Shown here: positions 1 through 64,000 of the stretch, piece after piece
How positions within the stretch are numbered: position 1 is the first letter of the stretch
Layout of the letters: each line of letters begins with the position of its first letter
Assembly (NCBI GenBank): GCA_944390725.1
Contig: CALXQU010000005.1
Span: forward strand, 62,001 to 126,000
DNA length: 64,000 nt
Source of the DNA: an uncultured Spirochaetaceae bacterium
GTDB taxonomy: Bacteria; Spirochaetota; Spirochaetia; Sphaerochaetales; Sphaerochaetaceae
Direction of reading: 5' to 3'
Translations under genes and position numbers: made by a program
Notes under the pieces: model-generated
Seen by the model: the letters and a program-made list of their open reading frames with translations, nothing else
Databases searched by the model: none
Told to the model about the DNA's origin: nothing

Positions 1-566
1 GCTGCCTCCATTCCCCAGGTGCTGCTGAATGCGAACGAGATGGAGAGCACCAATGGGATTATAGCATCAAGATCGGCCTTCACGCTCCTTTCGCCATCGA
101 TATACCTCCCATGCATCCGCCTGACCGCCCCGGAGACGGTGCCGAGGTCATAGAAGAAGCTCCAGCTATCCTCTCCCAGGCGCTTGCAGAGCCCCTTGTG
201 GAGGAGCTTCTCATAATCCCTGTGCTCCCCTATCGTGCCATGGAACACATCTATGTTGTGCGCGTATGTGAAGGCATCGGCCGCATAGTGGGAGACCTTG
301 CCCCACCTGTAGCTGTAGACAAGGCCGCCGCGCGCTCCCGATGATGCGATGAGGGATTCAAGCTCCTCGATGCGCCTGATCGCCGTGCGGTATGAGTGCC
401 CCCGCCTCTCCTCGCCGGGCTCTATCCCCCGGAAATACGATGTTATCTTGATATCCGGCTGGACCGATCCGAAGATATATGCGATGGCGCTGAACTGGTC
501 CATGCCGAGGGCCATTGCCTTGGATACGGCGAAAGCAGCAAGCTTGATGTGGCTGATGAACTTCAA
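1..566 (-). CDS. zinc-dependent phospholipase C-like protein, partial (C-terminus beyond window)
   Basis: About 188 codons are visible and the frame runs off the left edge, so the C-terminus is missing. The start is taken as TTG at 566 because a GGAGG ribosome-binding site lies six bases upstream and no ATG or GTG fits. Histidines and aspartates are spaced as in the zinc-dependent phospholipase C/S1-P1 nuclease fold: an early SHIKLA segment, PDIK near residue 38, RGHSYRT, then KVSHYAADAFTYAHN, which resembles the central HYxxDxxxxxHN metal signature. The substrate (phospholipid or other phosphodiester) cannot be told. It lies just downstream of the AraC-type gene in the same direction. Confidence 0.6.
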   Translation of the reverse strand, partial: MKFISHIKLAAFAVSKAMALGMDQFSAIAYIFGSVQPDIKITSYFRGIEPGEERRGHSYRTAIRRIEELESLIASSGARGGLVYSYRWGKVSHYAADAFTYAHNIDVFHGTIGEHRDYEKLLHKGLCKRLGEDSWSFFYDLGTVSGAVRRMHGRYIDGERSVKADLDAIIPLVLSISFAFSSTWGMEA

Positions 567-680
567 GATGATCCTCCGGAAAACACAATACATTTACAGT
601 TTTATCGGAGGATTATCAATAGGGGAAATCGATGATAATTCATTATTCGCAGATGCTTTGCGGGAAACTCGGCAGGCCGC

Positions 681-1529
681 TCACTTCCTGGCGGCCGCCA
701 GGCACCTCTTCCTGTACTTGAGCGGCGATATGCCCTTCTTCGCCTTGAACACCCTGTCGAATGTCTTGACGGAGCCGAAGCCCGCATCGGCAGCGATGTC
801 CACGATGGAGCGGTGTTCGCCCTCCGCCAGGAGCTTCTCCGACATGGCGAGCCTGTATGATGTCAGATACTCGTAGAATGTCAGACCGGTGCATTCCTTG
901 AAGACCCTGGAGAAATACGTCGGCACATAGCCGGCGACGGCAGCCACCTGCGGCAGCGTAAGCGGCTGGCCATAGTTCTCGCTGATATACCTGAGTACGG
1001 CCTCAAGCCTTGCCATGATCCTCATGTTCTGGCCATCGGCGTCAGCGGCCTTAGCCTCGGAGTTGACGGACCTGTCCGCGAACATGCTGGCCAGGCCGTA
1101 TATGCAGGCCCTCATCCTCAGCGAATATACCATGGCGTCGGGATTGCCCGACACCTGCGCCATAATCGCGAACGTGGACTTCAGGATGGCGGCATCCTCC
1201 GCAGTCCAGCCTGCAGTGAACCTGTCCATGCCTGATAGCCTTCCGGCAATATCCTCAGAGTCCTCCGGCAGCGTGAACATGACAGTCCCGATGGTGCTTT
1301 CGCTGCTGGAGAAGTAGAAATGCTTCTCCCCAGGCCTGATGATGACGGCCTGTCCCTCCGGAACCTCATATTCAGATCCATCGATAAGGATACGGAACCC
1401 GTTCTTCTCCGCATATGTGATTTCGTACTCATTGTGCCAGTGCATTGGCACAGCCTTCACAGATTGCTCCCTAACAAAAGTGCAGTGAAGCTCTTTTTCT
1501 CTTGATGTAATAGCCGATGCTGCAAACAT
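681..1529 (-). CDS. AraC-family transcriptional regulator
   Basis: 282 residues. The N-terminal half (about 10-110) is a cupin-like ligand domain with HWHNEYEI and RPGEKHFYF metal/ligand motifs. The C-terminal 100 residues are the double helix-turn-helix of AraC/XylS proteins: LTLPQVAAVAGYVPTYFSRVFKECTG, then VDIAADAGFGSVKTFDRVFKAKKG, ending with SPLKYRK. AraC-type proteins with an N-terminal cupin usually sense sugars or their derivatives and activate nearby genes. The ligand is unknown; the downstream phospholipase-like gene is the nearest possible target. The ATG at 1529 has AAGGTG seven bases upstream. A possible promoter is TTGCCT-17-TATTTT in the 263-bp gap shared with the divergent phosphatase gene. 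Confidence 0.9.
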   Translation of the reverse strand: MFAASAITSREKELHCTFVREQSVKAVPMHWHNEYEITYAEKNGFRILIDGSEYEVPEGQAVIIRPGEKHFYFSSSESTIGTVMFTLPEDSEDIAGRLSGMDRFTAGWTAEDAAILKSTFAIMAQVSGNPDAMVYSLRMRACIYGLASMFADRSVNSEAKAADADGQNMRIMARLEAVLRYISENYGQPLTLPQVAAVAGYVPTYFSRVFKECTGLTFYEYLTSYRLAMSEKLLAEGEHRSIVDIAADAGFGSVKTFDRVFKAKKGISPLKYRKRCLAAARK

Positions 1530-1792
1530 TATACTTCACCTTTGATCGCTGCTGAAAAAATAACATTAATTGGAATCTCAGGCAATATAAGCAGCCCCCT
1601 GCGCCCATAGGGCATCATCCATCCAGCAAGCATATGCAGATCGTATCGGAGGGATCGGGGAGGCCATTTCCATTGCCAGGACCTCCCTTGGATTCTACCA
1701 TGGCAGGGCAAGGGCTGGCAATCACGGCAGCGGCAGGCAGCGGCAATATGCCCCGCTTCTTCATGCGCTTCCTTTATGCTATATTCACCGAT

Positions 1793-2533
1793 GTGGCTCG
1801 CAATCTGATAGTCGGTGACATCCATGGGCAATACTCGATGCTGATGAAAGCGCTGGACAGGGCCGGCTTCGATCCGGACTCCGATGTGCTGTATACCACC
1901 GGCGATATAGCCGACAAGGGACCAGACTCGGCAGCGGTGGTAGCCTTCCTCCATTCCCTGCCTGACTGCAGGATGGTGATGGGCAACCATGATGTCTGGC
2001 TGGAGAACTACCTGCTTACCGGCAGGGCGCCGCCGATCTGGCTGAACGAGAACGGCGGAAGCGCCACCGTCAGGTCATTCGGGAAGATGGGGCTGACCGA
2101 CACGGCCAGGGCTATATTCGGCAGGTGGATAGCCTCCATACCATTCTGCAGGGTCGAGGAGCGGTACATCATCGTGCATGCAGGCATTTCCGACAGGTAT
2201 GATATCGATGATATAGAGGCCATCGCGAAGCTCAAGCGCGGCAGATACGAGACGGGCTCATGGTTCTCGGACAAGAAGGACTTCATCTGGGACAGGACAT
2301 ACATAACGGCCGCCATTGAATACGAGGAGAAGGGAAAGACAGCCAAGGGCGCGCGCCAGCCGCTCGAGACGGAGAGGACCATATTCGTCGGGCATACCCC
2401 GCTGAAGGCGCCCTTCTCCTCCGAACGCTACCACCTGCGTGCGGTCGATACCGGGGCTGGCCATCCCGGCGGATATCTGACGCTGATGGACATGGACACA
2501 GGCGAATGGTGGAAATCGCAGAGATGGGTGTAA
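1793..2533 (+). CDS. PP1/PP2A-type serine/threonine phosphoprotein phosphatase family
   Basis: 246 residues from the GTG at 1793. The metallophosphatase motifs are in order: GDIHGQ close to the N-terminus, GDIADKGPDS, GNHD, IVHAG near the middle and FVGHTP near the end. These bind two metal ions in the PPP family, which also includes diadenosine-tetraphosphatases, so the substrate is open. The open frame extends back to 1634, but those residues do not resemble the family. The GTG is preceded by TATATT and seven bases (1780-1792) with no Shine-Dalgarno sequence, so a leaderless message is plausible. In-frame ATGs at 1748 and 1763 are alternative starts, also without a ribosome-binding site. 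Confidence 0.82.
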   Translation: MARNLIVGDIHGQYSMLMKALDRAGFDPDSDVLYTTGDIADKGPDSAAVVAFLHSLPDCRMVMGNHDVWLENYLLTGRAPPIWLNENGGSATVRSFGKMGLTDTARAIFGRWIASIPFCRVEERYIIVHAGISDRYDIDDIEAIAKLKRGRYETGSWFSDKKDFIWDRTYITAAIEYEEKGKTAKGARQPLETERTIFVGHTPLKAPFSSERYHLRAVDTGAGHPGGYLTLMDMDTGEWWKSQRWV

Positions 2534-2603
2534 CCTCGGGGGCCTATCAGTGTTTTTGGATTTTTCTCTTGAATTTTCGCCTTTTACGGGTTATTGTCTA
2601 ATT

Positions 2604-2697
2604 ACGTTACTTCAAAGCAACGAGATGAATTTCATCGACTATCCCCTGATTAATGCAAGTACTGCCCCTGCTGGATGAGAGAGGGGCAGTTCTTTTT
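2604..2697 (+). ncRNA. candidate structured small RNA
   Basis: The 212-bp gap between the phosphatase and the next gene holds a possible stand-alone transcript. A promoter-like pair TTGAAT (2569-2574) and TATTGT (2592-2597) is spaced 17 bp. Two small hairpins follow (2606-2621, and 2624-2636 with GATGA/TCATC arms), then a strong terminator at 2661-2697. No sensible ORF is present. It could instead be the 3' end of the phosphatase message or a leader for the next gene, although the terminator lies before that gene's ribosome-binding site. No known RNA family is recognised. Confidence 0.3.
2661..2697 (+). terminator. intrinsic terminator
   Basis: Nine-bp perfect stem ACTGCCCCT (2661-2669) with AGGGGCAGT (2682-2690), 12-base loop, followed by TCTTTTT. 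It separates the upstream transcript from the exported-protein gene starting at 2746. Confidence 0.85.
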
Positions 2698-2745
2698 CCG
2701 TTGACAGCAGCGGCATCGTCGGCTAAACAAGGACCAGGAGGAATC

Positions 2746-3645
2746 ATGAGAAGACTGCTTTCCGCGGCAATCATATGCCTATCTGCCATCTCAATGGCTT
2801 CTGCCGGATTCGATGCTGCACACAGCGACAGGCTGTTCTACAATCTCCACGGATACGATGAGGACCTTGCCTATCTTGAGGATGCGCTGGAAGATGCGTC
2901 GTCGGATGAGGAGAAGGCCGCCATCCTCTGGAGGCTCTCCCGCACGGTGCTGACAATCACGGACGGCGTCGAGGGAAAGGATGCCAGGCTAGCAGGCTAC
3001 GCAGAAAGCGAAGGCTATGCCGACCAGTCGCTCTCGCTTGCCGAAACGCCTGACGGATACTTCTGGAAAGCCTCCGCCATCGGCAGGACGGGACAGGTCA
3101 ACGGCCCGCTGAACAGCCTGATGAAGGCAAGGCCGATGCTGGAGCTCTGCCTCAAGGTGCAGGATGATTTCGGCTGCGACATGTCTGACTGCTGGTATGT
3201 GATGGGACTGCTCTATAACCAGCTTCCAGGCTCCCCTATCTCCTTCGGCAACAAGGAGTACGCCATCAGCTATATGAGAAGGTGCATCGATACGCAGGAC
3301 ACGGCCAACAGGCTCAACCTCGCGAACTACCTCGAGCTTGCCCAGCAGCTCCATGACAGGAACTGGGATGCGGGGAAGCGTACCCGTGAGCTGGACAGGA
3401 TGAAGGCGTCATATGATTCCAACACCGTGCCTTCCGAGAAGATGAAGTTCTATGAGGGGAAGGATGGGAGCAGCGGCAGGCCCTTCTATTCGACAGTGAC
3501 GCTCGGCAGCATGTCAGACGCGCAGGAAGCCGTGATGCTCTGCCAGTATGCGCTGGCGCTCTACTCCATCTGGCCCGAGCCGCTGGCATCAGACGACGAA
3601 CGCAAGGTAGAGATCGAAGGATTCCTCGGCAGGATAACGAAATAG
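2746..3645 (+). CDS. exported tetratricopeptide-like protein of unknown function
   Basis: 299 residues from the ATG at 2746, chosen because AGGAGG precedes it by five bases and a signal peptide follows at once (MRRLLSAAIICLSAISMASA). The mature part is mostly helical, with paired-helix segments such as EEKAAILWRLSR, DGYFWKASAIGR, DCWYVMGLLYNQLPG and NLANYLELAQQL spaced like TPR units. The phrase PISFGNKEYAISYMRRC recalls periplasmic TPR proteins of spirochaetes (TatT-like). No catalytic motif is seen, so a binding or scaffold role outside the inner membrane is likely. It stands alone between a terminator and the convergent pyr operon. Confidence 0.65.
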   Translation: MRRLLSAAIICLSAISMASAGFDAAHSDRLFYNLHGYDEDLAYLEDALEDASSDEEKAAILWRLSRTVLTITDGVEGKDARLAGYAESEGYADQSLSLAETPDGYFWKASAIGRTGQVNGPLNSLMKARPMLELCLKVQDDFGCDMSDCWYVMGLLYNQLPGSPISFGNKEYAISYMRRCIDTQDTANRLNLANYLELAQQLHDRNWDAGKRTRELDRMKASYDSNTVPSEKMKFYEGKDGSSGRPFYSTVTLGSMSDAQEAVMLCQYALALYSIWPEPLASDDERKVEIEGFLGRITK

Positions 3646-3652
3646 GATGAAC

Positions 3653-3672
3653 GATGGCCCAAGCGGGCCATC
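3653..3672. terminator. bidirectional hairpin between convergent genes
   Basis: Perfect 8-bp stem GATGGCCC (3653-3660) and GGGCCATC (3665-3672) with an AAGC loop. It overlaps the pyrC stop codon (3671-3673) and lies just after the exported-protein gene. There is no T-run on either side, so it may protect 3' ends rather than terminate efficiently. Confidence 0.5.
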
Positions 3673-4702
3673 AGCTCCTGTAGGGATTGAAGAAGTACTC
3701 CCCCGCAAGCTCCTCATAGAGGGCAAGGGGATCGGCCGGCAGCACGATATCCTCGGCATCGAGGCCGAACGTGCGCATGGCATTCCTGCCGAACAGGTCC
3801 TTGAGGCGCTCCTCGCCGGCCCCAGCTTCCCGCAGCCTGTGCAGGAGCAGGAGCATGCCGGGTATGCCTGGTATGCCGGAAGCGCCCTTCTCCTTATCTT
3901 CCCTCGTATGCGGCGCATGGTCCGACTCGACCCAGTCCGCAGTCCCGTCCATGAGGGCGGCGAAGACAGCCTTCCTGTCCGCCTCGTCCCTCAGCGGGGG
4001 ATTCATCTTCAGATACCTGGAATGGTCCTCGGCATCATGGCGCGTAAGGAGGGCATGGTGGGGAGTCACCCCCATGGTGATCCTCATATCCCCTTTCCTG
4101 CTGCGTATGAGCTCTATGGTGGAAGCAGCCGATACATGGCAGATATGCAGTGTGCCGCGGAAGCCGGTCTCATCTGCAAGCGAGATAAGGTCCCTCACGC
4201 TCTCCGTCTCCGCAGCTGCAGGGCGCGCGTCGCTATGCGTCGCGAAGTCTCCGGGCACATACCTCCCAGGGCAGAGGAGCTCCTCCTTCTCCGCATGGAC
4301 TGCCAGTACGCCGTCAAAGCCCTCCTCGGCCAGTATCCTGAAGACCTGCCGCTGCGCATCGATGCCGATGATGCCCATGTTGCCGGTGCTGTTGCCGGCA
4401 AAGAGCTTCAGGCCGGGAACGAGCGGGAAGAGCTCCTTCCAGACGGAGATGATGCTGCGGACCTGGCCCGGGTCATTGGTGATGCCGCCATAGAGATGGT
4501 AGGAGACGCCGGTCTCATCGGAAGCCTCGCCACCAAGGGCAAGGCGCTCGAGCACCGTCTCCCTGCCCGTGCAGGCAGGGGATGTATTGGGCATATCGAA
4601 AAGATGGGTGAATCCTCCCCGGGCGGCGGTCCTCATGCCATGGAGGACCGTCTCCTTGGAGCTCTGGCCCCAGTCCCTGAGATGCACATGGGGATCGATC
4701 AT
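3671..4702 (-). CDS. pyrC: dihydroorotase
   Basis: 343 residues. It closes the ring of carbamoyl aspartate to dihydroorotate, step three of UMP synthesis. Zinc-ligand motifs of the amidohydrolase fold are clear: DPHVHLRD at the N-terminus, a lysine in GLKLFAG near residue 97, HAEKEE, HICHVS and ESDHAPHT. The protein begins directly at the HxH strand, so it is a short form lacking the usual N-terminal beta segment. The ATG overlaps the pyrDK stop (ATGA), implying translational coupling. Last gene of the pyr operon. Confidence 0.93.
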   Translation of the reverse strand: MIDPHVHLRDWGQSSKETVLHGMRTAARGGFTHLFDMPNTSPACTGRETVLERLALGGEASDETGVSYHLYGGITNDPGQVRSIISVWKELFPLVPGLKLFAGNSTGNMGIIGIDAQRQVFRILAEEGFDGVLAVHAEKEELLCPGRYVPGDFATHSDARPAAAETESVRDLISLADETGFRGTLHICHVSAASTIELIRSRKGDMRITMGVTPHHALLTRHDAEDHSRYLKMNPPLRDEADRKAVFAALMDGTADWVESDHAPHTREDKEKGASGIPGIPGMLLLLHRLREAGAGEERLKDLFGRNAMRTFGLDAEDIVLPADPLALYEELAGEYFFNPYRS

Positions 4703-6369
4703 AGCTCTGCGTGGTTCTCCTTAAGCGTCTTCCATGTGAAGAAGGTGCCTTCCTTGCAGGGAAGATGCCCGCCGCAGGAGCACTCGCCGCACATGCCGAT
4801 GCCGCACATGGTGTTCTTCTCCATCGAGAGGTATATGCGCTCATCGGAAAGGCCCAGCGACTCCGCCTTGAGGGCCGCCTTCTCCATCATCCTGGCAGGA
4901 CCGACTACATAAAGCGATGTATCGCCGGCGAGGTCATCCGCGGTGATGGTATCCAGCACCCTGCCCGGCTTGCCGTCATCAGCCACTGCCATATAGCTTC
5001 CGTAGGCCGAGAGGACATCCTCAAGGGCTTCCTTGCCATCGCGCCTGGATACGACGCCCACCCTGATATCCATCATGGTTCCATCGGCCTTCAGCGTCTC
5101 AGCGATCAGCGGCAGCACGGCGCTTCCCGTGCCTCCTCCGATAAGGAGCGCCCTCGCGCTCTTCCGGTATGACATCGGCGCGCCATAGAGGCCGCGTGAA
5201 TAAATCACATCGCCTGGCTTGGCATCGAAGAGGTCAGCCGTGAATATGCCGCGCTTCCTGATAAGGAACGTAAGCGGGTCATTGACCGCGACGGAGAAAG
5301 GCTTCTCCCCCTTGCCGGGTATCCAGAGGAAGACGAACTGCCCAGGCTTGCAGTCGAGCGTGCCTGAAAGCGTGATGACCATCAGGTCCTCGGAGTACAT
5401 CTCCTTGGCAAGGACGGTATGCGGCGTGTATTCCAGCTCATTGCGGTCCGACAGGAGGGATGATGTATCGCCGCCATGCTTGAGCGCATGGAAGAAGCGC
5501 TCGTAATCGGAAGGCTTCAGGCGCGAGAGCGCAGACCCTACGCCGACGGAATCCGCACCGGCCCTGACCATGGCTTCCGCATCGGCTGCGGAGCTGACGC
5601 CGCCCATGCCGAGGATGATAGGCTCGTCGCCGATGGCCTCCCTGATGCTCCTGATGCACTCGATGGCCCTGCCCTTCACCCATTCGCCGGAAGCGCCTCC
5701 GCGCCCTCCCAGCCTGTTGTTGAGGATGGGCTGGCCGGAATGCGGCTCGATATACAGCTCAGGACCGACCGTGTTTATGGCGGCGATGCCATCGGCACCG
5801 GCCTCGATGACGGCCCTGGCAATCGCCCCTATGTCATCGACATTGGGCGAGAGCTTGACTATCAGGGGGGACTTCCTCCCAGGATAGGCCTCGCAGATAC
5901 GCCTCACGTAATCGGCAGCGGTAGCCATATCGGTACCGATGCTGGCCCCGAAGCCCGCCGCGGCATGGGGACATGAGAAATTCAGCTCCAGCATATCGGC
6001 AAGATGGTCGAATGCCTTCACGAGCGTGATGAAGTTCTCGGGGCAGTCTGCGGCAAGCGATACGTTCAGCAGTGCCCGCAGCCCTTCCTTGCGCAGCTCC
6101 TCCAGGCCGGCAATGGCGGCTTCCATGCCCGGATTGCGCAAGCCGACCGAGTTGCCGAAGTCACCTGCCTTCGGCGAGCATACGACAGGTTCCCTGTTGC
6201 CCGGGGTCGGGATGACCTGGAACGACTTCGTCGTGATGATATCAAGCGAGGGGACATTCCTGTCAAAGAAGCGGATCAGCTCCTCCTTGGTAGTCAGCAC
6301 ACCGGAAACGGATGATGTGATGACATCCCCCCTCAGATGGTTCTTCCTGAGCATCCTAAGGGCATCCAT
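4699..6369 (-). CDS. pyrD: dihydroorotate dehydrogenase fused to its electron-transfer subunit (PyrD-PyrK)
   Basis: 556 residues, two enzymes in one chain. Residues 1 to about 300 are a class 1 dihydroorotate dehydrogenase barrel: NSVGLRNPG, the catalytic-cysteine region LNFSCPHA, VKLSPNV, GGRGGASG and GMGGVSSA (FMN phosphate). From about 315 to the end it is PyrK-like: an FAD-binding barrel (GQFVFLWIPG, KPFSVAV), an NAD-binding part (LLIGGGTGSAVL) and a four-cysteine [2Fe-2S] cluster in CGIGMCGECSC...PCKEG. The subunits are normally separate in NAD-dependent type 1B enzymes. The ATG overlaps the pyrF stop by one base (TGATG). A single chain would pass electrons from dihydroorotate to NAD. 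Confidence 0.93.
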   Translation of the reverse strand: MDALRMLRKNHLRGDVITSSVSGVLTTKEELIRFFDRNVPSLDIITTKSFQVIPTPGNREPVVCSPKAGDFGNSVGLRNPGMEAAIAGLEELRKEGLRALLNVSLAADCPENFITLVKAFDHLADMLELNFSCPHAAAGFGASIGTDMATAADYVRRICEAYPGRKSPLIVKLSPNVDDIGAIARAVIEAGADGIAAINTVGPELYIEPHSGQPILNNRLGGRGGASGEWVKGRAIECIRSIREAIGDEPIILGMGGVSSAADAEAMVRAGADSVGVGSALSRLKPSDYERFFHALKHGGDTSSLLSDRNELEYTPHTVLAKEMYSEDLMVITLSGTLDCKPGQFVFLWIPGKGEKPFSVAVNDPLTFLIRKRGIFTADLFDAKPGDVIYSRGLYGAPMSYRKSARALLIGGGTGSAVLPLIAETLKADGTMMDIRVGVVSRRDGKEALEDVLSAYGSYMAVADDGKPGRVLDTITADDLAGDTSLYVVGPARMMEKAALKAESLGLSDERIYLSMEKNTMCGIGMCGECSCGGHLPCKEGTFFTWKTLKENHAEL

Positions 6370-7250
6370 CAGACAGCGGCCTCTTCGGTAAGCTTCCTGA
6401 CGGCATCCATGACCTGGTCGAGCCAGCCTTCCGGAGCCGCGCCCTTCTTCCAGGGATGCGTAAGGCCTGAAGATGAGTTTATGCGCGCAAGGGCAAGGTC
6501 ATAGCCGGCCTTCCTCATCCTCGAGATGACCTCCGTGGCGCTGCCACCCTGCGAGCCTACTCCGGGAATCAGCATGGGGATATCCCTGCCTGCGAATACG
6601 CCCGCGATATCCTCAAGCTCATCGGGGCTGGTGGCACCCACCACGGCACCGAGGCCCGGATGCTCGCCGTTCCAGCGCGCGATCAGCATCGCCACCGAAT
6701 GATAGAGCGGATACATGACCTTCTCGTCGACAGGATCAAGCACGACCTCGTTCTGCAGCTCCTTGGCCCCGGGATTCGAGGTGCGGTTGAGGATATAGAC
6801 GCCCTTATCCTGATAGGCGAACGGGAAAACGGAGTCATTGCCCATGTAAGGGGAGACGGTAACCGCATCGGCTCCCCAGCACTCGAAGGCCTCGGATGCG
6901 TAATTGCCGCTCGACCTCGCGATATCCCCCCTCTTGGAATCGAGAATCACGGGGATGCCGGGGAAGAACGTCTCGAGCATCTCGAGGATATCGGCAAGAG
7001 CAAGCGAGCCGGCGAAGTCCTCCTCGCGGGGCCTGTCGAGCATCGCATAGTACCCGATATTCGGCTTGAATGCCGCCGGGGAGAGGCCTTCCAGCCTCAT
7101 GCGGTGGAAGATCTCCGAGAAATACCCGTTGAGCCGCTCGCGCATGGGCGCATCGGACTGCGGCAGGACATCTGCCACGGGATCGAGGCCCATGCATACT
7201 ATATTCCCTGCCCTGGCTGCGCTCTCCCTGAGCTTATCTGCATATGACAT
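6369..7250 (-). CDS. pyrF: orotidine 5'-phosphate decarboxylase
   Basis: 293 residues from the ATG at 7250. It decarboxylates OMP to UMP. The length and the motifs MGLDPVADVLP, FKPNIGYY and the catalytic DSKRGDIARSS place it in the long (type 2) family, also found in mycobacteria and myxobacteria, rather than the short E. coli type. The start is at MSYADK because GGAGG lies seven bases upstream and this ATG overlaps the pyrE stop (TGATG); the open frame continues 20 codons further back into pyrE without family resemblance. Confidence 0.93.
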   Translation of the reverse strand: MSYADKLRESAARAGNIVCMGLDPVADVLPQSDAPMRERLNGYFSEIFHRMRLEGLSPAAFKPNIGYYAMLDRPREEDFAGSLALADILEMLETFFPGIPVILDSKRGDIARSSGNYASEAFECWGADAVTVSPYMGNDSVFPFAYQDKGVYILNRTSNPGAKELQNEVVLDPVDEKVMYPLYHSVAMLIARWNGEHPGLGAVVGATSPDELEDIAGVFAGRDIPMLIPGVGSQGGSATEVISRMRKAGYDLALARINSSSGLTHPWKKGAAPEGWLDQVMDAVRKLTEEAAV

Positions 7251-7948
7251 CACTTGACCTCCCTTGGCCAGCCTCTCTTCTCGCCCCAGCCGAACGGATC
7301 CGTCCTCCACTCGTGGAGGGCATCTGCATCAGCGTCCGAGATATATCCTGTCTCGGCAGCAGTAGCCACCATGACATCATATGAGAGTATCGTATGGAAT
7401 ACGCACTCGGGGTCGAGGGCGGCGAAGCCATCCTCGGCAGCCTTGAGCCCGTATGTGAAGATGGCAAGGCAGAGGCGGCAGTCGCCGTCTGCGGCCCTCA
7501 CTGCCTCCACGGCCTTGAGCGATGAGGAGCCCGTGGAGATCAGGTCCTCGATCAGCAGGACCTTCTTCCCCTCATATGAGCCATCCCTGCCCAGGCCCTC
7601 AATCTGATGGCCGAGCCCGTGGTCCTTGCTCGATGAGCGCACGTACGAGAGCGGCTTATAGAGCATATCCGCAAGGCTCGTGGCATGCGGGATGCCGGCC
7701 GTAGCCGTCCCTGCTATGTTGTCAGGATTGAAATCAAGCGATGAGAGCATATCGGCGAAGGCATCCCTGATCAGCGCCCTGTACTTGGGCACGGCAAGGA
7801 ACTGCCTGTTATCGTTGTAGATCGGCATATGATAGCCTGATGCCCAGGTGAATGGCTTGGCTGGCGAGAGCCTTATCGCCCCGAGTTCGAATGCCCCTTT
7901 CGCGAGAAGCGGGCCGTAGTAATCCGTTATTTCCTGCAATGTCTTCAT
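7250..7948 (-). CDS. pyrE: orotate phosphoribosyltransferase
   Basis: 232 residues from the ATG at 7948, preceded by GAAGGA. The open frame extends to 8047 but that part overlaps pyrB/I in another frame. It joins orotate to PRPP to give OMP. Family signs: FTWASGYHMPIY, SYVRSSSKDHGLG, and the PRPP loop VLLIEDLISTGSSS at about residue 130. A C-terminal tail of about 60 residues (SYDVMVATAAETGYIS onward) resembles the longer variants. It lies 31 bp after pyrB/I. PRPP may come from the prs gene at 17.2-18.5 kb. Confidence 0.93.
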   Translation of the reverse strand: MKTLQEITDYYGPLLAKGAFELGAIRLSPAKPFTWASGYHMPIYNDNRQFLAVPKYRALIRDAFADMLSSLDFNPDNIAGTATAGIPHATSLADMLYKPLSYVRSSSKDHGLGHQIEGLGRDGSYEGKKVLLIEDLISTGSSSLKAVEAVRAADGDCRLCLAIFTYGLKAAEDGFAALDPECVFHTILSYDVMVATAAETGYISDADADALHEWRTDPFGWGEKRGWPREVK

Positions 7949-7979
7949 ATCGGTTCCTTCCTTCAGATTATAACCACAA

Positions 7980-9569
7980 TCAGTGCTTTTTCCATATTTC
8001 CTTGAACGTATGGAACCTGCCGCAGTAGACGCAGGCGAAGTGGCCATCGCCTGTCCTGTAGAACGATGCAGGCACGCCTTCGCCGTTGACCGGGTTGGAG
8101 ATGCATGCCTCGTTCGTGCAGCAGAGGTCGTCGAAGTTGTAGATCCTCGGCGGCATGTGCGTGCGGAACTTCTCCTTCACCTCGCCATCCCTGATGATGT
8201 TGAGCGTGCAGTGCGGCGCGACCGCGGCAAGCCTCTTGAGGTCCTTCCTCTCCAGCGGCCTTGCGCCCGGGCGGAAGATGATCCCCTTGTACTTGCCATC
8301 GGATCCCTTCGAGACCCACTCGCCGCCCCTGGCATCATCGAGCCCCAGCACCGATGAGATCAGCCTCATATGGTCGCGGATCGCGCCCGGCTCATCGCCC
8401 TTGCAGATATGGTCGATGACGATGCCCTCATCGATTGGCCTCACGCCTTCGGAATACGTGCGGCTCTTCTTCTCCTTGTTCGGCTCGACCTGGATGATAT
8501 ACTCCTCGGTACGCCTGTCCTCATCATGCTCGCCCGGAACCGGCACGTAGTCATCGCCGATCCTGCCTGCGATCAGCGAGAGGAGCACCATGCGGCAGTA
8601 CATGCCGTTGATGGCCTGCCTCTCCCAGCCATTGAGGTCTGTCTTGTCGAGCCATGTCGGGATGGTCGGATGCTCCTTGTGGCGCGGAAGCGGATGGTAG
8701 AACTTCGTGCCCGGCTTCATCAGCGGGAGGAAGTCCTTCCTGAATGTTATGGCCTCGCGCAGGATATCCTGCTTCTGGAGGATCCTCTCGCCCATCCTCT
8801 CCAGCTGCGGCCTGGTGAAATACCACATCTTCGCCGTGTCGCCAGCCTTGAGATATTCCTCTATCGAGGCGAATTCCCTCACCTCGAAGCCGTTTTCATG
8901 CATCTTCTCCACATAGCTCTCCGGCATCGCAAGCTCCGCAGGCGCGATGAGGTCGACCTTGACATGGTCGAATATCTTGAGGCCATCCGCCTTGGAATGG
9001 ACCGTGCGCCCATGGTACAGGTCGCCTACCAGCGCCACGTGGATGGAATCGAACGACATGCCCAGGTCCTCGAGGAAGGAGAACTCGTCAAGGAGCTCCT
9101 GCGTCGGATGCTCATGCTTGCCATCGCCTGCATTGATGAAGGCCGGGCGGTATGGCAGCCCGTTGCGTGCCGCATACTCAGCGCATTCCTCGGAGAGCCA
9201 CTTCGTCAGGCCCTCGACCTTGCTGCGGACGATGAAGATGCAGTTCGAGTATCCCGAGAGCATGTTGAACGTATCCGCATAGCTCTCGCCCTTGTTTATC
9301 GAGGAGGATGTCGTGAGCAGCTCGGACACCTTCGCATGGTGGAACTTGGCGGCATTGCGGAACGATTCCTTCGTCCTTGTGCTATCCTCAAGGAAAACCT
9401 CATAGATGCCGAAGTCCGGATCATTGATCCTGAACTTGTCCATTGCCTCCTCATCGCCGGCGAGGATCGCCTTCTTCAGCTCATCCACCTTCCTGAAGAA
9501 ATAGCGTCTTTCATTGATTGAGAAATCCTCGATGATGTTAAGCGACCTTGATGCGAAAATATTCGACAT
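7980..9569 (-). CDS. pyrB: aspartate carbamoyltransferase, catalytic and regulatory chains fused (PyrB-PyrI)
   Basis: 529 residues. Residues 1 to about 350 are the catalytic chain, with the carbamoyl-phosphate loop STRTKESF at 63-70, the aspartate-binding region and PLPRHKEHPTIP. After a linker of about 20 residues the last 150 residues are the regulatory chain: VEPNKEKK, IDHICKGDE, and a four-cysteine zinc site CTNEAC...CVYC. In E. coli these are separate proteins; fused forms are known from Thermotoga and treponemes, so this supports a spirochaete. It forms carbamoyl aspartate and is the likely CTP/ATP-sensitive control point. The ribosome-binding site AAGGAG (9575-9580) overlaps the stop of the upstream leader ORF and directly follows the attenuator T-run. 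Confidence 0.95.
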   Translation of the reverse strand: MSNIFASRSLNIIEDFSINERRYFFRKVDELKKAILAGDEEAMDKFRINDPDFGIYEVFLEDSTRTKESFRNAAKFHHAKVSELLTTSSSINKGESYADTFNMLSGYSNCIFIVRSKVEGLTKWLSEECAEYAARNGLPYRPAFINAGDGKHEHPTQELLDEFSFLEDLGMSFDSIHVALVGDLYHGRTVHSKADGLKIFDHVKVDLIAPAELAMPESYVEKMHENGFEVREFASIEEYLKAGDTAKMWYFTRPQLERMGERILQKQDILREAITFRKDFLPLMKPGTKFYHPLPRHKEHPTIPTWLDKTDLNGWERQAINGMYCRMVLLSLIAGRIGDDYVPVPGEHDEDRRTEEYIIQVEPNKEKKSRTYSEGVRPIDEGIVIDHICKGDEPGAIRDHMRLISSVLGLDDARGGEWVSKGSDGKYKGIIFRPGARPLERKDLKRLAAVAPHCTLNIIRDGEVKEKFRTHMPPRIYNFDDLCCTNEACISNPVNGEGVPASFYRTGDGHFACVYCGRFHTFKEIWKKH

Positions 9570-9578
9570 GACAGCTCC

Positions 9579-9674
9579 TTAAAAAAATATGCCGGCTACC
9601 CCGGCATTACGAAATGAAAATGAAACAGTGCCCCAATCTCCGATGGAATAGCCTGCGCAAATCCTTCTCTTCAT
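9579..9674 (-). CDS. pyr operon leader peptide (pyrL-like)
   Basis: A 31-codon ORF from the ATG at 9672-9674, with GAGGTG four bases upstream, to TAA at 9579-9581. It begins MKRRICAGYSIGDWG, passes VSFSFRNAG, encoded by a pyrimidine-rich stretch, and is read straight through the terminator hairpin. Its stop codon overlaps the pyrB ribosome-binding site. In enterobacteria the leader pyrL is likewise translated through the attenuator: when UTP is low, RNA polymerase pauses in the U-rich stretch, the ribosome catches up and blocks the hairpin. The peptide itself probably has no function. The mechanism here is inferred from layout only. Confidence 0.65.
   Translation of the reverse strand: MKRRICAGYSIGDWGTVSFSFRNAGVAGIFF
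9581..9607 (-). terminator. pyr operon attenuator
   Basis: Reading the minus strand: ATGCCGG (9607-9601), loop GGTAG, CCGGCAT (9595-9589), one A, then seven Ts (9587-9581). The T-run abuts AAGGAG of pyrB. A T-rich tract of TTT/TTTT runs (9625-9612) lies immediately before the hairpin, where UTP-sensitive pausing would be expected. Confidence 0.8.
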
Positions 9675-9695
9675 CGTGCACCTCTTCGATTGAAT

Positions 9696-9725
9696 AGGAT
9701 AGCAAATATACAGAGATGTTGTCCA
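9696..9725 (-). promoter_or_regulatory. pyr operon promoter
   Basis: Minus strand TGGACA (9725-9720), 18-bp spacer, TATCCT (9701-9696). Transcription would start near 9689, about 15 bases before the leader-peptide ATG. It lies in the gap shared with the divergent fucO gene. Confidence 0.55.
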
Positions 9726-9792
9726 TATGCCCATAGGGCTTGCCTTGCCAGGCTCCGATGCCTATCTTCATTATCATATTCGGAGGGATCCA

Positions 9793-10941
9793 ATGGCAAA
9801 CAGGATAATGCTTAACGAGACTTCCTACCATGGAAGCGGGGCTATCGCTGAAATAGCGAATGAGATCAAGGCAAGGGGTGCCGCAAAGGCATTCGTGTGC
9901 TCGGATCCGGACCTCATCAGGTTCGGAGTGACAGGCAAGGTGACGGCGGTGCTCGAGGGTGCAGGCATCCCGTATACGCTCTTCTCGGACATCAAGGCCA
10001 ACCCGACCATCGAGAACGTGCAGAGCGGCGTAAAGGCCTTCAGGGAATCGGGAGCATCGATAATAGTCGCAATCGGCGGCGGCTCTTCCATGGATACGGC
10101 CAAGGCAATCGGCATCATAGCCGCCAACCCTGAGTTCGAGGATGTGAGGAGCCTTGAGGGCACGGCGCCTACCAAGAATCCATGCATGCCCATCATCGCG
10201 GTGCCTACCACGGCAGGTACGGCTGCGGAGGTCACCATCAACTACGTCATCACCGATGTGCAGAAGAAGAGGAAGTTCGTCTGCGTCGACCCGCATGATA
10301 TGCCGATAGTGGCTGTCGTCGACCCCGATATGATGATGACGATGCCTAAAGGGCTGACTGCGGCGACGGGAATGGATGCCCTCACCCATGCCATCGAAGG
10401 ATACACGACTAAGGGCGCCTGGGAGATGACAGACATGTTCCACCTCAAGGCCATCGAGATCATCTCGAAGAACCTCAGGAAGTCCGTAGCAGGAGATCCG
10501 GAAGGCAGGAAGGAGATGGCGCTCGGCCAGTACATCGCCGGAATGGGATTCTCCAACGTCGGCCTGGGCATCGCCCACTCCATGGCGCACACGCTCGGCG
10601 CGGTCTACGATACCCCGCATGGCGTCGCATGCGCGATGATGCTTCCTATCGTGATGGAATTCAATGCTGAGTGCACTGGCGACAAGTACATGCACATCGC
10701 CAAGGCCATGGGCGTGGAAGGCGTGGATTCGATGACGCAGGAGGAGTACAGGAAGGCAGCTGTCGATGCTGTCAAGAAGCTCTCCGTTGATGTCGGCATC
10801 CCGACTAGGCTCGAGGCTATAAAGGAAGAGGACCTCCAGTTCCTCGCAGAGTCCGCCGCTGCCGATGCATGCGCGCCGGGCAATCCGAAGGACGCATCAG
10901 TCGATGACTTCATCGCGCTCTTCAGGAAGATAATGGGCTGA
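9793..10941 (+). CDS. fucO: lactaldehyde reductase (iron-containing alcohol dehydrogenase)
   Basis: 382 residues from the ATG at 9793 (GGAGGG seven bases upstream). It matches E. coli FucO along the whole length from memory: MANR start, KAIGII.NNPEF-like segment, DVRSLEG, PTTAGTAAEVTINYVI, KFVCVDPHD, ATGMDALTHAIEGY and MALGQYIAGMGFSNVGLG. The iron ligands Asp, His, His, His fall in VVDPD.., HAIEGY, GIAHSMAHTLG and DTPHG. FucO reduces L-lactaldehyde to 1,2-propanediol with NADH during fucose or rhamnose fermentation. No fucose or rhamnose genes are in view, so another aldehyde is possible. It is a single gene followed by a hairpin. Confidence 0.88.
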   Translation: MANRIMLNETSYHGSGAIAEIANEIKARGAAKAFVCSDPDLIRFGVTGKVTAVLEGAGIPYTLFSDIKANPTIENVQSGVKAFRESGASIIVAIGGGSSMDTAKAIGIIAANPEFEDVRSLEGTAPTKNPCMPIIAVPTTAGTAAEVTINYVITDVQKKRKFVCVDPHDMPIVAVVDPDMMMTMPKGLTAATGMDALTHAIEGYTTKGAWEMTDMFHLKAIEIISKNLRKSVAGDPEGRKEMALGQYIAGMGFSNVGLGIAHSMAHTLGAVYDTPHGVACAMMLPIVMEFNAECTGDKYMHIAKAMGVEGVDSMTQEEYRKAAVDAVKKLSVDVGIPTRLEAIKEEDLQFLAESAAADACAPGNPKDASVDDFIALFRKIMG

Positions 10942-10988
10942 CCCATCACGCAGGTACCTTCGTGTACCGCTGGATAAGGCAGCAAGCC

Positions 10989-11018
10989 ATCAGGCCTGTC
11001 CGCATGGGCAGGCCTGAT
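10989..11018. terminator. bidirectional terminator-like hairpin
   Basis: Perfect 10-bp inverted repeat ATCAGGCCTG (10989-10998) and CAGGCCTGAT (11009-11018) between the convergent fucO and HAD-RidA genes. T-richness on either side is weak. Confidence 0.65.
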
Positions 11019-11041
11019 CTGCTTCCATAGGCCGCGTTGCC

Positions 11042-12055
11042 TCAGGCGAGCGCTATGACCTCGATCTCGACCTTCACGTCCTTGGGGAGCTTGCCGACCT
11101 GGACAGCCGAGCGCGCAGGAAGGACAGGAGATGCCTCGAATGCCTTGGCATAGACCTCGTTCACAGAAGCGAAATCATCCATGCTCTTGAGGAAGACCGT
11201 CGCCTTGACTACCTTCGAGATATCGGTACCGGCGGCCTTCAGCACCTCCTTGATATTCCTGAATACCTGCTCTGCCTGCTCTGCGGCGCTGCCATCTATG
11301 ACATTGCCCGTGGCCGGGTCGATGGGGATCTGCCCGGATGCGAACACCATCCCATTGGCCTTGACTGCCTGGCTGTACGGCCCGATAGCGGCAGGTGCGC
11401 TCTTCGTTTCGATCTTCTCTATCATCTTCTCCTCCTCAAGGATCCTGATGATGTCCTCCGGACTATCCGCGGATCCTTTATGCTTTGTATATCCAAAGCC
11501 ATATGATACGCCTATGAAGCCGACTCCGGCCTCCTCGGCGCCTATACGGTCATTCTCGGTGTCGCCGACCATGACAGCCTCGCAGGGCCTGAGCCCCAGG
11601 TCCTTCAGCACCAGGGTGATGATATCGCCCTTGGTGAGCCTAGCGGAGCGCGACGAGCCATGAATCGAATCGAACAGATCCGCGGCACCGAGATTGCCAA
11701 GACAGGCCAGCAGGGTCTGCTCCCCCTTGTTGGAGGCAGCTCCGATAAGATATCCCATCTCCCTGAGCCGCTCCAGCGTCTCACGCATGCCGGGATACAG
11801 GCTCATCCTGTACATCCCTTCCCGATGGTACTCCGCCCTGTAGATCTCTACAGCCTTGTCCAGGAGGGACTCCTCAAGGCCGAAGGCGACGCTGAAGCAG
11901 TCACGCAGGGGCGGGCCGACGAATCTGCGCAGCTGCTGTGCGCTGTACTCCTCCTGGAAGCCAAGCGTCCTCATCGTGTGGATGGCCGTCGCGAATATCC
12001 CGGGGGATGAGTCGGCAAGGGTGCCGTCGAAATCGAATATGACAGCCTTAACCAT
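11042..12055 (-). CDS. HAD-family phosphatase fused to a RidA deaminase
   Basis: 337 residues. Residues 1-210 are a phosphoglycolate-phosphatase-like HAD enzyme: FDFDGTLADS nucleophile loop, ASNKGE, a catalytic lysine near TKGDI and VGDTENDR. Residues 211-337 are a complete RidA/YjgF protein beginning MIEKIETKSAPAAIGPYSQA, with FASGQIPIDP, the key arginine in PARSAVQVGKLP and the EIEVIALA end. RidA hydrolyses reactive enamine/imine intermediates made by PLP enzymes. The junction codons (LEEEK-M) themselves spell GAGGAGGAG just before an in-frame ATG at 11425, so a separate RidA could also be made. The downstream neighbour overlaps by eight bases at the other end (inositol-phosphatase-like gene). 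Confidence 0.88.
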   Translation of the reverse strand: MVKAVIFDFDGTLADSSPGIFATAIHTMRTLGFQEEYSAQQLRRFVGPPLRDCFSVAFGLEESLLDKAVEIYRAEYHREGMYRMSLYPGMRETLERLREMGYLIGAASNKGEQTLLACLGNLGAADLFDSIHGSSRSARLTKGDIITLVLKDLGLRPCEAVMVGDTENDRIGAEEAGVGFIGVSYGFGYTKHKGSADSPEDIIRILEEEKMIEKIETKSAPAAIGPYSQAVKANGMVFASGQIPIDPATGNVIDGSAAEQAEQVFRNIKEVLKAAGTDISKVVKATVFLKSMDDFASVNEVYAKAFEASPVLPARSAVQVGKLPKDVKVEIEVIALA

Positions 12056-12824
12056 TTATGCACTCCAGCATGGCGGCATGGGCAGAGGCCGATGATGCCG
12101 CGATATCAAGCCAGGATTCATCCTGCGTGAAGAACGTTATCCTGCCGCCGGCCTCTGTGAGGATGACAGCGCCTGCGGCAAGGTCATAGATATGCAGGCC
12201 CAGCTCATAGTACATGCTCACCCTGCCGCAGGCTACATAGCAGAGCGATGCGGCCGCAGAGCCTATGGAGCGCATATCGGAGACGACTGAGTAGAACCGC
12301 TCCATCCTCTGCAGATATGGCTTCAGATGCTCATGATGCCTGTGCGGAGGGACAAGGATCGCCAGCGATTCGCCTAGGGGCGTCTTCTCATCGGTGGATA
12401 TCCTCCTGCCATTGAGGAATGCCCCGCAGCCCCGCATGGCGGAGAATACCTCGCCCTGACGCGGGATCGATACGACGCCGAAGGCAAGCCCGTCCTCATC
12501 CTCGAATCCGATCGATACGGTATAGTTGGGGAACGAGGCCATGAAGTCGACGGTGCCGTCTATGGGGTCGATGATCCACCTGACGCTGCCATGGCCGCTC
12601 CTGCCGGACTCCTCGCCCAGCACGGGATCCTCAGGGAACCGCGCCTTGATCGCGCTGATGATCATCCGCTCGCATTCGCGATCAGCTGAGGTGACATAGT
12701 CGTTCTCCCCCTTCTCATCGATCTCGGAACGGAGATCCTCATGCGAAAGGAGGAAGAGCGATGCCTTGCTGGCTATCGCCTTGGCTTCCTCGAACCTTGC
12801 CTCCAGCTGCCCTTTATCCATCAT
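12048..12824 (-). CDS. inositol monophosphatase family protein
   Basis: 258 residues. The lithium-sensitive phosphatase metal sites are present: GEES near residue 71, WIIDPIDGTVDF at about 84-95 and a C-terminal IYDLAAGAVILTEAGG, where the usual WD is YD. Family members hydrolyse inositol 1-phosphate, fructose 1,6-bisphosphate, NADP or 3'-phosphoadenosine phosphate; the substrate cannot be read here. The start ATG overlaps the stop of the 1052-residue gene upstream, and its end overlaps the HAD-RidA start by eight bases, so the three are translated as a unit. Confidence 0.88.
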   Translation of the reverse strand: MMDKGQLEARFEEAKAIASKASLFLLSHEDLRSEIDEKGENDYVTSADRECERMIISAIKARFPEDPVLGEESGRSGHGSVRWIIDPIDGTVDFMASFPNYTVSIGFEDEDGLAFGVVSIPRQGEVFSAMRGCGAFLNGRRISTDEKTPLGESLAILVPPHRHHEHLKPYLQRMERFYSVVSDMRSIGSAAASLCYVACGRVSMYYELGLHIYDLAAGAVILTEAGGRITFFTQDESWLDIAASSASAHAAMLECING

Positions 12825-15800
12825 CGCCCTCTCTGTATCAGCAGCTCGCCGATATTCGTGCAGATCTTCCAGTTGGAAGGCGAGAAGGATGATGGGGATA
12901 TCGCGATTTCCTCGGCATGCTGCAGCTCATATCCCTCATCAAGGATGAGCACAAGCGCATGCCAGCTCTCCGCATGCTTGGAATACATGACAGCGCCGGC
13001 ATTGTTCAGGAGCTCTTCCATCCTGATGCTGTCCCAGACCATCTTCGGGGAAGCGATGATGACTGAGAGATGGCGGTCGAATATGGAGAACATCTTATCC
13101 TTGCCATCCATCATCTGCTTTTCCCAGCTCGACTTCATGACCTGGCAAAGATAATCAAGCATCTCCTCATCGCTTTCCTCGGCGAAGGCAACGAACTCAC
13201 CATTGTAGCCGAGACGCCCGGCTATCTGGCCAAGGATCCCGGGAAGCTCCCTGTGATGCACCTCTGGAACCTCTGCAGCCTCATGCACGATATCCTCCTT
13301 GCGGATATCATCGGCAAGGGGATCGGTCATGACGAAGATACGGCCAGTGGAGCTATCGCCCTCGATGGAACGATTATCAGGGGAAGCGCCATCCCCGGCA
13401 GATGCATCGATATCATCATCTGCCTCAAGGGCGTCCTCAAGCTCCTTCTCTTCCTCCTCCTGCTCATCATCAGGCTCAGGATCCGCGCCATCCGATGCAG
13501 TCACATCTTCCTTATCGATCTCATCATCGATGGCATCCTCTATCTGCTCCTCAAGCCTTTCATCTTCGGAAGCATCCTCAGAGGCACCTTCATCAGATGC
13601 ACTCTCATCCTCAGTTATCGTCTCTTCTCCAGAGGTTGCAGCTTCCTCCTCTGCAGGAACTTCCTCTTCTGCAGGAGCCACCTCTTCTGCAGGAGCCACC
13701 TCTTCTGCAGGAGCCACCTCTTCTGCAGGAGCCACCTCTTCTGCAAGAGCTACCTCTTCTGCAGGAGCTACCTCTTCTACAGGAGCTTCTTCCTCTGCTG
13801 GAGCTTCTTCCTCTGCCGGAGCTTCCTCCTCTGCTGGAGCTTCCTCCTCTGCTGGAGCTTCCTCCTCTGCCGGAGCTTCCTCTGCAGGAACTTCATCCTC
13901 TACAGGAACTTCTTCTATGGGAGAAGAGGCAATCGCTTCTTCAGGAACATCCCCTTCCGCATCGGACGGCTGCTCTTCTGAAGGAGACTTGCCGAAGATC
14001 TCATCGAATGGCTCCTGGTCATCATCCACGGCCTGGGGACCTTCCCCATCCTCTGCATCAGGGGATTCCCCAGGGACAGGTTCCAGCTGGATGCCATCAT
14101 CCTCATCATCAGCGAACAGCTGGTCGAGGAAATCGAGCTGGTCCGGATCCTCGAAGTCATCCTCCTCAGGGTCCTTGGCATCTATATCAGCATCAGCCTC
14201 CGCCTCATCATATATCGCCTTCACCTCAGGGGCTATCTCATCATCATCGACAGGCTCATCCGCTTCCTCATCGACAAGGTAATCCTCATCATCAAGGCCA
14301 TCATCGATGATATGTATCTCCCTGGACTGCTCATCATCATTCCTGATGATCTCGGAGGTCAGCGCATACTGCTCCTGGAGCTTGCCGATATCCACGGAAG
14401 GAGCTGGCTGGTCATCGGCAGGAACAGCCGCCTCGAGCGACTCCTCCTTCTCCAGGATGAGCTTCTCCTGCTCATCATCATCGATGCTGTCGTATTCGTA
14501 TTCATCGGATATCAAATCGGATGAGATATCGTCATCGCCCTTATCATCAGCCTCATACTCGTCATCATCGACCAGGCCGTCCAGCTCGGTGCTGCCGAGG
14601 TCATAGTCCCCGAATATCGTATGGAGGAACAGCGTCTTCTCATCGGCGATCCTCGCCGCCTTGAGAAGGGAATACACGGAGCATGTGAAGGCGCCATCAG
14701 CATCGGATGAGAGAGGCTGGTAGCTATCGGGATCGACGAAGAGCAGCTTATGGCCCAGCATCGCCTTGGCTTTCCGCTCCTCCTCCCTCCGGAGGGTCCT
14801 CTCGACGAAGAGCCTCGGATTCTCGAAGGCATTGATCTCCTTGGACGAGGAAAGCGTATGGGCATCAATCCTGTTGCCGTCGAATGTATAGACATCCGGT
14901 ATATCGGTCTCTGAGAAGATAGAGGACAGCGCCCTCACGGCAGCTGCAGCCCTCCTCTCCATCAGGCCTGACGAGAATGCGAGGATCCTGATGCCATAGG
15001 ACATCAGATGCTCGGCAGTGAATGAGAAGTACATGTCGCCGAAGCGGAGGAACGGATACACTGTCGAGGGCCATACTCCCTTGGAGAGGTAATCCTCCAG
15101 GTCAAGCTGCCCTGGCTTCGAGGAGAGCGCCTCATAGACGGATGACGGCAGGTCGGCAGCGAATTCCGGCCTGAAGAGGTCGAAGTCATCGCGCTCGCCC
15201 CTGAGGCGCTCGGCGCGGGCTTCCCAGCCTTCCTCCCTGACTATCGCATTGCGGAGCTCATCGTCATCGTAGTCGCCATATCCGGCCTTGCCCCTCCGCT
15301 GCGCCATCATCAGCAGCATCTCGGCCTTGTACATGCTCACCTCTTCGACGAGGCTGTCTATACCGGTGATGCCCCTTTCGGCGATGGCATACATGCCCTT
15401 GACGAAGCTGAAGCAGTCGGTGCCGAATGACTCGCTGATCGCCTTGTTGTCGTTGGCGACGTATCCATACCAGAGGTATGAGCGCTTCTCCGCGATATCC
15501 ATGGTCTCCTCAGGGGGGAACACCTGCTCGAAAAGGGTCTCCCTGAACGGATCGGCCATCGATTCGGGAAGCTGGCCCGAGCGCATCAGCGAGATGGTCC
15601 TGCAGTCGATATACCTCAGAAGCCTCCTTACCGCATCCTCCGTGAGGGATAGCACCCTGTTCCAGTCCTTCTGCCTGATATCGCGGTTGGATGATATGCC
15701 GCCGGAGACATCATAGAGCGTTGACTGGACGGCTGACTGGAGCAGTACCGGCAGCAGATGGGCAGACAGCTTCGAAATCCTATCCTTCTTGGACCGGGAG

Positions 15801-15979
15801 ATCCTCCGCTCCTCCCATGCAGCCATCTTGAGCACTTCAAGGGGGTTATAAGGCCTGATGGCCTTCACGATATTGGCAAGGTCGAGGGACAGGTAGTTCC
15901 ACGCCTCATCCATATTCTTCACTGCCTTATCGCCGGACATCGAGGCGAATGCGGACAGATCTGCGAAATCGGGCTCCAC
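12821..15979 (-). CDS. large acidic repeat protein of unknown function
   Basis: 1052 residues from a GTG at 15979 preceded by GGAGTG. No signal peptide or membrane segment is seen. Residues 1 to about 480 are a mixed helical domain with no family I recognise (segments LYDVSGGISSNRDIRQKDW, VFPPEETMDIAEKRSYLWYG). From about 480 to 900 the chain is extremely rich in Asp and Glu, including about 14 units of a six-residue A-P-A-E-E-[EV] repeat. The last 130 residues form another folded part (ELPGILGQIAGRLGYNGEF, KMFSIFDRHLSVIIASPKMVWDSI). It may be a cytoplasmic scaffold with an extendable charged linker. First gene of a set with the inositol-phosphatase-like and HAD-RidA genes. Confidence 0.7.
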   Translation of the reverse strand: MEPDFADLSAFASMSGDKAVKNMDEAWNYLSLDLANIVKAIRPYNPLEVLKMAAWEERRISRSKKDRISKLSAHLLPVLLQSAVQSTLYDVSGGISSNRDIRQKDWNRVLSLTEDAVRRLLRYIDCRTISLMRSGQLPESMADPFRETLFEQVFPPEETMDIAEKRSYLWYGYVANDNKAISESFGTDCFSFVKGMYAIAERGITGIDSLVEEVSMYKAEMLLMMAQRRGKAGYGDYDDDELRNAIVREEGWEARAERLRGERDDFDLFRPEFAADLPSSVYEALSSKPGQLDLEDYLSKGVWPSTVYPFLRFGDMYFSFTAEHLMSYGIRILAFSSGLMERRAAAAVRALSSIFSETDIPDVYTFDGNRIDAHTLSSSKEINAFENPRLFVERTLRREEERKAKAMLGHKLLFVDPDSYQPLSSDADGAFTCSVYSLLKAARIADEKTLFLHTIFGDYDLGSTELDGLVDDDEYEADDKGDDDISSDLISDEYEYDSIDDDEQEKLILEKEESLEAAVPADDQPAPSVDIGKLQEQYALTSEIIRNDDEQSREIHIIDDGLDDEDYLVDEEADEPVDDDEIAPEVKAIYDEAEADADIDAKDPEEDDFEDPDQLDFLDQLFADDEDDGIQLEPVPGESPDAEDGEGPQAVDDDQEPFDEIFGKSPSEEQPSDAEGDVPEEAIASSPIEEVPVEDEVPAEEAPAEEEAPAEEEAPAEEEAPAEEEAPAEEEAPVEEVAPAEEVALAEEVAPAEEVAPAEEVAPAEEVAPAEEEVPAEEEAATSGEETITEDESASDEGASEDASEDERLEEQIEDAIDDEIDKEDVTASDGADPEPDDEQEEEEKELEDALEADDDIDASAGDGASPDNRSIEGDSSTGRIFVMTDPLADDIRKEDIVHEAAEVPEVHHRELPGILGQIAGRLGYNGEFVAFAEESDEEMLDYLCQVMKSSWEKQMMDGKDKMFSIFDRHLSVIIASPKMVWDSIRMEELLNNAGAVMYSKHAESWHALVLILDEGYELQHAEEIAISPSSFSPSNWKICTNIGELLIQRGR
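13641..13900 (-). repeat. 18-bp tandem repeat inside the acidic protein gene
   Basis: About 14 imperfect copies of an 18-bp unit (plus-strand form close to GCAGGAGCCACCTCTTCT) encode A-P-A-E-E-[EV]. Neighbouring copies are nearly identical at the DNA level, in two blocks (GCCACC and GCTTCC types), so copy number could change by slippage without shifting the frame. Confidence 0.9.
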
Positions 15980-16023
15980 GGCACACTCCTACGTCAGGAT
16001 TATATATCAAAGATGGCAAGCCA

Positions 16024-17229
16024 TCAGCGGATCCTCATCACATCGCGGCGATACGCCTTGAGCCCCTCCTCGAGGCATTTGGCAGCCATCACGAGCTCAT
16101 CCTCGTTCAGGACATACGAGAACCTGGCCTGGTTGCGGCCGATTCCCGGAGTGACATAGAAGTCCTCGGCGGATGCGAACATGACGGTGCAGCCCTCATA
16201 GGAGAAGTCGCGGAGCATGAAGAGCGCGAACTTCTCCGCATCATCAACCGGGAGGTCTGCGACGAAGTAGAACGCTCCCTTAGGCAGGTTGCACCTCACG
16301 CCGGGTATGCGCTGCATCAGCTTTATGAGGACATTGCGGCGCCTCTCATACTCTGCCCTGACGTTCTCGATGTACTCATCCCTGACGGTAAGCGCCGCAG
16401 CTGCCGCATACTGCTCGACAAGCGGCGGGCAGAGCCTTGCCTGGCCGAGCTTCAGCGCGGACTCGATGACTTCCTTGTTGCGCGTCACGATGGCACCCAC
16501 CCTGGACCCGCACATGCTGAAGCGCTTGGAGAACGAATCGATGCAGATCACGCGGTCCTGGTATTCAGGGAACGAGAGCACAGACGTGAATGTCTTGCCG
16601 TCATAGCAGAATTCCCTGTAGACCTCATCCACGACGAGGAAGATGTCGTAGCGGCGGCAGAGCTCGAGAAGGCTCCTCAGCTCCTCCGGGGAATACACAT
16701 GGCCTGTCGGGTTGTTGGGCGAGCAGAGCAGTATCCCCATCGTCTTCTTGTTGATCTTCTTCTCGAACTCCTTGATGGAGGGAAGCACGAAGTTATCGTC
16801 TGACGAGGACGTGACCGGGCGCAGGGTCACCATCGCGATGTTGGCGAACGTGGCGACATTGGTATAGTAAGGCTCCGGGATGATGAACTCGTCATAGGGG
16901 TCGCAGAGCGTCATGAATACGAACTGGAGGGCCTCGGACCCGCCTGTGGTGATGAGGATATCGTCCTCGGAAAGCGTGACCCCTATCCTCTTATAGTACC
17001 TGGTCAGCGCCGTGCGGAGGAACCCCTCCCCCTCGGAGAGCCCATATGGGAGGATATCGAGGTCGAAGTCCCTGATGGCATCAAGGGCCTCCTTCGGCGT
17101 CTTGATATCGGGCTGCCCGATATTCAGGTGTATGACATGTATCCCCTTCTTCTCCGCATCGCGCGCATAAGGCACAAGGCGGCGTATCGGCGAGCACTGG
17201 AATGACGAGATCCTGTTGGACATCTGCAT
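16024..17229 (-). CDS. class I/II PLP-dependent aminotransferase
   Basis: 401 residues; the ATG at 17229 has GGAGGG seven bases upstream. Fold-type I features are in order: LNIGQPDIKTP, YGLSEGEGFLR, TTGGSEALQFVF, PEPYYTN, CSPNNPTGHVYS, VVDEVYREF and the PLP lysine in DSFSKRFSMCGSRVG, then GIGRNQARFSYV with the carboxylate-binding arginine. This pattern suits aspartate/aromatic or alanine-type aminotransferases of the AspC/PatA group; the amino donor is not determined. It lies 14 bp after prs in the same direction, so the two are probably co-transcribed. Confidence 0.9.
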   Translation of the reverse strand: MQMSNRISSFQCSPIRRLVPYARDAEKKGIHVIHLNIGQPDIKTPKEALDAIRDFDLDILPYGLSEGEGFLRTALTRYYKRIGVTLSEDDILITTGGSEALQFVFMTLCDPYDEFIIPEPYYTNVATFANIAMVTLRPVTSSSDDNFVLPSIKEFEKKINKKTMGILLCSPNNPTGHVYSPEELRSLLELCRRYDIFLVVDEVYREFCYDGKTFTSVLSFPEYQDRVICIDSFSKRFSMCGSRVGAIVTRNKEVIESALKLGQARLCPPLVEQYAAAAALTVRDEYIENVRAEYERRRNVLIKLMQRIPGVRCNLPKGAFYFVADLPVDDAEKFALFMLRDFSYEGCTVMFASAEDFYVTPGIGRNQARFSYVLNEDELVMAAKCLEEGLKAYRRDVMRIR

Positions 17230-17243
17230 GGCGGTACCCTCCT

Positions 17244-18530
17244 TCAGTCGTTGCTGGCAGCGTCATCCGTGATGAGCGGCGCATCGGGATTGGCCTGCGA
17301 TGAGTCAATCAGGCGCTGGATGAACTTGCGGTTATCGAGGAGCGGGGAGATGGAACGCCCATGGTGGAGGCGGGAGATTACGCGGGCGAAGAGCTCCGTG
17401 ACATCGGCCTGCACGAACCATTCCTTCTCCAGGAGGCCCTTGCCCTGGTACACGGCATTGGTGCCGATAATCCTCCAGAAGACGCCTTCCTTATATGCCG
17501 CATCGAAGTTCTCTATGGCATTGCCGTTGAAGAACGGCAGCGAGACCATGCAGATGATCCTCTTGGCACCCCTATTCATCAGCTCGCGCATCGCTATGAT
17601 CATCGTGCCGCCTGTGGCAATCATGTCATCAGCCATCAGGACGGTCTTGCCGGCGACATCGCCGAGGAGGTTGATGCTCTTTATATTCGAGTTCTTCGCA
17701 TCCTTGGATACCACGGAGTAGTCCCTCTCCTTATAGAGCATCGCCAACGGGCGGTGGAGCCCCTGCGCATAGAACTTGTTCCTCGATACGGCTCCCGTAT
17801 CCGGCGATACGACCACGAGGTCAGGATCCGAGAAGTCAATCAGCTTGCGCAGCGCTATCAGCGTCTGGTAGGAGCCGTGGAGGTTCTCCAGATGGCATGT
17901 CGTGAATGCGTTCTCGATCTCGCGCGAGTGGATATCGAGGGTGATGATCCTCGCAACGCCGAGTATCTCGCAGAAATGGGCGAACATCGAAGCCGTCAGC
18001 GCTTCCCTGCCGGCCTTCTTGTGCTGCCTGGCATACGGATACGTAGGCAGCACCAGCGTCACGGACTCCGCACCCGCGAGCTTGACGGCATGGACCGTGG
18101 TGAAGAGGAACATCAGATGGTCGTTTATCGACATCACCTGCGGCTCATCAAGCCCTGCCACCTTTATCGGCGCCGAGTTGGAGACGTCATGGATGATGTA
18201 GACGTTCAGGCCCCTCACCGGGTCGATGATCTCTGCCTTCTCCTCGCCGTTGGCGAAGCGCGTATACTTGACGTTTATCGTCAGGTCAGGGCAATGGAAC
18301 GCCGTGGGCATCTTCCCTGCAGGGATCTTCCTGCTGGACAGGTCGTCATTGAGGGTTACGAACCTGAGCAGCTCCTCGCTTGTCATGCCGTGCCGCCTTG
18401 TCAGCGCATCGGATACCTTCTCGTACCTGTCGATATATAAGCGCCTCAGGTGCTTGACTACTTTGCCTGTGAAATACTCGCTGCCAGGGCCGGCTATGAC
18501 TCCCAGCTTGTGGGGTTTGATGATGCTCAT
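17244..18530 (-). CDS. prs: ribose-phosphate pyrophosphokinase (PRPP synthetase), long form
   Basis: 428 residues, about 110 longer than E. coli Prs. It makes PRPP from ribose 5-phosphate and ATP. Recognisable parts: FANGEEKAEI (the usual FxDGE region), LPTYPYARQHKK, TLDIHS, VVVSPDTGAVSR and the PRPP loop VLMADDMIATGGTM. Extra sequence lies at the N-terminus (residues about 20-90) and at the C-terminus. Similar long forms occur in some spirochaetes and other bacteria. PRPP is the co-substrate of PyrE nearby. No ribosome-binding site precedes the ATG; a promoter-like -10 lies six bases upstream. Confidence 0.88.
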   Translation of the reverse strand: MSIIKPHKLGVIAGPGSEYFTGKVVKHLRRLYIDRYEKVSDALTRRHGMTSEELLRFVTLNDDLSSRKIPAGKMPTAFHCPDLTINVKYTRFANGEEKAEIIDPVRGLNVYIIHDVSNSAPIKVAGLDEPQVMSINDHLMFLFTTVHAVKLAGAESVTLVLPTYPYARQHKKAGREALTASMFAHFCEILGVARIITLDIHSREIENAFTTCHLENLHGSYQTLIALRKLIDFSDPDLVVVSPDTGAVSRNKFYAQGLHRPLAMLYKERDYSVVSKDAKNSNIKSINLLGDVAGKTVLMADDMIATGGTMIIAMRELMNRGAKRIICMVSLPFFNGNAIENFDAAYKEGVFWRIIGTNAVYQGKGLLEKEWFVQADVTELFARVISRLHHGRSISPLLDNRKFIQRLIDSSQANPDAPLITDDAASND

Positions 18531-18536
18531 AATGCA

Positions 18537-18565
18537 ACTTTATTACATGCCGGAAAATTATTCAA
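18537..18565 (-). promoter_or_regulatory. prs promoter, probably giving a leaderless mRNA
   Basis: Minus strand TTGAAT (18565-18560), 17-bp spacer, TAAAGT (18542-18537), then six bases to the ATG at 18530. The sequence before the ATG has no purine-rich ribosome-binding site. The rest of the 229-bp gap up to argH shows no ORF or RNA I can support. Confidence 0.5.
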
Positions 18566-18759
18566 GGATTGGCAGAAAGCCATGAAGCATGTTTCTTCCT
18601 TGCAGTGCAAGGAATTAGGCACAGATATTGCCTTTCCATGCCCCTCCTCGGCCATAAAATGCCGCATAATGCCTATCCTGTACGCCCAGGCGGCGACAGG
18701 ACGCAATCGCGGGACAGGCATGGATGCAGGCGGCCTGCTGCGGACGCCTGCGGAAGGCT

Positions 18760-20133
18760 TCATGAAGGGAGGATGACCTCCTCGATTCCCGGGATGAGGG
18801 CCGAATAGACGCCGGAGAGCCTCTGCATCTCCTTCCCCGCCCTGCCGGAGATATCCTCCAGCCAGGCCCTGTCGCCACCAAGGCCGAGATTGCCGGCAGT
18901 CCCTATGCTGGTCCTCTTGCCGAGGGCCGCGACAGGGTCCTCCCCCTCCACCTTGTCGAGGTTGAGGCCGACATTCCTGTAGCTGTCGCGGAAGTTGCCT
19001 CCCTGCAGGACCTTCTCCATCACGCGGTCGGTGGCATAGAGCTCCGGCACGCATGCCTTTATGAGCGCATCGGGATGGACCTCGAGCTTCCCTGTCATCT
19101 CCGCCATGATCAGCAGCAGCTCCTCTGCCGCCCTGTAGCCTTCGACCAGAGGCTCCTTGGTATCCTGGAAGTCCCTGTTGTATCCGGACGGAAGCGCCTT
19201 GATAATCGACTTCACCCTCATCGAGCAGGATGAGATGAGCGAGCATCTCGAGCGGGCAAGCTCAAGCCCGTCAGGGTTCTTCTTCTGCGGCATGATGGAG
19301 GAACCCGTGCAGAGCTCCCTCGGCAGCGAGAAGTAGCCGAACTCCGGCAGCGTGAAGAGCATCAGGTCCTGGGCCATCTTCGAGACAGTCAGGGCAAGGT
19401 ACTCGGCATGGTCAAGGAAGAAGGCCTCGAACTTTCCCCTTGAGTTGTTGGCCCAGAGCACATTGTTCTGGACGCGACTGAATCCCATCAGCGACGCCGT
19501 GTACTCCCTGTCGAGCGGCAGCGTGACGCCATAGGAGGCAGCCGAGCCGAGTGGCGACTGGTCGATGACATGGTACAGAGAGAGGAGCATATCGCTCTCC
19601 TCGAGGATCTCCTCCGCGAATGAAAGGGCCCAGAGCGCGACAGATGATGGCATCGCGACCTGCATATGGGTACGTCCGGGCATCGGCACATCCTGGTTCG
19701 CCTCCGCCAGCCCGATCAGCGACCTTGCGAATGATATAGAGGCGGAAAGGAGCTTCAGCAGCGCCTCCCTCATGAATATCCTCAGCGCGGTCTGCACCTG
19801 GTCGTTGCGGCTCCTGCCTGTATGTATCTTCTTGCCGGCATCGCCGTACTCCCTGGTAAGGAAGCCCTCGATGGCCGTGTGGCAGTCCTCATCGGACTGC
19901 GTGATCTCGAACCTGTCCTGCTTCCTCAGCTCGGCGATCCTTGCCAGGCCTTCCATCAGGTCCTCAAGCTCCCTGCTGCTGAGAATGCCTATCCTGCCAA
20001 GCCCCTTCGCATGGGCCGCGGACCCGATAAGGTCAGAGAGGACAAGGTCCCTATCGTATATATAGTCGTTGCGTACGGTGAAATGCTCCATCATGGAGTC
20101 AAGCGTATAGTTCTTCTGCCAGAGTTTTGCCAT
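18760..20133 (-). CDS. argH: argininosuccinate lyase
   Basis: 457 residues, normal length. It cleaves argininosuccinate to arginine and fumarate. The superfamily signature GSSIMPQKKNPDGLE with the catalytic serine loop, the early HTGRSRNDQV and the HMQVAMPSS histidine region (GRTHMQ) are all present. No argG or other arginine gene is adjacent. A second, more divergent lyase of the same superfamily is at 22.9-24.4 kb. The start has no ribosome-binding site; a -10-like box sits six bases upstream. Confidence 0.92.
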   Translation of the reverse strand: MAKLWQKNYTLDSMMEHFTVRNDYIYDRDLVLSDLIGSAAHAKGLGRIGILSSRELEDLMEGLARIAELRKQDRFEITQSDEDCHTAIEGFLTREYGDAGKKIHTGRSRNDQVQTALRIFMREALLKLLSASISFARSLIGLAEANQDVPMPGRTHMQVAMPSSVALWALSFAEEILEESDMLLSLYHVIDQSPLGSAASYGVTLPLDREYTASLMGFSRVQNNVLWANNSRGKFEAFFLDHAEYLALTVSKMAQDLMLFTLPEFGYFSLPRELCTGSSIMPQKKNPDGLELARSRCSLISSCSMRVKSIIKALPSGYNRDFQDTKEPLVEGYRAAEELLLIMAEMTGKLEVHPDALIKACVPELYATDRVMEKVLQGGNFRDSYRNVGLNLDKVEGEDPVAALGKRTSIGTAGNLGLGGDRAWLEDISGRAGKEMQRLSGVYSALIPGIEEVILPS

Positions 20134-20139
20134 GCTGTG

Positions 20140-20168
20140 AATTTAGCATAATGGCGGAAGACTGTCAG
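20140..20168 (-). promoter_or_regulatory. argH promoter, probably giving a leaderless mRNA
   Basis: Minus strand CTGACA (20168-20163), 17-bp spacer, TAAATT (20145-20140), then six bases (CACAGC) to the ATG at 20133. No ribosome-binding site is present. Confidence 0.5.
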
Positions 20169-20196
20169 ATCTTGCCAGGCATGGCGTATACATTAT

Positions 20197-21123
20197 ATGA
20201 GAAGAATCATCCCCCTGCTGGCCATGCTGGCAGTATCATGCGCGGCGGCCGGACGCATAACCGATGTATTCGGCACGATTGACAGGAAGGCACCGGAAGT
20301 GGTCTCGTACAGGCTCGAGAGCTCCGGGCTCTTCACCATCTCATATGATGAGGACGTCACTATAGAGGAGGCGCTTATCGGTGGCAGCAGCATCGATATA
20401 CGCGGCAGCGGCCGGGATTTCAGCCTGGTCTTCCCGGTTCCTCTTGCCATGGGGCATGAGTATACCCTCTTCATCATGGCGGAGGATGCCTATGGCAATA
20501 CGCTGCGCACGGCATTCTTCCTCACAGGCCCCAATGACGATGTACCCTATACCGTGATCAACGAAATCGCACCTGAGGCTCCGGACAGGGTCGAGCTGCT
20601 TGTGATGGAGGATGGCAATACCGCTGGCATGGTGCTCAAGGACGGGACGGACGGGGACTTCAACGGCAGGTTCCTCCTTCCAGACCTCGAGGTGAAGGCG
20701 AATGACATCATACTCATCTACTGGAACGGCAAGGCCGATGAGGAGAGCCGGGAGCGTGAGGATGGCTCCATGACCTATGTATTCGAAGCGGGATGCAGCG
20801 CGGGGCTCACGGCCACTAACGCGCCCCTCATCCTCTATAAGGAGGAAGGCGGGGACATCATAGACGGGGTCATATACACGACAGGCGATGCCGAGACGGC
20901 CGGCGGCTACGGCAACACGAGGACAGCCGAGGCCATGATGCTACTGCTGGAAGAAGGCAGATGGACAGGGCCGCCCATACCCTCTGCCGATGTGACTGCG
21001 AGCAGGGTCCTGGCAAGGCGCCCCGGAGGCTACGATACGGACAGTGCCGATGACTGGTTCACGACAGCAGCCCGCTCATCGACGCTCGGCGATGTGAATG
21101 CGTATCTGCCATATGACGGATGA
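20197..21123 (+). CDS. lipoprotein with lamin-tail-like domain
   Basis: 308 residues. The N-terminus MRRIIPLLAMLAVSCAAAG looks like a spirochaetal lipoprotein signal, with acylation likely at Cys15. Residues about 30-105 read as an Ig-like beta sandwich (SYRLESSGLFTISYDEDVT). From about 115 the pattern VINEIAPEAPDRVELLVMED...GMVLKDG...LLPDLEVKANDIILIYW fits a lamin-tail domain, which often decorates secreted bacterial proteins. No catalytic domain is seen. The ATG lacks a ribosome-binding site and follows TATACATTAT directly, so it may be leaderless. It ends two bases before the convergent gtrA gene. Confidence 0.6.
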   Translation: MRRIIPLLAMLAVSCAAAGRITDVFGTIDRKAPEVVSYRLESSGLFTISYDEDVTIEEALIGGSSIDIRGSGRDFSLVFPVPLAMGHEYTLFIMAEDAYGNTLRTAFFLTGPNDDVPYTVINEIAPEAPDRVELLVMEDGNTAGMVLKDGTDGDFNGRFLLPDLEVKANDIILIYWNGKADEESREREDGSMTYVFEAGCSAGLTATNAPLILYKEEGGDIIDGVIYTTGDAETAGGYGNTRTAEAMMLLLEEGRWTGPPIPSADVTASRVLARRPGGYDTDSADDWFTTAARSSTLGDVNAYLPYDG

Positions 21124-21124
21124 G

Positions 21125-21544
21125 TCAGCCCTTCCCTCTCATGGCCCTTCTGTTCGTATCGATGGTCGCCCGGAATACGATGAACCTGTCATAAAGGTAC
21201 TCAAGGACGAAATTGGAGAGCATGTTGCATATCGTGACGATATACTCATTGACTCCCCTGGACTCCGCCATGTAGTTCCCGAGTATCGTCGAGACAGGGG
21301 TGAACACCAGATAGAAAAGCGCGACAAGCGCCATTGCCTTTGGTACGTTATTGGAGCTCTGGAACGTGAAATGCCTGTTGAGCGTGAAGTTCCAGAGCAC
21401 GGAAAGCACCAGGGCCGTCAGATAGCTGACCCAGTAATCGGCATCCAGCAGCTCATTGAGCAGGCTGAACGCAATAATCTGTATCAGGCCGGCAGAAGCC
21501 GAGAAAAGCACGAACTTGATGCTCCTGAGCAGTTCCTTGTTCAT
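21125..21544 (-). CDS. GtrA family membrane protein
   Basis: 139 residues from the ATG at 21544 (GGGGGATGG upstream; a TTG one codon earlier is also in frame). Four hydrophobic segments in the usual GtrA arrangement: FVLFSASAGLIQIIAFSLL, VSYLTALVLSVLWNFTLNRHFTF, ALVALFYLVFTPVSTIL and TICNMLSNFVLEYLYDRFIVF. The NFTLNRHFTF motif is typical. GtrA proteins are thought to help move polyprenyl-linked sugars across the membrane for surface polysaccharide. No glycosyltransferase is adjacent. Confidence 0.88.
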   Translation of the reverse strand: MNKELLRSIKFVLFSASAGLIQIIAFSLLNELLDADYWVSYLTALVLSVLWNFTLNRHFTFQSSNNVPKAMALVALFYLVFTPVSTILGNYMAESRGVNEYIVTICNMLSNFVLEYLYDRFIVFRATIDTNRRAMRGKG

Positions 21545-21674
21545 CAATCCATCCCCCTGTCCTTCCCTAGCAAGTGTATCGGATTGGACGAAGCGGAATC
21601 AACACAGCAGGCGGCAGCAGGACGGCAATCGTCAGGGCTTCCCCTTCCTTGCCTATTGATGGCATGATGCAGGT

Positions 21675-22208
21675 ATGAGCAACGGAAACACAATCATAGC
21701 GTTTTTCTCGAGACGCGGAGAGAACCTCAACGTAGGCTCTGTCGAGAAGGGAAGCGGGGAGATCATCGCATCCATGCTCTCCGGCATGATGGGAGCCCCT
21801 GGGTACCAGATACGTACGGAGAATGGCTACCCCGATGACCTCGCAGAATGCAACAGGATCGCCAAGAAGGAGCTTGAGGAGGGAATGCGTCCTGCCCTTA
21901 AGGATCCACTCCCGGACATGGATGGCATATCGAACCTCATCCTTGTCTACCCGAACTGGTGGGGCAACCTGCCGATGGCTGTCTACACATTCCTTGACAG
22001 CATCAGCACGGATGGGCTCTCGATCTATCCTGTATGCACCCATGAGGACAACGGCCTTGCCATGACGGAAAGGATCCTCGCGAAGGCATATCCAAAGGCA
22101 GATGTGAAGAAGGGAATCGCTCTCCGCGGATCCCTGGTGCAGAAGGACCCCGCGAAAGCCGAGGAAGAACTCTCGGGATACATCAGCCAGTCAGGCCTCA
22201 AAGGCTGA
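21675..22208 (+). CDS. flavodoxin-like protein
   Basis: 177 residues. The N-terminal beta strand and phosphate loop IIAFFSRRGENL, the middle LVYPNWWGNLPMAVYTFLD and late ALRGSLVQ are those of the flavodoxin_4 group, which bind FMN. It probably carries electrons or acts as an NAD(P)H quinone reductase. It is a single gene divergent from gtrA. There is no clear ribosome-binding site; GCAGGT just before the ATG is weak. Confidence 0.8.
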   Translation: MSNGNTIIAFFSRRGENLNVGSVEKGSGEIIASMLSGMMGAPGYQIRTENGYPDDLAECNRIAKKELEEGMRPALKDPLPDMDGISNLILVYPNWWGNLPMAVYTFLDSISTDGLSIYPVCTHEDNGLAMTERILAKAYPKADVKKGIALRGSLVQKDPAKAEEELSGYISQSGLKG

Positions 22209-22248
22209 ATTGAAGACCGGCACAGGTGCCTTGGAAGGGTAGCTGGGT

Positions 22249-22929
22249 TTACGCCTGCCCTTCCTTTGCATAATCATGGATTACATAATCGATAATGCGC
22301 TGGAGGCTACTGCGGATCCTATACCTTGACCTTTCCTCTGCAGCGTCAGGAGCCTTATCGATAATGGCTTCCAATACCCCCATCCTTTCCTTCGCTCCGA
22401 TATCAGGGAAGATAGGTATGATATGGGATACGAAATGGAATGCGAGGACCTTTTCCTGCTGGGACCTGACCAGCTTTGCCAGCATCGGATTAGCGCAATA
22501 CTTCAGCAGGAGCTGGTCATATTCCGAATTCAGGATATTGTACTTCCCTTCCCTCGTCTCAAGGTCTGGAAGCCGCGATATTTTCCTGTATTCCTCCAGC
22601 AAGTCGCTGTAAGGCCTGGTCGGATTGCCGGCCTTGCAGTTAAGCCTTGCGAGCATCCCTTCCAACGCTTCCCTGACTTCATATAGGCTGCAAAGCTGGG
22701 TCAGGTCAAGGGTTGCGACAAATGCGCCAAGATGTGGACGGATCACGACTATCATATCTTCCTGCAGCCGCTTCAGGGCTTCCCTTATCGGCGTCCTGCT
22801 CATATTCAGACGCTCTGAAAGCTCTTTCTCCGGAAGGGGCATTCCCGGCTGATAATATCCATCCTGGATCAGCCCCTTGATTTTCCCATATGCATCTTCG
22901 CCTAATGTCGTCTTTCCCACGCGGTTCAC
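22249..22929 (-). CDS. GntR-family (FadR subgroup) regulator
   Basis: 226 residues. An N-terminal winged helix (AYGKIKGLIQDGYYQPGMPLPEKELSERLNMSRTPIREALKRLQ) is followed by an all-helical FCD ligand domain with a likely metal site. The GTG at 22929 is very close to the GAGGG site; a GTG three codons later (22920) has better spacing. It is the last gene of the operon that begins with the racemase-type enzyme and probably represses it through the TTGTATACAA palindrome at 28666-28675. FadR-type regulators commonly respond to acids or sugar acids, matching the operon enzymes. Confidence 0.88.
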   Translation of the reverse strand: MNRVGKTTLGEDAYGKIKGLIQDGYYQPGMPLPEKELSERLNMSRTPIREALKRLQEDMIVVIRPHLGAFVATLDLTQLCSLYEVREALEGMLARLNCKAGNPTRPYSDLLEEYRKISRLPDLETREGKYNILNSEYDQLLLKYCANPMLAKLVRSQQEKVLAFHFVSHIIPIFPDIGAKERMGVLEAIIDKAPDAAEERSRYRIRSSLQRIIDYVIHDYAKEGQA

Positions 22930-22931
22930 CC

Positions 22932-24449
22932 TCAGCCATTCAGAATAGAGCCAACGGCTTTCATCCTTGATGCATCGGCCTGCTCTATTCTACGGATTGA
23001 TTCATTATACCATGTATGCCAGTTTTCCACCTTTGACCTGGCAGATGCAAGCATGCTTTCCATCGCTTTCGGACCTACTCCGCCAGGAACTTCCCTTATC
23101 GATACGAAATGATCAGGATCAAGGCTCTTCCTTATCATGCCGTAATCGCCAGTGAAGGGTTCTCCGGCAACCTGCTCATAGACAGACCTGAACAGCTTCT
23201 CGTCTATTGAGCTGAGTCCTCCGCCTGATGCAATGACCTTCTTCACCAGGGCCGATACCACATGATGCGCCGTCCTGAATGGCAGGTCCGCGATCCTGAC
23301 TATCGTGTCAGCCATCTCCGTAACCACCGAGAAGCTATCCATAGCCCTTTCCCTGAGGAGCTTCTTATTCACATCGCAAGTCGCTAGGACATTATTGAAC
23401 AGATGGATGCTGCGGCAGAATTGGTTGATGGCCTTCACGAGGATAGGGACTATATCATCCTTATCGGAAATATCGCCATACGGTGATTTCAGGTATCCAT
23501 CCATCACTGCAGCACAGAGGCCCTTAATCATCGAGAAGGATGCCCGCAGATGCTCGAACGCAATCGGATTCCTCTTCTGCGGCATGATGGAGCTCGTGGA
23601 GATATAGCCATCGGCAACCCGTAATATATTCATCTCCTCGGTAGCCCACAGCACCATATCCGTTATGACCCTTGATGCATTTATCGAAGAGAGCATGACC
23701 GCAGCTGCCGTCTGCGTATCTGCGTCACAGCAGCCTATTGAGTCAAATGAATTCTCAATGATGCTATCAAAGCCAAGCAGGTCAGATATATACTTGCGGT
23801 CAAACGGGAAGCCTGATGTGGTAATCGCAGCAGCTCCAAGAGGGGACGTATTTACGATCCGATATGCTTCGGAAAACCTCTGCAGGTCGCGGTTCAGCAC
23901 GTCGGTATAGCCAAGGAAATAATGCCCTAGGACGCTAGGCTGAGCCTGCTGCGTATGCGTATGCGCAGGGAAAAGCGTATCCTTATGCTCCTCGGCGAAA
24001 GCCCGTACGGTATCCATGAGCCCCATAAGCTCGCGGATTGCATTCAGGACGAGCTTGCGCAGCATCAGATGGTCAAGGGCGACAGACAGGTCATTGCGGC
24101 TCCTGGCGATATGTATGCTGCCGGCCAGCCCCCCGGTTTTGGAAATCAGCTCATCCTCGATCATGAAGAAGAGGTCCTCATGCTTGCCATCGTAATCCAT
24201 TGTCCGGTACTTCCCATAGTCGAGATCCTCTATAGCGGCAAGGATGACCTTCGCATGATCGGGAGAGATGATCTTCTGCTTCACAAGCATAGCGACCTGG
24301 GCTTCATTCGTGACACGAAGCGGATCGACTCTATATTCCCTCGCCTCCATGAAAGCCGGAAGCAGTTCCATATCAACGAACGAAACCGCCGGATAGCCTG
24401 TCCCATCTTCCTTGAAGACACGTTCCCTAATCTCCTTGTAATCTGCCAT
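22932..24449 (-). CDS. argininosuccinate lyase-like enzyme of a catabolic operon
   Basis: 505 residues, about 45 longer than ArgH. It has the superfamily signature STSSIMPQKRNPIAFEHLR and the early HIARSRNDLSVALD, plus FPAHTHTQQAQPS. The fumarase/aspartase superfamily breaks C-N or C-O bonds to release fumarate. Since a normal argH lies 2.8 kb away and this gene sits between an ABC transporter and a GntR regulator, it probably splits an imported N-substituted amino acid or related compound rather than making arginine. AGGAG precedes the ATG, and the stop is next to the GntR start. Confidence 0.82.
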   Translation of the reverse strand: MADYKEIRERVFKEDGTGYPAVSFVDMELLPAFMEAREYRVDPLRVTNEAQVAMLVKQKIISPDHAKVILAAIEDLDYGKYRTMDYDGKHEDLFFMIEDELISKTGGLAGSIHIARSRNDLSVALDHLMLRKLVLNAIRELMGLMDTVRAFAEEHKDTLFPAHTHTQQAQPSVLGHYFLGYTDVLNRDLQRFSEAYRIVNTSPLGAAAITTSGFPFDRKYISDLLGFDSIIENSFDSIGCCDADTQTAAAVMLSSINASRVITDMVLWATEEMNILRVADGYISTSSIMPQKRNPIAFEHLRASFSMIKGLCAAVMDGYLKSPYGDISDKDDIVPILVKAINQFCRSIHLFNNVLATCDVNKKLLRERAMDSFSVVTEMADTIVRIADLPFRTAHHVVSALVKKVIASGGGLSSIDEKLFRSVYEQVAGEPFTGDYGMIRKSLDPDHFVSIREVPGGVGPKAMESMLASARSKVENWHTWYNESIRRIEQADASRMKAVGSILNG

Positions 24450-24462
24450 CTCTGCTTCTCCT

Positions 24463-25287
24463 TTATTTTATTGCGCCAGTAGTCAGGCCACCGACGAGAT
24501 ATCTCTGTGCGAACAATGCGAATAGGAATGAAGGTATGCATACAATCAGGGATGCAGCCAGGACATCGCCCTGCATCATGCTTTCGCGCGAAGCGAAATC
24601 AGCTACGATGACAGGCAGAGTCTTCTTCGCATCATCGATGAGCAATGTATTTGCCAGAAGGAAGTTATTCCATATTCCGATGAAAGTCATGATTCCCGAT
24701 GCGGCAAGTCCGGGCAGCGCTACCGGAAGGAATATCCTCGGCAGGGTCTGGAGGCGTGTAAGGCCATCGATCTCAGCCGCATCGACCAGCTCCCTCGGTA
24801 TGGTCTCGAAATACGACTGCATGGTCCAGACGCATATCGGCATTTCGAATGCTATATAGCATATGATCAATCCTGGGAACGAATTTATCAGATGAAGCTT
24901 GCTCATGAGCATATAGAGCGGAATCGCTATGAGGATCTGCGGGAACATATGCACGAACAATATCATCCGCGAGAATGCTTCCTTTGCCTTGTATCTATAT
25001 ACAGTATATGAAAAAGCAGCAAGACAAGCGATAAACAGCGTCAAGAAGGTGGAGACGACGGACAGCATTATGCTGTTGAATAGGTACTGCCCTATATTCA
25101 TCTCCGTGAAGACCTTCTTCAGGAAATACGGGGAGAAATCATGCGGGAAAAGCGATGGCGGTATCGAGATTATCGACTCAGGGCTCTGCAATGCGGAAAT
25201 CACAAGCCAGTAAACAGGGAAGACCACTGGGATAATAACGGCAATGGCCAAGAGATTGATGCAGACTGCTTTCTGTTTCCTTTTCAT
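24463..25287 (-). CDS. carbohydrate-type ABC transporter permease (MalG-like)
   Basis: 274 residues with six predicted membrane helices. The EAA loop that contacts the ATPase is clear: ELVDAAEIDGLTRLQTLPRIFLPVALPG. Sequence style and length match MalG/UgpE permeases of the CUT1 group. It pairs with the permease upstream (nine-base gap). No ATPase gene is in this operon, so a shared ATPase encoded elsewhere must be assumed. Confidence 0.92.
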   Translation of the reverse strand: MKRKQKAVCINLLAIAVIIPVVFPVYWLVISALQSPESIISIPPSLFPHDFSPYFLKKVFTEMNIGQYLFNSIMLSVVSTFLTLFIACLAAFSYTVYRYKAKEAFSRMILFVHMFPQILIAIPLYMLMSKLHLINSFPGLIICYIAFEMPICVWTMQSYFETIPRELVDAAEIDGLTRLQTLPRIFLPVALPGLAASGIMTFIGIWNNFLLANTLLIDDAKKTLPVIVADFASRESMMQGDVLAASLIVCIPSFLFALFAQRYLVGGLTTGAIK

Positions 25288-25295
25288 ATATTACC

Positions 25296-26210
25296 TCAGT
25301 TATAGATGCTTCCCTGCCTCTTCCTGGCAGCGAAATACAGTGCAGCGAATCCAAGCAGGACGATGAAGAGGATAATCGATATCGCAGAGCCCTCTCCCAG
25401 CCTATATGCGCTGAATGCCGTCCTGTAAGCGTATACGGGGGTAGTCTGTGTCGCTTCGCCCGGGCCTCCGCCTGTCATGACCCAGGGCAGGTCATAGAAA
25501 TTGAATGTCCAGATGAATCGCAGGACCCCTGAGACCATGATCACGGGAGTAAGCAAGGGGAGCGTTATCTTGATGTATTGCTTCCAGGCACTGGCGCCAT
25601 CGACAGTCGCTGCCTCATAATAATCCCTCGGAATCCCCTGCAGCCCGGCAAGGAACATCGTGAACATCAGCGGAGTCCCCCTCCAGACATTCGCGATGAT
25701 GAGGATCACCATAGCTGTCGTCCCATTGCTCATCCAGGCTTTCGGGGAATCCAGGATACCGATATCGACCATCAGGTAATTCAGGATCCCGTAGAGGTCA
25801 TTGAACATCCATTTGAATATCAATGCCACGGATACAGTAGGGATAAGCCATGGCATGATCGCCAGCCCGCGGAAAAGGTTCCTGAATTTCAGGTCCGGAT
25901 GGTTGAAGAGCTGCGCCAAAGCCAATCCGAAGACGATCTGGAGGCCAAGGGATGAGAATGTGAATACCAGCGATCTCAGCATTGCCCCCCAGAAGGACGA
26001 GTCACTAAGGATCTTGATATAGTTGCTGAACCCGACCATGCTTGTCTCACGAAGTGTCGGCCGATAATTCGTAAAGCTCATGAACAATGCATATAGCAAT
26101 GGATAGACTATAATCAGGCAGATTACGATTACTGCCGGCAGATACAGCAGCATGCCTTGCAGGCTCATCCTATCTATCTTGCGATCCAAAGTACCCGTCC
26201 TTCTTTCCAT
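25296..26210 (-). CDS. carbohydrate-type ABC transporter permease (MalF/UgpA-like)
   Basis: 304 residues, six membrane helices, with the EAA loop YYEAATVDGASAWKQYIKITLPLLTPV near residue 205. It is the first permease of the CUT1 pair and lies 11 bp after the binding-protein gene. Confidence 0.92.
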   Translation of the reverse strand: MERRTGTLDRKIDRMSLQGMLLYLPAVIVICLIIVYPLLYALFMSFTNYRPTLRETSMVGFSNYIKILSDSSFWGAMLRSLVFTFSSLGLQIVFGLALAQLFNHPDLKFRNLFRGLAIMPWLIPTVSVALIFKWMFNDLYGILNYLMVDIGILDSPKAWMSNGTTAMVILIIANVWRGTPLMFTMFLAGLQGIPRDYYEAATVDGASAWKQYIKITLPLLTPVIMVSGVLRFIWTFNFYDLPWVMTGGGPGEATQTTPVYAYRTAFSAYRLGEGSAISIILFIVLLGFAALYFAARKRQGSIYN

Positions 26211-26221
26211 ATCGAAACCTA

Positions 26222-27538
26222 TCAGTCACCAATCAGTTCATGGAGATTCTCGATCAGCATATCAACAGCTTCCTCAGCAGTGATGCCGTCAGTGAACATC
26301 AGCGCAAGCGGAATCCCGAACATGTTCTTCTGGTCCACCTCTCCTGCATAGGGGAACGGCCCATTCGAAAGCGCGATCGGATTCGAATTCCTGAAGATAT
26401 CAAGAACCATGTCCGGCACGAGAGGCTTAAGCTCCTCTGGCATCGATCCAAGGTAATGCTCATTGCTGTAGATGCTCTCGACGACCGGGAACATGCAGTA
26501 CGGATAGCTCAGATAGAAATCGACGAGCCTGTCATCCGTATAGCAGAATTTCAGGAATTCCTTGGCCAGCTCCACATTGCCTGCAGCAGGGATGGCGAAT
26601 CCATTCCAGCCCATGTACTGGTTGTTCGTCTTCCTGCCAGGAAGCCTGAAGTACCTTACGTCATCGATATTATCGGGATCCATGCTCCTGACGTTATAGT
26701 AGATTTCCGGAGTATCGATCCTGCTCATTACGACTCCCGTCGCTACGAGTTCCCTCAGATTGGCCTGCGTATAGCTGATCGTACCTTCAGGAGCGCAATC
26801 CCTTATGAGGGCGTAGAGCCATTCATATGCCTCGACAAGCGCTGCGTAATCCTCATCATCTATATCGACATACCAGTTTCCATCCTCATCGACATTCACG
26901 AGATCCACGCCGTTTGCCTGGAATGCTGACCAGATCATCTTCATGCCATGCTGGTCACCGAGTGGGATGCCGAAGCCGTATCTGTTGTTCTCAGGGTCTG
27001 TCACGGCCTTGCACATCTCATAATACTCTTCCCAGGTCTCCGGGATCTTATCGAAGCCGGCCTCATCCAGATAGCTCTGCCTGTAATATGCCACGACAGG
27101 CGTGATGTACAGAGGAAGCGCATAGATGCTTCCATCAAGCGTCGATGCGGAAATAGAGAGCGTAGTGCCAAGGAACTGCTCCTTCCCGCCGATTTCCTCC
27201 ACGAGGTCCGAAAGCTCGACCAGTCCGCCAGTCTCTGCCAGCGTCTGCGGCATTCCCTGTCCGACTACCGTAAGGTCGGGCGGATTGCCTGCCATCACTG
27301 CTGCCACGAGCTTATCAAGGGCGCCTGTCCATGGCATAAGCGATATCTCGATATCCACGCCAGGATGAAGGCTCTCGAATTCCGCAGCAAGATTCTCAAG
27401 CTCAGCGGCTCTCTCGGGCTGGGTAAGCATAGACCAGACCGTAAGGGTCTTGTCGGCAGCGTTATCCGTCGACCCCTGTGCAAACAGGGACATGACAGCC
27501 AATAGCGCGCATAGGACAAATACCATTCCTTTTTTCAT
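26222..27538 (-). CDS. family 1 extracellular solute-binding protein
   Basis: 438 residues. The signal peptide is MKKGMVFVLCALLAVMSLFA followed by QGSTDNAADK, the usual spirochaetal style. Sugar-binding-protein signs: LTVWSMLTQPERAAELENLA, FESLHPGVDIEIS, PDLTVVGQGMP, YALPLYITPVVAYYR and the C-terminal FTDGITAEEAVD. Ligand unknown; the linked racemase-type and lyase-type enzymes suggest an acidic or amino-acid-substituted compound. It is encoded directly after the enzyme gene, 12 bp apart. Confidence 0.92.
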   Translation of the reverse strand: MKKGMVFVLCALLAVMSLFAQGSTDNAADKTLTVWSMLTQPERAAELENLAAEFESLHPGVDIEISLMPWTGALDKLVAAVMAGNPPDLTVVGQGMPQTLAETGGLVELSDLVEEIGGKEQFLGTTLSISASTLDGSIYALPLYITPVVAYYRQSYLDEAGFDKIPETWEEYYEMCKAVTDPENNRYGFGIPLGDQHGMKMIWSAFQANGVDLVNVDEDGNWYVDIDDEDYAALVEAYEWLYALIRDCAPEGTISYTQANLRELVATGVVMSRIDTPEIYYNVRSMDPDNIDDVRYFRLPGRKTNNQYMGWNGFAIPAAGNVELAKEFLKFCYTDDRLVDFYLSYPYCMFPVVESIYSNEHYLGSMPEELKPLVPDMVLDIFRNSNPIALSNGPFPYAGEVDQKNMFGIPLALMFTDGITAEEAVDMLIENLHELIGD

Positions 27539-27550
27539 TGCTTGTACCTC

Positions 27551-28654
27551 CTATTTCTCTGGATAGAACCGGAATTCCTCCAGAAGCTCTGAATCAAATT
27601 CAACACCTAACCCTTCTATCCCCTCAGGCATTGGAATCGTGCCGTCGGTGCTGATCATGATGTGATTCGAGAATGCCTTCAGAAGAGAGTTGAGATTGCT
27701 ATCGTAATATTCGACGATCAGGCCATTGGAGATGGAACCAACCAGCTGGCTGTGGATATCCTGATCGCCGTGAGGAGCGATAAGCACATTGGAAGCCTGC
27801 GCGTAGTCAGCGACTTTCTTCCATTCCGTTATCCCGCCCAGGACCTGCGCATCTGCATTGATTATGCTTACCGCCCCGGAATCAATCAGCTGCTTGAAGC
27901 CCCATTTCGTGTATTCATTCTCCCCTACCGCAAGAGGGGTATCTATCTTGCCTGACAGCAATGCGAGCCCTTCTATATCATCCGGGATAAGCGGTTCCTC
28001 GAACCAGTATATCCCCCTCTTATCAAGCTCCTTTCCCATCTTCATGGCATCTATGCGGTTATAGGCATTGTTCGCATCAACCATCAGGGAACAGTCCTTG
28101 CCAATGGCATCCAGAACCGCATCGATCCGCTCAAGATCCTCTGCAATGGATACCTTGCCTATCTTCATCTTGAGGCATCTGGCATTCTTCGCCTTATTGG
28201 CAACCATCTCATCCTGCAGATCTGAAAGCGACTTCCCTTCCTCATAGTATCCGCCGGCGATATAGGCAGGGACGGATTCGCGATAGCCGCCAAGTAGCTG
28301 CCACACGGATTTGCCGCATGACTTGCCCATCATATCCCATAAAGCGATGTCGATTGCGCTGATTGCCCTTGTCTCCAGGCCACGGCGCCCCAGCAGCTTG
28401 GGCTGATACATAACGTCCCAGATCATCTCCATACGGTAAGGATCCAATCCAATGAGCCATGGTCTGATCTTCAGCATCGAATCGATGACAATGGAATCCC
28501 CATGGGTCCAGCCAATACCGGAAAGGCCATCATCGGCAATCACCTTGCAGACGATGATCTCAGTTGAATCATAGGTATAGCGTCCATTCGAATAAGGGAC
28601 CCTGTGCCTGGCCCTGTATCCATAAACCTGCAGATCAGCAATCTTAGCACCCAT
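27551..28654 (-). CDS. mandelate racemase/muconate lactonizing-type enolase superfamily enzyme
   Basis: 367 residues from the ATG at 28654 (AAAGGA upstream; the frame extends seven codons further). Catalytic features of the mandelate-racemase group are visible: the KxK pair in CLKMKIGK near residue 163, metal ligands in MVDANNAY, WFEEPL and VGENEY, and the histidine in IAPHGDQDIH near residue 293. Such enzymes remove a proton next to a carboxylate and act as acid-sugar dehydratases or racemases. It is the first gene of the operon with the ABC transporter, the lyase and the GntR regulator, so it probably acts on the imported substrate or on a lyase product. Confidence 0.88.
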   Translation of the reverse strand: MGAKIADLQVYGYRARHRVPYSNGRYTYDSTEIIVCKVIADDGLSGIGWTHGDSIVIDSMLKIRPWLIGLDPYRMEMIWDVMYQPKLLGRRGLETRAISAIDIALWDMMGKSCGKSVWQLLGGYRESVPAYIAGGYYEEGKSLSDLQDEMVANKAKNARCLKMKIGKVSIAEDLERIDAVLDAIGKDCSLMVDANNAYNRIDAMKMGKELDKRGIYWFEEPLIPDDIEGLALLSGKIDTPLAVGENEYTKWGFKQLIDSGAVSIINADAQVLGGITEWKKVADYAQASNVLIAPHGDQDIHSQLVGSISNGLIVEYYDSNLNSLLKAFSNHIMISTDGTIPMPEGIEGLGVEFDSELLEEFRFYPEK

Positions 28655-28665
28655 ATGTATTCCTT

Positions 28666-28705
28666 TTGTATACAATCAGAATACATATAAAATACCCATT
28701 GTCAA
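28666..28705 (-). promoter_or_regulatory. promoter and GntR-type operator of the racemase-lyase operon
   Basis: Minus strand TTGACA (28705-28700), 16-bp spacer, TATTCT (28683-28678). The expected start of transcription falls on the perfect 10-bp palindrome TTGTATACAA (28666-28675), the kind of site used by FadR-subgroup GntR proteins, and the operon's last gene encodes such a protein. Binding there would block transcription. Confidence 0.6.
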
Positions 28706-28808
28706 TTTTATTTTACTCAGGCATGCAAACATGGGCATCTACAAAAGCATTTGCTGATATATCAAGGAAATATATGATTAGGCCATATAAGGAGCGCGAA
28801 GAATGCAA

Positions 28809-29192
28809 TTACATATCCGATCCGTCAGCGAAATACTTACGGAAGTAGTTAGGTGTCATTTTCGAATCGATTGCGCCCTGCCGTATCCTTCTGAGCACAT
28901 CGTCCTTGATCCGCTCCTTCCTTATCGCAGTCCCATCATCAAGCATCTTCTCCAGCATCGCTATATCGAAGAAGCGTAGCTTGTCATATACGACGTACGA
29001 TGGATGCGTTATGAAACTGCTGTCTCCTGCATCGAGGACGCATGCCTTGTCATATCCGCGGCCTGGCACGATAGAGCTGATGAATGCGCAGATGCACGTT
29101 CCGGAATCTATCACTTCCTCAACGACGATATGCAGATGGAACTTATCCAGAGGTGCCCTGAACAGGAAGGAATCGCCGGCAGAGATACTCAA
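28809..29192 (-). CDS. putative toxin partner of a Panacea-domain antitoxin
   Basis: 127 residues, small and basic at the C-terminus. It has a predicted beta-barrel pattern (GDSFLFRAPLDKFHLHIVVEEV, CICAFISSI, DKACVLDAGDSSFITHPSYVVYDKLRFFD) followed by a helical tail. The D-C-V-L...F-I-x-H-P-S-Y-V motif looks conserved, and I am reminded of PemK/MazF-like small barrels, but I cannot assign a family. It overlaps the end of the Panacea gene by four bases, the usual coupling in toxin-antitoxin operons. The toxin role is inferred from this pairing only. Confidence 0.5.
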   Translation of the reverse strand: MSISAGDSFLFRAPLDKFHLHIVVEEVIDSGTCICAFISSIVPGRGYDKACVLDAGDSSFITHPSYVVYDKLRFFDIAMLEKMLDDGTAIRKERIKDDVLRRIRQGAIDSKMTPNYFRKYFADGSDM

Positions 29193-29770
29193 AGGGACCT
29201 CTCCTTCATCAGGAAGTAGTTGCTTTTCTGCACTTCGGCCGCGAGCCTGACGGCGGAAACCGCATCATCATAATCAGGGCTCCCTGCTTTCTCTGCACCG
29301 ATTATATCCTCTATGGTGATCTGTATAGATGAACCATGCGGATCCTGCCACTCAGGGAGGTGCTTATGGCAGTAATCGACAAGATCCCATTCGCTGTAAC
29401 CGCTGAAACGGGTATTCACATCTGCGAGCACTTCCATTTCCATCGGGCTCAGATAATCATTTCCAGGATGCTTCTGAAGGACGATCTCATAATCATCGGT
29501 CCTGAAGCAGGACGACCAGAATGAACCATTGTCGACACGTCCATTCTTGATGAGGTCATATATCCTGCTGATGACAGGGCCATTATCCATGGATACATAG
29601 CTGTCTGTCGTTATGGAATTGCCCCATTCGAGGATGAAGCGCCTGTCGGCAAGATAAAGGAGCTTGATGAGCTTCATGTAGTTCATCCTGCCGGAATTCA
29701 GCTCGATAAGGCATGCGGCAGCCTGGGCAGCCTTCTTCTCATTGAATACGAATGACACAGAATACCTCAT
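29189..29770 (-). CDS. Panacea-domain (SocA-like, DUF4065) antitoxin-type protein
   Basis: 193 residues from the ATG at 29770 (GGAG six bases upstream; the frame opens ten codons earlier). The Panacea core is recognisable: MNYMKLIKLLYLADRRFILEWG, SYVSMDNGPVISRIYDLI, and LSPMEMEVLADVNTRFSGYSEWDLVDYCHKHLPEW. This domain is known as a widely shared antitoxin fold that neutralises unrelated toxins and also as the SocA adaptor. Here the partner would be the overlapping 127-residue gene downstream. Confidence 0.82.
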   Translation of the reverse strand: MRYSVSFVFNEKKAAQAAACLIELNSGRMNYMKLIKLLYLADRRFILEWGNSITTDSYVSMDNGPVISRIYDLIKNGRVDNGSFWSSCFRTDDYEIVLQKHPGNDYLSPMEMEVLADVNTRFSGYSEWDLVDYCHKHLPEWQDPHGSSIQITIEDIIGAEKAGSPDYDDAVSAVRLAAEVQKSNYFLMKERSL

Positions 29771-29817
29771 AGTCCACTCCACTTCCGATTCTACCAGCAC
29801 GATAACGAAACGAAAAT

Positions 29818-29850
29818 AAAAAAGCTTAACCAGTCTCCTGATTAAGCTTT
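29818..29850 (-). terminator. intrinsic terminator of the tRNA cluster
   Basis: Minus strand AAAGCTTAA (29850-29842), loop of 12, TTAAGCTTT (29829-29821) running into six Ts and then ATTTT. It closes the five-tRNA transcript before the Panacea gene. Confidence 0.88.
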
Positions 29851-29852
29851 AG

Positions 29853-29924
29853 AGCGGGAAACGGGACTCGAACCCGCGACATCCACCTTGGCAAGGTGGA
29901 GCTCTACCACTGAGCTATTCCCGC
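29853..29924 (-). tRNA. tRNA-Gly (GCC)
   Basis: Cloverleaf with acceptor GCGGGAA/TTCCCGC, anticodon loop TTGCCAA and T-arm GGTTCGAGTCC. The 3' CCA is not encoded. Fifth in the transcript. Confidence 0.95.
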
Positions 29925-29949
29925 AAGTCTACACCCCAGTAAAAGAGGT

Positions 29950-30029
29950 TGCGAGAGAAGGGACTCGAACCCTTAAACCGAAGTACTAGTTCCTAAGACT
30001 AGCGTGTATACCAATTCCACCACTCTCGC
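29950..30029 (-). tRNA. tRNA-Leu (TAG)
   Basis: About 80 nt with acceptor GCGAGAG/CTCTCGC, anticodon loop CTTAGGA (anticodon TAG, codon CUA), an extended variable arm (ACTTCGGT) and T-arm GGTTCGAGTCC. CCA not encoded. Confidence 0.93.
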
Positions 30030-30040
30030 GGTGTTTGATA

Positions 30041-30113
30041 TGAGCCGCAAAGGGATCGAACCTTTGACCCGCAGATTAAGAGTCTGCTGCTCTACCAGCT
30101 GAGCTAGCGGCCC
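30041..30113 (-). tRNA. tRNA-Lys (CTT)
   Basis: 73 nt, acceptor GGGCCGC paired with GCGGCTC (one G-U), anticodon loop CTCTTAA giving CTT. CCA not encoded. Confidence 0.94.
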
Positions 30114-30121
30114 AAGTCTCC

Positions 30122-30194
30122 TGCGCCCAGTAGGACTCGAACCTACAACCTGCGGATTCGAAGTCCGACGCTCTATCCTTTGAGCTATGAGCGC
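30122..30194 (-). tRNA. tRNA-Arg (TCG)
   Basis: 73 nt, acceptor GCGCTCA with TGGGCGC, anticodon loop CTTCGAA giving TCG (codon CGA, otherwise rare in these AGG-rich genes). CCA not encoded. Confidence 0.93.
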
Positions 30195-30219
30195 GTCCCC
30201 TACAGGGAGCAAGTAGTTG

Positions 30220-30292
30220 GGTGGAAGAAGGGGATCGAACCCTCGACAAGCAGATCCACAATCTGCCGCTCTACCGCTGAACTACTTCCACC
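30220..30292 (-). tRNA. tRNA-His (GTG)
   Basis: Includes the extra G at position -1 paired with C73; anticodon loop TTGTGGA gives GTG. First tRNA of the cluster. Confidence 0.94.
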
Positions 30293-30338
30293 ATTTTAGG
30301 AATGCGTGGCGTTCAACCAAGCAATTTCAACAAGGAAG

Positions 30339-30367
30339 AATATGACAGAAAGCAGTACGTTTGTCAA
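30339..30367 (-). promoter_or_regulatory. promoter of the tRNA cluster
   Basis: Minus strand TTGACA (30367-30362), 17-bp spacer, CATATT (30344-30339), about 45 bases before tRNA-His. Confidence 0.6.
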
Positions 30368-30377
30368 CAGTTTGCAG

Positions 30378-30405
30378 AAAAAAGAATCAATTTTTTCAAT
30401 TCCTT
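30378..30405 (-). terminator. weak terminator-like element after the iron operon
   Basis: Minus strand A/T-rich imperfect hairpin (GGAATTGAAAAAATTGATTC) followed by six Ts (30383-30378), between the metal-binding protein gene and the tRNA promoter. Pairing is poor. Confidence 0.35.
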
Positions 30406-30435
30406 CCAATACAAGCAGTTAACTGGCCAGAACAT

Positions 30436-30801
30436 TCAGTCATGCCCCACAGAGACGACCTTGTATCCCGCGCCCTCCGCAGCCTTCCTCAGCTCATGGT
30501 CCTCCACGCTCCTGTCCATATCCACGGAGGCGATGCCGGCCTTCCAGTCGACTCTGGCAGAGACCCCATCAATGGACTCCAGGGCCCTCCTGACCCTTTC
30601 CGCGCAGTTCTGGCAATGCATGCCATCTATCCTGAGGCGCCTCCTGCCGACCACCGGTCCGTCAAGCCTCCTCGGCTTCGATGCCGGCAGCGATGACCCG
30701 CCCTGGCAGCAGGATCCCTCGCCCCTGAAATGCCTGATGCTTCCCCTGGCGGCGAATACGAGAAGCACCGCCACTATCGCGACGATTATGACATCAGCCA
30801 T
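30436..30801 (-). CDS. membrane-anchored heavy-metal-associated (HMA) domain protein
   Basis: 121 residues. One N-terminal membrane helix (VIIVAIVAVLLVFAA) is followed by a short Cys-rich stretch (GSCCQGG), a basic linker and an HMA domain with GMHCQNC and the ferredoxin-like fold pattern (VRRALESIDGVSARVDW, AGYKVV). HMA domains carry copper or similar ions. The helix plus cysteines resemble the FeoB-associated proteins, so it looks like such a protein extended by a metal chaperone. It is the last gene of the feo operon and its ATG overlaps the 46-residue gene by eight bases. Confidence 0.82.
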   Translation of the reverse strand: MADVIIVAIVAVLLVFAARGSIRHFRGEGSCCQGGSSLPASKPRRLDGPVVGRRRLRIDGMHCQNCAERVRRALESIDGVSARVDWKAGIASVDMDRSVEDHELRKAAEGAGYKVVSVGHD

Positions 30802-30934
30802 ATATATCCTTATCCCTCCTGCCTCTCAGGGCCTTCCCTATCAGGCGCACGGCCATATACACGCCCATGCCGATGAAGTAAAGCACAAGGAAGATGGCAA
30901 CCATCATCAGCATGGATCCGGAACTATCGCCCAT
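30794..30934 (-). CDS. 46-residue single-helix membrane protein of the iron operon
   Basis: Begins MGDSSGSMLMMVAIFLVLYF, giving one membrane helix (about residues 8-29), followed by a strongly basic tail (RLIGKALRGRRDKD). The ATG lies inside the end of the FeoB-associated gene and the stop inside the HMA gene, so reading frames interlock, which favours real translation. AGGAA lies just before the start. No family is recognised; it may be a small accessory subunit of the Feo system. Confidence 0.55.
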   Translation of the reverse strand: MGDSSGSMLMMVAIFLVLYFIGMGVYMAVRLIGKALRGRRDKDIYG

Positions 30935-31100
30935 TCCTGCCCAGCTCCTTCGCTATCAGCTCATCAATCGATTTCGCGCTGCAGCCGCTGCAGCCGCTGC
31001 ATGAACCTGGGCAGCATCCGCCGCCCTTCCTCTTCCTGCTCCTGATGACGACATAGGCGCAGTATGCCGCTATCGCCAGCAGAATGACCGCATCTACCAT
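30924..31100 (-). CDS. FeoB-associated Cys-rich membrane protein
   Basis: 58 residues: an N-terminal membrane helix (VDAVILLAIAAYCAYVVI), a basic stretch RSRKRK and a cysteine-rich segment GGGCCPGSCSGCSGCS, then a short helix. This is the pattern of the small proteins commonly encoded beside feoB. GGAGGTG precedes the ATG. Role unknown, possibly handling Fe(II) at the channel exit. Confidence 0.82.
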   Translation of the reverse strand: MVDAVILLAIAAYCAYVVIRSRKRKGGGCCPGSCSGCSGCSAKSIDELIAKELGRNGR

Positions 31101-31157
31101 ATGGCACCTCCGCTATGGAACGGGGCAGGATGCCCTGCCCCATCAGATCCCGGTCCG

Positions 31158-33341
31158 TCACACCGTCGCGGCATTGACGGATCTTCTCGAATACACCTTC
31201 TGGTCCCTGTACGGATCCGGACGGAAAAGGAAGAAGAGCATCACCGCCAGAAGCGCAAAGGCCACTATCGTCCAGAAGCCGAAGGAACCTGTGATAGCCA
31301 GCAGCCCGACCTGGTATACGATCAGGGAGACAGCATATGCGAACACATTCTGGAATATGATCGCGAACCAGAACCACTTCCTCGACTGCATCTGCTGGGC
31401 CATCGTGGCGATTGCCGCGAGGCATGGCGAATCAAGCAGGTTGAAGAGGAGGAACGAGAAGGCCGCAATCGTCGTCGGGAACCACGCCCCGATGGCGCCA
31501 GCGACCGCAACAGAATCCTCGGAGAGGTCCTCGGCGACATTGGCAAGGACACCCATCGTGGACACGATCGCCTCCTTCGCCGTAAAGCCGGAAAGCGAGG
31601 CTGCGACTGCCTGCCATTCGCCGAATCCGAGCGGTGCGAAGACCGGTGCGATAGCCCCGCCAATCGCAGCAAGGAGGCTGTCGTTGCTGTCCTCTACAAG
31701 CCCGAATCCATCAGGTCCGAAGCCGAAGCCCGCCAGGAACCACATGACCACGCAGGCAAGGAAGAGGATGGTTCCGGCCTTGACGATGAAGCCCTTGAGC
31801 CTTTCCCATACATGGAGAAGGACGGTGCGTGCCGACGGCACGTGATAGGCAGGAAGCTCCATGACGAACGGTGCCGGCTTGCCGCTGAACGGCTTGGTCT
31901 TCTTCAGCATGATCGCCGATACGAGCACCGCCGCGATGCCGATGAAGTACATAGCAGGCGCGACCCATGCCGATGCGACATAGCCTGTGACCTGGCCTGC
32001 CATCACGCCGCCCATCAGCGCGATTACAGGCAGCTTGGCGCCGCAAGGGATGAATGTCGCCGTCATGATCGTGAGGCGCCTGTCGTTATCCTGCTCGATA
32101 GTCCTCGATGCCATGATGCCAGGGATGCCGCAGCCGGATGAGATCAGGAGCGGTATGAAGCTCTTGCCGGAAAGGCCGAAATGCCTGAATACCCTGTCCA
32201 TGACGAATGCGATCCTGACCATGTACCCGCAGTCCTCCAGGATAGAGAGGAAGAGGAAGAGTATGGCCATCTGCGGTACGAAGCCGAGCACGGCCCCAAG
32301 GCCGCCGACAATGCCATCGACGACAAGCCCCTGCACGAGCTCCCCCGCGCCTATGGCAGTGAGAAGCGATGCGAATATGCCCTGCACCCAGCCGACGAAT
32401 ACATCATTCGTCCAGTCTGTAACCCAGGTACCGATGGTGGTGACCGATACATAGTAGACAAGGAACATGACAAGGATGAAGATGGGGATGCCGAGCACCC
32501 TGTTCGTCACGACGCGGTCAATCCTATCGGAGACGGACATCTCCTGGGCACCCTTCCTCACGCATGTCGATACGATCTGCTGGATATACCTGTAGCGCGC
32601 ATCCGTGATGATGGACTCCATATCATCGTCATGGTCCTTCTCGATTTCCTTCCTGGCAGCCTCCGCTGCGGATGCGAGCGCAGGGTTCCTGAGCTCATCC
32701 ATGACCTTCTGGTCATTCTCGAGAACCTTCACCGCATACCATCTGGCCTTATCCGGGGTAACCGAGGAGGGAAGCTCAGCCTTCATCCTGCCGATTGCCC
32801 CCTCAAGGTCCTTGCCGAAGATGTCCTGCGGAAGCGGATGGTCCTTGCGCCTTGCCGCCTTCACAGCCTCGCTTACCACTGCATCGAGGCCCGTCTTCTT
32901 CAGGGCGCTGGTCTCCACGACAGGGCATCCGAGCACCATCGAGAGCCTCTTCGTATCCACGCGGAGCCCTCTCTTGCCGATGAGGTCCGCCATATTGAGC
33001 GCGATGACCACGGGAATGCCTGTCTCCAGCAGCTGCGTGGTCAGATAGAGGTTCCTCTCGATATTCGTCGCATCTACGAGGTCGATGATGACATCGGGAT
33101 GCTCATTAAGCAGGTAGCTTCTGCTAACCACTTCCTCCAAAGTATAAGGGGAGAGGGAGTAGATTCCCGGCAGGTCCGTCACGATGATATCCTCATCCTT
33201 CCTGCCGCGGATCCTGCCTTCCTTCTTCTCGACAGTGACCCCGGGCCAGTTCCCGACATACTGGTTCGCGCCGGTAAGGGCGTTGAACATAGTCGTCTTC
33301 CCGCAGTTCGGATTTCCCGCAAGCGCAATCGTCAGGCTCAT
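31158..33341 (-). CDS. feoB: ferrous iron transport protein B
   Basis: 727 residues. The N-terminal GTPase has the G1 loop GNPNCGKTTMFN at residue 9 onward, switch region GVTVEKKEG, DLPGIYSL and NMAD. The middle holds the helical GDI-like domain. From about residue 270 there are two Gate motifs within eight or more membrane helices (GIPIFILVMFLVYY, SGCGIPGIMASRT, FIPCGAKLPVIALM, FTAKEAIVSTMG). It imports Fe(II) across the inner membrane, GTP-dependent. It follows two feoA genes with ten-base spacing. Confidence 0.96.
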   Translation of the reverse strand: MSLTIALAGNPNCGKTTMFNALTGANQYVGNWPGVTVEKKEGRIRGRKDEDIIVTDLPGIYSLSPYTLEEVVSRSYLLNEHPDVIIDLVDATNIERNLYLTTQLLETGIPVVIALNMADLIGKRGLRVDTKRLSMVLGCPVVETSALKKTGLDAVVSEAVKAARRKDHPLPQDIFGKDLEGAIGRMKAELPSSVTPDKARWYAVKVLENDQKVMDELRNPALASAAEAARKEIEKDHDDDMESIITDARYRYIQQIVSTCVRKGAQEMSVSDRIDRVVTNRVLGIPIFILVMFLVYYVSVTTIGTWVTDWTNDVFVGWVQGIFASLLTAIGAGELVQGLVVDGIVGGLGAVLGFVPQMAILFLFLSILEDCGYMVRIAFVMDRVFRHFGLSGKSFIPLLISSGCGIPGIMASRTIEQDNDRRLTIMTATFIPCGAKLPVIALMGGVMAGQVTGYVASAWVAPAMYFIGIAAVLVSAIMLKKTKPFSGKPAPFVMELPAYHVPSARTVLLHVWERLKGFIVKAGTILFLACVVMWFLAGFGFGPDGFGLVEDSNDSLLAAIGGAIAPVFAPLGFGEWQAVAASLSGFTAKEAIVSTMGVLANVAEDLSEDSVAVAGAIGAWFPTTIAAFSFLLFNLLDSPCLAAIATMAQQMQSRKWFWFAIIFQNVFAYAVSLIVYQVGLLAITGSFGFWTIVAFALLAVMLFFLFRPDPYRDQKVYSRRSVNAATV

Positions 33342-33350
33342 AGCTGCCTC

Positions 33351-33569
33351 CTACTCGACTATGACGCACTCAGCGTCATTCTTCCTGACAGAGAGCTCAT
33401 AGCCCCTGACGGTGATTTCCACTGGATCCCCGAGCGGCGCAACCTTCCTGATATAGAGGGATGTACCCTTCGTGATGCCCATGTCCATGATGCGTCTCTT
33501 GTACGCACCCTCTCCCTCGATCGAACGCACCGTCACGGTGCTTCCGACCTTGGCCTCCCCTAATGTCAT
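33351..33569 (-). CDS. feoA: FeoA family protein (second copy)
   Basis: 72 residues with the SH3-like FeoA fold: VGSTVTVRSIEGEGAYKRRIMDMGITKGTSLYIRKVAPLGDPVEITVRGYELSVRK. FeoA is thought to modulate FeoB at the cytoplasmic face. It differs from the upstream copy, so the two probably have separate roles or form a heteromer. Confidence 0.93.
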   Translation of the reverse strand: MTLGEAKVGSTVTVRSIEGEGAYKRRIMDMGITKGTSLYIRKVAPLGDPVEITVRGYELSVRKNDAECVIVE

Positions 33570-33587
33570 ATCTGTTTCCTCCCGCGA

Positions 33588-33797
33588 TCACACTAGGATG
33601 TGTCTCGCCATTTCGCTGTTTATCGCGATGCGCGATCCCTTGACGCCGACTATCACATTGCCGCCGATCGATGAGATCAGCGTAACCTCGGTCCCGGCTA
33701 TGAAGCCGAGATTCTCCAGGTAGCGGCGTACATCGGCATTCCCGCTTACCCGCCTGACCATAGCCATATTCCCCTGGCCTATCGAATTCAAAGGCAT
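33588..33797 (-). CDS. feoA: FeoA family protein (first copy)
   Basis: 69 residues, first gene of the iron operon. The FeoA pattern is GQGNMAMVRRVSGNADVRRYLENLGFIAGTEVTLISSIGGNVIVGVKGSRIAIN. GGAGGT precedes the ATG. Transcribed from the TTGACA-17-TAGACT promoter just upstream. Confidence 0.92.
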   Translation of the reverse strand: MPLNSIGQGNMAMVRRVSGNADVRRYLENLGFIAGTEVTLISSIGGNVIVGVKGSRIAINSEMARHILV

Positions 33798-33814
33798 CGT
33801 ATAAGCACCTCCAG

Positions 33815-33865
33815 TTACCCTAAGGCAACCTTGGTTAGTCTACGCTTTCCATTGTTAGCTGTCAA
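33815..33865 (-). promoter_or_regulatory. feo promoter with DtxR/MntR-like dyad
   Basis: Minus strand TTGACA (33865-33860), 17-bp spacer, TAGACT (33842-33837). The imperfect dyad TTGCCTTAGGGTAA (33828-33815) lies just after the likely transcription start; it resembles the TTGCCTTAAGG type of DtxR/MntR-family sites. Metal-loaded repressor bound there would shut the operon when iron is plentiful. The regulator is not in the window. Confidence 0.55.
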
Positions 33866-33877
33866 CAACCGAAGTGA

Positions 33878-33906
33878 TGCACAATACGCCGATTTGCTGC
33901 TATATT
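33878..33906 (+). promoter_or_regulatory. promoter of the NYN gene, probably leaderless
   Basis: TGCACA (33878-33883), 17-bp spacer, TATATT (33901-33906), then seven bases to the ATG at 33914. The GAGG just before the ATG is too close to serve as a ribosome-binding site. Confidence 0.45.
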
Positions 33907-33913
33907 TAGAGGC

Positions 33914-34717
33914 ATGAGCAACGAAGCAAATGAATTCAAGGCGATTGCCGTGCTTATCGATGCGGATAACACGCAGCTTTCGAAGCTTGAGCCTATACTC
34001 CACGAGCTTTCCGCCTATGGGCGCATAGTCGCCAAGAAAGCCTATGGCAACTGGAAGAAGCAGAACCTGTCGAAATGGGAAGAGGAGATCAAGCGCCTTG
34101 CCATCAAGGCAGTGCAGCAGTTCGATTACGTATCAGGGAAGAACACGACCGATATAGCGATGGTCATCGATGCGATGGACCTCCTGCATAACGGGCTGTA
34201 CGATGCCGTAGCCCTCGTATCGTCCGACAGCGACTTCACGCCCCTCGCAGTGAGGCTGAAGGAATCAGGCATCTATGTCATCGGCGTCGGCGAGAAGAAG
34301 ACGCCCGAGGCATTCTGCAATGCCTGCGACGACTTCATACTCATCGAGTACCTCAAGGGCGAGAAGGAGAAGGAGAAACAGCAGCAGCAACAGCAGAAGA
34401 AGAAAAAGGAGAGCGAGCAGAAGAGCCAGAGCGCCAAGCCGGCGGAGCCTGCAGAGGATACCGATGCAGACGCGCCTGACATCAACGAGATACATCTCCT
34501 GCTGAAGATCGCGTATGAGAAGTACCGCGATGACGATGATTTCGTCAACGTCAGCATCGCTGGGACCTATATCAAGAGGGTCAAGCCGGAGTTCAACACC
34601 TATCTCTATGGATTCGGCAAGCTCTCCGACCTGATAAAGGCATTCCCGTACAAGTATGAGACGAAGAGGGAGAAGAGGGCCGGCAAGGCCTCTGTCGTCA
34701 GCTACCGCTGCCTCTGA
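33914..34717 (+). CDS. NYN-domain RNase-like protein with C-terminal LOTUS/OST-HTH domain
   Basis: 267 residues. Residues 1-145 are a NYN (PIN-like) domain with acidic catalytic positions in LIDADNTQ, NTTDIAMVIDAMDLL and VSSDSDFTPLAVRL, as in LabA/Limkain-type proteins. A charged linker (KEKEKQQQQQQKKKKESEQ) follows, then from about 190 a winged-helix LOTUS/OST-HTH domain (EIHLLLKIAYEKY...VSIAGTYIKRVKPEFNTYLYGFGKLSDLIKAFP). This combination binds and probably cuts structured RNA. It is divergent from feo and overlaps the end of guaD by 20 bp. Confidence 0.88.
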   Translation: MSNEANEFKAIAVLIDADNTQLSKLEPILHELSAYGRIVAKKAYGNWKKQNLSKWEEEIKRLAIKAVQQFDYVSGKNTTDIAMVIDAMDLLHNGLYDAVALVSSDSDFTPLAVRLKESGIYVIGVGEKKTPEAFCNACDDFILIEYLKGEKEKEKQQQQQQKKKKESEQKSQSAKPAEPAEDTDADAPDINEIHLLLKIAYEKYRDDDDFVNVSIAGTYIKRVKPEFNTYLYGFGKLSDLIKAFPYKYETKREKRAGKASVVSYRCL

Positions 34718-35963
34718 CCTTCCTTCCCCTGATGTACTTCGCCTCCACAGGCATCTCCGCAGACCTGTAGATGACGCTCTCCAGCCTCTCCTCGATGCCC
34801 GGCTGCAGGAGGCGCGAGGCCCTGTCGGCATCCCTGGCGATCACCGCGATGTCGGCATCGTAGCCTGCCTCGAATGACCCTACCTTACCGAAGAAGCTGC
34901 CGCCGCCCTTCGAGGCCAGATAGAAGGCCTCGCTGAGGGAGAGCGGCTCCAGGCTCCCATCCGCGATGCGCCAGTGGACCTTCGATGACTGCACGGCATC
35001 GGAGACCATGCGCAGGAGCGAAAGCGACGACCCACCCGCCACATCGGTGGCAAGCCCCACCTTCAGCCCCTCATCCAGATAGCGCCTCACCGGGGCGATG
35101 CCCGACGCTATGTTGATATTCGATGATGGCGAGTGCGCGACGAAGGCCCCGCGCTCCTTCATCAGCCTGACCTCATCATCGCCGAGCCATACGCAGTGCG
35201 CCATGATGGTCCTCTCCGTCAGGAGCGAGAACGAATCATAGGCATCCGCATAGCTGGCGGAATCCGGGCAGAGCGATGCGACCCACTCTATCTCGCTGAG
35301 GTTCTCATCGAGATGGGACTGGATGGGAAGCCCGTAATCAGCGGCGATCCTGCCCAGTTCCGAGAGGAGGCGGTCGCTGCACGAGGGGATGAAGCGCGGC
35401 GTGATGATGGGCCTGACGGAGGCGAAGCGGCTGCCCTCCTCGATGAAGCGGAGAGTCTCGGATACAGACTCCTCCGTGGCCTCCCTGAGGATATCAGGGG
35501 AGTTGCGGTCCATGTTCACCTTGCCCACATAGCCCGAGAAGCCGGCCTTATCAAGGATATCCATCAGCAGCAGCGTCGTGTCGGCGAAGATGGTGCCGAA
35601 TGCGGATATCCTCGTGGTCGGCGTCCTGAGGAGGTCATCGGAAAATACTTGGTAAGCCTCCCTTGCGAATCCCTCGTCACGGAATGCGGCCTCTATCGGG
35701 AACGTATGCCTCTCCAGCCACTGCAGGAGCTCCTCATCCATGTACAGGCCCATGAAAACGTATTGCGGGGCATGGAGATGCAGGTCCGAGAGCCCCGGTA
35801 TTATAAGGCGTCCTGAATAATCATCGACAGGCAGGTCAGGCCTCCTAGGCGAAACCGCGGCTATCCTGCCGTCCTCAACCGTGATATAGCCGTCCGCGAG
35901 CGATTCGAAGCGGCCGGGCTCCGGCGTCCATATAAGGTCGCCCTTCACTGCAAAAGATCCCAT
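34698..35963 (-). CDS. guaD: guanine deaminase-type amidohydrolase
   Basis: 421 residues from the ATG at 35963, chosen for GGAGGT six bases upstream; the frame extends 20 codons more. Metal-binding motifs of the guanine deaminase/ATZ-TRZ group: PGLSDLHLHAPQY, QSHLDENLSEIEW, AHCVWL, AHSPSSNINIASG and GLATDVAGG. GuaD turns guanine into xanthine plus ammonia for salvage or nitrogen supply. The divergent TetR-type gene across a 119-bp gap may control it. It converges on and overlaps the NYN gene by 20 bp. Confidence 0.85.
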   Translation of the reverse strand: MGSFAVKGDLIWTPEPGRFESLADGYITVEDGRIAAVSPRRPDLPVDDYSGRLIIPGLSDLHLHAPQYVFMGLYMDEELLQWLERHTFPIEAAFRDEGFAREAYQVFSDDLLRTPTTRISAFGTIFADTTLLLMDILDKAGFSGYVGKVNMDRNSPDILREATEESVSETLRFIEEGSRFASVRPIITPRFIPSCSDRLLSELGRIAADYGLPIQSHLDENLSEIEWVASLCPDSASYADAYDSFSLLTERTIMAHCVWLGDDEVRLMKERGAFVAHSPSSNINIASGIAPVRRYLDEGLKVGLATDVAGGSSLSLLRMVSDAVQSSKVHWRIADGSLEPLSLSEAFYLASKGGGSFFGKVGSFEAGYDADIAVIARDADRASRLLQPGIEERLESVIYRSAEMPVEAKYIRGRKVRGSGS

Positions 35964-36082
35964 AAGCACCTCCGGTTCACCGTAGCTGGCTGTTTCCGGC
36001 AGCCTGTAGAGACGCCCGACCATATCTCAGGCATATACGGAATCCTCTTTTATGATATCATCATTCCATCGAGGAGGATACA

Positions 36083-36634
36083 GTGGAGCGCAAAGAGCCC
36101 AGCCAATCCAGGCAGGAGATGAAGGATGCGATGATCGCCCTTCTTCTCGAGAACAAGTTCGAGGATATCTCGATAAAGGACATCACGGACAGAGCCGGAC
36201 TCCACCGGAGCACTTTCTATGCATACTACACATGCAAGCATGACATCATCGATGAAATCCAGAAGGACCTCGTGGACAGCCTGCCTGTGTTCCAGTCATC
36301 CAGGAAGGAGGACATGCTCTCCTCCTTCTCCTCATTCGTGGAATTCGTCAAGAGGAATGTCAGCATCGTCATAGCGATACGCAACAGCGGACTGGCACCG
36401 AGCTTCGGCGCGACGCTGGTGGCCAGCGTGATGAGGCGCTATGACTATATCTTCGGCATCAGCGACGACAGCCTGAAGGAAGCCACCTACGTCTACTGCA
36501 TCAACGGGATACAGGGGGTCATCAATGACTGGATAGACAAGGGCTGCGTAGCCAAGATCGATACCATCGCGAGCATATCGGTCAGGCTGGCATTCAACAC
36601 GGTCGGCCTGAGGGAGGACCTTACTGGGATGTGA
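36083..36634 (+). CDS. TetR-family transcriptional regulator
   Basis: 183 residues from a GTG with GAGGAGG five bases upstream. The N-terminal helix-turn-helix is typical: MIALLLENKFEDISIKDITDRAGLHRSTFYAYYTCKHDIIDEI. The C-terminal ligand domain includes CINGIQGVINDWI, as in TetR_C8/DhaS-type regulators. Likely targets are the divergent guaD gene or itself. The last 14 bp overlap the convergent rarA-type gene. Confidence 0.88.
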   Translation: MERKEPSQSRQEMKDAMIALLLENKFEDISIKDITDRAGLHRSTFYAYYTCKHDIIDEIQKDLVDSLPVFQSSRKEDMLSSFSSFVEFVKRNVSIVIAIRNSGLAPSFGATLVASVMRRYDYIFGISDDSLKEATYVYCINGIQGVINDWIDKGCVAKIDTIASISVRLAFNTVGLREDLTGM

Positions 36635-38825
36635 GGCGCATCACGTCCTGCCATCCGTCCCGCGGCTGCCCATCCGTCTTCCCGCGGAAGCCCACGCGGA
36701 TGATCGCCGTCACCGACTCCCACTGCACGTCACGTCCTGAGAAGATGGAGATGAACTCCCCGCGCCCCAGCCCGGAGGCGCTGTAGCTCCTGTCGTAGAA
36801 GGAGGCGACCGCCTGCTCTGCCAGATGGCGCTGCATCGTATTCCTGCTGTAGCTGACCTCAGCATCAGGGAAGACAGCGCGGACAGCCTCCTCCAGCTCC
36901 TCCTTCCCCCAGCATGCCAGCGGATTGCCATCGCCGTAGATCGATTCCTCTGCCTTCCTCAGCTTCGCAGCCTGGCCATCCGGAGCGAAATCGGAAAGCC
37001 GCGAGGAGAGGCTGGGAATCGATTCCATCAGCGCCACCAGGCCGCCATCGTCGAGCACGCTGCGTATGCGGCCGAGGATCTCCCTATCCTGGCTGAGCCG
37101 CGAGAGCATGTTCTTCCCGGCGACTGCCGAGAAGCGCATGCCATCCTCGATCTGCGCGAACGCATCGGCATCCCTGCAGCAGATAACCTGCGGCCGCAGC
37201 AGGGGGTCTAGCTCGCTGGCGAAGTGCTCTATCACTTCCTTCTCAGACTGTGTTCTAACTGATGCAATAGAATATCCTTCCGGATTCAGACGCATAAGAG
37301 GCCATAACAATAAGCCATGGGAGGCATTCAGCACCAGCACATTGCCATAGCGGGGGATATCGATGCCGCGGTAGAGCTCGCGCTCAAGGGCAAGGAGGTT
37401 CTCCGCCCTGCCTGACATGGCACGCTCAACCCACCTGTCGCGCGCGCTGCCGCCCGGGGAGAATGTCAGGTTCTCGATATGGTCATCGGCCGCGGCTTCC
37501 AGCTGGGCCTCCCGCCTGATGGAAACATCATCGCGGATCCTGGCCTCATATCCCATCGACGTCGGCTTATAGTACATCTTCCCCTGCAGGCCCGAGGGAA
37601 GATACTGCTGCGCTACCCAGTGGTCCTTGTACGAGTGTGGATAGAGGTATCCTTCCCCATGGCCGAATCCCTTGCTATCCCTTGAGGGGTCCTTGAGATG
37701 GTTGGGCACCTCCTCTGCCTTCTCCTTCTCCACATCCGAGAGGGCATCAAAGAAGCCGAGCGCGCTGTTGCTCTTCGGGCAGGTGGCAAGGTAGATGGCT
37801 GCATGGGCAAGGTGGAAGCGGCCTTCGGGGAGGCCTATCCTGTCGAACGCCTGGGCATCGGCAAGGGCGACCTGCACCGCCTGCGGATCCGCCATGCCCA
37901 CATCCTCCGCGGCGAGGATGACCATGCGCCTGAATATGAAGCGGGGGTCCTCGCCTGCCGCCACCATGCGGGCAAGCCAGTAGAGGGCCGCATCGGGGTC
38001 CGATCCCCTGAGCGACTTGATGAAGGCGGAAATCACATCGAAGTGGTAGTCCCCTTCCTTGTCATAGAGCACTGCCCTGCGCTGGATGGACTCCTCAGCC
38101 GTCTCCCGCGAGATATATATCTCCATCCCCTCCGGCGGCGGGAAGGAGTCTGGCGTCGTCTCCACCGCAAGCTCGAGGGCGTTGAGGAGCGACCTCGCGT
38201 CCCCGGCAGCGACCGAGACGAGATGCTCTAGGGCACCCGGCTCGAAGACGACTTTGTAGCGGCCATAGCCCCGCTCCCTGTCGCTGAGGGCCTGGGCGGC
38301 TATCCTCATCAGGTCGTCCTCCCCCAGCTTCCTCAGCTGGAAGATCCTGCTGCGCGAGACAAGGGCGGCGTTGACCTCGAAGTACGGATTCTCGGTAGTG
38401 GCGCCGATGAGGATGAACGTGCCGTTCTCCACCCATGGCAGGAGCGCATCCTGCTGGCTCTTGTTCCACCTGTGCACCTCATCGACGAAGAGGATCGTCC
38501 TCGTCCCGAAATGCGCAAGGCGCTCCCGGGCCCTGTCGATCTCCTCCCTCAGCTCCTTGACGCCGGAAAGGACCGCGTTGATGGTGGAGAAATGGCTCCT
38601 CGTCGTATTGGCTATGACCCTGGCAAGCGTCGTCTTGCCGGTGCCTGGCGGGCCGTAGAAGATGACGGATGAGAGCTGGTCCGCCTGTATGGCCCTCCTG
38701 AGGAGCCTGCCCTTGCCGAGTATATGCTCCTGGCCGCAGTATTCATCAAGGGTACGCGGCCTCATCCTGGCGGCCAGAGGCTCGCTCTTGGCGGGAACGG
38801 ATGAGAAAAGGTCTTCTTCCATCAT
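36621..38825 (-). CDS. rarA: RarA/MgsA-type AAA+ ATPase fused to a methyltransferase-like domain
   Basis: 734 residues. Residues 1 to about 430 match RarA (MgsA), a clamp-loader-like ATPase acting at stalled replication forks: [16 protein letters not shown], Walker A [11 protein letters not shown], Walker B [28 protein letters not shown] and the C-terminal [21 protein letters not shown]-like stretch, [10 protein letters not shown] and [11 protein letters not shown]. The remaining 300 residues are a Rossmann-like domain ([36 protein letters not shown]) that resembles SAM-dependent methyltransferases, though the glycine motif is weak. It may be a catalytically changed module. It overlaps the lipoprotein gene upstream by four bases. 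Confidence 0.85.
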   Translation of the reverse strand: [734 protein letters not shown]

Positions 38826-39505
38826 CTCCTCCAGAATACAGCATAGGCAGGGTCCGCTGCGCTATCAGGGCTGTTCTTCACGTTGCGCTCGGCATTGCCC
38901 AGCAGGGTGAAGAGCTCCTGCACGAGCACCTGGGCAAGCACCTCGTCGCTCACGGGCTCAGGCTCCGCGATATCCACGGGATAGCCGACCGAAGCGAGGT
39001 TGAGATAGGCAAGCCGCACATCGCTGAAGGCGGAATGCGAGGCGCTGAATGCCTCGGCAAGGCTCTCAGAGGACGCCTCCACCGCATCAAGGTAGATACG
39101 CCCGGCCTCTGCTGCGCATCGCGCCTGCAGGTCATCGGTGAAGGCCGTGTCCCCGCCTATATCCTTCTCCGGCCCGCTGGCTATGGCATCCTCTGCCGCG
39201 GCCCTCACGGCGGGGAACGCCTCCGGGATCAGCGGCGTGAGGATATCGGCAAGCTCCTTCGTATACTCCGAGGCGATGGCCGCATAGAGCGGGACATATG
39301 CGGAGAATGCCCTGTATGAAGGCGGCAGGGCACCCGCGATGGTCCCCTCCGGCACCCTGCCCTCGCTCGCGCGCGCAAGTATATCCTCTGTAAGGGGATA
39401 GAGCGCTGCGGCCGCCTCCTCGCGCGAGAAGCTGTATCCGCTTTCCACGCTGGCGCATGCCGAGAGCAGCATAAGGATCAGGAATGCCGGAAGGATACGC
39501 CTCAT
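38822..39505 (-). CDS. lipoprotein of unknown function
   Basis: 227 residues. Signal MRRILPAFLILMLLSAC with a classic lipobox LSAC, so Cys17 should be acylated. The rest is helical and alanine-rich with an acidic bias (EAFPAVRAAAEDAIAS, AYLNLASVGYPVDIAEPEP). No family is recognised. It lies between superoxide reductase (one-base overlap) and rarA (four-base overlap). Confidence 0.7.
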   Translation of the reverse strand: MRRILPAFLILMLLSACASVESGYSFSREEAAAALYPLTEDILARASEGRVPEGTIAGALPPSYRAFSAYVPLYAAIASEYTKELADILTPLIPEAFPAVRAAAEDAIASGPEKDIGGDTAFTDDLQARCAAEAGRIYLDAVEASSESLAEAFSASHSAFSDVRLAYLNLASVGYPVDIAEPEPVSDEVLAQVLVQELFTLLGNAERNVKNSPDSAADPAYAVFWRR

Positions 39506-39873
39506 CAGAGGTCTTTCTTCCAGAGTCCGTGGAGGTTGCAGTACTCATATGCCGCAACCGGCTTGCCTACTGTCCTGAATGATGCAGCCGGCTTGCTGCC
39601 GGGGACAAGCCTGCAGACCTGTACGCCGTCCTCGCTCTCCAGAGCGATGAAGCGGATGCTGTGCTCCTCCGTCATCGGATGCTCCACGGAGCCTACCTTC
39701 ACCTCTATGGTCCCATCCTTCTCCTCGACGACAGGGACATGCTTCTCAAGGGCGGCATCGACGGTATTGGGCTTCATGGCCTCCATCTCCCTGCCGCAGC
39801 AGCGCGGCACGCACGTTCCCTTCTCGACTTCCATCACGATCTCCCCGCAGGCGGGGCATCTGTAAAGCGTCAT
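39505..39873 (-). CDS. desulfoferrodoxin (superoxide reductase)
   Basis: 122 residues from the ATG at 39873 (GGAG seven bases upstream; the frame extends 39 codons without family resemblance). The N-terminal desulforedoxin iron site CPAC...RCCG and the C-terminal iron centre with ligands in KHVPV, EHPMTEEHSIRFI and YCNLHGLW show the two-iron class. It reduces superoxide to hydrogen peroxide without releasing oxygen, a common anaerobe defence also found in treponemes. Confidence 0.94.
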   Translation of the reverse strand: MTLYRCPACGEIVMEVEKGTCVPRCCGREMEAMKPNTVDAALEKHVPVVEEKDGTIEVKVGSVEHPMTEEHSIRFIALESEDGVQVCRLVPGSKPAASFRTVGKPVAAYEYCNLHGLWKKDL

Positions 39874-40133
39874 ATCGTTTCTCCTTCTATGTAAGAAGAT
39901 AACCTCCTTGCGGTCGGAGGGCAAGCGCCAGATGGCGGCCGCGAAGGGGCAATCCGCAAGCCAATATGCACATAACTGCCCGCATTGCAAGGGAATATCG
40001 TCAGGCGCGCCCTTTGCTGACAGAATCGGCGGAAAGCGTCTTCTTCATGCAGGAATGTAATTGCTTATTGCAAATTTATACAGCGGATGGTAAGGTTTTA
40101 GAAAATCTATATACACTACAATGGAGAAGAGAA

Positions 40134-41345
40134 ATGAAGAAACTTCTTTCGGTTCTTTTGGTTCTCGCCGTCTGCGTAGGCTTCGCTGCAGCAGCGGACT
40201 TCCACATCGGTGTGGTAACGGGAACCGTATCGCAGTCAGAAGATGACCTCCGCGGTGCTGAAGCTCTCATTGCAGAGTACGGCGCGGTCGCCGATGGCGG
40301 CATCGTCCAGCACATGACATATCCTGACAACTTCATGGAGGAGCAGGAGACCACGATCTCCGTTATCCGCGGCCTCGCCGATGATCCTCTCATGAAGGCT
40401 ATCATCGTCAACCAGGCTGTCCCTGGCACATCAGAGGCTTTCCGCCAGATCAAGGAAGTCAGGCCTGACATCCTCTGCTTCGCAGGCGAAGCCCATGAGG
40501 AGCCGTACCTCGTCGCAGGAGCTGCCGACCTCGCTACATCCAACGACTTCGTAGCGCGCGGCTACCTGATGATCAAGACGGCACACGATCTCGGATGCGA
40601 CACATTCGTGCACATCTCCTTCCCGCGCCATCTCTCCATGGAGAAGATGCAGAGAAGGCTTGCCATCATGCAGAAGACCTGCGAAGAGCTCGGCATGAGC
40701 TTCGTCATGGAGACAGCTCCGGACCCGACATCTGACGTAGGCATCGCAGGCGCTCAGCAGTACATCCTCGAGCAGACACCGAACTGGATCGAGAGATACG
40801 GCGAGAACACGGCATTCTTCTGCACGAACGATGCCCACACCGAGCCTCTCCTCAGGCAGCTCATCCAGTATGGCGGATACTTCGTGGAGGCTGACCTCCC
40901 GTCGCCGCTCATGGGCTATCCTGGAGCTCTCGGCATCGACCTCTCCGCAGAGGCTGGCGACTTCCCTGCGATCCTTGCCAAGGTTGAGGCAGCTATCGTA
41001 GAGAAGGGTGGCGCAGGCCGCTTCGGCACATGGGCATACAGCTACGGCTACACGACGACAGCAGGACTCGGCTCGCTCGCTATCGAGGCCATCGAGGCCC
41101 AGATGGCTGGTGAGGAGTATGACATCCACTCCATCAGGAACATCAGCAAGAACTTCACGAAGTACACGCCTGGTGCGAACTGGAACGGCTCATACTACAT
41201 GAACGCATCCACACAGGAGACATACAGGAACTTCGTCCTCGTATACCAGGATACCTACATCATGGGCGATCCGGGATACTACATGGGCAACACCGATGTC
41301 GAGATTCCTGAATGGTGCTTCACGGAGAAAGGCGCAAGCGTGTGA
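40134..41345 (+). CDS. DUF3798 periplasmic binding protein of an ABC transporter
   Basis: 403 residues from the ATG at 40134 (GGAG seven bases upstream; the frame opens 56 codons earlier). Signal peptide MKKLLSVLLVLAVCVGFAAAA. The body resembles type I periplasmic binding proteins with two Rossmann lobes: DFHIGVVTGTVSQSEDDLRGAEALI, KAIIVNQAVPGTSEAFRQIKE, TFVHISFPRHLS and FFCTNDAHTEPLLRQ. DUF3798 proteins are found mostly in spirochaetes and clostridia next to RbsA-type transporters; the ligand is unknown. A terminator-like hairpin follows it, so it should be made in excess over the membrane parts. The 260-bp gap before it is AT-rich near the end, but no promoter stands out. Confidence 0.85.
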   Translation: MKKLLSVLLVLAVCVGFAAAADFHIGVVTGTVSQSEDDLRGAEALIAEYGAVADGGIVQHMTYPDNFMEEQETTISVIRGLADDPLMKAIIVNQAVPGTSEAFRQIKEVRPDILCFAGEAHEEPYLVAGAADLATSNDFVARGYLMIKTAHDLGCDTFVHISFPRHLSMEKMQRRLAIMQKTCEELGMSFVMETAPDPTSDVGIAGAQQYILEQTPNWIERYGENTAFFCTNDAHTEPLLRQLIQYGGYFVEADLPSPLMGYPGALGIDLSAEAGDFPAILAKVEAAIVEKGGAGRFGTWAYSYGYTTTAGLGSLAIEAIEAQMAGEEYDIHSIRNISKNFTKYTPGANWNGSYYMNASTQETYRNFVLVYQDTYIMGDPGYYMGNTDVEIPEWCFTEKGASV

Positions 41346-41383
41346 CAAACACGCCGAAGGCCGCTACAATAGCAGCCTAGGAT

Positions 41384-41408
41384 AAAGGGGAGGGCCTCCC
41401 TCCCCTTT
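41384..41408 (+). terminator. partial terminator between binding protein and transporter genes
   Basis: Eleven-bp perfect stem AAAGGGGAGGG (41384-41394) with CCCTCCCCTTT (41398-41408), three-base loop, followed by CTTCTT. It lies inside the operon and probably lowers transcription of the ATPase and permeases. Confidence 0.75.
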
Positions 41409-41438
41409 CTTCTTGTACGAATATGATGAGGGTTGTCA

Positions 41439-43046
41439 ATGAGTGAAATGACGAACACCTTGCTTGAGATGCAGAACGTAAGCAAGGAATTCAACGGTAA
41501 CCCCGTCCTGAAGGATGTGAACTTCAAGCTGAGGCAGGGAGAGGTGCTGGGACTCGTCGGCGAGAACGGCGCAGGAAAGAGCACCCTGATGAATATCCTC
41601 TTCGGCATGGATGTCATCCAGCAGACGGGCGGCTATGGGGGAAAGGTCCTCATAGACGGAAAGGAAGTGAAGTTCGCATCCCCCCTGGATGCGCTCAAGG
41701 CCGGTATCGGCATGGTACATCAGGAGTTCTCGCTGCTCCCGGGATTCACCGCAGCGGAGAATATCCTTCTCAACCGCGAACCACAGAACAGAAGCGTCCT
41801 CTCGCTTGTCTTCGGCGACAGGGCCAATACGATAGATAGGAAGGAGCTCCAGAAGGAAGCGATTGCCGCCATCACCAAGCTCGGCGTGGAGCTCGATCCG
41901 AACATGCTCGTCTCGGAGATGCCTGTAGGCCATAAGCAGTTCACCGAGATCTCCAGGGAGATATCGAAGAGCGCCATCAGGCTCCTCGTGCTCGATGAGC
42001 CGACGGCGGTACTGACGGAGAAGGAAGCCGAGATGCTCCTCAAGGCGATCAGGAACCTCTCCCAGCAGGGAATCGCCGTGATCTTCATCACGCACCGCCT
42101 CCAGGAGATCCTCGATGTCTGCAACACCGTCATCGTCATGAGGGACGGACGCATCGTCAAGGACCTCGACGCAAAGCAGACATCCATCCAGGAGATGGCC
42201 AGGCTGATGGTGGGACGCGAGGTCAGCACCGGCAAGCCCAAGGCAGCCGAGGACGGCAGGGAGATCTCCGATAAGATCGCCCTTTCGGTGAAGGACCTCT
42301 GGGTCGATATGCCGGGAGAGACCGTCAGGGATGTCAGCATCGATGTGCGCGAGGGCGAGATCCTCGGCATCGGCGGGCTCGCCGGCCAGGGCAAGCTCGG
42401 CATACCGAACGGCATCATGGGCCTTTTCCCTGCAGGCGGGAAGGTCGAGCTGAACGGCAGGGAGATCCCCCTCAACGATCCGCGCGCATGCCTTGACTCA
42501 TCGCTTGCGTTCGTATCTGAGGACAGACGCGGCGTCGGGCTGCTGCTCGATGAGTCGCTCGAGTGGAACATCTCCTTCCCTGCCATGCAGATACAGAACA
42601 AGTTCCTGAAGAGATACCTCGGCGGCCTCATCAAGTGGCGCGACCAGGCAGCCATCAAGGAAGTCACCGACAGGTATATCCAGCAGCTGCAGATCAAGTG
42701 CACATCATCGCTGCAGAAGGCCAAGGAGCTTTCCGGCGGCAACCAGCAGAAGATCTGCCTTGCCAAGGCTTTCGCCCTGCAGCCGAAGCTCCTGTTCGTA
42801 TCGGAGCCGACACGAGGCATCGATATCGGAGCCAAGGCCCTCGTGCTCCAGGCACTGAGGGAATACAACAGGAAGAACGGAGTCACGATCGTCATGATCT
42901 CATCGGAGCTTGAGGAGCTCAGGCAGATCTGCGACAGGATCGCGATCATCACAGATGGAGCCGTATCCGGCATCCTTCCTGCTGACAGGCCAAGCGAGGA
43001 CTTCGGTATCCTCATGGTCGGAAAATCAAAGAAGGAGGCTATGTGA
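41439..43046 (+). CDS. sugar/nucleoside-type ABC transporter ATPase (two nucleotide-binding domains)
   Basis: 535 residues from the ATG at 41439 (GAGGG seven bases upstream). The first ATPase domain has Walker A GENGAGKSTLMN, Walker B LLVLDEPTAVLT and ITHRLQEI. The second has a degenerate Walker A (GGLAGQGKLGIPN) but an intact signature LSGGNQQKICLAKAFAL and Walker B LLFVSEPTRGIDIGAKALV, as usual for RbsA/BmpC-type proteins. It powers the two permeases that follow, together with the DUF3798 binding protein. Confidence 0.9.
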   Translation: MSEMTNTLLEMQNVSKEFNGNPVLKDVNFKLRQGEVLGLVGENGAGKSTLMNILFGMDVIQQTGGYGGKVLIDGKEVKFASPLDALKAGIGMVHQEFSLLPGFTAAENILLNREPQNRSVLSLVFGDRANTIDRKELQKEAIAAITKLGVELDPNMLVSEMPVGHKQFTEISREISKSAIRLLVLDEPTAVLTEKEAEMLLKAIRNLSQQGIAVIFITHRLQEILDVCNTVIVMRDGRIVKDLDAKQTSIQEMARLMVGREVSTGKPKAAEDGREISDKIALSVKDLWVDMPGETVRDVSIDVREGEILGIGGLAGQGKLGIPNGIMGLFPAGGKVELNGREIPLNDPRACLDSSLAFVSEDRRGVGLLLDESLEWNISFPAMQIQNKFLKRYLGGLIKWRDQAAIKEVTDRYIQQLQIKCTSSLQKAKELSGGNQQKICLAKAFALQPKLLFVSEPTRGIDIGAKALVLQALREYNRKNGVTIVMISSELEELRQICDRIAIITDGAVSGILPADRPSEDFGILMVGKSKKEAM

Positions 43047-44086
43047 TGGAGAAAGCAGTATCTATCCTGAAGGCGTTCGGGCTTCCGCGCCTCATAATAA
43101 CGCTCTTCCTTGTCGCCCTCTTCGTCATCGCGCCGTTCGCAGGCATCAACGTCGCCGCATCGGTGACTGACGTGCTCGGGCGCTTCGGCCAGAACGCGAT
43201 CATGGTACTCGCCATGGTACCGATGATCCATTCAGGGTGCGGGCTCAACTTCGGACTCCCGCTCGGGATCATCTCAGGCCTCCTCGGCGCGACGCTCGCG
43301 GTGGAGACAGGGATCGCAGGGCCGGCATCGTTCCTCCTCGCCATCCTCTACTCGACCCCGTTCGCGCTCATCTTCGGCTGGGGCTACGGCAAGCTGCTGA
43401 ACAGGGTCAAGGGAAGCGAGATGATGATCGCCACCTACGTCGGCTTCTCATCGGTAGCCTTCATGTCCATCATGTGGCTGCTCCTCCCCTACAAGTCGCC
43501 TACAATGGTCTGGGGCTATACAGGGCAGGGACTGAGGACGACGATCGCCACGGACGGCTTCTACTACCACATCCTGAGGGACTTCCTCGTGCTCAGGATC
43601 GGTGACCTTGCCATCTCCTTCGGCGAAATCCTCTTCTTCGCCATCTTCGCCTTCATCATCTGGGCATTCCTCCATACGAAGACGGGTACGGCGATGACCG
43701 CAGTCGGGTCGAATGCCGTATTCGCCAGGGCGTCAGGCATCGATATCGACAGGCAGAGGACGCTCTCCGTCGTCATGTCGACATGGCTCGGCGCGCTCGG
43801 CATCCTCTGCTACCAGCAGGGATATGGCTTCATCCAGCTCTACCAGGGGCCGATGTACATGGCCATGCCGGCGGTATCCGCCATCCTCATCGGAGGCGCT
43901 TCCGTCAACAAGGCGAACATCACCAACGTCATCATCGGCACCATCCTATATCAGGGCATCGTCTCAATGACGCCATCCGTTATGAACTCCCTGATCCATA
44001 CAGATATGTCAGAAGTCCTCAGGATCATCGTCTCCAACGGTATGATCCTCTACGCTCTGACAAGAAAGACGGGGGCTTCAAGATGA
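43046..44086 (+). CDS. ABC transporter permease (first)
   Basis: 346 residues from the ATG at 43046, overlapping the ATPase stop by one base with GGAGG upstream. Eight or nine membrane helices and the EAA-like loop GSNAVFARASGIDIDRQRTLSVVMSTWLGALG show the RbsC/BmpD permease family. Pairs with the next permease. Confidence 0.88.
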   Translation: MEKAVSILKAFGLPRLIITLFLVALFVIAPFAGINVAASVTDVLGRFGQNAIMVLAMVPMIHSGCGLNFGLPLGIISGLLGATLAVETGIAGPASFLLAILYSTPFALIFGWGYGKLLNRVKGSEMMIATYVGFSSVAFMSIMWLLLPYKSPTMVWGYTGQGLRTTIATDGFYYHILRDFLVLRIGDLAISFGEILFFAIFAFIIWAFLHTKTGTAMTAVGSNAVFARASGIDIDRQRTLSVVMSTWLGALGILCYQQGYGFIQLYQGPMYMAMPAVSAILIGGASVNKANITNVIIGTILYQGIVSMTPSVMNSLIHTDMSEVLRIIVSNGMILYALTRKTGASR

Positions 44087-45219
44087 AAGAAATAAAGAGC
44101 ACAGACGTGAGGAAGTTCCTCGCAAACAACATCGTTCCGATCATCTTCATCATCCTCTGCGCAGTCTGCATACCTATCGCAGGATACTCAGGGCAGTACC
44201 TTGTCGACCAGATCATCACGAGGATTGTCCGCAACAGCTTCCTCGTCCTCTCGCTCCTGATTCCCATCATGGCGGGAATGGGACTCAACTTCGGCATGAC
44301 GCTCGGAGCCATGGCAGGCCAGATCGGACTCATCTTCGTCACCTCATGGAACGTCGTCAGCATACCGGGCCTGCTGCTTGCCGCCATCATCGCGACACCG
44401 ATCGCGATCGTGCTCGGCTGCTTCTGCGGCAAGATGCTCAACATGGCGAAAGGCAGGGAGATGATCACCAGCTACATGATCTCGTTCTTCATGAACGGCG
44501 TCTACCAGCTCGTCGTACTCTACGGAATGGGCTCGGTGATTCCTGTCCGCTCCGGCCAGGTGATCCTGCCCAGGGGCTATGGAGCCAGGAACACCATCGA
44601 CCTCCTCAATGTCCGCAAGAGCATCGACAACTTCTGGTCGATCAGGCTCTTCACCGACGAGAACGGCATGGGAGGGATCACCATCCCGCTCCTGACGCTC
44701 ATCCTCATCGCCCTTCTCTGCGTGATCATCATCTGGTTCCGCAAGACGAAGGTCGGACAGGACATGAGGGCCGTAGGCCAGGATATGGAAGTCGCCAGGG
44801 AAGCCGGCATCAAGGTCGAGAGGACCAGGATCCTCGCAATCGTAATCTCGACGGTCTTCGCCGCCTATGGCATGATCATCTACCTGTCGAACATGGGAAC
44901 GCTCAACACGTACAACTCCCATTCGCAGATCGGCATGTTCAGCATCGCGGCGCTCCTCGTAGGCGGCGCATCGGTATCCAGGGCATCGATCAAGAACGTA
45001 TTCCTGGGCATCATCCTCTTCCATCTGATGTTCATCCTCACCCCGCAGGCGGGAAGGAACCTCATCGGACAGGCGCAGATCGGCGAGTTCTTCCGCGTAT
45101 TCGTATCCTACGGAGTCATCACGCTCTCGCTCGTCCTCTATGAGATCAGGACCAGACGCGAGAAGGCAGAGTCGGCAAAGACGCTTGCCCTCGGCCAGAA
45201 AGAGGAGGCAAAGGCATGA
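44083..45219 (+). CDS. ABC transporter permease (second)
   Basis: 378 residues from the ATG at 44083, overlapping the previous stop (ATGA). Multiple membrane helices, GMGLNFGMTLGAMAGQIGL, and the ATPase-contact loop VGQDMEVAREAGIKVERTRILAIVIS. It forms the channel with the first permease. Confidence 0.88.
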   Translation: MKEIKSTDVRKFLANNIVPIIFIILCAVCIPIAGYSGQYLVDQIITRIVRNSFLVLSLLIPIMAGMGLNFGMTLGAMAGQIGLIFVTSWNVVSIPGLLLAAIIATPIAIVLGCFCGKMLNMAKGREMITSYMISFFMNGVYQLVVLYGMGSVIPVRSGQVILPRGYGARNTIDLLNVRKSIDNFWSIRLFTDENGMGGITIPLLTLILIALLCVIIIWFRKTKVGQDMRAVGQDMEVAREAGIKVERTRILAIVISTVFAAYGMIIYLSNMGTLNTYNSHSQIGMFSIAALLVGGASVSRASIKNVFLGIILFHLMFILTPQAGRNLIGQAQIGEFFRVFVSYGVITLSLVLYEIRTRREKAESAKTLALGQKEEAKA

Positions 45220-45704
45220 AGCCAGCTAAGGAAATTTTCGATATAAGGTTCTTCGTCCGCCTTGCATGCATCGTCCTCATCATCGTCCTTGCGATCTTCC
45301 TCTACTTCTACGGGAAGCAGAGGACGGTGTATATCGACAACTGGACGACTGAGATCGACGGCACCTCATACCGTGCCGAGGACTGGGCCATCGCGCAGAT
45401 CGACGACCTCGGCGGCGAGGAGCTCTATCCGCGCATGAGGATCGGCGTTCCGCTCAGGGGCAGGACCCACACGATCACGATCACATACGATGACAAGAGC
45501 TATAACGAGATCGAGATCCCTGCCACTGAGTTCAGGCTCGAATACGACAATTCGCTCATCTCGGTGCCGGCACTTGTCGCGGGGCTCCCCATCGAGAAGT
45601 GCATAAGCGAGTTCATCATCACCCCGGCTCCCGAGCCGGAGGCAGAGGCGGCGGGAGATGCCGCAGCCGGTGATGGATTCGGCGACATGACGATGGATTT
45701 CTGA
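45216..45704 (+). CDS. DUF6672 family membrane-anchored protein of the DUF3798 transporter
   Basis: 162 residues. One N-terminal membrane helix (LACIVLIIVLAIFLYFYG), then a beta-rich outside domain (VYIDNWTTEIDGTSYRAED, ELYPRMRIGVPLRGRTHTITITYDDKSYNEIEIP) and an acidic Ala-rich tail. I place it in DUF6672, whose members accompany this transporter type. It starts inside the second permease stop (ATGA). The function is unknown; it may dock the binding protein. Confidence 0.68.
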   Translation: MKPAKEIFDIRFFVRLACIVLIIVLAIFLYFYGKQRTVYIDNWTTEIDGTSYRAEDWAIAQIDDLGGEELYPRMRIGVPLRGRTHTITITYDDKSYNEIEIPATEFRLEYDNSLISVPALVAGLPIEKCISEFIITPAPEPEAEAAGDAAAGDGFGDMTMDF

Positions 45705-45709
45705 TCCAG

Positions 45710-45732
45710 AGGCCACCTGCAGGTGGCCTTTT
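45710..45732 (+). terminator. intrinsic terminator of the DUF3798 operon
   Basis: Perfect 20-base palindrome at 45710-45729 (arms AGGCCACC and GGTGGCCT, loop TGCA) followed by TTTT. Confidence 0.88.
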
Positions 45733-45762
45733 CCATTGCCTTCAGGCCATGTTTTCCGGGTG

Positions 45763-45791
45763 TTCACACTCACCTGCAAATCGTATATATT
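45763..45791 (+). promoter_or_regulatory. tig-clpP-clpX promoter
   Basis: TTCACA (45763-45768), 17-bp spacer, TATATT (45786-45791), about 35 bases before the AAGGAAGG ribosome-binding site of tig. Confidence 0.6.
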
Positions 45792-45833
45792 TATACAGCT
45801 GACTAAGCAAAGCAACGAATAAGGAAGGAAAAC

Positions 45834-47222
45834 ATGATTACGGATAAGAGCGTAAAGGAACTTGAGGGATCTAGGGCGGCGCTGACAGTCACCATCGACG
45901 GAGCGGCAATCGAGGAAGAGTATGCCAAGCGTCTCCAGAAATATGCAAAGGAACTGACGATTCCGGGATTCAGGAAGGGCAAGACGCCAGCATCCGTAAT
46001 CGAAAGGAAATTCGGCGATGCGATCAGGGAAGAGGCTGTCTACGAGATGATTGACAAGAGCCTCCAGGAAGCCGTGAAGGAGCTCCCTGAGGAAGAGAGG
46101 CCGCTTCCGTTCGAGTCTCCGCTGCTGAAGGAAGATGACCTTGAGAAGCCATTCAGGAAGGACTCCCCTATCACATATACGGTCGAATACGACGTGACCC
46201 CGAAGGTAGAGCTTCCTTCCGCATACACAGGGCTTGAGGTCTCGACCCCGGTCTTCGAGGTGACCGATAAGGACATCGACGCGAGGATCGAGGAGCTGAG
46301 GGACAGGATGGCAGTCGTCAGGAAGAAGGACGGCGAGGTCAAGTCCGGCGATATCGTCACGGTCAGCTACGCAGAGGTCGACAAGGATGGCAATGTCACC
46401 GGCGAGAAGCGCGATGACTTCTCCTTCACCGTCGGCACCGGCTACAACTTCTTCAAGATCGATGACGATGTGATCGGCATGAAGGCCGGCGATAGGAAGA
46501 CCGTAGAGAAGACATACAAGGAAGAGGACCATGTCCCCGGATACGAGGGCAAGACAATCCTCCTTGCCATCGAGCTCAAGGAGGCGAAGGAGAAGATCCT
46601 TCCCGATGTCGACGATGAGTTCGCCGAGGACGTGAAGGAAGAGTACAAGAGCGTCGCGGACCTCAGGGCCGGCATCAAGGCCGAATTCGAGAAGACGCTC
46701 GAGGAAGTGCAGAAGAACATCAAGAGCGAGACGCTCATCAGCAAGATCTGCTCAGAGGTCGAGATCACGGTGCCCGAGTCGATGATCCGCAGCCAGCTCG
46801 ACAGCCGCTACAGGAACATGGCAAGGCAGAGCGGCATCTCCACCAACCAGTTCGATATGTTCCTCAAGCAGCAGGGAATCGACAAGGATGCCTTCCTTGC
46901 CAGCTACCGCGACGAGGAGCTGAGGACGCTCAAGGCGCAGTTCGTGCTTGACAAGATCGCCAAGACCGAGGACTTCCCCGTCGATGAGGAAGAGGTCACG
47001 AAGAGGGCCGAGGAGAGCCTCAAGAACGTTCCGGAGTCAGAGCGCGACAGCTACCTCAGCATCATCCGCGACGACCTCAGGTTCGAGAAGGTCATACCGT
47101 TCCTCCTCGAGAAGAACACCTTCCATGAGGGTAAGAAGTACTCCTACTATGACTACATGTCAGGAGCCTTCCAGGCTGACCAGGAAGCTGAGGGCGCCAA
47201 GGAAGAAGGACAGGCGAATTGA
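45834..47222 (+). CDS. tig: trigger factor chaperone
   Basis: 462 residues. The N-terminal ribosome-binding domain carries [19 protein letters not shown] (the GFRxGxxP signature). A peptidyl-prolyl isomerase domain lies at about 155-245 ([23 protein letters not shown]) and a helical C-terminal arm follows. It binds nascent chains at the ribosome exit. The GGAAGG site precedes the ATG; the stop overlaps the clpP start. tig-clpP-clpX is a common order in bacteria. Confidence 0.96.
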
Positions 47223-47815
47223 CAGAGAGAATGCATACCTTGGTTCCCTATGTCGTGGAGCAGTCGGGAACCGGCGAAAGGCAGTATGATATCTTCTCCA
47301 GGCTGCTCAGGGACAGGATCATATTCCTCGACGGCGAGATCAATGACGCGACGGCAGACCTCGTCGTCGCGCAGCTTATCTTCCTTGAGAGCGAGAACCC
47401 GCAGAAGGATATCAGCCTCTATATAAACAGCCCGGGCGGCAGCGTGACTGCCGGCCTCGCCATCTATGACACCATGCAGTATATAGCATGCGATGTAGCC
47501 ACCATCTGCATCGGCCAGGCCTGCTCGATGGCAGCGCTGCTGCTGGCGGCAGGCACCAAGGGCAAGAGGGGCATCCTCCCCTCTGCCAGGGTCATGATCC
47601 ACCAGCCCTCAGGCGGCGCCGAGGGGCAGGCTTCGGATATCATAGTATCAAGCCAGGAGCTGCAGAGGATCAACAGCCTCACCCGCTCCATCCTTGCCAG
47701 CCATACCGGGCAGAGCGAGGAGAGGATTGCAGCGGACATCCTCCGCGATTGCTATATGGATGCGGACAAGGCCCTTGCCTACGGTATCGTCGACAAGGTC
47801 ATGAGGAGGGGTTGA
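47219..47815 (+). CDS. clpP: ATP-dependent Clp protease proteolytic subunit
   Basis: 198 residues from a TTG that overlaps the tig stop (TTGA), with AAGGA eight bases upstream; an ATG four codons in (47231) is the alternative. The catalytic serine is in [14 protein letters not shown], the histidine in [11 protein letters not shown] and an aspartate in [30 protein letters not shown] is typical. It forms the 14-mer chamber that works with ClpX, encoded next. Confidence 0.95.
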
Positions 47816-49068
47816 TGGCACGCGGCTCAAAATACTGCTCATTCTGCGGACGCCCGCTGAACGGCGATGTCAGGTACATATCGGGACCAGGCGTCGCGAT
47901 CTGCGAGAACTGCATCGATACATGCAATGACATACTTGCCGAGCAGGGCAATGAAAGCCAGGGCAGCGGGGACCTCGAGATAAAGGAGATTCCCACCCCG
48001 GCTGAGATCAAGTCATACCTGGACCAGTACGTAATCGGCCAGGACAGCGCCAAGAGGGTGCTCTCCGTCGCCGTCTACAACCATTACAAGAGAGTCAAGT
48101 ACGCAGCGAAGATAGCTGAGTCAGGCGTCGAGATCGACAAGTCCAACATCCTCGTCATCGGCCCCACAGGCACAGGCAAGACCCTGCTTGCCAGGACGCT
48201 GGCGAAGAAGCTCGACGTGCCGTTCGCCATCGCCGATGCGACCACGCTCACCGAGGCAGGCTATGTCGGCGAGGATGTCGAGAACATCCTCCTCAAGCTG
48301 ATCGAGGCTGCCGATTTCGATATCCCGCGCGCAGAGCACGGCATCATCTTCATCGATGAGATCGACAAGATCGCTAAGAAGGGAGAGAACGTCTCCATCA
48401 CGAGGGATGTCTCCGGAGAGGGCGTGCAGCAGGCGCTGCTGAAGATCATCGAGGGAACCGTCGCCTCCGTCCCGCCGCAGGGCGGCAGGAAGCATCCGAA
48501 CCAGGAGATGCTGAAGATCGATACCAGCAATATCCTCTTCATCTGCGGAGGCGCATTCGTCGGTCTCGACAAGGTCATCGAGAGAAGGGTCGCCACATCG
48601 CAGATGGGCTTCGGTGCCGATATCGCCAGCAGGGAGGACAGGGACATGGATGCGCTCCTGAAGGAGCTGCTGCCCGACGACCTCGTCAAGTTCGGCCTGA
48701 TTCCGGAGTTCATCGGCAGGCTCCCGGTCCATGTATCGCTTAACAACCTGAAGCTCGAGGACCTGCAGAGGATACTCACGGAGCCGAAGAACTCGATCAT
48801 AAAGCAGTACCAGACCTCGTATGCCCTTGATGACATCAAGCTCACCTTCACGCCTGAGGCGCTGGAGCAGATCGCGCGCCAGTCCTATGAGCAGAAGACG
48901 GGCGCTAGGGGGCTGAGGTCGATCGTCGAGAACCTGATGCTCGGCATCAGCTACGATATCCCTTCGATGACAGGCGTCAGGGAAGTCGTCGTCGACAAGG
49001 ACAATGTGATAAACAAGACCGAACCCAGGATCATAAAGGAAGATGGGAAGTATATTTCCGCCATGTGA
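47815..49068 (+). CDS. clpX: ATP-dependent Clp protease ATP-binding subunit ClpX
   Basis: 417 residues from the ATG at 47815, overlapping the clpP stop, with GAGGAGGGG upstream. N-terminal zinc domain CSFCGRP...CENCIDTC, Walker [17 protein letters not shown], Walker [12 protein letters not shown], sensor and [24 protein letters not shown], arginine-finger region [11 protein letters not shown]. It unfolds proteins and feeds ClpP. The last 26 bp overlap nrnA. Confidence 0.96.
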
Positions 49069-50020
49069 CAGCAGGCTCCTGGATGCCATCAGGACGGCAT
49101 CCGGAGCCATCATAATCTCGCACAGGAACCCGGACGGCGACGCCATCGCCTCATCGCTGGCGGCGAAGGCCATCCTCTCAAGGATGGGAAAGCGGTGCGA
49201 GCTCCTCAGCGACGGCCCGTTCCTCCGCAGCGATATCAGGCAGTATGAGCCGCTGTTCTCCCATGAGGCATCAGCGGAGCTCATCGCCGCGGACCCGCTC
49301 GTCATCGTCCTTGACTGCTCCACTCCCGATAGGCCCGGGGAAGCATTCCGCAGCATCGGGAAGCTGAGGCGCATCGTCATAGACCACCACTCATCAGGCG
49401 TGCCATTCACCGAGGAAGGGATGTCATACATCGTCCCGGAATCCCCTTCCACCACCCTGTGCCTCAACCAGGTCAGGATAGCGCTGGGAGTCCCGCTCGA
49501 CGAGGAGATCGCCTCATTCCTCTACATGGGCTTCGCTACCGACACCGGATTCTACCACTTCCTCAGCGAGCGCACGGCACCTGATTCGCTCAGGGCTGCC
49601 GCGGAGTTCTGCGAGGCGGGCGTGTCGCCATACGATGTCTATGACAGCCTCCATGACGGCAGGAGGCTCGAGGATATCAAGGACATGGCGAAGGTCATCC
49701 TCTCGGCAAGGCCCGTGCTCGGCGGCCGGCTCCTCATCGCCCATCAGGGCATCGATATGAAGGACGGCAAGCTCAGCGACGGAGTCTATGCCTCGCTGCT
49801 GGAGACGGAGGGAATCAAGGCCGTCGTGCTCATAAAGGACAAGGGGGAGACGCAGGAGATAGGCTTCCGCTCCAAGCACAGGTCCGGCCTCGATGTCGGC
49901 GCCATAGCCTCCTTGCTCGGAGGCGGAGGGCACATCCATGCGGCAGGAGCCACCATAAGCGGCACTCCCGAGGATGCGGAAAGGACCGTCATAGACCTCA
50001 TAGCAGGCAAGCTGGACTGA
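49043..50020 (+). CDS. nrnA: DHH-family phosphoesterase (NrnA-like oligoribonuclease/pAp phosphatase)
   Basis: 325 residues. DHH motifs: [41 protein letters not shown]; the C-terminal DHHA1 domain has the glycine-rich [13 protein letters not shown]. Related proteins break very short RNAs and 3'-phosphoadenosine 5'-phosphate. AAAGGA precedes the ATG, which lies inside the clpX 3' end in another frame. Confidence 0.9.
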
Positions 50021-50022
50021 AT

Positions 50023-50036
50023 GCCCCCTAGGGGGC
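50023..50036. terminator. short GC hairpin after nrnA
   Basis: Palindrome GCCCCCTAGGGGGC just after the nrnA stop. There is no T-run, so it may only weakly terminate before the pyk promoter. Confidence 0.4.
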
Positions 50037-50039
50037 TCA

Positions 50040-50068
50040 TTGATTCAGGCACCCCATTCGTCGATAAT
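50040..50068 (+). promoter_or_regulatory. pyk promoter, probably giving a leaderless mRNA
   Basis: TTGATT (50040-50045), 17-bp spacer, GATAAT (50063-50068), then seven bases to the ATG at 50076. No ribosome-binding site lies between. This is the clearest case of the leaderless layout in the window. Confidence 0.65.
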
Positions 50069-50075
50069 CTTCTGC

Positions 50076-51488
50076 ATGAGAAAGACGAAGATCATATGCA
50101 CAGTCGGCCCGGCGGTCGACAGCGATGAGCAGATACGCAGGCTCATCGAAGGCGGCATGGACGCCGCCAGGTTCAACTTCTCCCATGGCAGCCATGAAGA
50201 GCATAAGGCAAGGATGGACAGGGTCAGGAGGATCGCAGCCGAGATGGGCGTGCACATCCCCCTCATCCTCGATACCAGGGGACCGGAAATACGCACGAAG
50301 GAATTCAGCGACGGCGCTGCGGTGCTCAAAGAAGGGACTGAGTTCACGCTCTACGCGGACGAGAGGCCCGGCGATGAGTCAGGCGTCTCGATAACCTACC
50401 CCTACCTTGCGGAGGAAGTGGAGAAAGGCACTTCCATACTCATCGATGACGGGCTCTGCTCCCTGACGGTGACGGATATAAGGGGCAAGGATGTAATCTG
50501 CCGCGTGGACAACACGTCCAGGATCTCCAACCACAAGTCGATAAACATACCCAATGTGGACATAGACCAGCCATTCATCTCCGAAGCTGACAGGAGCGAT
50601 ATCCTCTTCGGCATCGAGGAGGATGTCGACTTCATTTCAGCCTCATTCGTGCGTAATGCCGATGACGTGAAGAAGATGAGGAAGCTGCTCAACGTCAACG
50701 GCGGCGAGAAGGTCAAGATCATCGCCAAGATCGAGAACAGGAGCGGCATCGAGAACCTCGATAAGATCATCGCGATTGCCGACGGCATCATGGTCGCCCG
50801 CGGCGATATGGGCGTCGAGGTTCCGTTCAAGGAGCTTCCCGTCATCCAGAAGATGATGATAGCCAAGTGCGTCAAGGCCGGCAAGATCGTCGTCACGGCG
50901 ACGCAGATGCTGGAATCGATGACATCGCATGCAAGGCCGACCAGGGCCGAGGTCTCCGATGTCGCCAATGCCATCTTCGACGGGACCACATGCACGATGC
51001 TCAGCGGCGAGACAGCCAACGGCAAGTACCCGATAGAAGCTGTCAGGACGATGGCTGAGATAGCTGAGTACACGGAGAGGGAAATCGACTACAGGCAGCG
51101 CTACTATGCCAGCCAGTCCTCTTCCCCGCTGGATATACCCTCGACGATCGCCAACTCGGCGGTAGAGGCCTCGTTCTCGCTCTGCGCGAAGGCCATCATC
51201 TGCATGACGGCCACGGGACGCACCGGATGGCTCGCCTCATCCTTCCGCCCTGAGTGCCCCATCATCGTCTGCGTCACCGACGGGAAGGCCGCCAGGCAGC
51301 TCAACCTCGCCTATGGCGTGAAGCCCATGCTGGCGCCCTTCACCAATGACATCGCCAGGATGAGGGAGCAGTCCATCGACCTCTCGTTCAGGTCCGGGAT
51401 CGTGAAGGAAGGCGACCTCGCCGTAATCGTATCAGGCTCGATTCCCGGCTTCAGCTACGCCGATTCGATGCAGATATCAGAGCTTTAA
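50076..51488 (+). CDS. pyk: pyruvate kinase
   Basis: 470 residues from the ATG at 50076; the frame extends 12 codons into the promoter and is ignored. It turns phosphoenolpyruvate and ADP into pyruvate and ATP. Motifs: MRKTKIICTVGPA, ARFNFSHGSHEEH, LDTRGPEIR, the catalytic region IIAKIENRSGIENLDKII, MVARGDMGVEVPF and ATQMLESM. The C-terminal domain has the ATGRTGWLASSFRPECPIIV effector site. Single gene with its own terminator. Confidence 0.96.
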   Translation: MRKTKIICTVGPAVDSDEQIRRLIEGGMDAARFNFSHGSHEEHKARMDRVRRIAAEMGVHIPLILDTRGPEIRTKEFSDGAAVLKEGTEFTLYADERPGDESGVSITYPYLAEEVEKGTSILIDDGLCSLTVTDIRGKDVICRVDNTSRISNHKSINIPNVDIDQPFISEADRSDILFGIEEDVDFISASFVRNADDVKKMRKLLNVNGGEKVKIIAKIENRSGIENLDKIIAIADGIMVARGDMGVEVPFKELPVIQKMMIAKCVKAGKIVVTATQMLESMTSHARPTRAEVSDVANAIFDGTTCTMLSGETANGKYPIEAVRTMAEIAEYTEREIDYRQRYYASQSSSPLDIPSTIANSAVEASFSLCAKAIICMTATGRTGWLASSFRPECPIIVCVTDGKAARQLNLAYGVKPMLAPFTNDIARMREQSIDLSFRSGIVKEGDLAVIVSGSIPGFSYADSMQISEL

Positions 51489-51500
51489 GCATCTTGAACG

Positions 51501-51536
51501 CTCCATGGGAAAGGAATAAGATTCCCATGGAGTTTT
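51501..51536 (+). terminator. intrinsic terminator after pyk
   Basis: Eleven-bp perfect stem CTCCATGGGAA (51501-51511) with TTCCCATGGAG (51522-51532), ten-base loop, then TTTT. The 3' arm contains the GGAG that would be the ribosome-binding site of the next gene. Confidence 0.88.
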
Positions 51537-51538
51537 CC

Positions 51539-52480
51539 ATGGCTGATACGAAAATGCTTTCAAGGATGCCTGTCGTCTTCCTCCTCGCGATGCTCTCATG
51601 CTTCCTCTGGGGAAGCGCGACGCCGGCAATCAAGATCGGCTATGACCTGTTCGGAATAGCCAGCAGCGACACCGTCTCCATCATCCTCTTCGCGGGGATA
51701 AGGTTCTTCCTTGCCGGGATCCTCATCATCATCTTCCAGTCGATCATGGCAGGAAGCCTCATCAAGCCGGAGAAAGGCTCCTTCCCTTCCATCCTCAAGC
51801 TCTCGCTTGCCCAGACGATGATACAGTACTTCTGCTTCTACGTAGGGCTTGCCCACACAAGCGGTGTGACGGGAACGATACTCTCAGGCACATCGGGCTT
51901 CTTCTCGATCATCATCGTGAGCCTTGTCTTCAGGTATGAGAGGCTCACTGCCAGCAAGGTCCTCGGCTGCCTCATGGGCCTTCTCGGCGTCATCGTCATG
52001 AATCTCACGCTCTCAGGCGGGGCATCATTCCACTTCGTGCCTATGGGGGAGGGCCTCGTGCTGATATCGGCAATAAGCCTTGCAGTCTCCGGCATCCTCG
52101 TCAAGAAATACTCATCCCGCTTCAGCGTCGTCATGCTCAGCGGCTACCAGTTCATCCTCGGCGGCGCCGTCATGATCGCAGCAGGCCTGCTGTTCGGAGG
52201 GCGGATAGAGCTCAGCGTGCCGCCATATGCCTATATACTGCTGGTGTACATGGCGCTTATATCGGCAGTGGCATACTCCGTATGGGGCATACTGATGAAG
52301 TACAATCCCGTCAGCCGGGTATCGATCTTCAGCTTCCTCACCCCGCTCTGCGGCGTCGTCCTCTCAGCCATCTTCCTCGGCGAGGTGGAACAGGCACTGC
52401 AGCTGAACAAGCTCCTGGCGCTGCTCCTTGTCTCCGCAGGCATCTTCGTGGTCAACAGGAAGCAGGAAGCGGATGCCTGA
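51539..52480 (+). CDS. EamA/DMT-family transporter
   Basis: 313 residues from the ATG at 51539 (GGAG six bases upstream); the open frame from 51494 would start inside the terminator. Ten membrane helices in two five-helix EamA halves, e.g. VVFLLAMLSCFLWGSATPAIKIG and the second half starting EGLVLISAISLAVSGILVKKYSS. Such proteins export amino acids or other small metabolites. Substrate unknown. Confidence 0.88.
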   Translation: MADTKMLSRMPVVFLLAMLSCFLWGSATPAIKIGYDLFGIASSDTVSIILFAGIRFFLAGILIIIFQSIMAGSLIKPEKGSFPSILKLSLAQTMIQYFCFYVGLAHTSGVTGTILSGTSGFFSIIIVSLVFRYERLTASKVLGCLMGLLGVIVMNLTLSGGASFHFVPMGEGLVLISAISLAVSGILVKKYSSRFSVVMLSGYQFILGGAVMIAAGLLFGGRIELSVPPYAYILLVYMALISAVAYSVWGILMKYNPVSRVSIFSFLTPLCGVVLSAIFLGEVEQALQLNKLLALLLVSAGIFVVNRKQEADA

Positions 52481-52562
52481 AGCCGCAACTACACCGAATC
52501 TACACATCCGCATGGATGAATCCAGCCGCCTTGGCCTTTAGAATCATTACCAGGAATGGGAT

Positions 52563-52943
52563 ATGACGGCAATAGCCACGCTCGATGACAGGAACGGAAG
52601 GTCTCTCTGCGGGAAGAGGCTTTCCAAGGACAGGGAGATCCTTGGGGATATTGAGAGGGAATTCCCCCATGTCCATGCATCTGAGTACACGGCAGCCCTT
52701 TTCACAAGCCCTGGCTATGCCATCCCCATACCTGACCCGGTTCCGGCAGATGCCGTCCTCTTCCTCGAACTTGAGGACATCCCCGCAGATGCGGATGAGC
52801 TCATCATCTACCGCTGGAACAGACGCTACCCATCCGATAGGGAATTCGATCCTGCCGCGAATGGCTGGAGGCTCATATCCTCCTCCGATTTCGCCGGCTA
52901 CTCCCACAGGAAGATCACCAAGGAACGCTATGCGAAGGGATGA
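52563..52943 (+). CDS. conserved-looking hypothetical protein
   Basis: 126 residues with AGGAATGGG before the ATG. No signal peptide. Distinct segments are HASEYTAALF, ADELIIYRWNRRYPSDREFD and SDFAGYSHRKITKERYAKG; the last two look like conserved motifs, but I cannot name the family. The end overlaps the start region of the frame used by the nuclease gene, and the two may be co-transcribed. Confidence 0.6.
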   Translation: MTAIATLDDRNGRSLCGKRLSKDREILGDIEREFPHVHASEYTAALFTSPGYAIPIPDPVPADAVLFLELEDIPADADELIIYRWNRRYPSDREFDPAANGWRLISSSDFAGYSHRKITKERYAKG

Positions 52944-52981
52944 TCCCCTTGCATCGCGGACTGGCTACCCGGGAGACGGAA

Positions 52982-53875
52982 ATGAAAGACGACACAAAAC
53001 TGCGTAAGGCGGCTCTATGGGCAGCGGCAATGCTGCTCATAGCCATCATGGCGACATCATGCAACCTATTCCAGGGTCCGAGCGAGGATACATCCGAGGC
53101 TGTCGGTGAACTCACGGAGACAAGGAACGGCAACAAGGCCTACTTCAACGCGAATGAGATCGCGTATGCTGAAGGCAAGGGCCATTTCATCGAGCTGAGC
53201 CCGCTTGATGATAAGGGAAGGGTCGGTATGTGCTGGGGCCTCTTCGATTACAGCCACATGCCCGCATACGACAGGGAGGACCTCAATACCAACCCGACAG
53301 GCTGGCACCAGAACCACTATGACTCATCCATAGTGCCCGGAGGATGGATTTACGCACGCGCGCACCTGCTGGGCTTCCAGCTCTCAGGCCTGCAGGACAA
53401 TCCGCAGAACCTGATGACAGGAACAAGAGACCTGAACAACGAGGGGATGCTCCCATATGAGAATATGGCTGCCGACCATCTGCAGGAAGAGCGCAGCCAT
53501 CGCATACTGTATCGCGTCACCCCTGACTTCGGAGAGGATAACCTCCTCGCCTACGGCATCCTGATGGAATCGGACTGCCTCGACTGCGATGATTCCGCTG
53601 ACTTCTGTGTATACGTGAGGAACCAGCAGCCGGGCATCACTATCGACTACGGCACAGGCAGGAACTGGCAGAGCGGCGCGGAGATCGAGTCAGAGGACCC
53701 GTCCACGCTTCCCGGAGCGGAGGATTACGTGGTGAACACATCCACCAACACCTTCCATCTGCCGTCATGCCGCTATGCGGAGGGCATGAGCCAGGCGAAC
53801 CGGCTGGATATCAAGGCACCGAAGGACTGGATGACAGCCCATGGCTATGATCCATGCGGGATATGCAATCCCTGA
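52982..53875 (+). CDS. DNA/RNA non-specific endonuclease, lipoprotein (DNA-entry nuclease type)
   Basis: 297 residues from the ATG at 52982 (GGAG six bases upstream). Signal KAALWAAAMLLIAIMATSC with Cys likely acylated, so the enzyme faces outward. The EndA/NucA-type core is GWIYARAHLLGFQLSG, followed by NPQNLMTGTRDLNNEGMLPYE, with the catalytic histidine in ARAH and a metal-binding asparagine after it. The C-terminus has FHLPSCRY...YDPCGICNP, a small cysteine motif. It may digest DNA for nutrients or for uptake. Confidence 0.88.
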   Translation: MKDDTKLRKAALWAAAMLLIAIMATSCNLFQGPSEDTSEAVGELTETRNGNKAYFNANEIAYAEGKGHFIELSPLDDKGRVGMCWGLFDYSHMPAYDREDLNTNPTGWHQNHYDSSIVPGGWIYARAHLLGFQLSGLQDNPQNLMTGTRDLNNEGMLPYENMAADHLQEERSHRILYRVTPDFGEDNLLAYGILMESDCLDCDDSADFCVYVRNQQPGITIDYGTGRNWQSGAEIESEDPSTLPGAEDYVVNTSTNTFHLPSCRYAEGMSQANRLDIKAPKDWMTAHGYDPCGICNP

Positions 53876-53897
53876 TGAAGGCCAGACGGCTTCATCA
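53873..53897 (+). terminator. hairpin overlapping the nuclease stop codon
   Basis: TGATGAAG (from the stop codon) pairs with CTTCATCA, extended by GCC/GGC with one bulged base. No T-run follows, so strength is doubtful. Confidence 0.5.
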
Positions 53898-53958
53898 GGA
53901 TGGATTGCAATCAGCTGATGTTCCCTCCGGATGAGATGAAAGGAATGAGGGGGATTCC

Positions 53959-54648
53959 TCAGTTCTGCCCGTAGTAGGCATCCTTCCCGTGTTTGCGGAA
54001 GTAGTGCTTGTCCTTGAGCGCCTGCGGGGCCTCATCGGCATCAGGCAGGATATCGCGGGTATGGACAGCCATCTTGGCGACCTCCTCAAGCACGACTGCG
54101 TTATGCACCGCCTCATGGGCATCCTTGCCCCAGGCGAATGGCCCGTGGTTCTTGCAGAGGACGCCAGGCACCGCGACAGGGTCGAGGTCCCTGAACGTCT
54201 CGATGATCACCAGGCCGGTGTTCTTCTCGTACTCGCCGTTTATCTCCTCATCGGTGAGGGCACGCGCGCAGGGAATCGACCCGTAGAAGTAGTCAGCATG
54301 CGTGGTGCCATAGCAGGGAATGGCAAGCCCTGTCTGCGCCCAGCTCGTCGCCCATTCCGAATGGGTATGGACGATGCCGCCCACTTCAGGGAAGGCCTTG
54401 TAAAGCTCTATATGCGTAGGTGCATCGCTTGAGGGCCGGAGCTTTCCCTCCACCACCTTCCCCTCAAGGTCCATGATGACGATATCCTCAGCCTTCATCC
54501 TCTCGTACTCCACCCCGCTCGGCTTGATGGCGACGAGGCCTGAGGCCCTGTCTATCTCGGAGACATTGCCCCATGTGAACGTGACAAGGCCATGCTTCGG
54601 CAGGAGCAGATTCGCTTCCAGCACGCGTTCCTTGAGTTCCTCAAGCAT
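53959..54648 (-). CDS. araD: L-ribulose-5-phosphate 4-epimerase
   Basis: 229 residues. Class II aldolase fold with zinc histidines in [11 protein letters not shown] and [12 protein letters not shown], plus [10 protein letters not shown] and a late histidine in [10 protein letters not shown]. It converts L-ribulose 5-phosphate to D-xylulose 5-phosphate, the last step before the pentose phosphate pathway. AGGAGG precedes the ATG, three bases after araB. Last gene of the arabinose operon. Confidence 0.94.
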
Positions 54649-54651
54649 CTC

Positions 54652-56232
54652 TCAGTCCTCCTTGTAGTTCTTCACTGCGGCCTTCTCGATCTCAAGGCCC
54701 CTGCGGTAGGCGCGGAAGAATGCATCGAATCCCCTGAGGTCGCTATCGGCAGGCTTCACGGTCACGCTCTCCGCAGAAGCGAATACATCCTCCTCGAGAT
54801 ACTGCGGCAGCGGCTTTGGCGAGGAGAGGTAATCGGCGAGAATCGCGATGCCCCAGGCGCCGCCCTCCCCTGCCGTGGACAGCACGCGGATAGGCGTCTT
54901 GAGGGCCGCGGCCATCATCGCCTGCCCGACATCGGCTGTCTTGAAGTAGCCGCCATGCCCGTTCATCACATCAAGGGCCACGTCCTCCTTGTCGAAGAGG
55001 ATATCAAGGCCGACCCTCATCGCGGCGACTGCCGTATAGAGCTCGCATCTGATGAAGTTGGCCAGATTGAAATGGGAATCAGCTGAGCGCAGCGTCATCG
55101 GGCAGCCGTCATTGAGCCCCGTGATAGGCTCGCCGGAGATGTAGTTATAGCTCAGGAGCCCGCCGCAGTCTGGCTCTGCCTTGAGGGCAAGGCGGAGGAG
55201 CGTATCATAGAAGACCCCCTTCTTCACCTCGGCACCCATCGCCTCCAGCACTTCCCTGAAAATGGAGAACCATGCATCATAGCTTCCCGTGCAGTTGTTG
55301 GTATGGGCCATCGCCACGAGCTTGCCATCAGGCGTGGTGACAAGGTCCAGCTCGCTGTATGGGCGCGAGAGCGGATGCTCGAGGACGACCATCGCGAACG
55401 CACTCGTGCCGGCGCTGACATTGCCGGTCCTCGGCAGCACCGCATTGGTCGCGACCATGCCGGTGCCGGCATCGCCTTCCGGCGGGCAGAGCGGGCATCC
55501 TGCCTCCAGGTCCCCGGATGGATCGAGGAGCCTTGCCCCTTCCTCCGTCAGCCTGCCAGCCTCCTCCCCCGCGAGGAGGATACGCGGCAGCAGCTCCGCA
55601 AGCGGCTTCGGGCCATGGTATCTGCTGTCGAAGAGCGCGAGGTCCTCCGCATCATATGCATTGCGGCCGGTATCGATGGGGAACATGCCTGAGGCATCGC
55701 CGATGCCGATCACCTTCTCCCCTGTCAGCAGCTTATGCACATAGGCGGCAAGCGTGCTTATATGGTCAAGGCGCGGAAGATAGGCGGCGCCATCCTTGAT
55801 CTCCTTCAGGTAATGGCTGACTGTCCACCGCTGCGGCACGGGATAACCGAAGAGCTCGGTAAGCTCCCGGCTCTCGTCCTCGGTGTTCGTATTGCGCCAG
55901 GTCCTGAAGGGAGTCAGCAGGCTGCCATCCGCATCGAAGGCCATATAGCCATGCATCATGGCGCTGATGCCGAGGGCCTTGAGCTTCGTGAGGGTGATGC
56001 CGTATCTTTCCTGGACATCCTTCCTCAGCGTGGCATAGCAGTCCGCAAGCCCTTCCATTATATCCTCGACGGAATATGTCCAGATACCGTCCTCATTGCG
56101 GTTCTCCCAGTCATGGAAGCCGCTTGCTACCGGGGACTTGTCCGCCCCAATGAGGATTGCCTTGATCCTTGTCGATCCGAATTCGATTCCGAGGCTGCAT
56201 AGCCCCTGCCTTATCTCATTGACCGTATCCAT
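54652..56232 (-). CDS. araB: ribulokinase of the FGGY carbohydrate kinase family
   Basis: 526 residues. FGGY kinase features: N-terminal GIEFGSTRIKAILIG phosphate loop, ALGISAMMHGYMAFD, GDASGMFPID, GNVSAGTSAFAMV and the C-terminal MNGHGGYFKTADVGQAMMAAAL. It differs from E. coli AraB and belongs to the group often annotated as xylulokinase or alternative ribulokinase. Placement between araA and araD makes L-ribulose the likely substrate. Confidence 0.88.
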   Translation of the reverse strand: MDTVNEIRQGLCSLGIEFGSTRIKAILIGADKSPVASGFHDWENRNEDGIWTYSVEDIMEGLADCYATLRKDVQERYGITLTKLKALGISAMMHGYMAFDADGSLLTPFRTWRNTNTEDESRELTELFGYPVPQRWTVSHYLKEIKDGAAYLPRLDHISTLAAYVHKLLTGEKVIGIGDASGMFPIDTGRNAYDAEDLALFDSRYHGPKPLAELLPRILLAGEEAGRLTEEGARLLDPSGDLEAGCPLCPPEGDAGTGMVATNAVLPRTGNVSAGTSAFAMVVLEHPLSRPYSELDLVTTPDGKLVAMAHTNNCTGSYDAWFSIFREVLEAMGAEVKKGVFYDTLLRLALKAEPDCGGLLSYNYISGEPITGLNDGCPMTLRSADSHFNLANFIRCELYTAVAAMRVGLDILFDKEDVALDVMNGHGGYFKTADVGQAMMAAALKTPIRVLSTAGEGGAWGIAILADYLSSPKPLPQYLEEDVFASAESVTVKPADSDLRGFDAFFRAYRRGLEIEKAAVKNYKED

Positions 56233-56236
56233 ATGC

Positions 56237-57709
56237 TCACCTATAGAAAACCTCGTTAAGCCTTATCTTATCGCAGAAATCATCGATCCTGGTATCCTTA
56301 TCGATGATAAGCGACTCTATGCCCATCGCATCGGCCCATGCCTTCATCTGGTGTGATGTGAGGTTGTATGAGAACGATGTATGATGGCATCCTCCTGCCC
56401 TGATCCAGGCCTCGGCACCTGTAGCGAGGTCCGGCTCCGGCCTCCAGTATGCAGTAGCCACGGGAAGCCTGGGCATATTCTCCGGCACGGGCAGGCATTC
56501 GACATCATTGATGATGAGGCGGCATCTCGAGCCCATATCGACAAGCGATACGGCGATGGCCTTGCCGGTCCTGCATGTATAGACAAGGCGGGCGGGATCC
56601 TCCCTGCTGCCCATAGACAGGGGCTGTACCTTTATCGCGATATCGCCATCGGCCACCGTCGGGCAGACCTCGAGCATATGGGCCTCGAGGATGGCCTCGG
56701 CACCGGGGACGAGATTGTACGTATAGTCTTCGAAGAAGCTCGTGCCCTTGTTGCCTGTCATCATCTTCATCAGCGCGACCATGGCAGCTGTCTTCCAGTC
56801 GCCTTCCGCCCCGAATCCATATCCCTTCTCCATCAGGCGCTGTATGGCAAGCCCCGGAAGCTGCTTCAGCCCTCCCAGGTCCCCGAAATGCGTGACTATG
56901 GCATTGTAGCCCTTCTCGCGGAGGAACCTCTCGAAGCCGATCTCTATGCCGGCCTGCACCTCGACATGCCTCCTGAACTCGGCAGGGTCCCTGCCCTCGA
57001 GCAGTATCGTGTACTTCGAATAGTACTCATCGGTGAGCTCCCTGGTTTCCGCAGGCGATACGTCATCGACATACTTCACGATATCATTGACAGGATAGGC
57101 ATCGATGGTCCAGCCGAATGTGAGCGCCGCATCGACCTTATCGCCTTCGGTATCGGCGACATCGCGCATGTTGTCCGCGATGCGCACGACGCGCACCTTG
57201 TCCGTATCGACGATGCCGACGGCTGTGGCCATCCAGCTGGCGATCCTCTTCTGCACAGCCTCATGGGACCAGTGCCCGACCACGATCTCGCGGGGGATTC
57301 CCATCCTCGTCATGATGTATCCGAACTCCCTGTCACCATGGGCGCTCTGGTTCTCGTTCATGAAATCCATGTCGATGGTGGAGAACGGCAGCGCCTCATT
57401 GAACTGGGTATGGAGATGCAGGATAGGCTTCCTGGCGATCTTCAGCCCGGGGATCCAGGCCTTGGCAGGGCTGAACGTATGCATCCAGAGTATCGTGCCA
57501 TAGCACCCAGGGTCATCATTGGCCTCGCTGAAGAACCTCCTGATGCCATCGCTCGTGAGGAGCGTAGGCTTATAGACGATCTCATACGGGATGTTCCCGC
57601 ACCCATTGAATGCCTCGACGATCTTCCTGGCATGGTCGGCGACATGCTCGAGGCATGTATCGCCATAGAGATCCTGCGAACCTGCTGCGAAATAGAACCT
57701 GCGGCTCAT
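56237..57709 (-). CDS. araA: L-arabinose isomerase
   Basis: 490 residues from the ATG at 57709 (TAGGAGG upstream; the frame extends 31 codons into the permease end). Motifs: FYFAAGSQDLYG, LWMHTFSPAKAWIPG, LHLHTQFNEALPF, DMDFMNENQSAHGDREFG and GFGAEGDWKTAAM, which hold the Mn ligands (Glu, Glu, His, His). It turns L-arabinose into L-ribulose. Follows the permease by eight bases. Confidence 0.96.
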   Translation of the reverse strand: MSRRFYFAAGSQDLYGDTCLEHVADHARKIVEAFNGCGNIPYEIVYKPTLLTSDGIRRFFSEANDDPGCYGTILWMHTFSPAKAWIPGLKIARKPILHLHTQFNEALPFSTIDMDFMNENQSAHGDREFGYIMTRMGIPREIVVGHWSHEAVQKRIASWMATAVGIVDTDKVRVVRIADNMRDVADTEGDKVDAALTFGWTIDAYPVNDIVKYVDDVSPAETRELTDEYYSKYTILLEGRDPAEFRRHVEVQAGIEIGFERFLREKGYNAIVTHFGDLGGLKQLPGLAIQRLMEKGYGFGAEGDWKTAAMVALMKMMTGNKGTSFFEDYTYNLVPGAEAILEAHMLEVCPTVADGDIAIKVQPLSMGSREDPARLVYTCRTGKAIAVSLVDMGSRCRLIINDVECLPVPENMPRLPVATAYWRPEPDLATGAEAWIRAGGCHHTSFSYNLTSHQMKAWADAMGIESLIIDKDTRIDDFCDKIRLNEVFYR

Positions 57710-57717
57710 GATACCTC

Positions 57718-58746
57718 CTATTTCCTCTTCCTGAGGAGGACGACTGACTGTACGACAAGGAATATGCAGATCATGATGGCGACGGTTATGTTCGTCCACC
57801 ATGCATCATCAAGTCCCAGAAGCGATACGATGTTCTTTATCGTCGCCAGCGAAAGCACTCCGAAGAACGTGCCGGCGATATTGCCCACTCCTCCGGTAAG
57901 CATCGTGCCGCCGATAATCGAGGACGCGATCGCATTCATCTCCGCGCCTGTCGCATGGCTGGGAGCACCCGAACCCACATGGAGGAAGTAGACGAAGCCT
58001 CCGATGCCGGCCAGGAACGAGCAGAGCAGATGCGAGAGGAACCTTGTCCTCCTGACATTGATGCCAAGCATGTTGGCGCTCTGCGGGTTGCCGCCGACTG
58101 CGTAGAAGCTGCGCCCCAGCTTCGTCCAGCGCAGGATGACGAAGAGCGCTATCACGGTGACGATCGCCACGATGACGCCTATCTCGACATAGGCAGGGAC
58201 GAAGACCCCGCGCCTGTTGACAGAGCCGAGGAACGGGATATAGATCCTCGTGTTCTTGAGGGCTACGAACGCCTCGTTCTGCACGTTGAACTGCGTCGAG
58301 TTGACGATGGTGGTCATGCCCTTGGCGAAGAACATGCCCGCCAGCGATACTATGAAGGGCTGGATATCGAGATATGCCACCAGATAGCCCTGCACGATAC
58401 CGAAGGCGATGCCTATGGCAAGCGAGAGCAGGATTGCCGTCAGCACGCTGCCGCCATGGTAATCAAGGTTCACGGCCGCGCTCATGCATATGAGGGCCGT
58501 AAGCTTGCCCACCGATATATCGATGCCGCCCGTGATCATGACGATGCTCATGCCGCATGAGAGGATGATGAGGGCCGCATTCTCATTGAGGATATTGAAG
58601 AATGTCTGCACGCGCAGGAATCCCCTGCCGATGAAGACCATCGCCGCGAGGTACATCGCGAAGAATACGATGATGGTTATCATGAGGAGGAGATTCGTAT
58701 CCGACATAGGCGCCAGGCGCCTTTCCCTGTTTATTCCGATCTTCAT
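57718..58746 (-). CDS. sugar ABC transporter permease (YjfF-like)
   Basis: 342 residues, eight to ten membrane helices. RbsC-family pattern: GMSIVMITGGIDISVGKLTAL, YLVAYLDIQPFIVSLAGMFFAKGM, YAVGGNPQSANMLGINVRRTRF and IIGGTMLTGGVGNIAGTFFG. It pairs with the next permease upstream as in the galactofuranose/arabinose YtfT-YjfF transporters. Second of two permeases in the arabinose operon. Confidence 0.92.
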   Translation of the reverse strand: MKIGINRERRLAPMSDTNLLLMITIIVFFAMYLAAMVFIGRGFLRVQTFFNILNENAALIILSCGMSIVMITGGIDISVGKLTALICMSAAVNLDYHGGSVLTAILLSLAIGIAFGIVQGYLVAYLDIQPFIVSLAGMFFAKGMTTIVNSTQFNVQNEAFVALKNTRIYIPFLGSVNRRGVFVPAYVEIGVIVAIVTVIALFVILRWTKLGRSFYAVGGNPQSANMLGINVRRTRFLSHLLCSFLAGIGGFVYFLHVGSGAPSHATGAEMNAIASSIIGGTMLTGGVGNIAGTFFGVLSLATIKNIVSLLGLDDAWWTNITVAIMICIFLVVQSVVLLRKRK

Positions 58747-58747
58747 C

Positions 58748-59845
58748 TCAAGCCTCCTTCCTTGCAGGCGATCCTGCCCTGAGCCTGTTCCATGCCTTCT
58801 TGAGCGTCTCGCGCACGGTCGGCGCGCTCAGTACGACAAGCACGATGACGACTACCGCCTTATATGCCGGCAGCGCGCTTGACGAGACATTGAACTTGAA
58901 AAGGGTCGTCGTCAGGAACTGGATGACATAGGCTCCGAGGATCGACGATACCATGCTGAACTTGCCGCCGGAGAGCGCATTGCCGCCGAGGGCGACTGCC
59001 AGGATGGCATCCATCTCGATATCGAGCGCGACGACTGAGTAGTTGATCGTCGAGAACCTCGTCACCTTGATGAAGCCTGCGACAGCGACGCAGAGCCCCA
59101 TGATCACATAGGTGATGAACTTGATGAAGGCCGGGTTGATGCCGTTGAGCTTCGCGGAGTTCGGATTGATGCCGACTGACTGGGCATAGAGCCCCAGCGT
59201 CGTGAACTTGAGCACCAGCGCTATGATGGCCATGCAGATGATGGCTATGAATATCGGGGTAGGTATCGGGATGCCTGGGATGAACGTACCGAAGTAGCCG
59301 AAGGATGGGTCGCTGATGATCGGCAGCCTGTTGTTGTTGATCCACGCGGCGATGGAGCGCCCTGCCGTGTAGAGGATCAGCGTGGCGATCATCGGCTGGA
59401 TGTTGAAATAGGCGACGAGCGTCCCGTTGAAGGCACCGAAGAGCATCGATACCACGCAGCTTATGAGGAAGGCGGTGAGTATCGAGGCCTGCATCTCATC
59501 CGGCCTGGGGTTATCGCCGCAGAGGACGCGCAGGACCACGCTGCCGCTGATGGCGATAGCTGCGCCTACGCTGATATCCTGGCCGCCAGATGCCGCCGTT
59601 ACGAGCGTCATGCCGATAGCGAGGATGGCAAGCTCTGAAGCGTTATCAAGTATCGTGATCAGATAGCCCGAGAGTACCGGGTTGCCGGCGCTGTTGGTGC
59701 CGTAGCTGATCTCGAAGAACGAAGGGTCCGCGATAAGGTTGAAGAGTATCAGGACGATAAGCGCCGCAAGCGGGATGAATATCTGCCTGCGGAAGAGCCC
59801 GCTGGCCTTCTGGAGTCCTATGGACGGTGTCTTATCTATGCTCAT
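58748..59845 (-). CDS. sugar ABC transporter permease (YtfT-like)
   Basis: 365 residues with RbsC-family features: GMTLVTAASGGQDISVGAAIAI, GTLVAYFNIQPMIATLILYTAGRS, YAQSVGINPNSAKLNGINPAFIKF and AVALGGNALSGGKFSM. Overlaps the ATPase stop by four bases. First permease of the arabinose transporter. Confidence 0.92.
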   Translation of the reverse strand: MSIDKTPSIGLQKASGLFRRQIFIPLAALIVLILFNLIADPSFFEISYGTNSAGNPVLSGYLITILDNASELAILAIGMTLVTAASGGQDISVGAAIAISGSVVLRVLCGDNPRPDEMQASILTAFLISCVVSMLFGAFNGTLVAYFNIQPMIATLILYTAGRSIAAWINNNRLPIISDPSFGYFGTFIPGIPIPTPIFIAIICMAIIALVLKFTTLGLYAQSVGINPNSAKLNGINPAFIKFITYVIMGLCVAVAGFIKVTRFSTINYSVVALDIEMDAILAVALGGNALSGGKFSMVSSILGAYVIQFLTTTLFKFNVSSSALPAYKAVVVIVLVVLSAPTVRETLKKAWNRLRAGSPARKEA

Positions 59846-61350
59846 CTGGCACCTCCTGCTATCGTGTTCATGATCTTGGACTGGGTAAGGTCAGAGCCGG
59901 AAAGCTCACCGACCTCCTTGCCATCGCGCATGACGATCAGGCGCGAGCAGGTGCGCAGCATCTCATCGATCTCGGAGGAGATGAATGTCACGCTCTTCCC
60001 TTCCGATGCAAGCTTCAGGACAAGCTTCTGTATCTCTATCTTCGTGCCGATATCGATTCCGCGCGTCGGCTCGTCGAGGATGAGGTACTGCGGATTCGTC
60101 AGCAGCCAGCGCGCGAGGATGACCTTCTGCTGGTTGCCGCCCGAGAGCGATTTTATAGGGGTATCCGTCGATGCCGTCTTGATATCCAGCAGCTTGATGT
60201 ACTCATCGGCGAAGGCCTCTGCCTGCGCACGAGAAATCGGCCCGAAGAAGCCTTTCATAACCTGCAGCGCAAGGATGATGTTCTCCCTTACGGAGAGGTC
60301 GCCGACGATGCCGTCCTTCTTCCTGTCCTCAGGCAGGTACCCTATGCCATGCTTCATCGCGTCACGCGGCTTGGATACCTTTATATCATGGCCATCCATA
60401 TGGACCTTGCCGGAGGTCACCCTATCAGCGCCGAAGATGGCCCTGACGCACTCGCTCCTGCCGGATCCCAGCAGGCCGGTGAAGCCATTGACCTCACCCT
60501 TGTGGATGGAGAAGCTGAACGGGCTCCGCGTGGCAGTGCTGGAAAGGCCATCCGCCTCATAGATGACCTCGCCATAGCTGGATTCCCCTTCATCGCCGCT
60601 CTTGATCTCGGAAAGGTCATCGAGCTCCTTGCCGAGCATCTTGGAGACGAGGTCGACCCTCGGCATGTTCTCGATCGCATACTCCCCTATCAGATGGCCA
60701 TCGCGGAGGACGGTGATCCTGTCGCAGACCTCATAGACCTGGTCGAGGAAGTGGGTCACGAAGATGATGCCTACTCCCCTCGACTTGAGGTCGAGCATGA
60801 GCTTGAAGAGCTTGGAGACCTCCGACTCATCCAGTGATGATGTCGGCTCATCGAGGATAAGGACCTTGCACTCCATATCGACGGCCCTGGCGATGGCGAC
60901 CATCTGCTGCACAGCTATCGAGCACGTGCCGAGCTGCTGCTGCGCCTTCGCGGGGATTGCCAGCGCTTCAAGGATCCTGTTGGCATCGGCATTCATCCTG
61001 CGCCAGTTGGTGATGGGGCTGCGCTCCCTCCCTATATACATATTCTCCGCCACGGTAAGATTGGGGCAGAGCGTGATTTCCTGGTAGACCGTGCTTATGC
61101 CTGCCTTCTGGGCCTCCTCCGGGGACTTGATATTCACCGGCCCCTCATGGCCCTTGAGGAATATCTGGCCCTCATCCTTGGCATAAACGCCCGTAAGCAC
61201 CTTTATAAGAGTGGATTTACCCGCACCGTTCTCGCCCATCAGGGCATGTATCTCACCTTCCCTCAGGGTGAAATCGACATCCTGCAATGCCTTGACGCTG
61301 TAGAAGCTCTTATAGATTCCCCTCATCTCGAGAACAGAATCCTTCTGCAT
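59842..61350 (-). CDS. sugar ABC transporter ATPase (YtfR/AraG-like)
   Basis: 502 residues from the ATG at 61350 (AAGG upstream; the frame extends 12 codons). Two nucleotide-binding domains: Walker A GENGAGKSTLIKVLTG and Walker B LILDEPTSSLDESEV in the first; a degenerate second site GLLGSGRSECVRAIFG with signature LSGGNQQKVILARWLL and LILDEPTRGIDIGTK. It drives pentose uptake with the two permeases. Confidence 0.94.
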   Translation of the reverse strand: MQKDSVLEMRGIYKSFYSVKALQDVDFTLREGEIHALMGENGAGKSTLIKVLTGVYAKDEGQIFLKGHEGPVNIKSPEEAQKAGISTVYQEITLCPNLTVAENMYIGRERSPITNWRRMNADANRILEALAIPAKAQQQLGTCSIAVQQMVAIARAVDMECKVLILDEPTSSLDESEVSKLFKLMLDLKSRGVGIIFVTHFLDQVYEVCDRITVLRDGHLIGEYAIENMPRVDLVSKMLGKELDDLSEIKSGDEGESSYGEVIYEADGLSSTATRSPFSFSIHKGEVNGFTGLLGSGRSECVRAIFGADRVTSGKVHMDGHDIKVSKPRDAMKHGIGYLPEDRKKDGIVGDLSVRENIILALQVMKGFFGPISRAQAEAFADEYIKLLDIKTASTDTPIKSLSGGNQQKVILARWLLTNPQYLILDEPTRGIDIGTKIEIQKLVLKLASEGKSVTFISSEIDEMLRTCSRLIVMRDGKEVGELSGSDLTQSKIMNTIAGGAR

Positions 61351-61388
61351 GATGATAACCTTCCTTTTGCTTCCGTCAGAAATCAATC

Positions 61389-61429
61389 AAGGCACGCAGC
61401 CTGCACCGAGATGCGTGCTGACGTGCCTT
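61389..61429. repeat. inverted repeat between binding-protein and ATPase genes
   Basis: Outer arms AAGGCACG (61389-61396) and CGTGCCTT (61422-61429) and overlapping inner arms GCACGCA (61392-61398) and TGCGTGC (61413-61419) allow two competing hairpins. Placed after the binding-protein gene inside the operon, it probably stabilises that part of the message or partly terminates. Confidence 0.65.
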
Positions 61430-61452
61430 TCCCCTAGACAATGGATCCGGAA

Positions 61453-62427
61453 TCAGATTCCGTACTTGTCGACATCTTCCTGCGTGATGGTCGCAGCATC
61501 GAATCCCTGCTCGACAAGATAGATCGTCTTGCTCTCAGGCTCTATGCCGTTCTCAAGATCCCTGATGATGCCGTCAATCGTGTCAGCCTGGAACGGATTG
61601 GCCTGGCCGTCATAGTTCCATCTGCCGGCGAGGAGCTCCTCAAGGGCCCACTTGTTGCAGTCGAAGCCCATGACGATGACATCGCCGCCTACTCCGTGGG
61701 AGATGTTCGCCCTGTCCAGGGCCGCTACTGCGCCACGAGCCATGTCGTCGTTCTCAGCATAGATGACGTTGAACGGCGTACCGGAGTCGATGACAGCCTG
61801 CGTGATCTGCTGTGCAGTCTCTGCGTTCCACTCAGCAGTCTGCTGCGTGACGAGGTTCCAGTTGTCATTGGCCTCTACCATGGCATTGAGCGGATCGGTC
61901 CTGCCGATCTGGGCGGAAGATCCCATGACGCCCTGGATATGGATGATGTTGTACTCATCGAGGTTCTGGGATGCGAGCCAGTCGACGGCGGTCTGTCCCT
62001 GGAGGTTCGTATCGGAGACTACCTCGGCGACATAGAGGTCAGGGTTCGCGTCTACAGTGCGGTCGAACAGGATCGTATAGATACCGGCATCATATGCATC
62101 CTGGAGGACAGAGTCCCAGCCTGCCGTGCCAGCTGCGGAAAGGAGGAGGTAGTCCACCCCATCCTGCACGAAGAGCTGCGCTGCCGCAATCTGCTCATCG
62201 TTCCTGAGGCTGTAGTAGAAGGAGGCATCATAGCCGTTCTCTTCATTGAAGACCCTCTTGAGGTCTGCATCGTTTGCCGTGCGGTATCCCGATTCGTTCG
62301 GGTCGTTATTTATGATTCCGACTCTGATGAGGCCGCCATCATCGGCAGCGCCTTCTGCAGATCCCTGCGCGAAGACAGCCATCACAGAAAGAAGAAGAAC
62401 CGTAAAAGCCAACAGCATTCTTTTCAT
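61453..62427 (-). CDS. periplasmic sugar-binding protein (YtfQ-like), probably for L-arabinose
   Basis: 324 residues from the ATG at 62427 (AGGAGAGG seven bases upstream; the frame extends 25 codons). Signal MKRMLLAFTVLLLSVMAVFA then QGSAEGAADD. Type I binding-protein features: IRVGIINNDPNESGYRTANDADLK, DYLLLSAAGTAGWDSVLQDAYDAGIYTILFDR, YAENDDMARGAVAALDRA and DVIVMGFDCNKWALEELL. It is close in style to the galactofuranose-binding YtfQ; the following araA, araB and araD genes point to arabinose. First gene of the operon. Confidence 0.92.
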   Translation of the reverse strand: MKRMLLAFTVLLLSVMAVFAQGSAEGAADDGGLIRVGIINNDPNESGYRTANDADLKRVFNEENGYDASFYYSLRNDEQIAAAQLFVQDGVDYLLLSAAGTAGWDSVLQDAYDAGIYTILFDRTVDANPDLYVAEVVSDTNLQGQTAVDWLASQNLDEYNIIHIQGVMGSSAQIGRTDPLNAMVEANDNWNLVTQQTAEWNAETAQQITQAVIDSGTPFNVIYAENDDMARGAVAALDRANISHGVGGDVIVMGFDCNKWALEELLAGRWNYDGQANPFQADTIDGIIRDLENGIEPESKTIYLVEQGFDAATITQEDVDKYGI

Positions 62428-62480
62428 TTTCAAACCTCTCCTTTTCGGTTCCGGGCCTTTTTTCCCGGTACCTAAGATTG

Positions 62481-62509
62481 ATTTGAGCATGGGATATCCC
62501 ATCTGTCAA
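62481..62509 (-). promoter_or_regulatory. arabinose operon promoter with palindromic operator
   Basis: Minus strand TTGACA (62509-62504), 17-bp spacer, TCAAAT (62486-62481). The spacer contains the perfect 14-bp palindrome ATGGGATATCCCAT (62489-62502). A dimeric repressor there would exclude RNA polymerase, so arabinose-controlled repression is likely. The repressor is not identified; no araR is in view. Confidence 0.65.
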
Positions 62510-62774
62510 CAAAATTGCTCTGATTCCTATAAATTAACCTATTCCAATACATATCCGTAGCCTAGGAAGGCCTGTATCTTTGATATCCAGGACGGATCCT
62601 GCCTTGAAGCTTCCTAATACGGCATAATTATATATTTATAGGATATAAATTTAATGAAAAAGCAGAAATCAGCGGCGAGGATTTGTATCATTTAAGACAA
62701 TAAGTCCGGATCTGAATACAAATCCTGCACTTAAGCAAGGAGAGGCATCCGCTGATGCCCCTCATTGCGATGGA
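62510..62774. other. regulatory-looking intergenic region upstream of the arabinose operon
   Basis: The 347-bp gap between the GH4 gene and the binding-protein gene holds no credible gene. It contains a 17-bp AT-rich dyad (ATTTATA-GGA-TATAAAT, 62634-62650), a 10-bp inverted repeat GGATTTGTAT (62679-62688)/ATACAAATCC (62716-62725) and, next to the GH4 stop, a terminator-like hairpin. A 13-codon ORF on the plus strand (62654-62695) is probably chance. Confidence 0.5.
62735..62768 (-). terminator. terminator-like hairpin after the GH4 gene
   Basis: Stem GGCATC (62744-62749) with GATGCC (62754-62759), loop CGCT, extended imperfectly by GAG/CTC and GCAA/TTGC. Only scattered Ts follow on the minus strand. 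Confidence 0.45.
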
Positions 62775-64000
62775 TTATCTGGCGACAAGCTCCTGGTTCT
62801 TCTCCTTGATCATCTCCTCGACGGTCTTCTCCTTGTTCCTGATTCCCTTGTAGCTGGGATCCGTAGGTATGAGGTTCCCCTTTGCCCATCTAGCCTTTGC
62901 ATCTGCGATAGCCTCCTTATACTGCGGAAGCCACTTCTCCTGGGCGATGAGCATCTCATCGACCATCTGCCATACCTCAGGAGGATTGCATACAGCCCCT
63001 GTAAGCGGATCGAGGAGCGCTGCCTGCTTGAGCAGCTCCGCATCGCCGGAGACAGCCGCCTCGACAGCCAGCTTCTGCACCCAGACCGACTGGGAGCATA
63101 CGGCTGCGCAGCCAAGCGGAAGGTCCCCGATCTTCGGGACCGCAATACCGTTCCTATCGACAAAGCACGGTACTTCGACGACGCATTCATAAGGGAGGTT
63201 GGTGATGCATCCCTCGTTCATGACATTGAAGTCGCCTCTGTACATCTTCCCCGTCTCCAGTGCTTCCATGATATACGAGCAATGCTCAAGGCTCCTGTCC
63301 GATCCATCATACTTCTTCGGCGGCTCCTTCAGGATCTCCTCATATTCATAGTCGAAGTACTTCCTCTGCTCCCTTGTATACCTGAGATAGCCGGCAGTCT
63401 CGCCCATGATCCAGTCATCAAGGCAGATCCAGTCCTTGATCTCATCAGGCCGCTTGCGGTACCAGGCAAGATACTCGGAAAGATGCCCATTCGATTCAGT
63501 GGAATAGTATCCGAAGCGGCGGAGCATATCGATCCTCACCTTCTCCTGGCGGCTGAATACAGGATGCTTCTCATAAGCCTCGAGGAGCTTGTCGAGCATC
63601 TCCTCCCCGTTGTGCTTCACGGAGATGTACCATGTCTGGTGATTGAGGCCTGCGCATGTGAAATCCAGCTCATCGCGCGGGATCCCGAGCGCCTCAGCGA
63701 TCTGGAACTCGCCATGTATCTCGCCATGGCAGAGGCCGAGGGTCTTCACGCCGCCGTACTTGTTGCATGCCCATGTCGCCATCGCATTCGGGTTGGAATA
63801 ATTGAGCATTATGCATCCCGGTGCTGCCACTTCCCTGATATCCTTGCAGAATCCGAGCATCTCGGCGATGACCCTCTGCCCATACATGATGCCGCCGATG
63901 CAGAGAGTGTCCCCTACGCACTGGTCGACACCGTACTTCAGCGGTATCTCGATATCGGTCTCGAATGCATCGATGCCGCCGATCCTGACGCAGTTCACGA
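62775..64000 (-). CDS. GH4 family alpha-glucosidase/alpha-galactosidase, partial (N-terminus beyond window)
   Basis: About 408 codons are visible; the frame is open to the right edge, so the N-terminal NAD-binding loop is missing. Family 4 glycosidase motifs: NYSNPNAMATWACN, GLCHGEIHGEF (Mn-binding Cys and His), CAGLNHQTWY, YYSTESNGHLSEYLAWYRK and GCITNLPYECVVEVPCFVD. These enzymes use NAD+ and Mn2+ in a redox-assisted cleavage of alpha-glycosides, often alpha-galactosides (MelA) or alpha-glucosides. It lies upstream of the arabinose operon in the same direction but is separated by a promoter. Confidence 0.9.
   Translation of the reverse strand, partial: VNCVRIGGIDAFETDIEIPLKYGVDQCVGDTLCIGGIMYGQRVIAEMLGFCKDIREVAAPGCIMLNYSNPNAMATWACNKYGGVKTLGLCHGEIHGEFQIAEALGIPRDELDFTCAGLNHQTWYISVKHNGEEMLDKLLEAYEKHPVFSRQEKVRIDMLRRFGYYSTESNGHLSEYLAWYRKRPDEIKDWICLDDWIMGETAGYLRYTREQRKYFDYEYEEILKEPPKKYDGSDRSLEHCSYIMEALETGKMYRGDFNVMNEGCITNLPYECVVEVPCFVDRNGIAVPKIGDLPLGCAAVCSQSVWVQKLAVEAAVSGDAELLKQAALLDPLTGAVCNPPEVWQMVDEMLIAQEKWLPQYKEAIADAKARWAKGNLIPTDPSYKGIRNKEKTVEEMIKEKNQELVAR

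Follow-up and report, generated by a model that had tools for sequence, protein, structure and literature searches.

The pyrimidine biosynthesis operon of an uncultured Spirochaetaceae bacterium is preceded by a short open reading frame (ORF) and a hairpin with a T-run, and the question raised by this locus is whether the two constitute a translation-coupled transcription attenuator. In the enterobacteria, control of pyr genes by translation-coupled attenuation is textbook knowledge. For spirochaetes, a search of the literature (mostly without subscription journals) found no report of such control. The 64,000-nucleotide window analyzed here covers part of the source genome (G000), a 2.08-Mb draft that is 84% complete. 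The operon is read from the minus strand in the order pyrBI-pyrE-pyrF-pyrDK-pyrC, with pyrB and pyrI fused and placed at the head, and the fused PyrBI protein contains the Pfam domains PF02729, PF00185, PF01948, and PF02748. The upstream neighbor of the operon is a divergent lactaldehyde-reductase-like gene, so no transcription is expected to enter pyrB from upstream, nor does the hairpin terminate a gene on that side. The initial annotation of this region had described a promoter, a 31-codon ORF with a ribosome-binding site, a T-rich tract, a hairpin with seven Ts, and an overlap between the ORF stop codon and the AAGGAG of pyrB. Each of these parts was found in its place (Table 1).

Table 1. 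Features of the pyr leader and operon, numbered by position in the window
Feature	Positions	Strand	Basis or detail
-35 element TGGACA	9725-9720	minus	Direct sequence reading
-10 element TATCCT	9701-9696	minus	18-nt spacer to -35; end 21 nt 5′ of leader ATG
Shine-Dalgarno-like AGAGG of leader ORF	9685-9681	minus	Direct reading; Shine-Dalgarno scoring
Leader ORF, ATG at 9674, 31 codons plus TAA (9581-9579)	9674-9579	minus	Peptide MKRRICAGYSIGDWGTVSFSFRNAGVAGIFF
U-rich tract TTTCATTTTCATTT, candidate UTP-sensitive pause region	9625-9612	minus	Reading and family composition
Attenuator hairpin (putative), 7 bp, ATGCCGG (9607-9601)-GGTAG-CCGGCAT (9595-9589)	9607-9581 including T-run	minus	Direct reading
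pyrB ribosome-binding site AAGGAG	9580-9575	minus	Two bases common to leader TAA
pyrBI, fused catalytic and regulatory aspartate carbamoyltransferase, ATG at 9569	9569-7980	minus	NF009916, 802 bits
pyrE, orotate phosphoribosyltransferase	7948-7250	minus	TIGR00336 above cut-off
pyrF, orotidine-5′-phosphate decarboxylase	7250-6369	minus	TIGR02127 above cut-off
PyrD-PyrK fusion, dihydroorotate dehydrogenase and electron-transfer subunit	6369-4699	minus	NF005574 and NF000796 (each matching one half, under curated cut-offs); PF01180
pyrC-like dihydroorotase	4702-3671	minus	TIGR00857, 208 bits, under cut-off

The fold of the whole leader is ordinary (z = -0.46), and its sole strong element is the terminator hairpin. 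This hairpin has a calculated energy of -11.6 kcal/mol and is followed by an A and then seven Ts (9587-9581, minus strand). When the 140 nt upstream of pyrB were dinucleotide-shuffled, the combined hairpin and T-run score of the window was matched by 2 of 1000 shuffles. The open frame of the window is weak evidence by itself, since 57% of shuffles also reach the hairpin. The question of leader translation therefore required relatives, and it is from these that the statistical weight comes.

A PyrBI search in 139 Sphaerochaetaceae genomes yielded 116 pyrB upstream regions, 112 of which have a hairpin with a T-run shortly 5′ of pyrB. The upstream regions were grouped into 71 clusters (<75% identity), among which 67 different hairpin starts were found; shuffling predicts 3.9 such hairpins in 71. 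The structure has thus been kept while the sequence changes. The median hairpin energy in the family is -11.6 kcal/mol, and the terminator lies within the minimum-energy fold of 69 of the 71 leaders. No alternative antiterminator fold clearly competing with the terminator stands out among the 71 leaders folded. The ORF or the hairpin is missing in g22 and in two members of g21. In most genomes the gap between hairpin and pyrB is ∼15-40 nt, short enough that readthrough would be the route into pyrB. By sequence, an intrinsic terminator is predicted to sit between the leader start and pyrB.

For each cluster, candidate starts in a defined stretch ahead of the hairpin were compared by their Shine-Dalgarno (SD) sequence, and the ORF with the best SD-led start was taken, blind to the position of the stop codon. 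This procedure gave 56 clusters with an SD-led start, which serve as the non-redundant leaders; the other 15 clusters were excluded from the statistics. The SD-led ORF extends to 12 nt or less before the hairpin, or past it, in 55 of the 56 leaders (22.1 expected; P = 7e-23), and in 43 leaders the stop codon falls between -12 and +15 relative to the hairpin (8.2 expected; P = 2e-25), both P values being indicative, as the clusters share descent. As a control, 280 starts lying in the other two frames of these sequences were followed, of which 107 reach the hairpin. The sole non-reaching leader is L080, where a GTG start in another frame does traverse the hairpin. Many of the 15 clusters lacking an SD-led start have a weak-SD or SD-less ATG ORF that ends at or inside the hairpin, as picked by eye and post hoc. 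Start codon and hairpin are spaced within a narrow range (73 ± 8 nt). Together with the terminator count of 112/116, the 55/56 figure lends strong support to the core proposal of the initial annotation, namely that the pyr operon is gated by an intrinsic terminator to which a pyrL-like leader ORF extends.

Stop codons lie before the hairpin in 30 leaders (29 of these by 1-11 nt) and in its first 15 nt in 14 leaders, and the remaining 12 ORFs run through it. By position, all of the 56 ORFs except one would bring a ribosome close enough to shield the 5′ arm of the hairpin. An E. coli experiment compared stop codons 28 and 5 bp ahead of a terminator; termination fell from ∼90% at the former to <10% at the latter, and this effect of stop position was abolished when translation was uncoupled (PMC4824070), which gives indirect support to readthrough that depends on leader translation. 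The leader ORF, with its ribosome-binding site, is one whose predicted translation reaches the terminator. The window genome was surveyed over 424 kb for gene-upstream terminators; of the 12 present, that of pyrB is the only one with a hairpin entered by an SD-led ORF. The comparison of relatives that had been suggested as a check thus bears out the core proposal strongly, with one modification; the loose peptide sequence, the hairpin, and the start-to-hairpin spacing are all seen in the family, but an ORF running through the hairpin is seen in only 12/56. Translational coupling to pyrB by a leader stop that overlaps the ribosome-binding site, which had also been suggested, is not general, as only 7/56 stops fall between -15 and +10 of the pyrB start. 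In the sister L004, with a PyrBI that is 96% identical, the leader stop is at -41, 41 nt before pyrB. The overlap is a trait of the window genome and a few others, and coupling as a general feature is unsupported.

A promoter of the form TAGACA/TGGACA-17/18-TATnnT is common to most of the non-redundant leaders and to most genera of the family, and this conservation confirms the promoter assigned by sequence in the window. The conserved -10 box is typically 18-27 nt from the leader ATG, so that the 5′ leader ahead of the ATG must be very short. The leader is predicted to head the pyrBI transcription unit with a promoter of its own.

In 27 close pairs, which are non-independent, the three codon positions have taken 51, 59, and 49 substitutions, an even spread by which translation of the leader, and not the peptide, looks selected. 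A conserved leader peptide was considered and set aside on this negative codon-position test, an outcome that fits a translation-only role. The peptide sequence itself is unlikely to be the signal. A rival reading takes the ORF for a small-protein gene in its own right, closed by a terminator that belongs to it, with pyrB transcribed from another promoter. The stops 1-11 nt before the hairpin in 29 leaders could resemble an ordinary gene end. However, the peptides are unconserved, their codon positions evolve alike, and a ∼15-40-nt gap between hairpin and pyrB, as found in most genomes, is too small for a promoter. Moreover, leaders of different genera occupy this same position ahead of pyrB. 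We give an independent gene next to no probability.

The T fraction is 0.43 at positions -35 to -6 before the hairpin compared with 0.26 at the ORF start (P = 2e-9; 56 leaders), and T is richer before the hairpin than at the ORF start in 51 of the 56. Pyrimidines make up 63% of the last ∼30 nt before the hairpin and 42% at the ORF start. The word TGTTT is present in 29/56 leaders (10 expected), divided over the reading frames as 15, 10, and 4. Its occurrence in all three frames suggests that the word acts as nucleic acid and not through the peptide. By composition and motif, a U-rich candidate pause region adjoins the terminator on its upstream side; the U-richness may reflect something else.

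The tract also bears on amino-acid-specific attenuation, in which stalling at particular leader codons (for example those for Arg or Asp) would set the switch. A mild enrichment of Arg (79 vs 57 expected) and Asp (39 vs 22) in the N-terminal part of the peptides is what such a mechanism could use. Nevertheless, the peptides share no single-codon run and no dominant residue, third-position bias is absent, and the tract is read in differing frames and hence as differing residues. Furthermore, no antiterminator fold stands out, the terminator being in the minimum-energy fold in 69/71 leaders. We regard control by specific amino acids as very unlikely. As a separate observation, leader peptides from distant genera (L065, L073, L076, L005, L006, and L008) contain a stretch resembling DLGPxVF or FLGPxCF, encoded over GGGCCT...TGTTTC, which is possibly a conserved pause sequence.

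The PyrR attenuators of the Firmicutes also regulate pyr genes by transcription attenuation. An RNA-binding protein or a ligand, in the form of PyrR or a riboswitch, might likewise control the terminator studied here, the ORF being incidental, and PyrR does score above the cut-off in five of the 139 family genomes. It is, however, absent from the other 134, and the window genome (84% complete) gave no match above the cut-off, the best being 22.6 bits versus 138. No PyrR-type RNA structure was seen, and an Rfam search of the leader, whose fold is ordinary as described above (z = -0.46), assigned no family. Were the ORF incidental, it would not extend to the hairpin in 55 of 56 leaders. Indeed, even the genomes with PyrR keep a short ATG ORF that ends 6-11 nt before the hairpin. 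Control of this kind is, in our judgment, extremely unlikely.

In the five genomes with PyrR (L069, L078, L083, L085, and L099; L309/L310), pyrR is beside a uracil-permease-like gene, and the leader ORF before pyrB is very short and lacks a Shine-Dalgarno sequence, its ATG coming right after a -10-like box. An NCS2 uracil permease was not found in the window genome.

E. coli pyrBI, measured identically, matches the window in its parts and in their order. Specifically, the pyrBI-pyrL leaders of E. coli and Salmonella resemble that of the window in the presence of a promoter, a Shine-Dalgarno sequence, a short ORF, a T-rich stretch, and a hairpin with a T-run ∼20-30 nt before pyrB. The window ORF also traverses the hairpin and stops beside pyrB, as pyrL does. 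The distance from start to hairpin is 88 nt in E. coli and 67 nt in the window, and the leader has 44 codons in E. coli compared with 31 in the window. In contrast to E. coli pyrBI, most relatives of the window stop at the hairpin base, and pyrB and pyrI are fused in the window and head a larger operon. The peptides are not recognizably alike; the likeness is functional only, the leaders being too short and divergent for descent to be read from them. A further control of pyrBI by reiterative initiation is known (PMC6245113), but the window has no T-run at the inferred transcription start, and this control has no visible counterpart there.

Resemblance to a second E. coli system, the rph-pyrE attenuator, is confined to part of the family. 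At rph-pyrE, translation ends shortly 5′ of a terminator that lies just upstream of the pyr gene. In genera g7 and g10 (L125 and L126), a polysaccharide tyrosine-kinase-like gene similarly lies upstream of pyrB, its stop codon immediately preceding the pyrB hairpin, whereas the window and most relatives have a dedicated short leader ORF.

All of the parts, with their order, spacing, and conservation, are documented in the sequences, as is the absence of PyrR. As PyrR, an Rfam family, and a competing fold are absent and the parts are E. coli-like, the simplest mechanism is that of pyrBI. We consider it likely that the pyr operon is under pyrBI/pyrL-type translation-coupled transcription attenuation, and the pyrimidine-rich tract suggests that the attenuator probably senses UTP. 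Transcription would start just 5′ of the short ORF, judging from the conserved promoter, and a ribosome would load on the leader at once. RNA polymerase would next traverse the pyrimidine- and U-rich tract and then the terminator. With ample UTP, the polymerase would outpace the ribosome, the hairpin would form, and transcription would end before pyrB. With scarce UTP, the polymerase would be slow in the U-rich tract, and the ribosome would catch up and cover the 5′ arm of the hairpin, upon which the polymerase would continue into pyrBI-E-F-DK-C. We infer from the arrangement of the parts that the hairpin terminates transcription, that the ribosome blocks the hairpin, and that UTP is the signal.

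The relation of ORF to hairpin demands only a ribosome, and the allosteric PyrI domain is present. The attenuator could accordingly be coupled to translation without sensing UTP, in which case operon output would follow ribosome availability or growth state, and pyrimidines would exert their control at another level, for example allosterically through the fused PyrI. We think this unlikely, given that a tract of 63% pyrimidine and 43% T lies exactly where pausing would count, that 51/56 leaders are T-richer there than at the ORF start, and that TGTTT is enriched and found in all three frames. A UTP-sensing attenuator remains our preferred reading.

A class-level sample of 297 Spirochaetia genomes was also searched, and 58 further upstream regions were examined. 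Several other Spirochaetia families have a hairpin with an ORF ending at the hairpin; in the single-contig genome G286 (2,843,201 bases), the leader MIYSLITRSCKFCHPRLF has its stop 4 nt before the hairpin. In many other families of the class, pyrB lies directly behind another gene in an operon, with no leader or hairpin. Recurrence of the layout across spirochaetes makes it very probable that these bacteria tune their pyr genes by a race between ribosome and polymerase, in the manner of E. coli and with no repressor protein. Bullifex porci (L167) and Sphaerochaeta halotolerans (L204) are among the named genomes with the layout, and its presence in these cultured genera renders it experimentally accessible. 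The interest of the system lies in the phylum, in the strength of the comparative signal, and in what it implies for transcription-translation coupling in spirochaetes.

The same leader is found in five metagenome-assembled genomes (MAGs) labelled Clostridia or close kin (L183, L184, and L186-L188), and in 5/5 the SD-led ORF reaches the hairpin. Their PyrBI is ∼73% identical to that of the window, and nearer to it than that of Sphaerochaeta is. Horizontal transfer to or from these organisms is likely, misbinned contigs being the alternative. A broader proposal, whose chances we put slightly below even, is that a cassette free of trans-acting factors (promoter, leader ORF, U tract, attenuator, and fused PyrBI) is old and widespread in the Spirochaetia and has moved, along with the gene, between them and gut Clostridia, which would imply that spirochaete ribosomes run close to RNA polymerase at this site. 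This cassette would also exist in a leaderless or very-weak-SD version, represented by g21 and the five genomes with PyrR. At ordinary terminators of the window genome, looked at for signs of runaway transcription, stop-to-stem distances are 3-39 nt (n = 9, too few to discriminate), and the purine fraction of called ORFs in this genome is 0.518.

Two other loci of the window genome that belong to pyrimidine metabolism were inspected. The carA gene has no leader terminator. Upstream of pyrG, encoding CTP synthase (L290, G000:C1:124724-126304, minus strand), there is a leader hairpin GGACG...CGTCC followed by a CTTTTCCTTTTTTT-like sequence a short way ahead of the pyrG start, which makes this leader a second candidate pyrimidine attenuator. 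Elsewhere in the window, a purine riboswitch (RF00167) was detected at 35963-36060 on the minus strand with a score of 55 bits.
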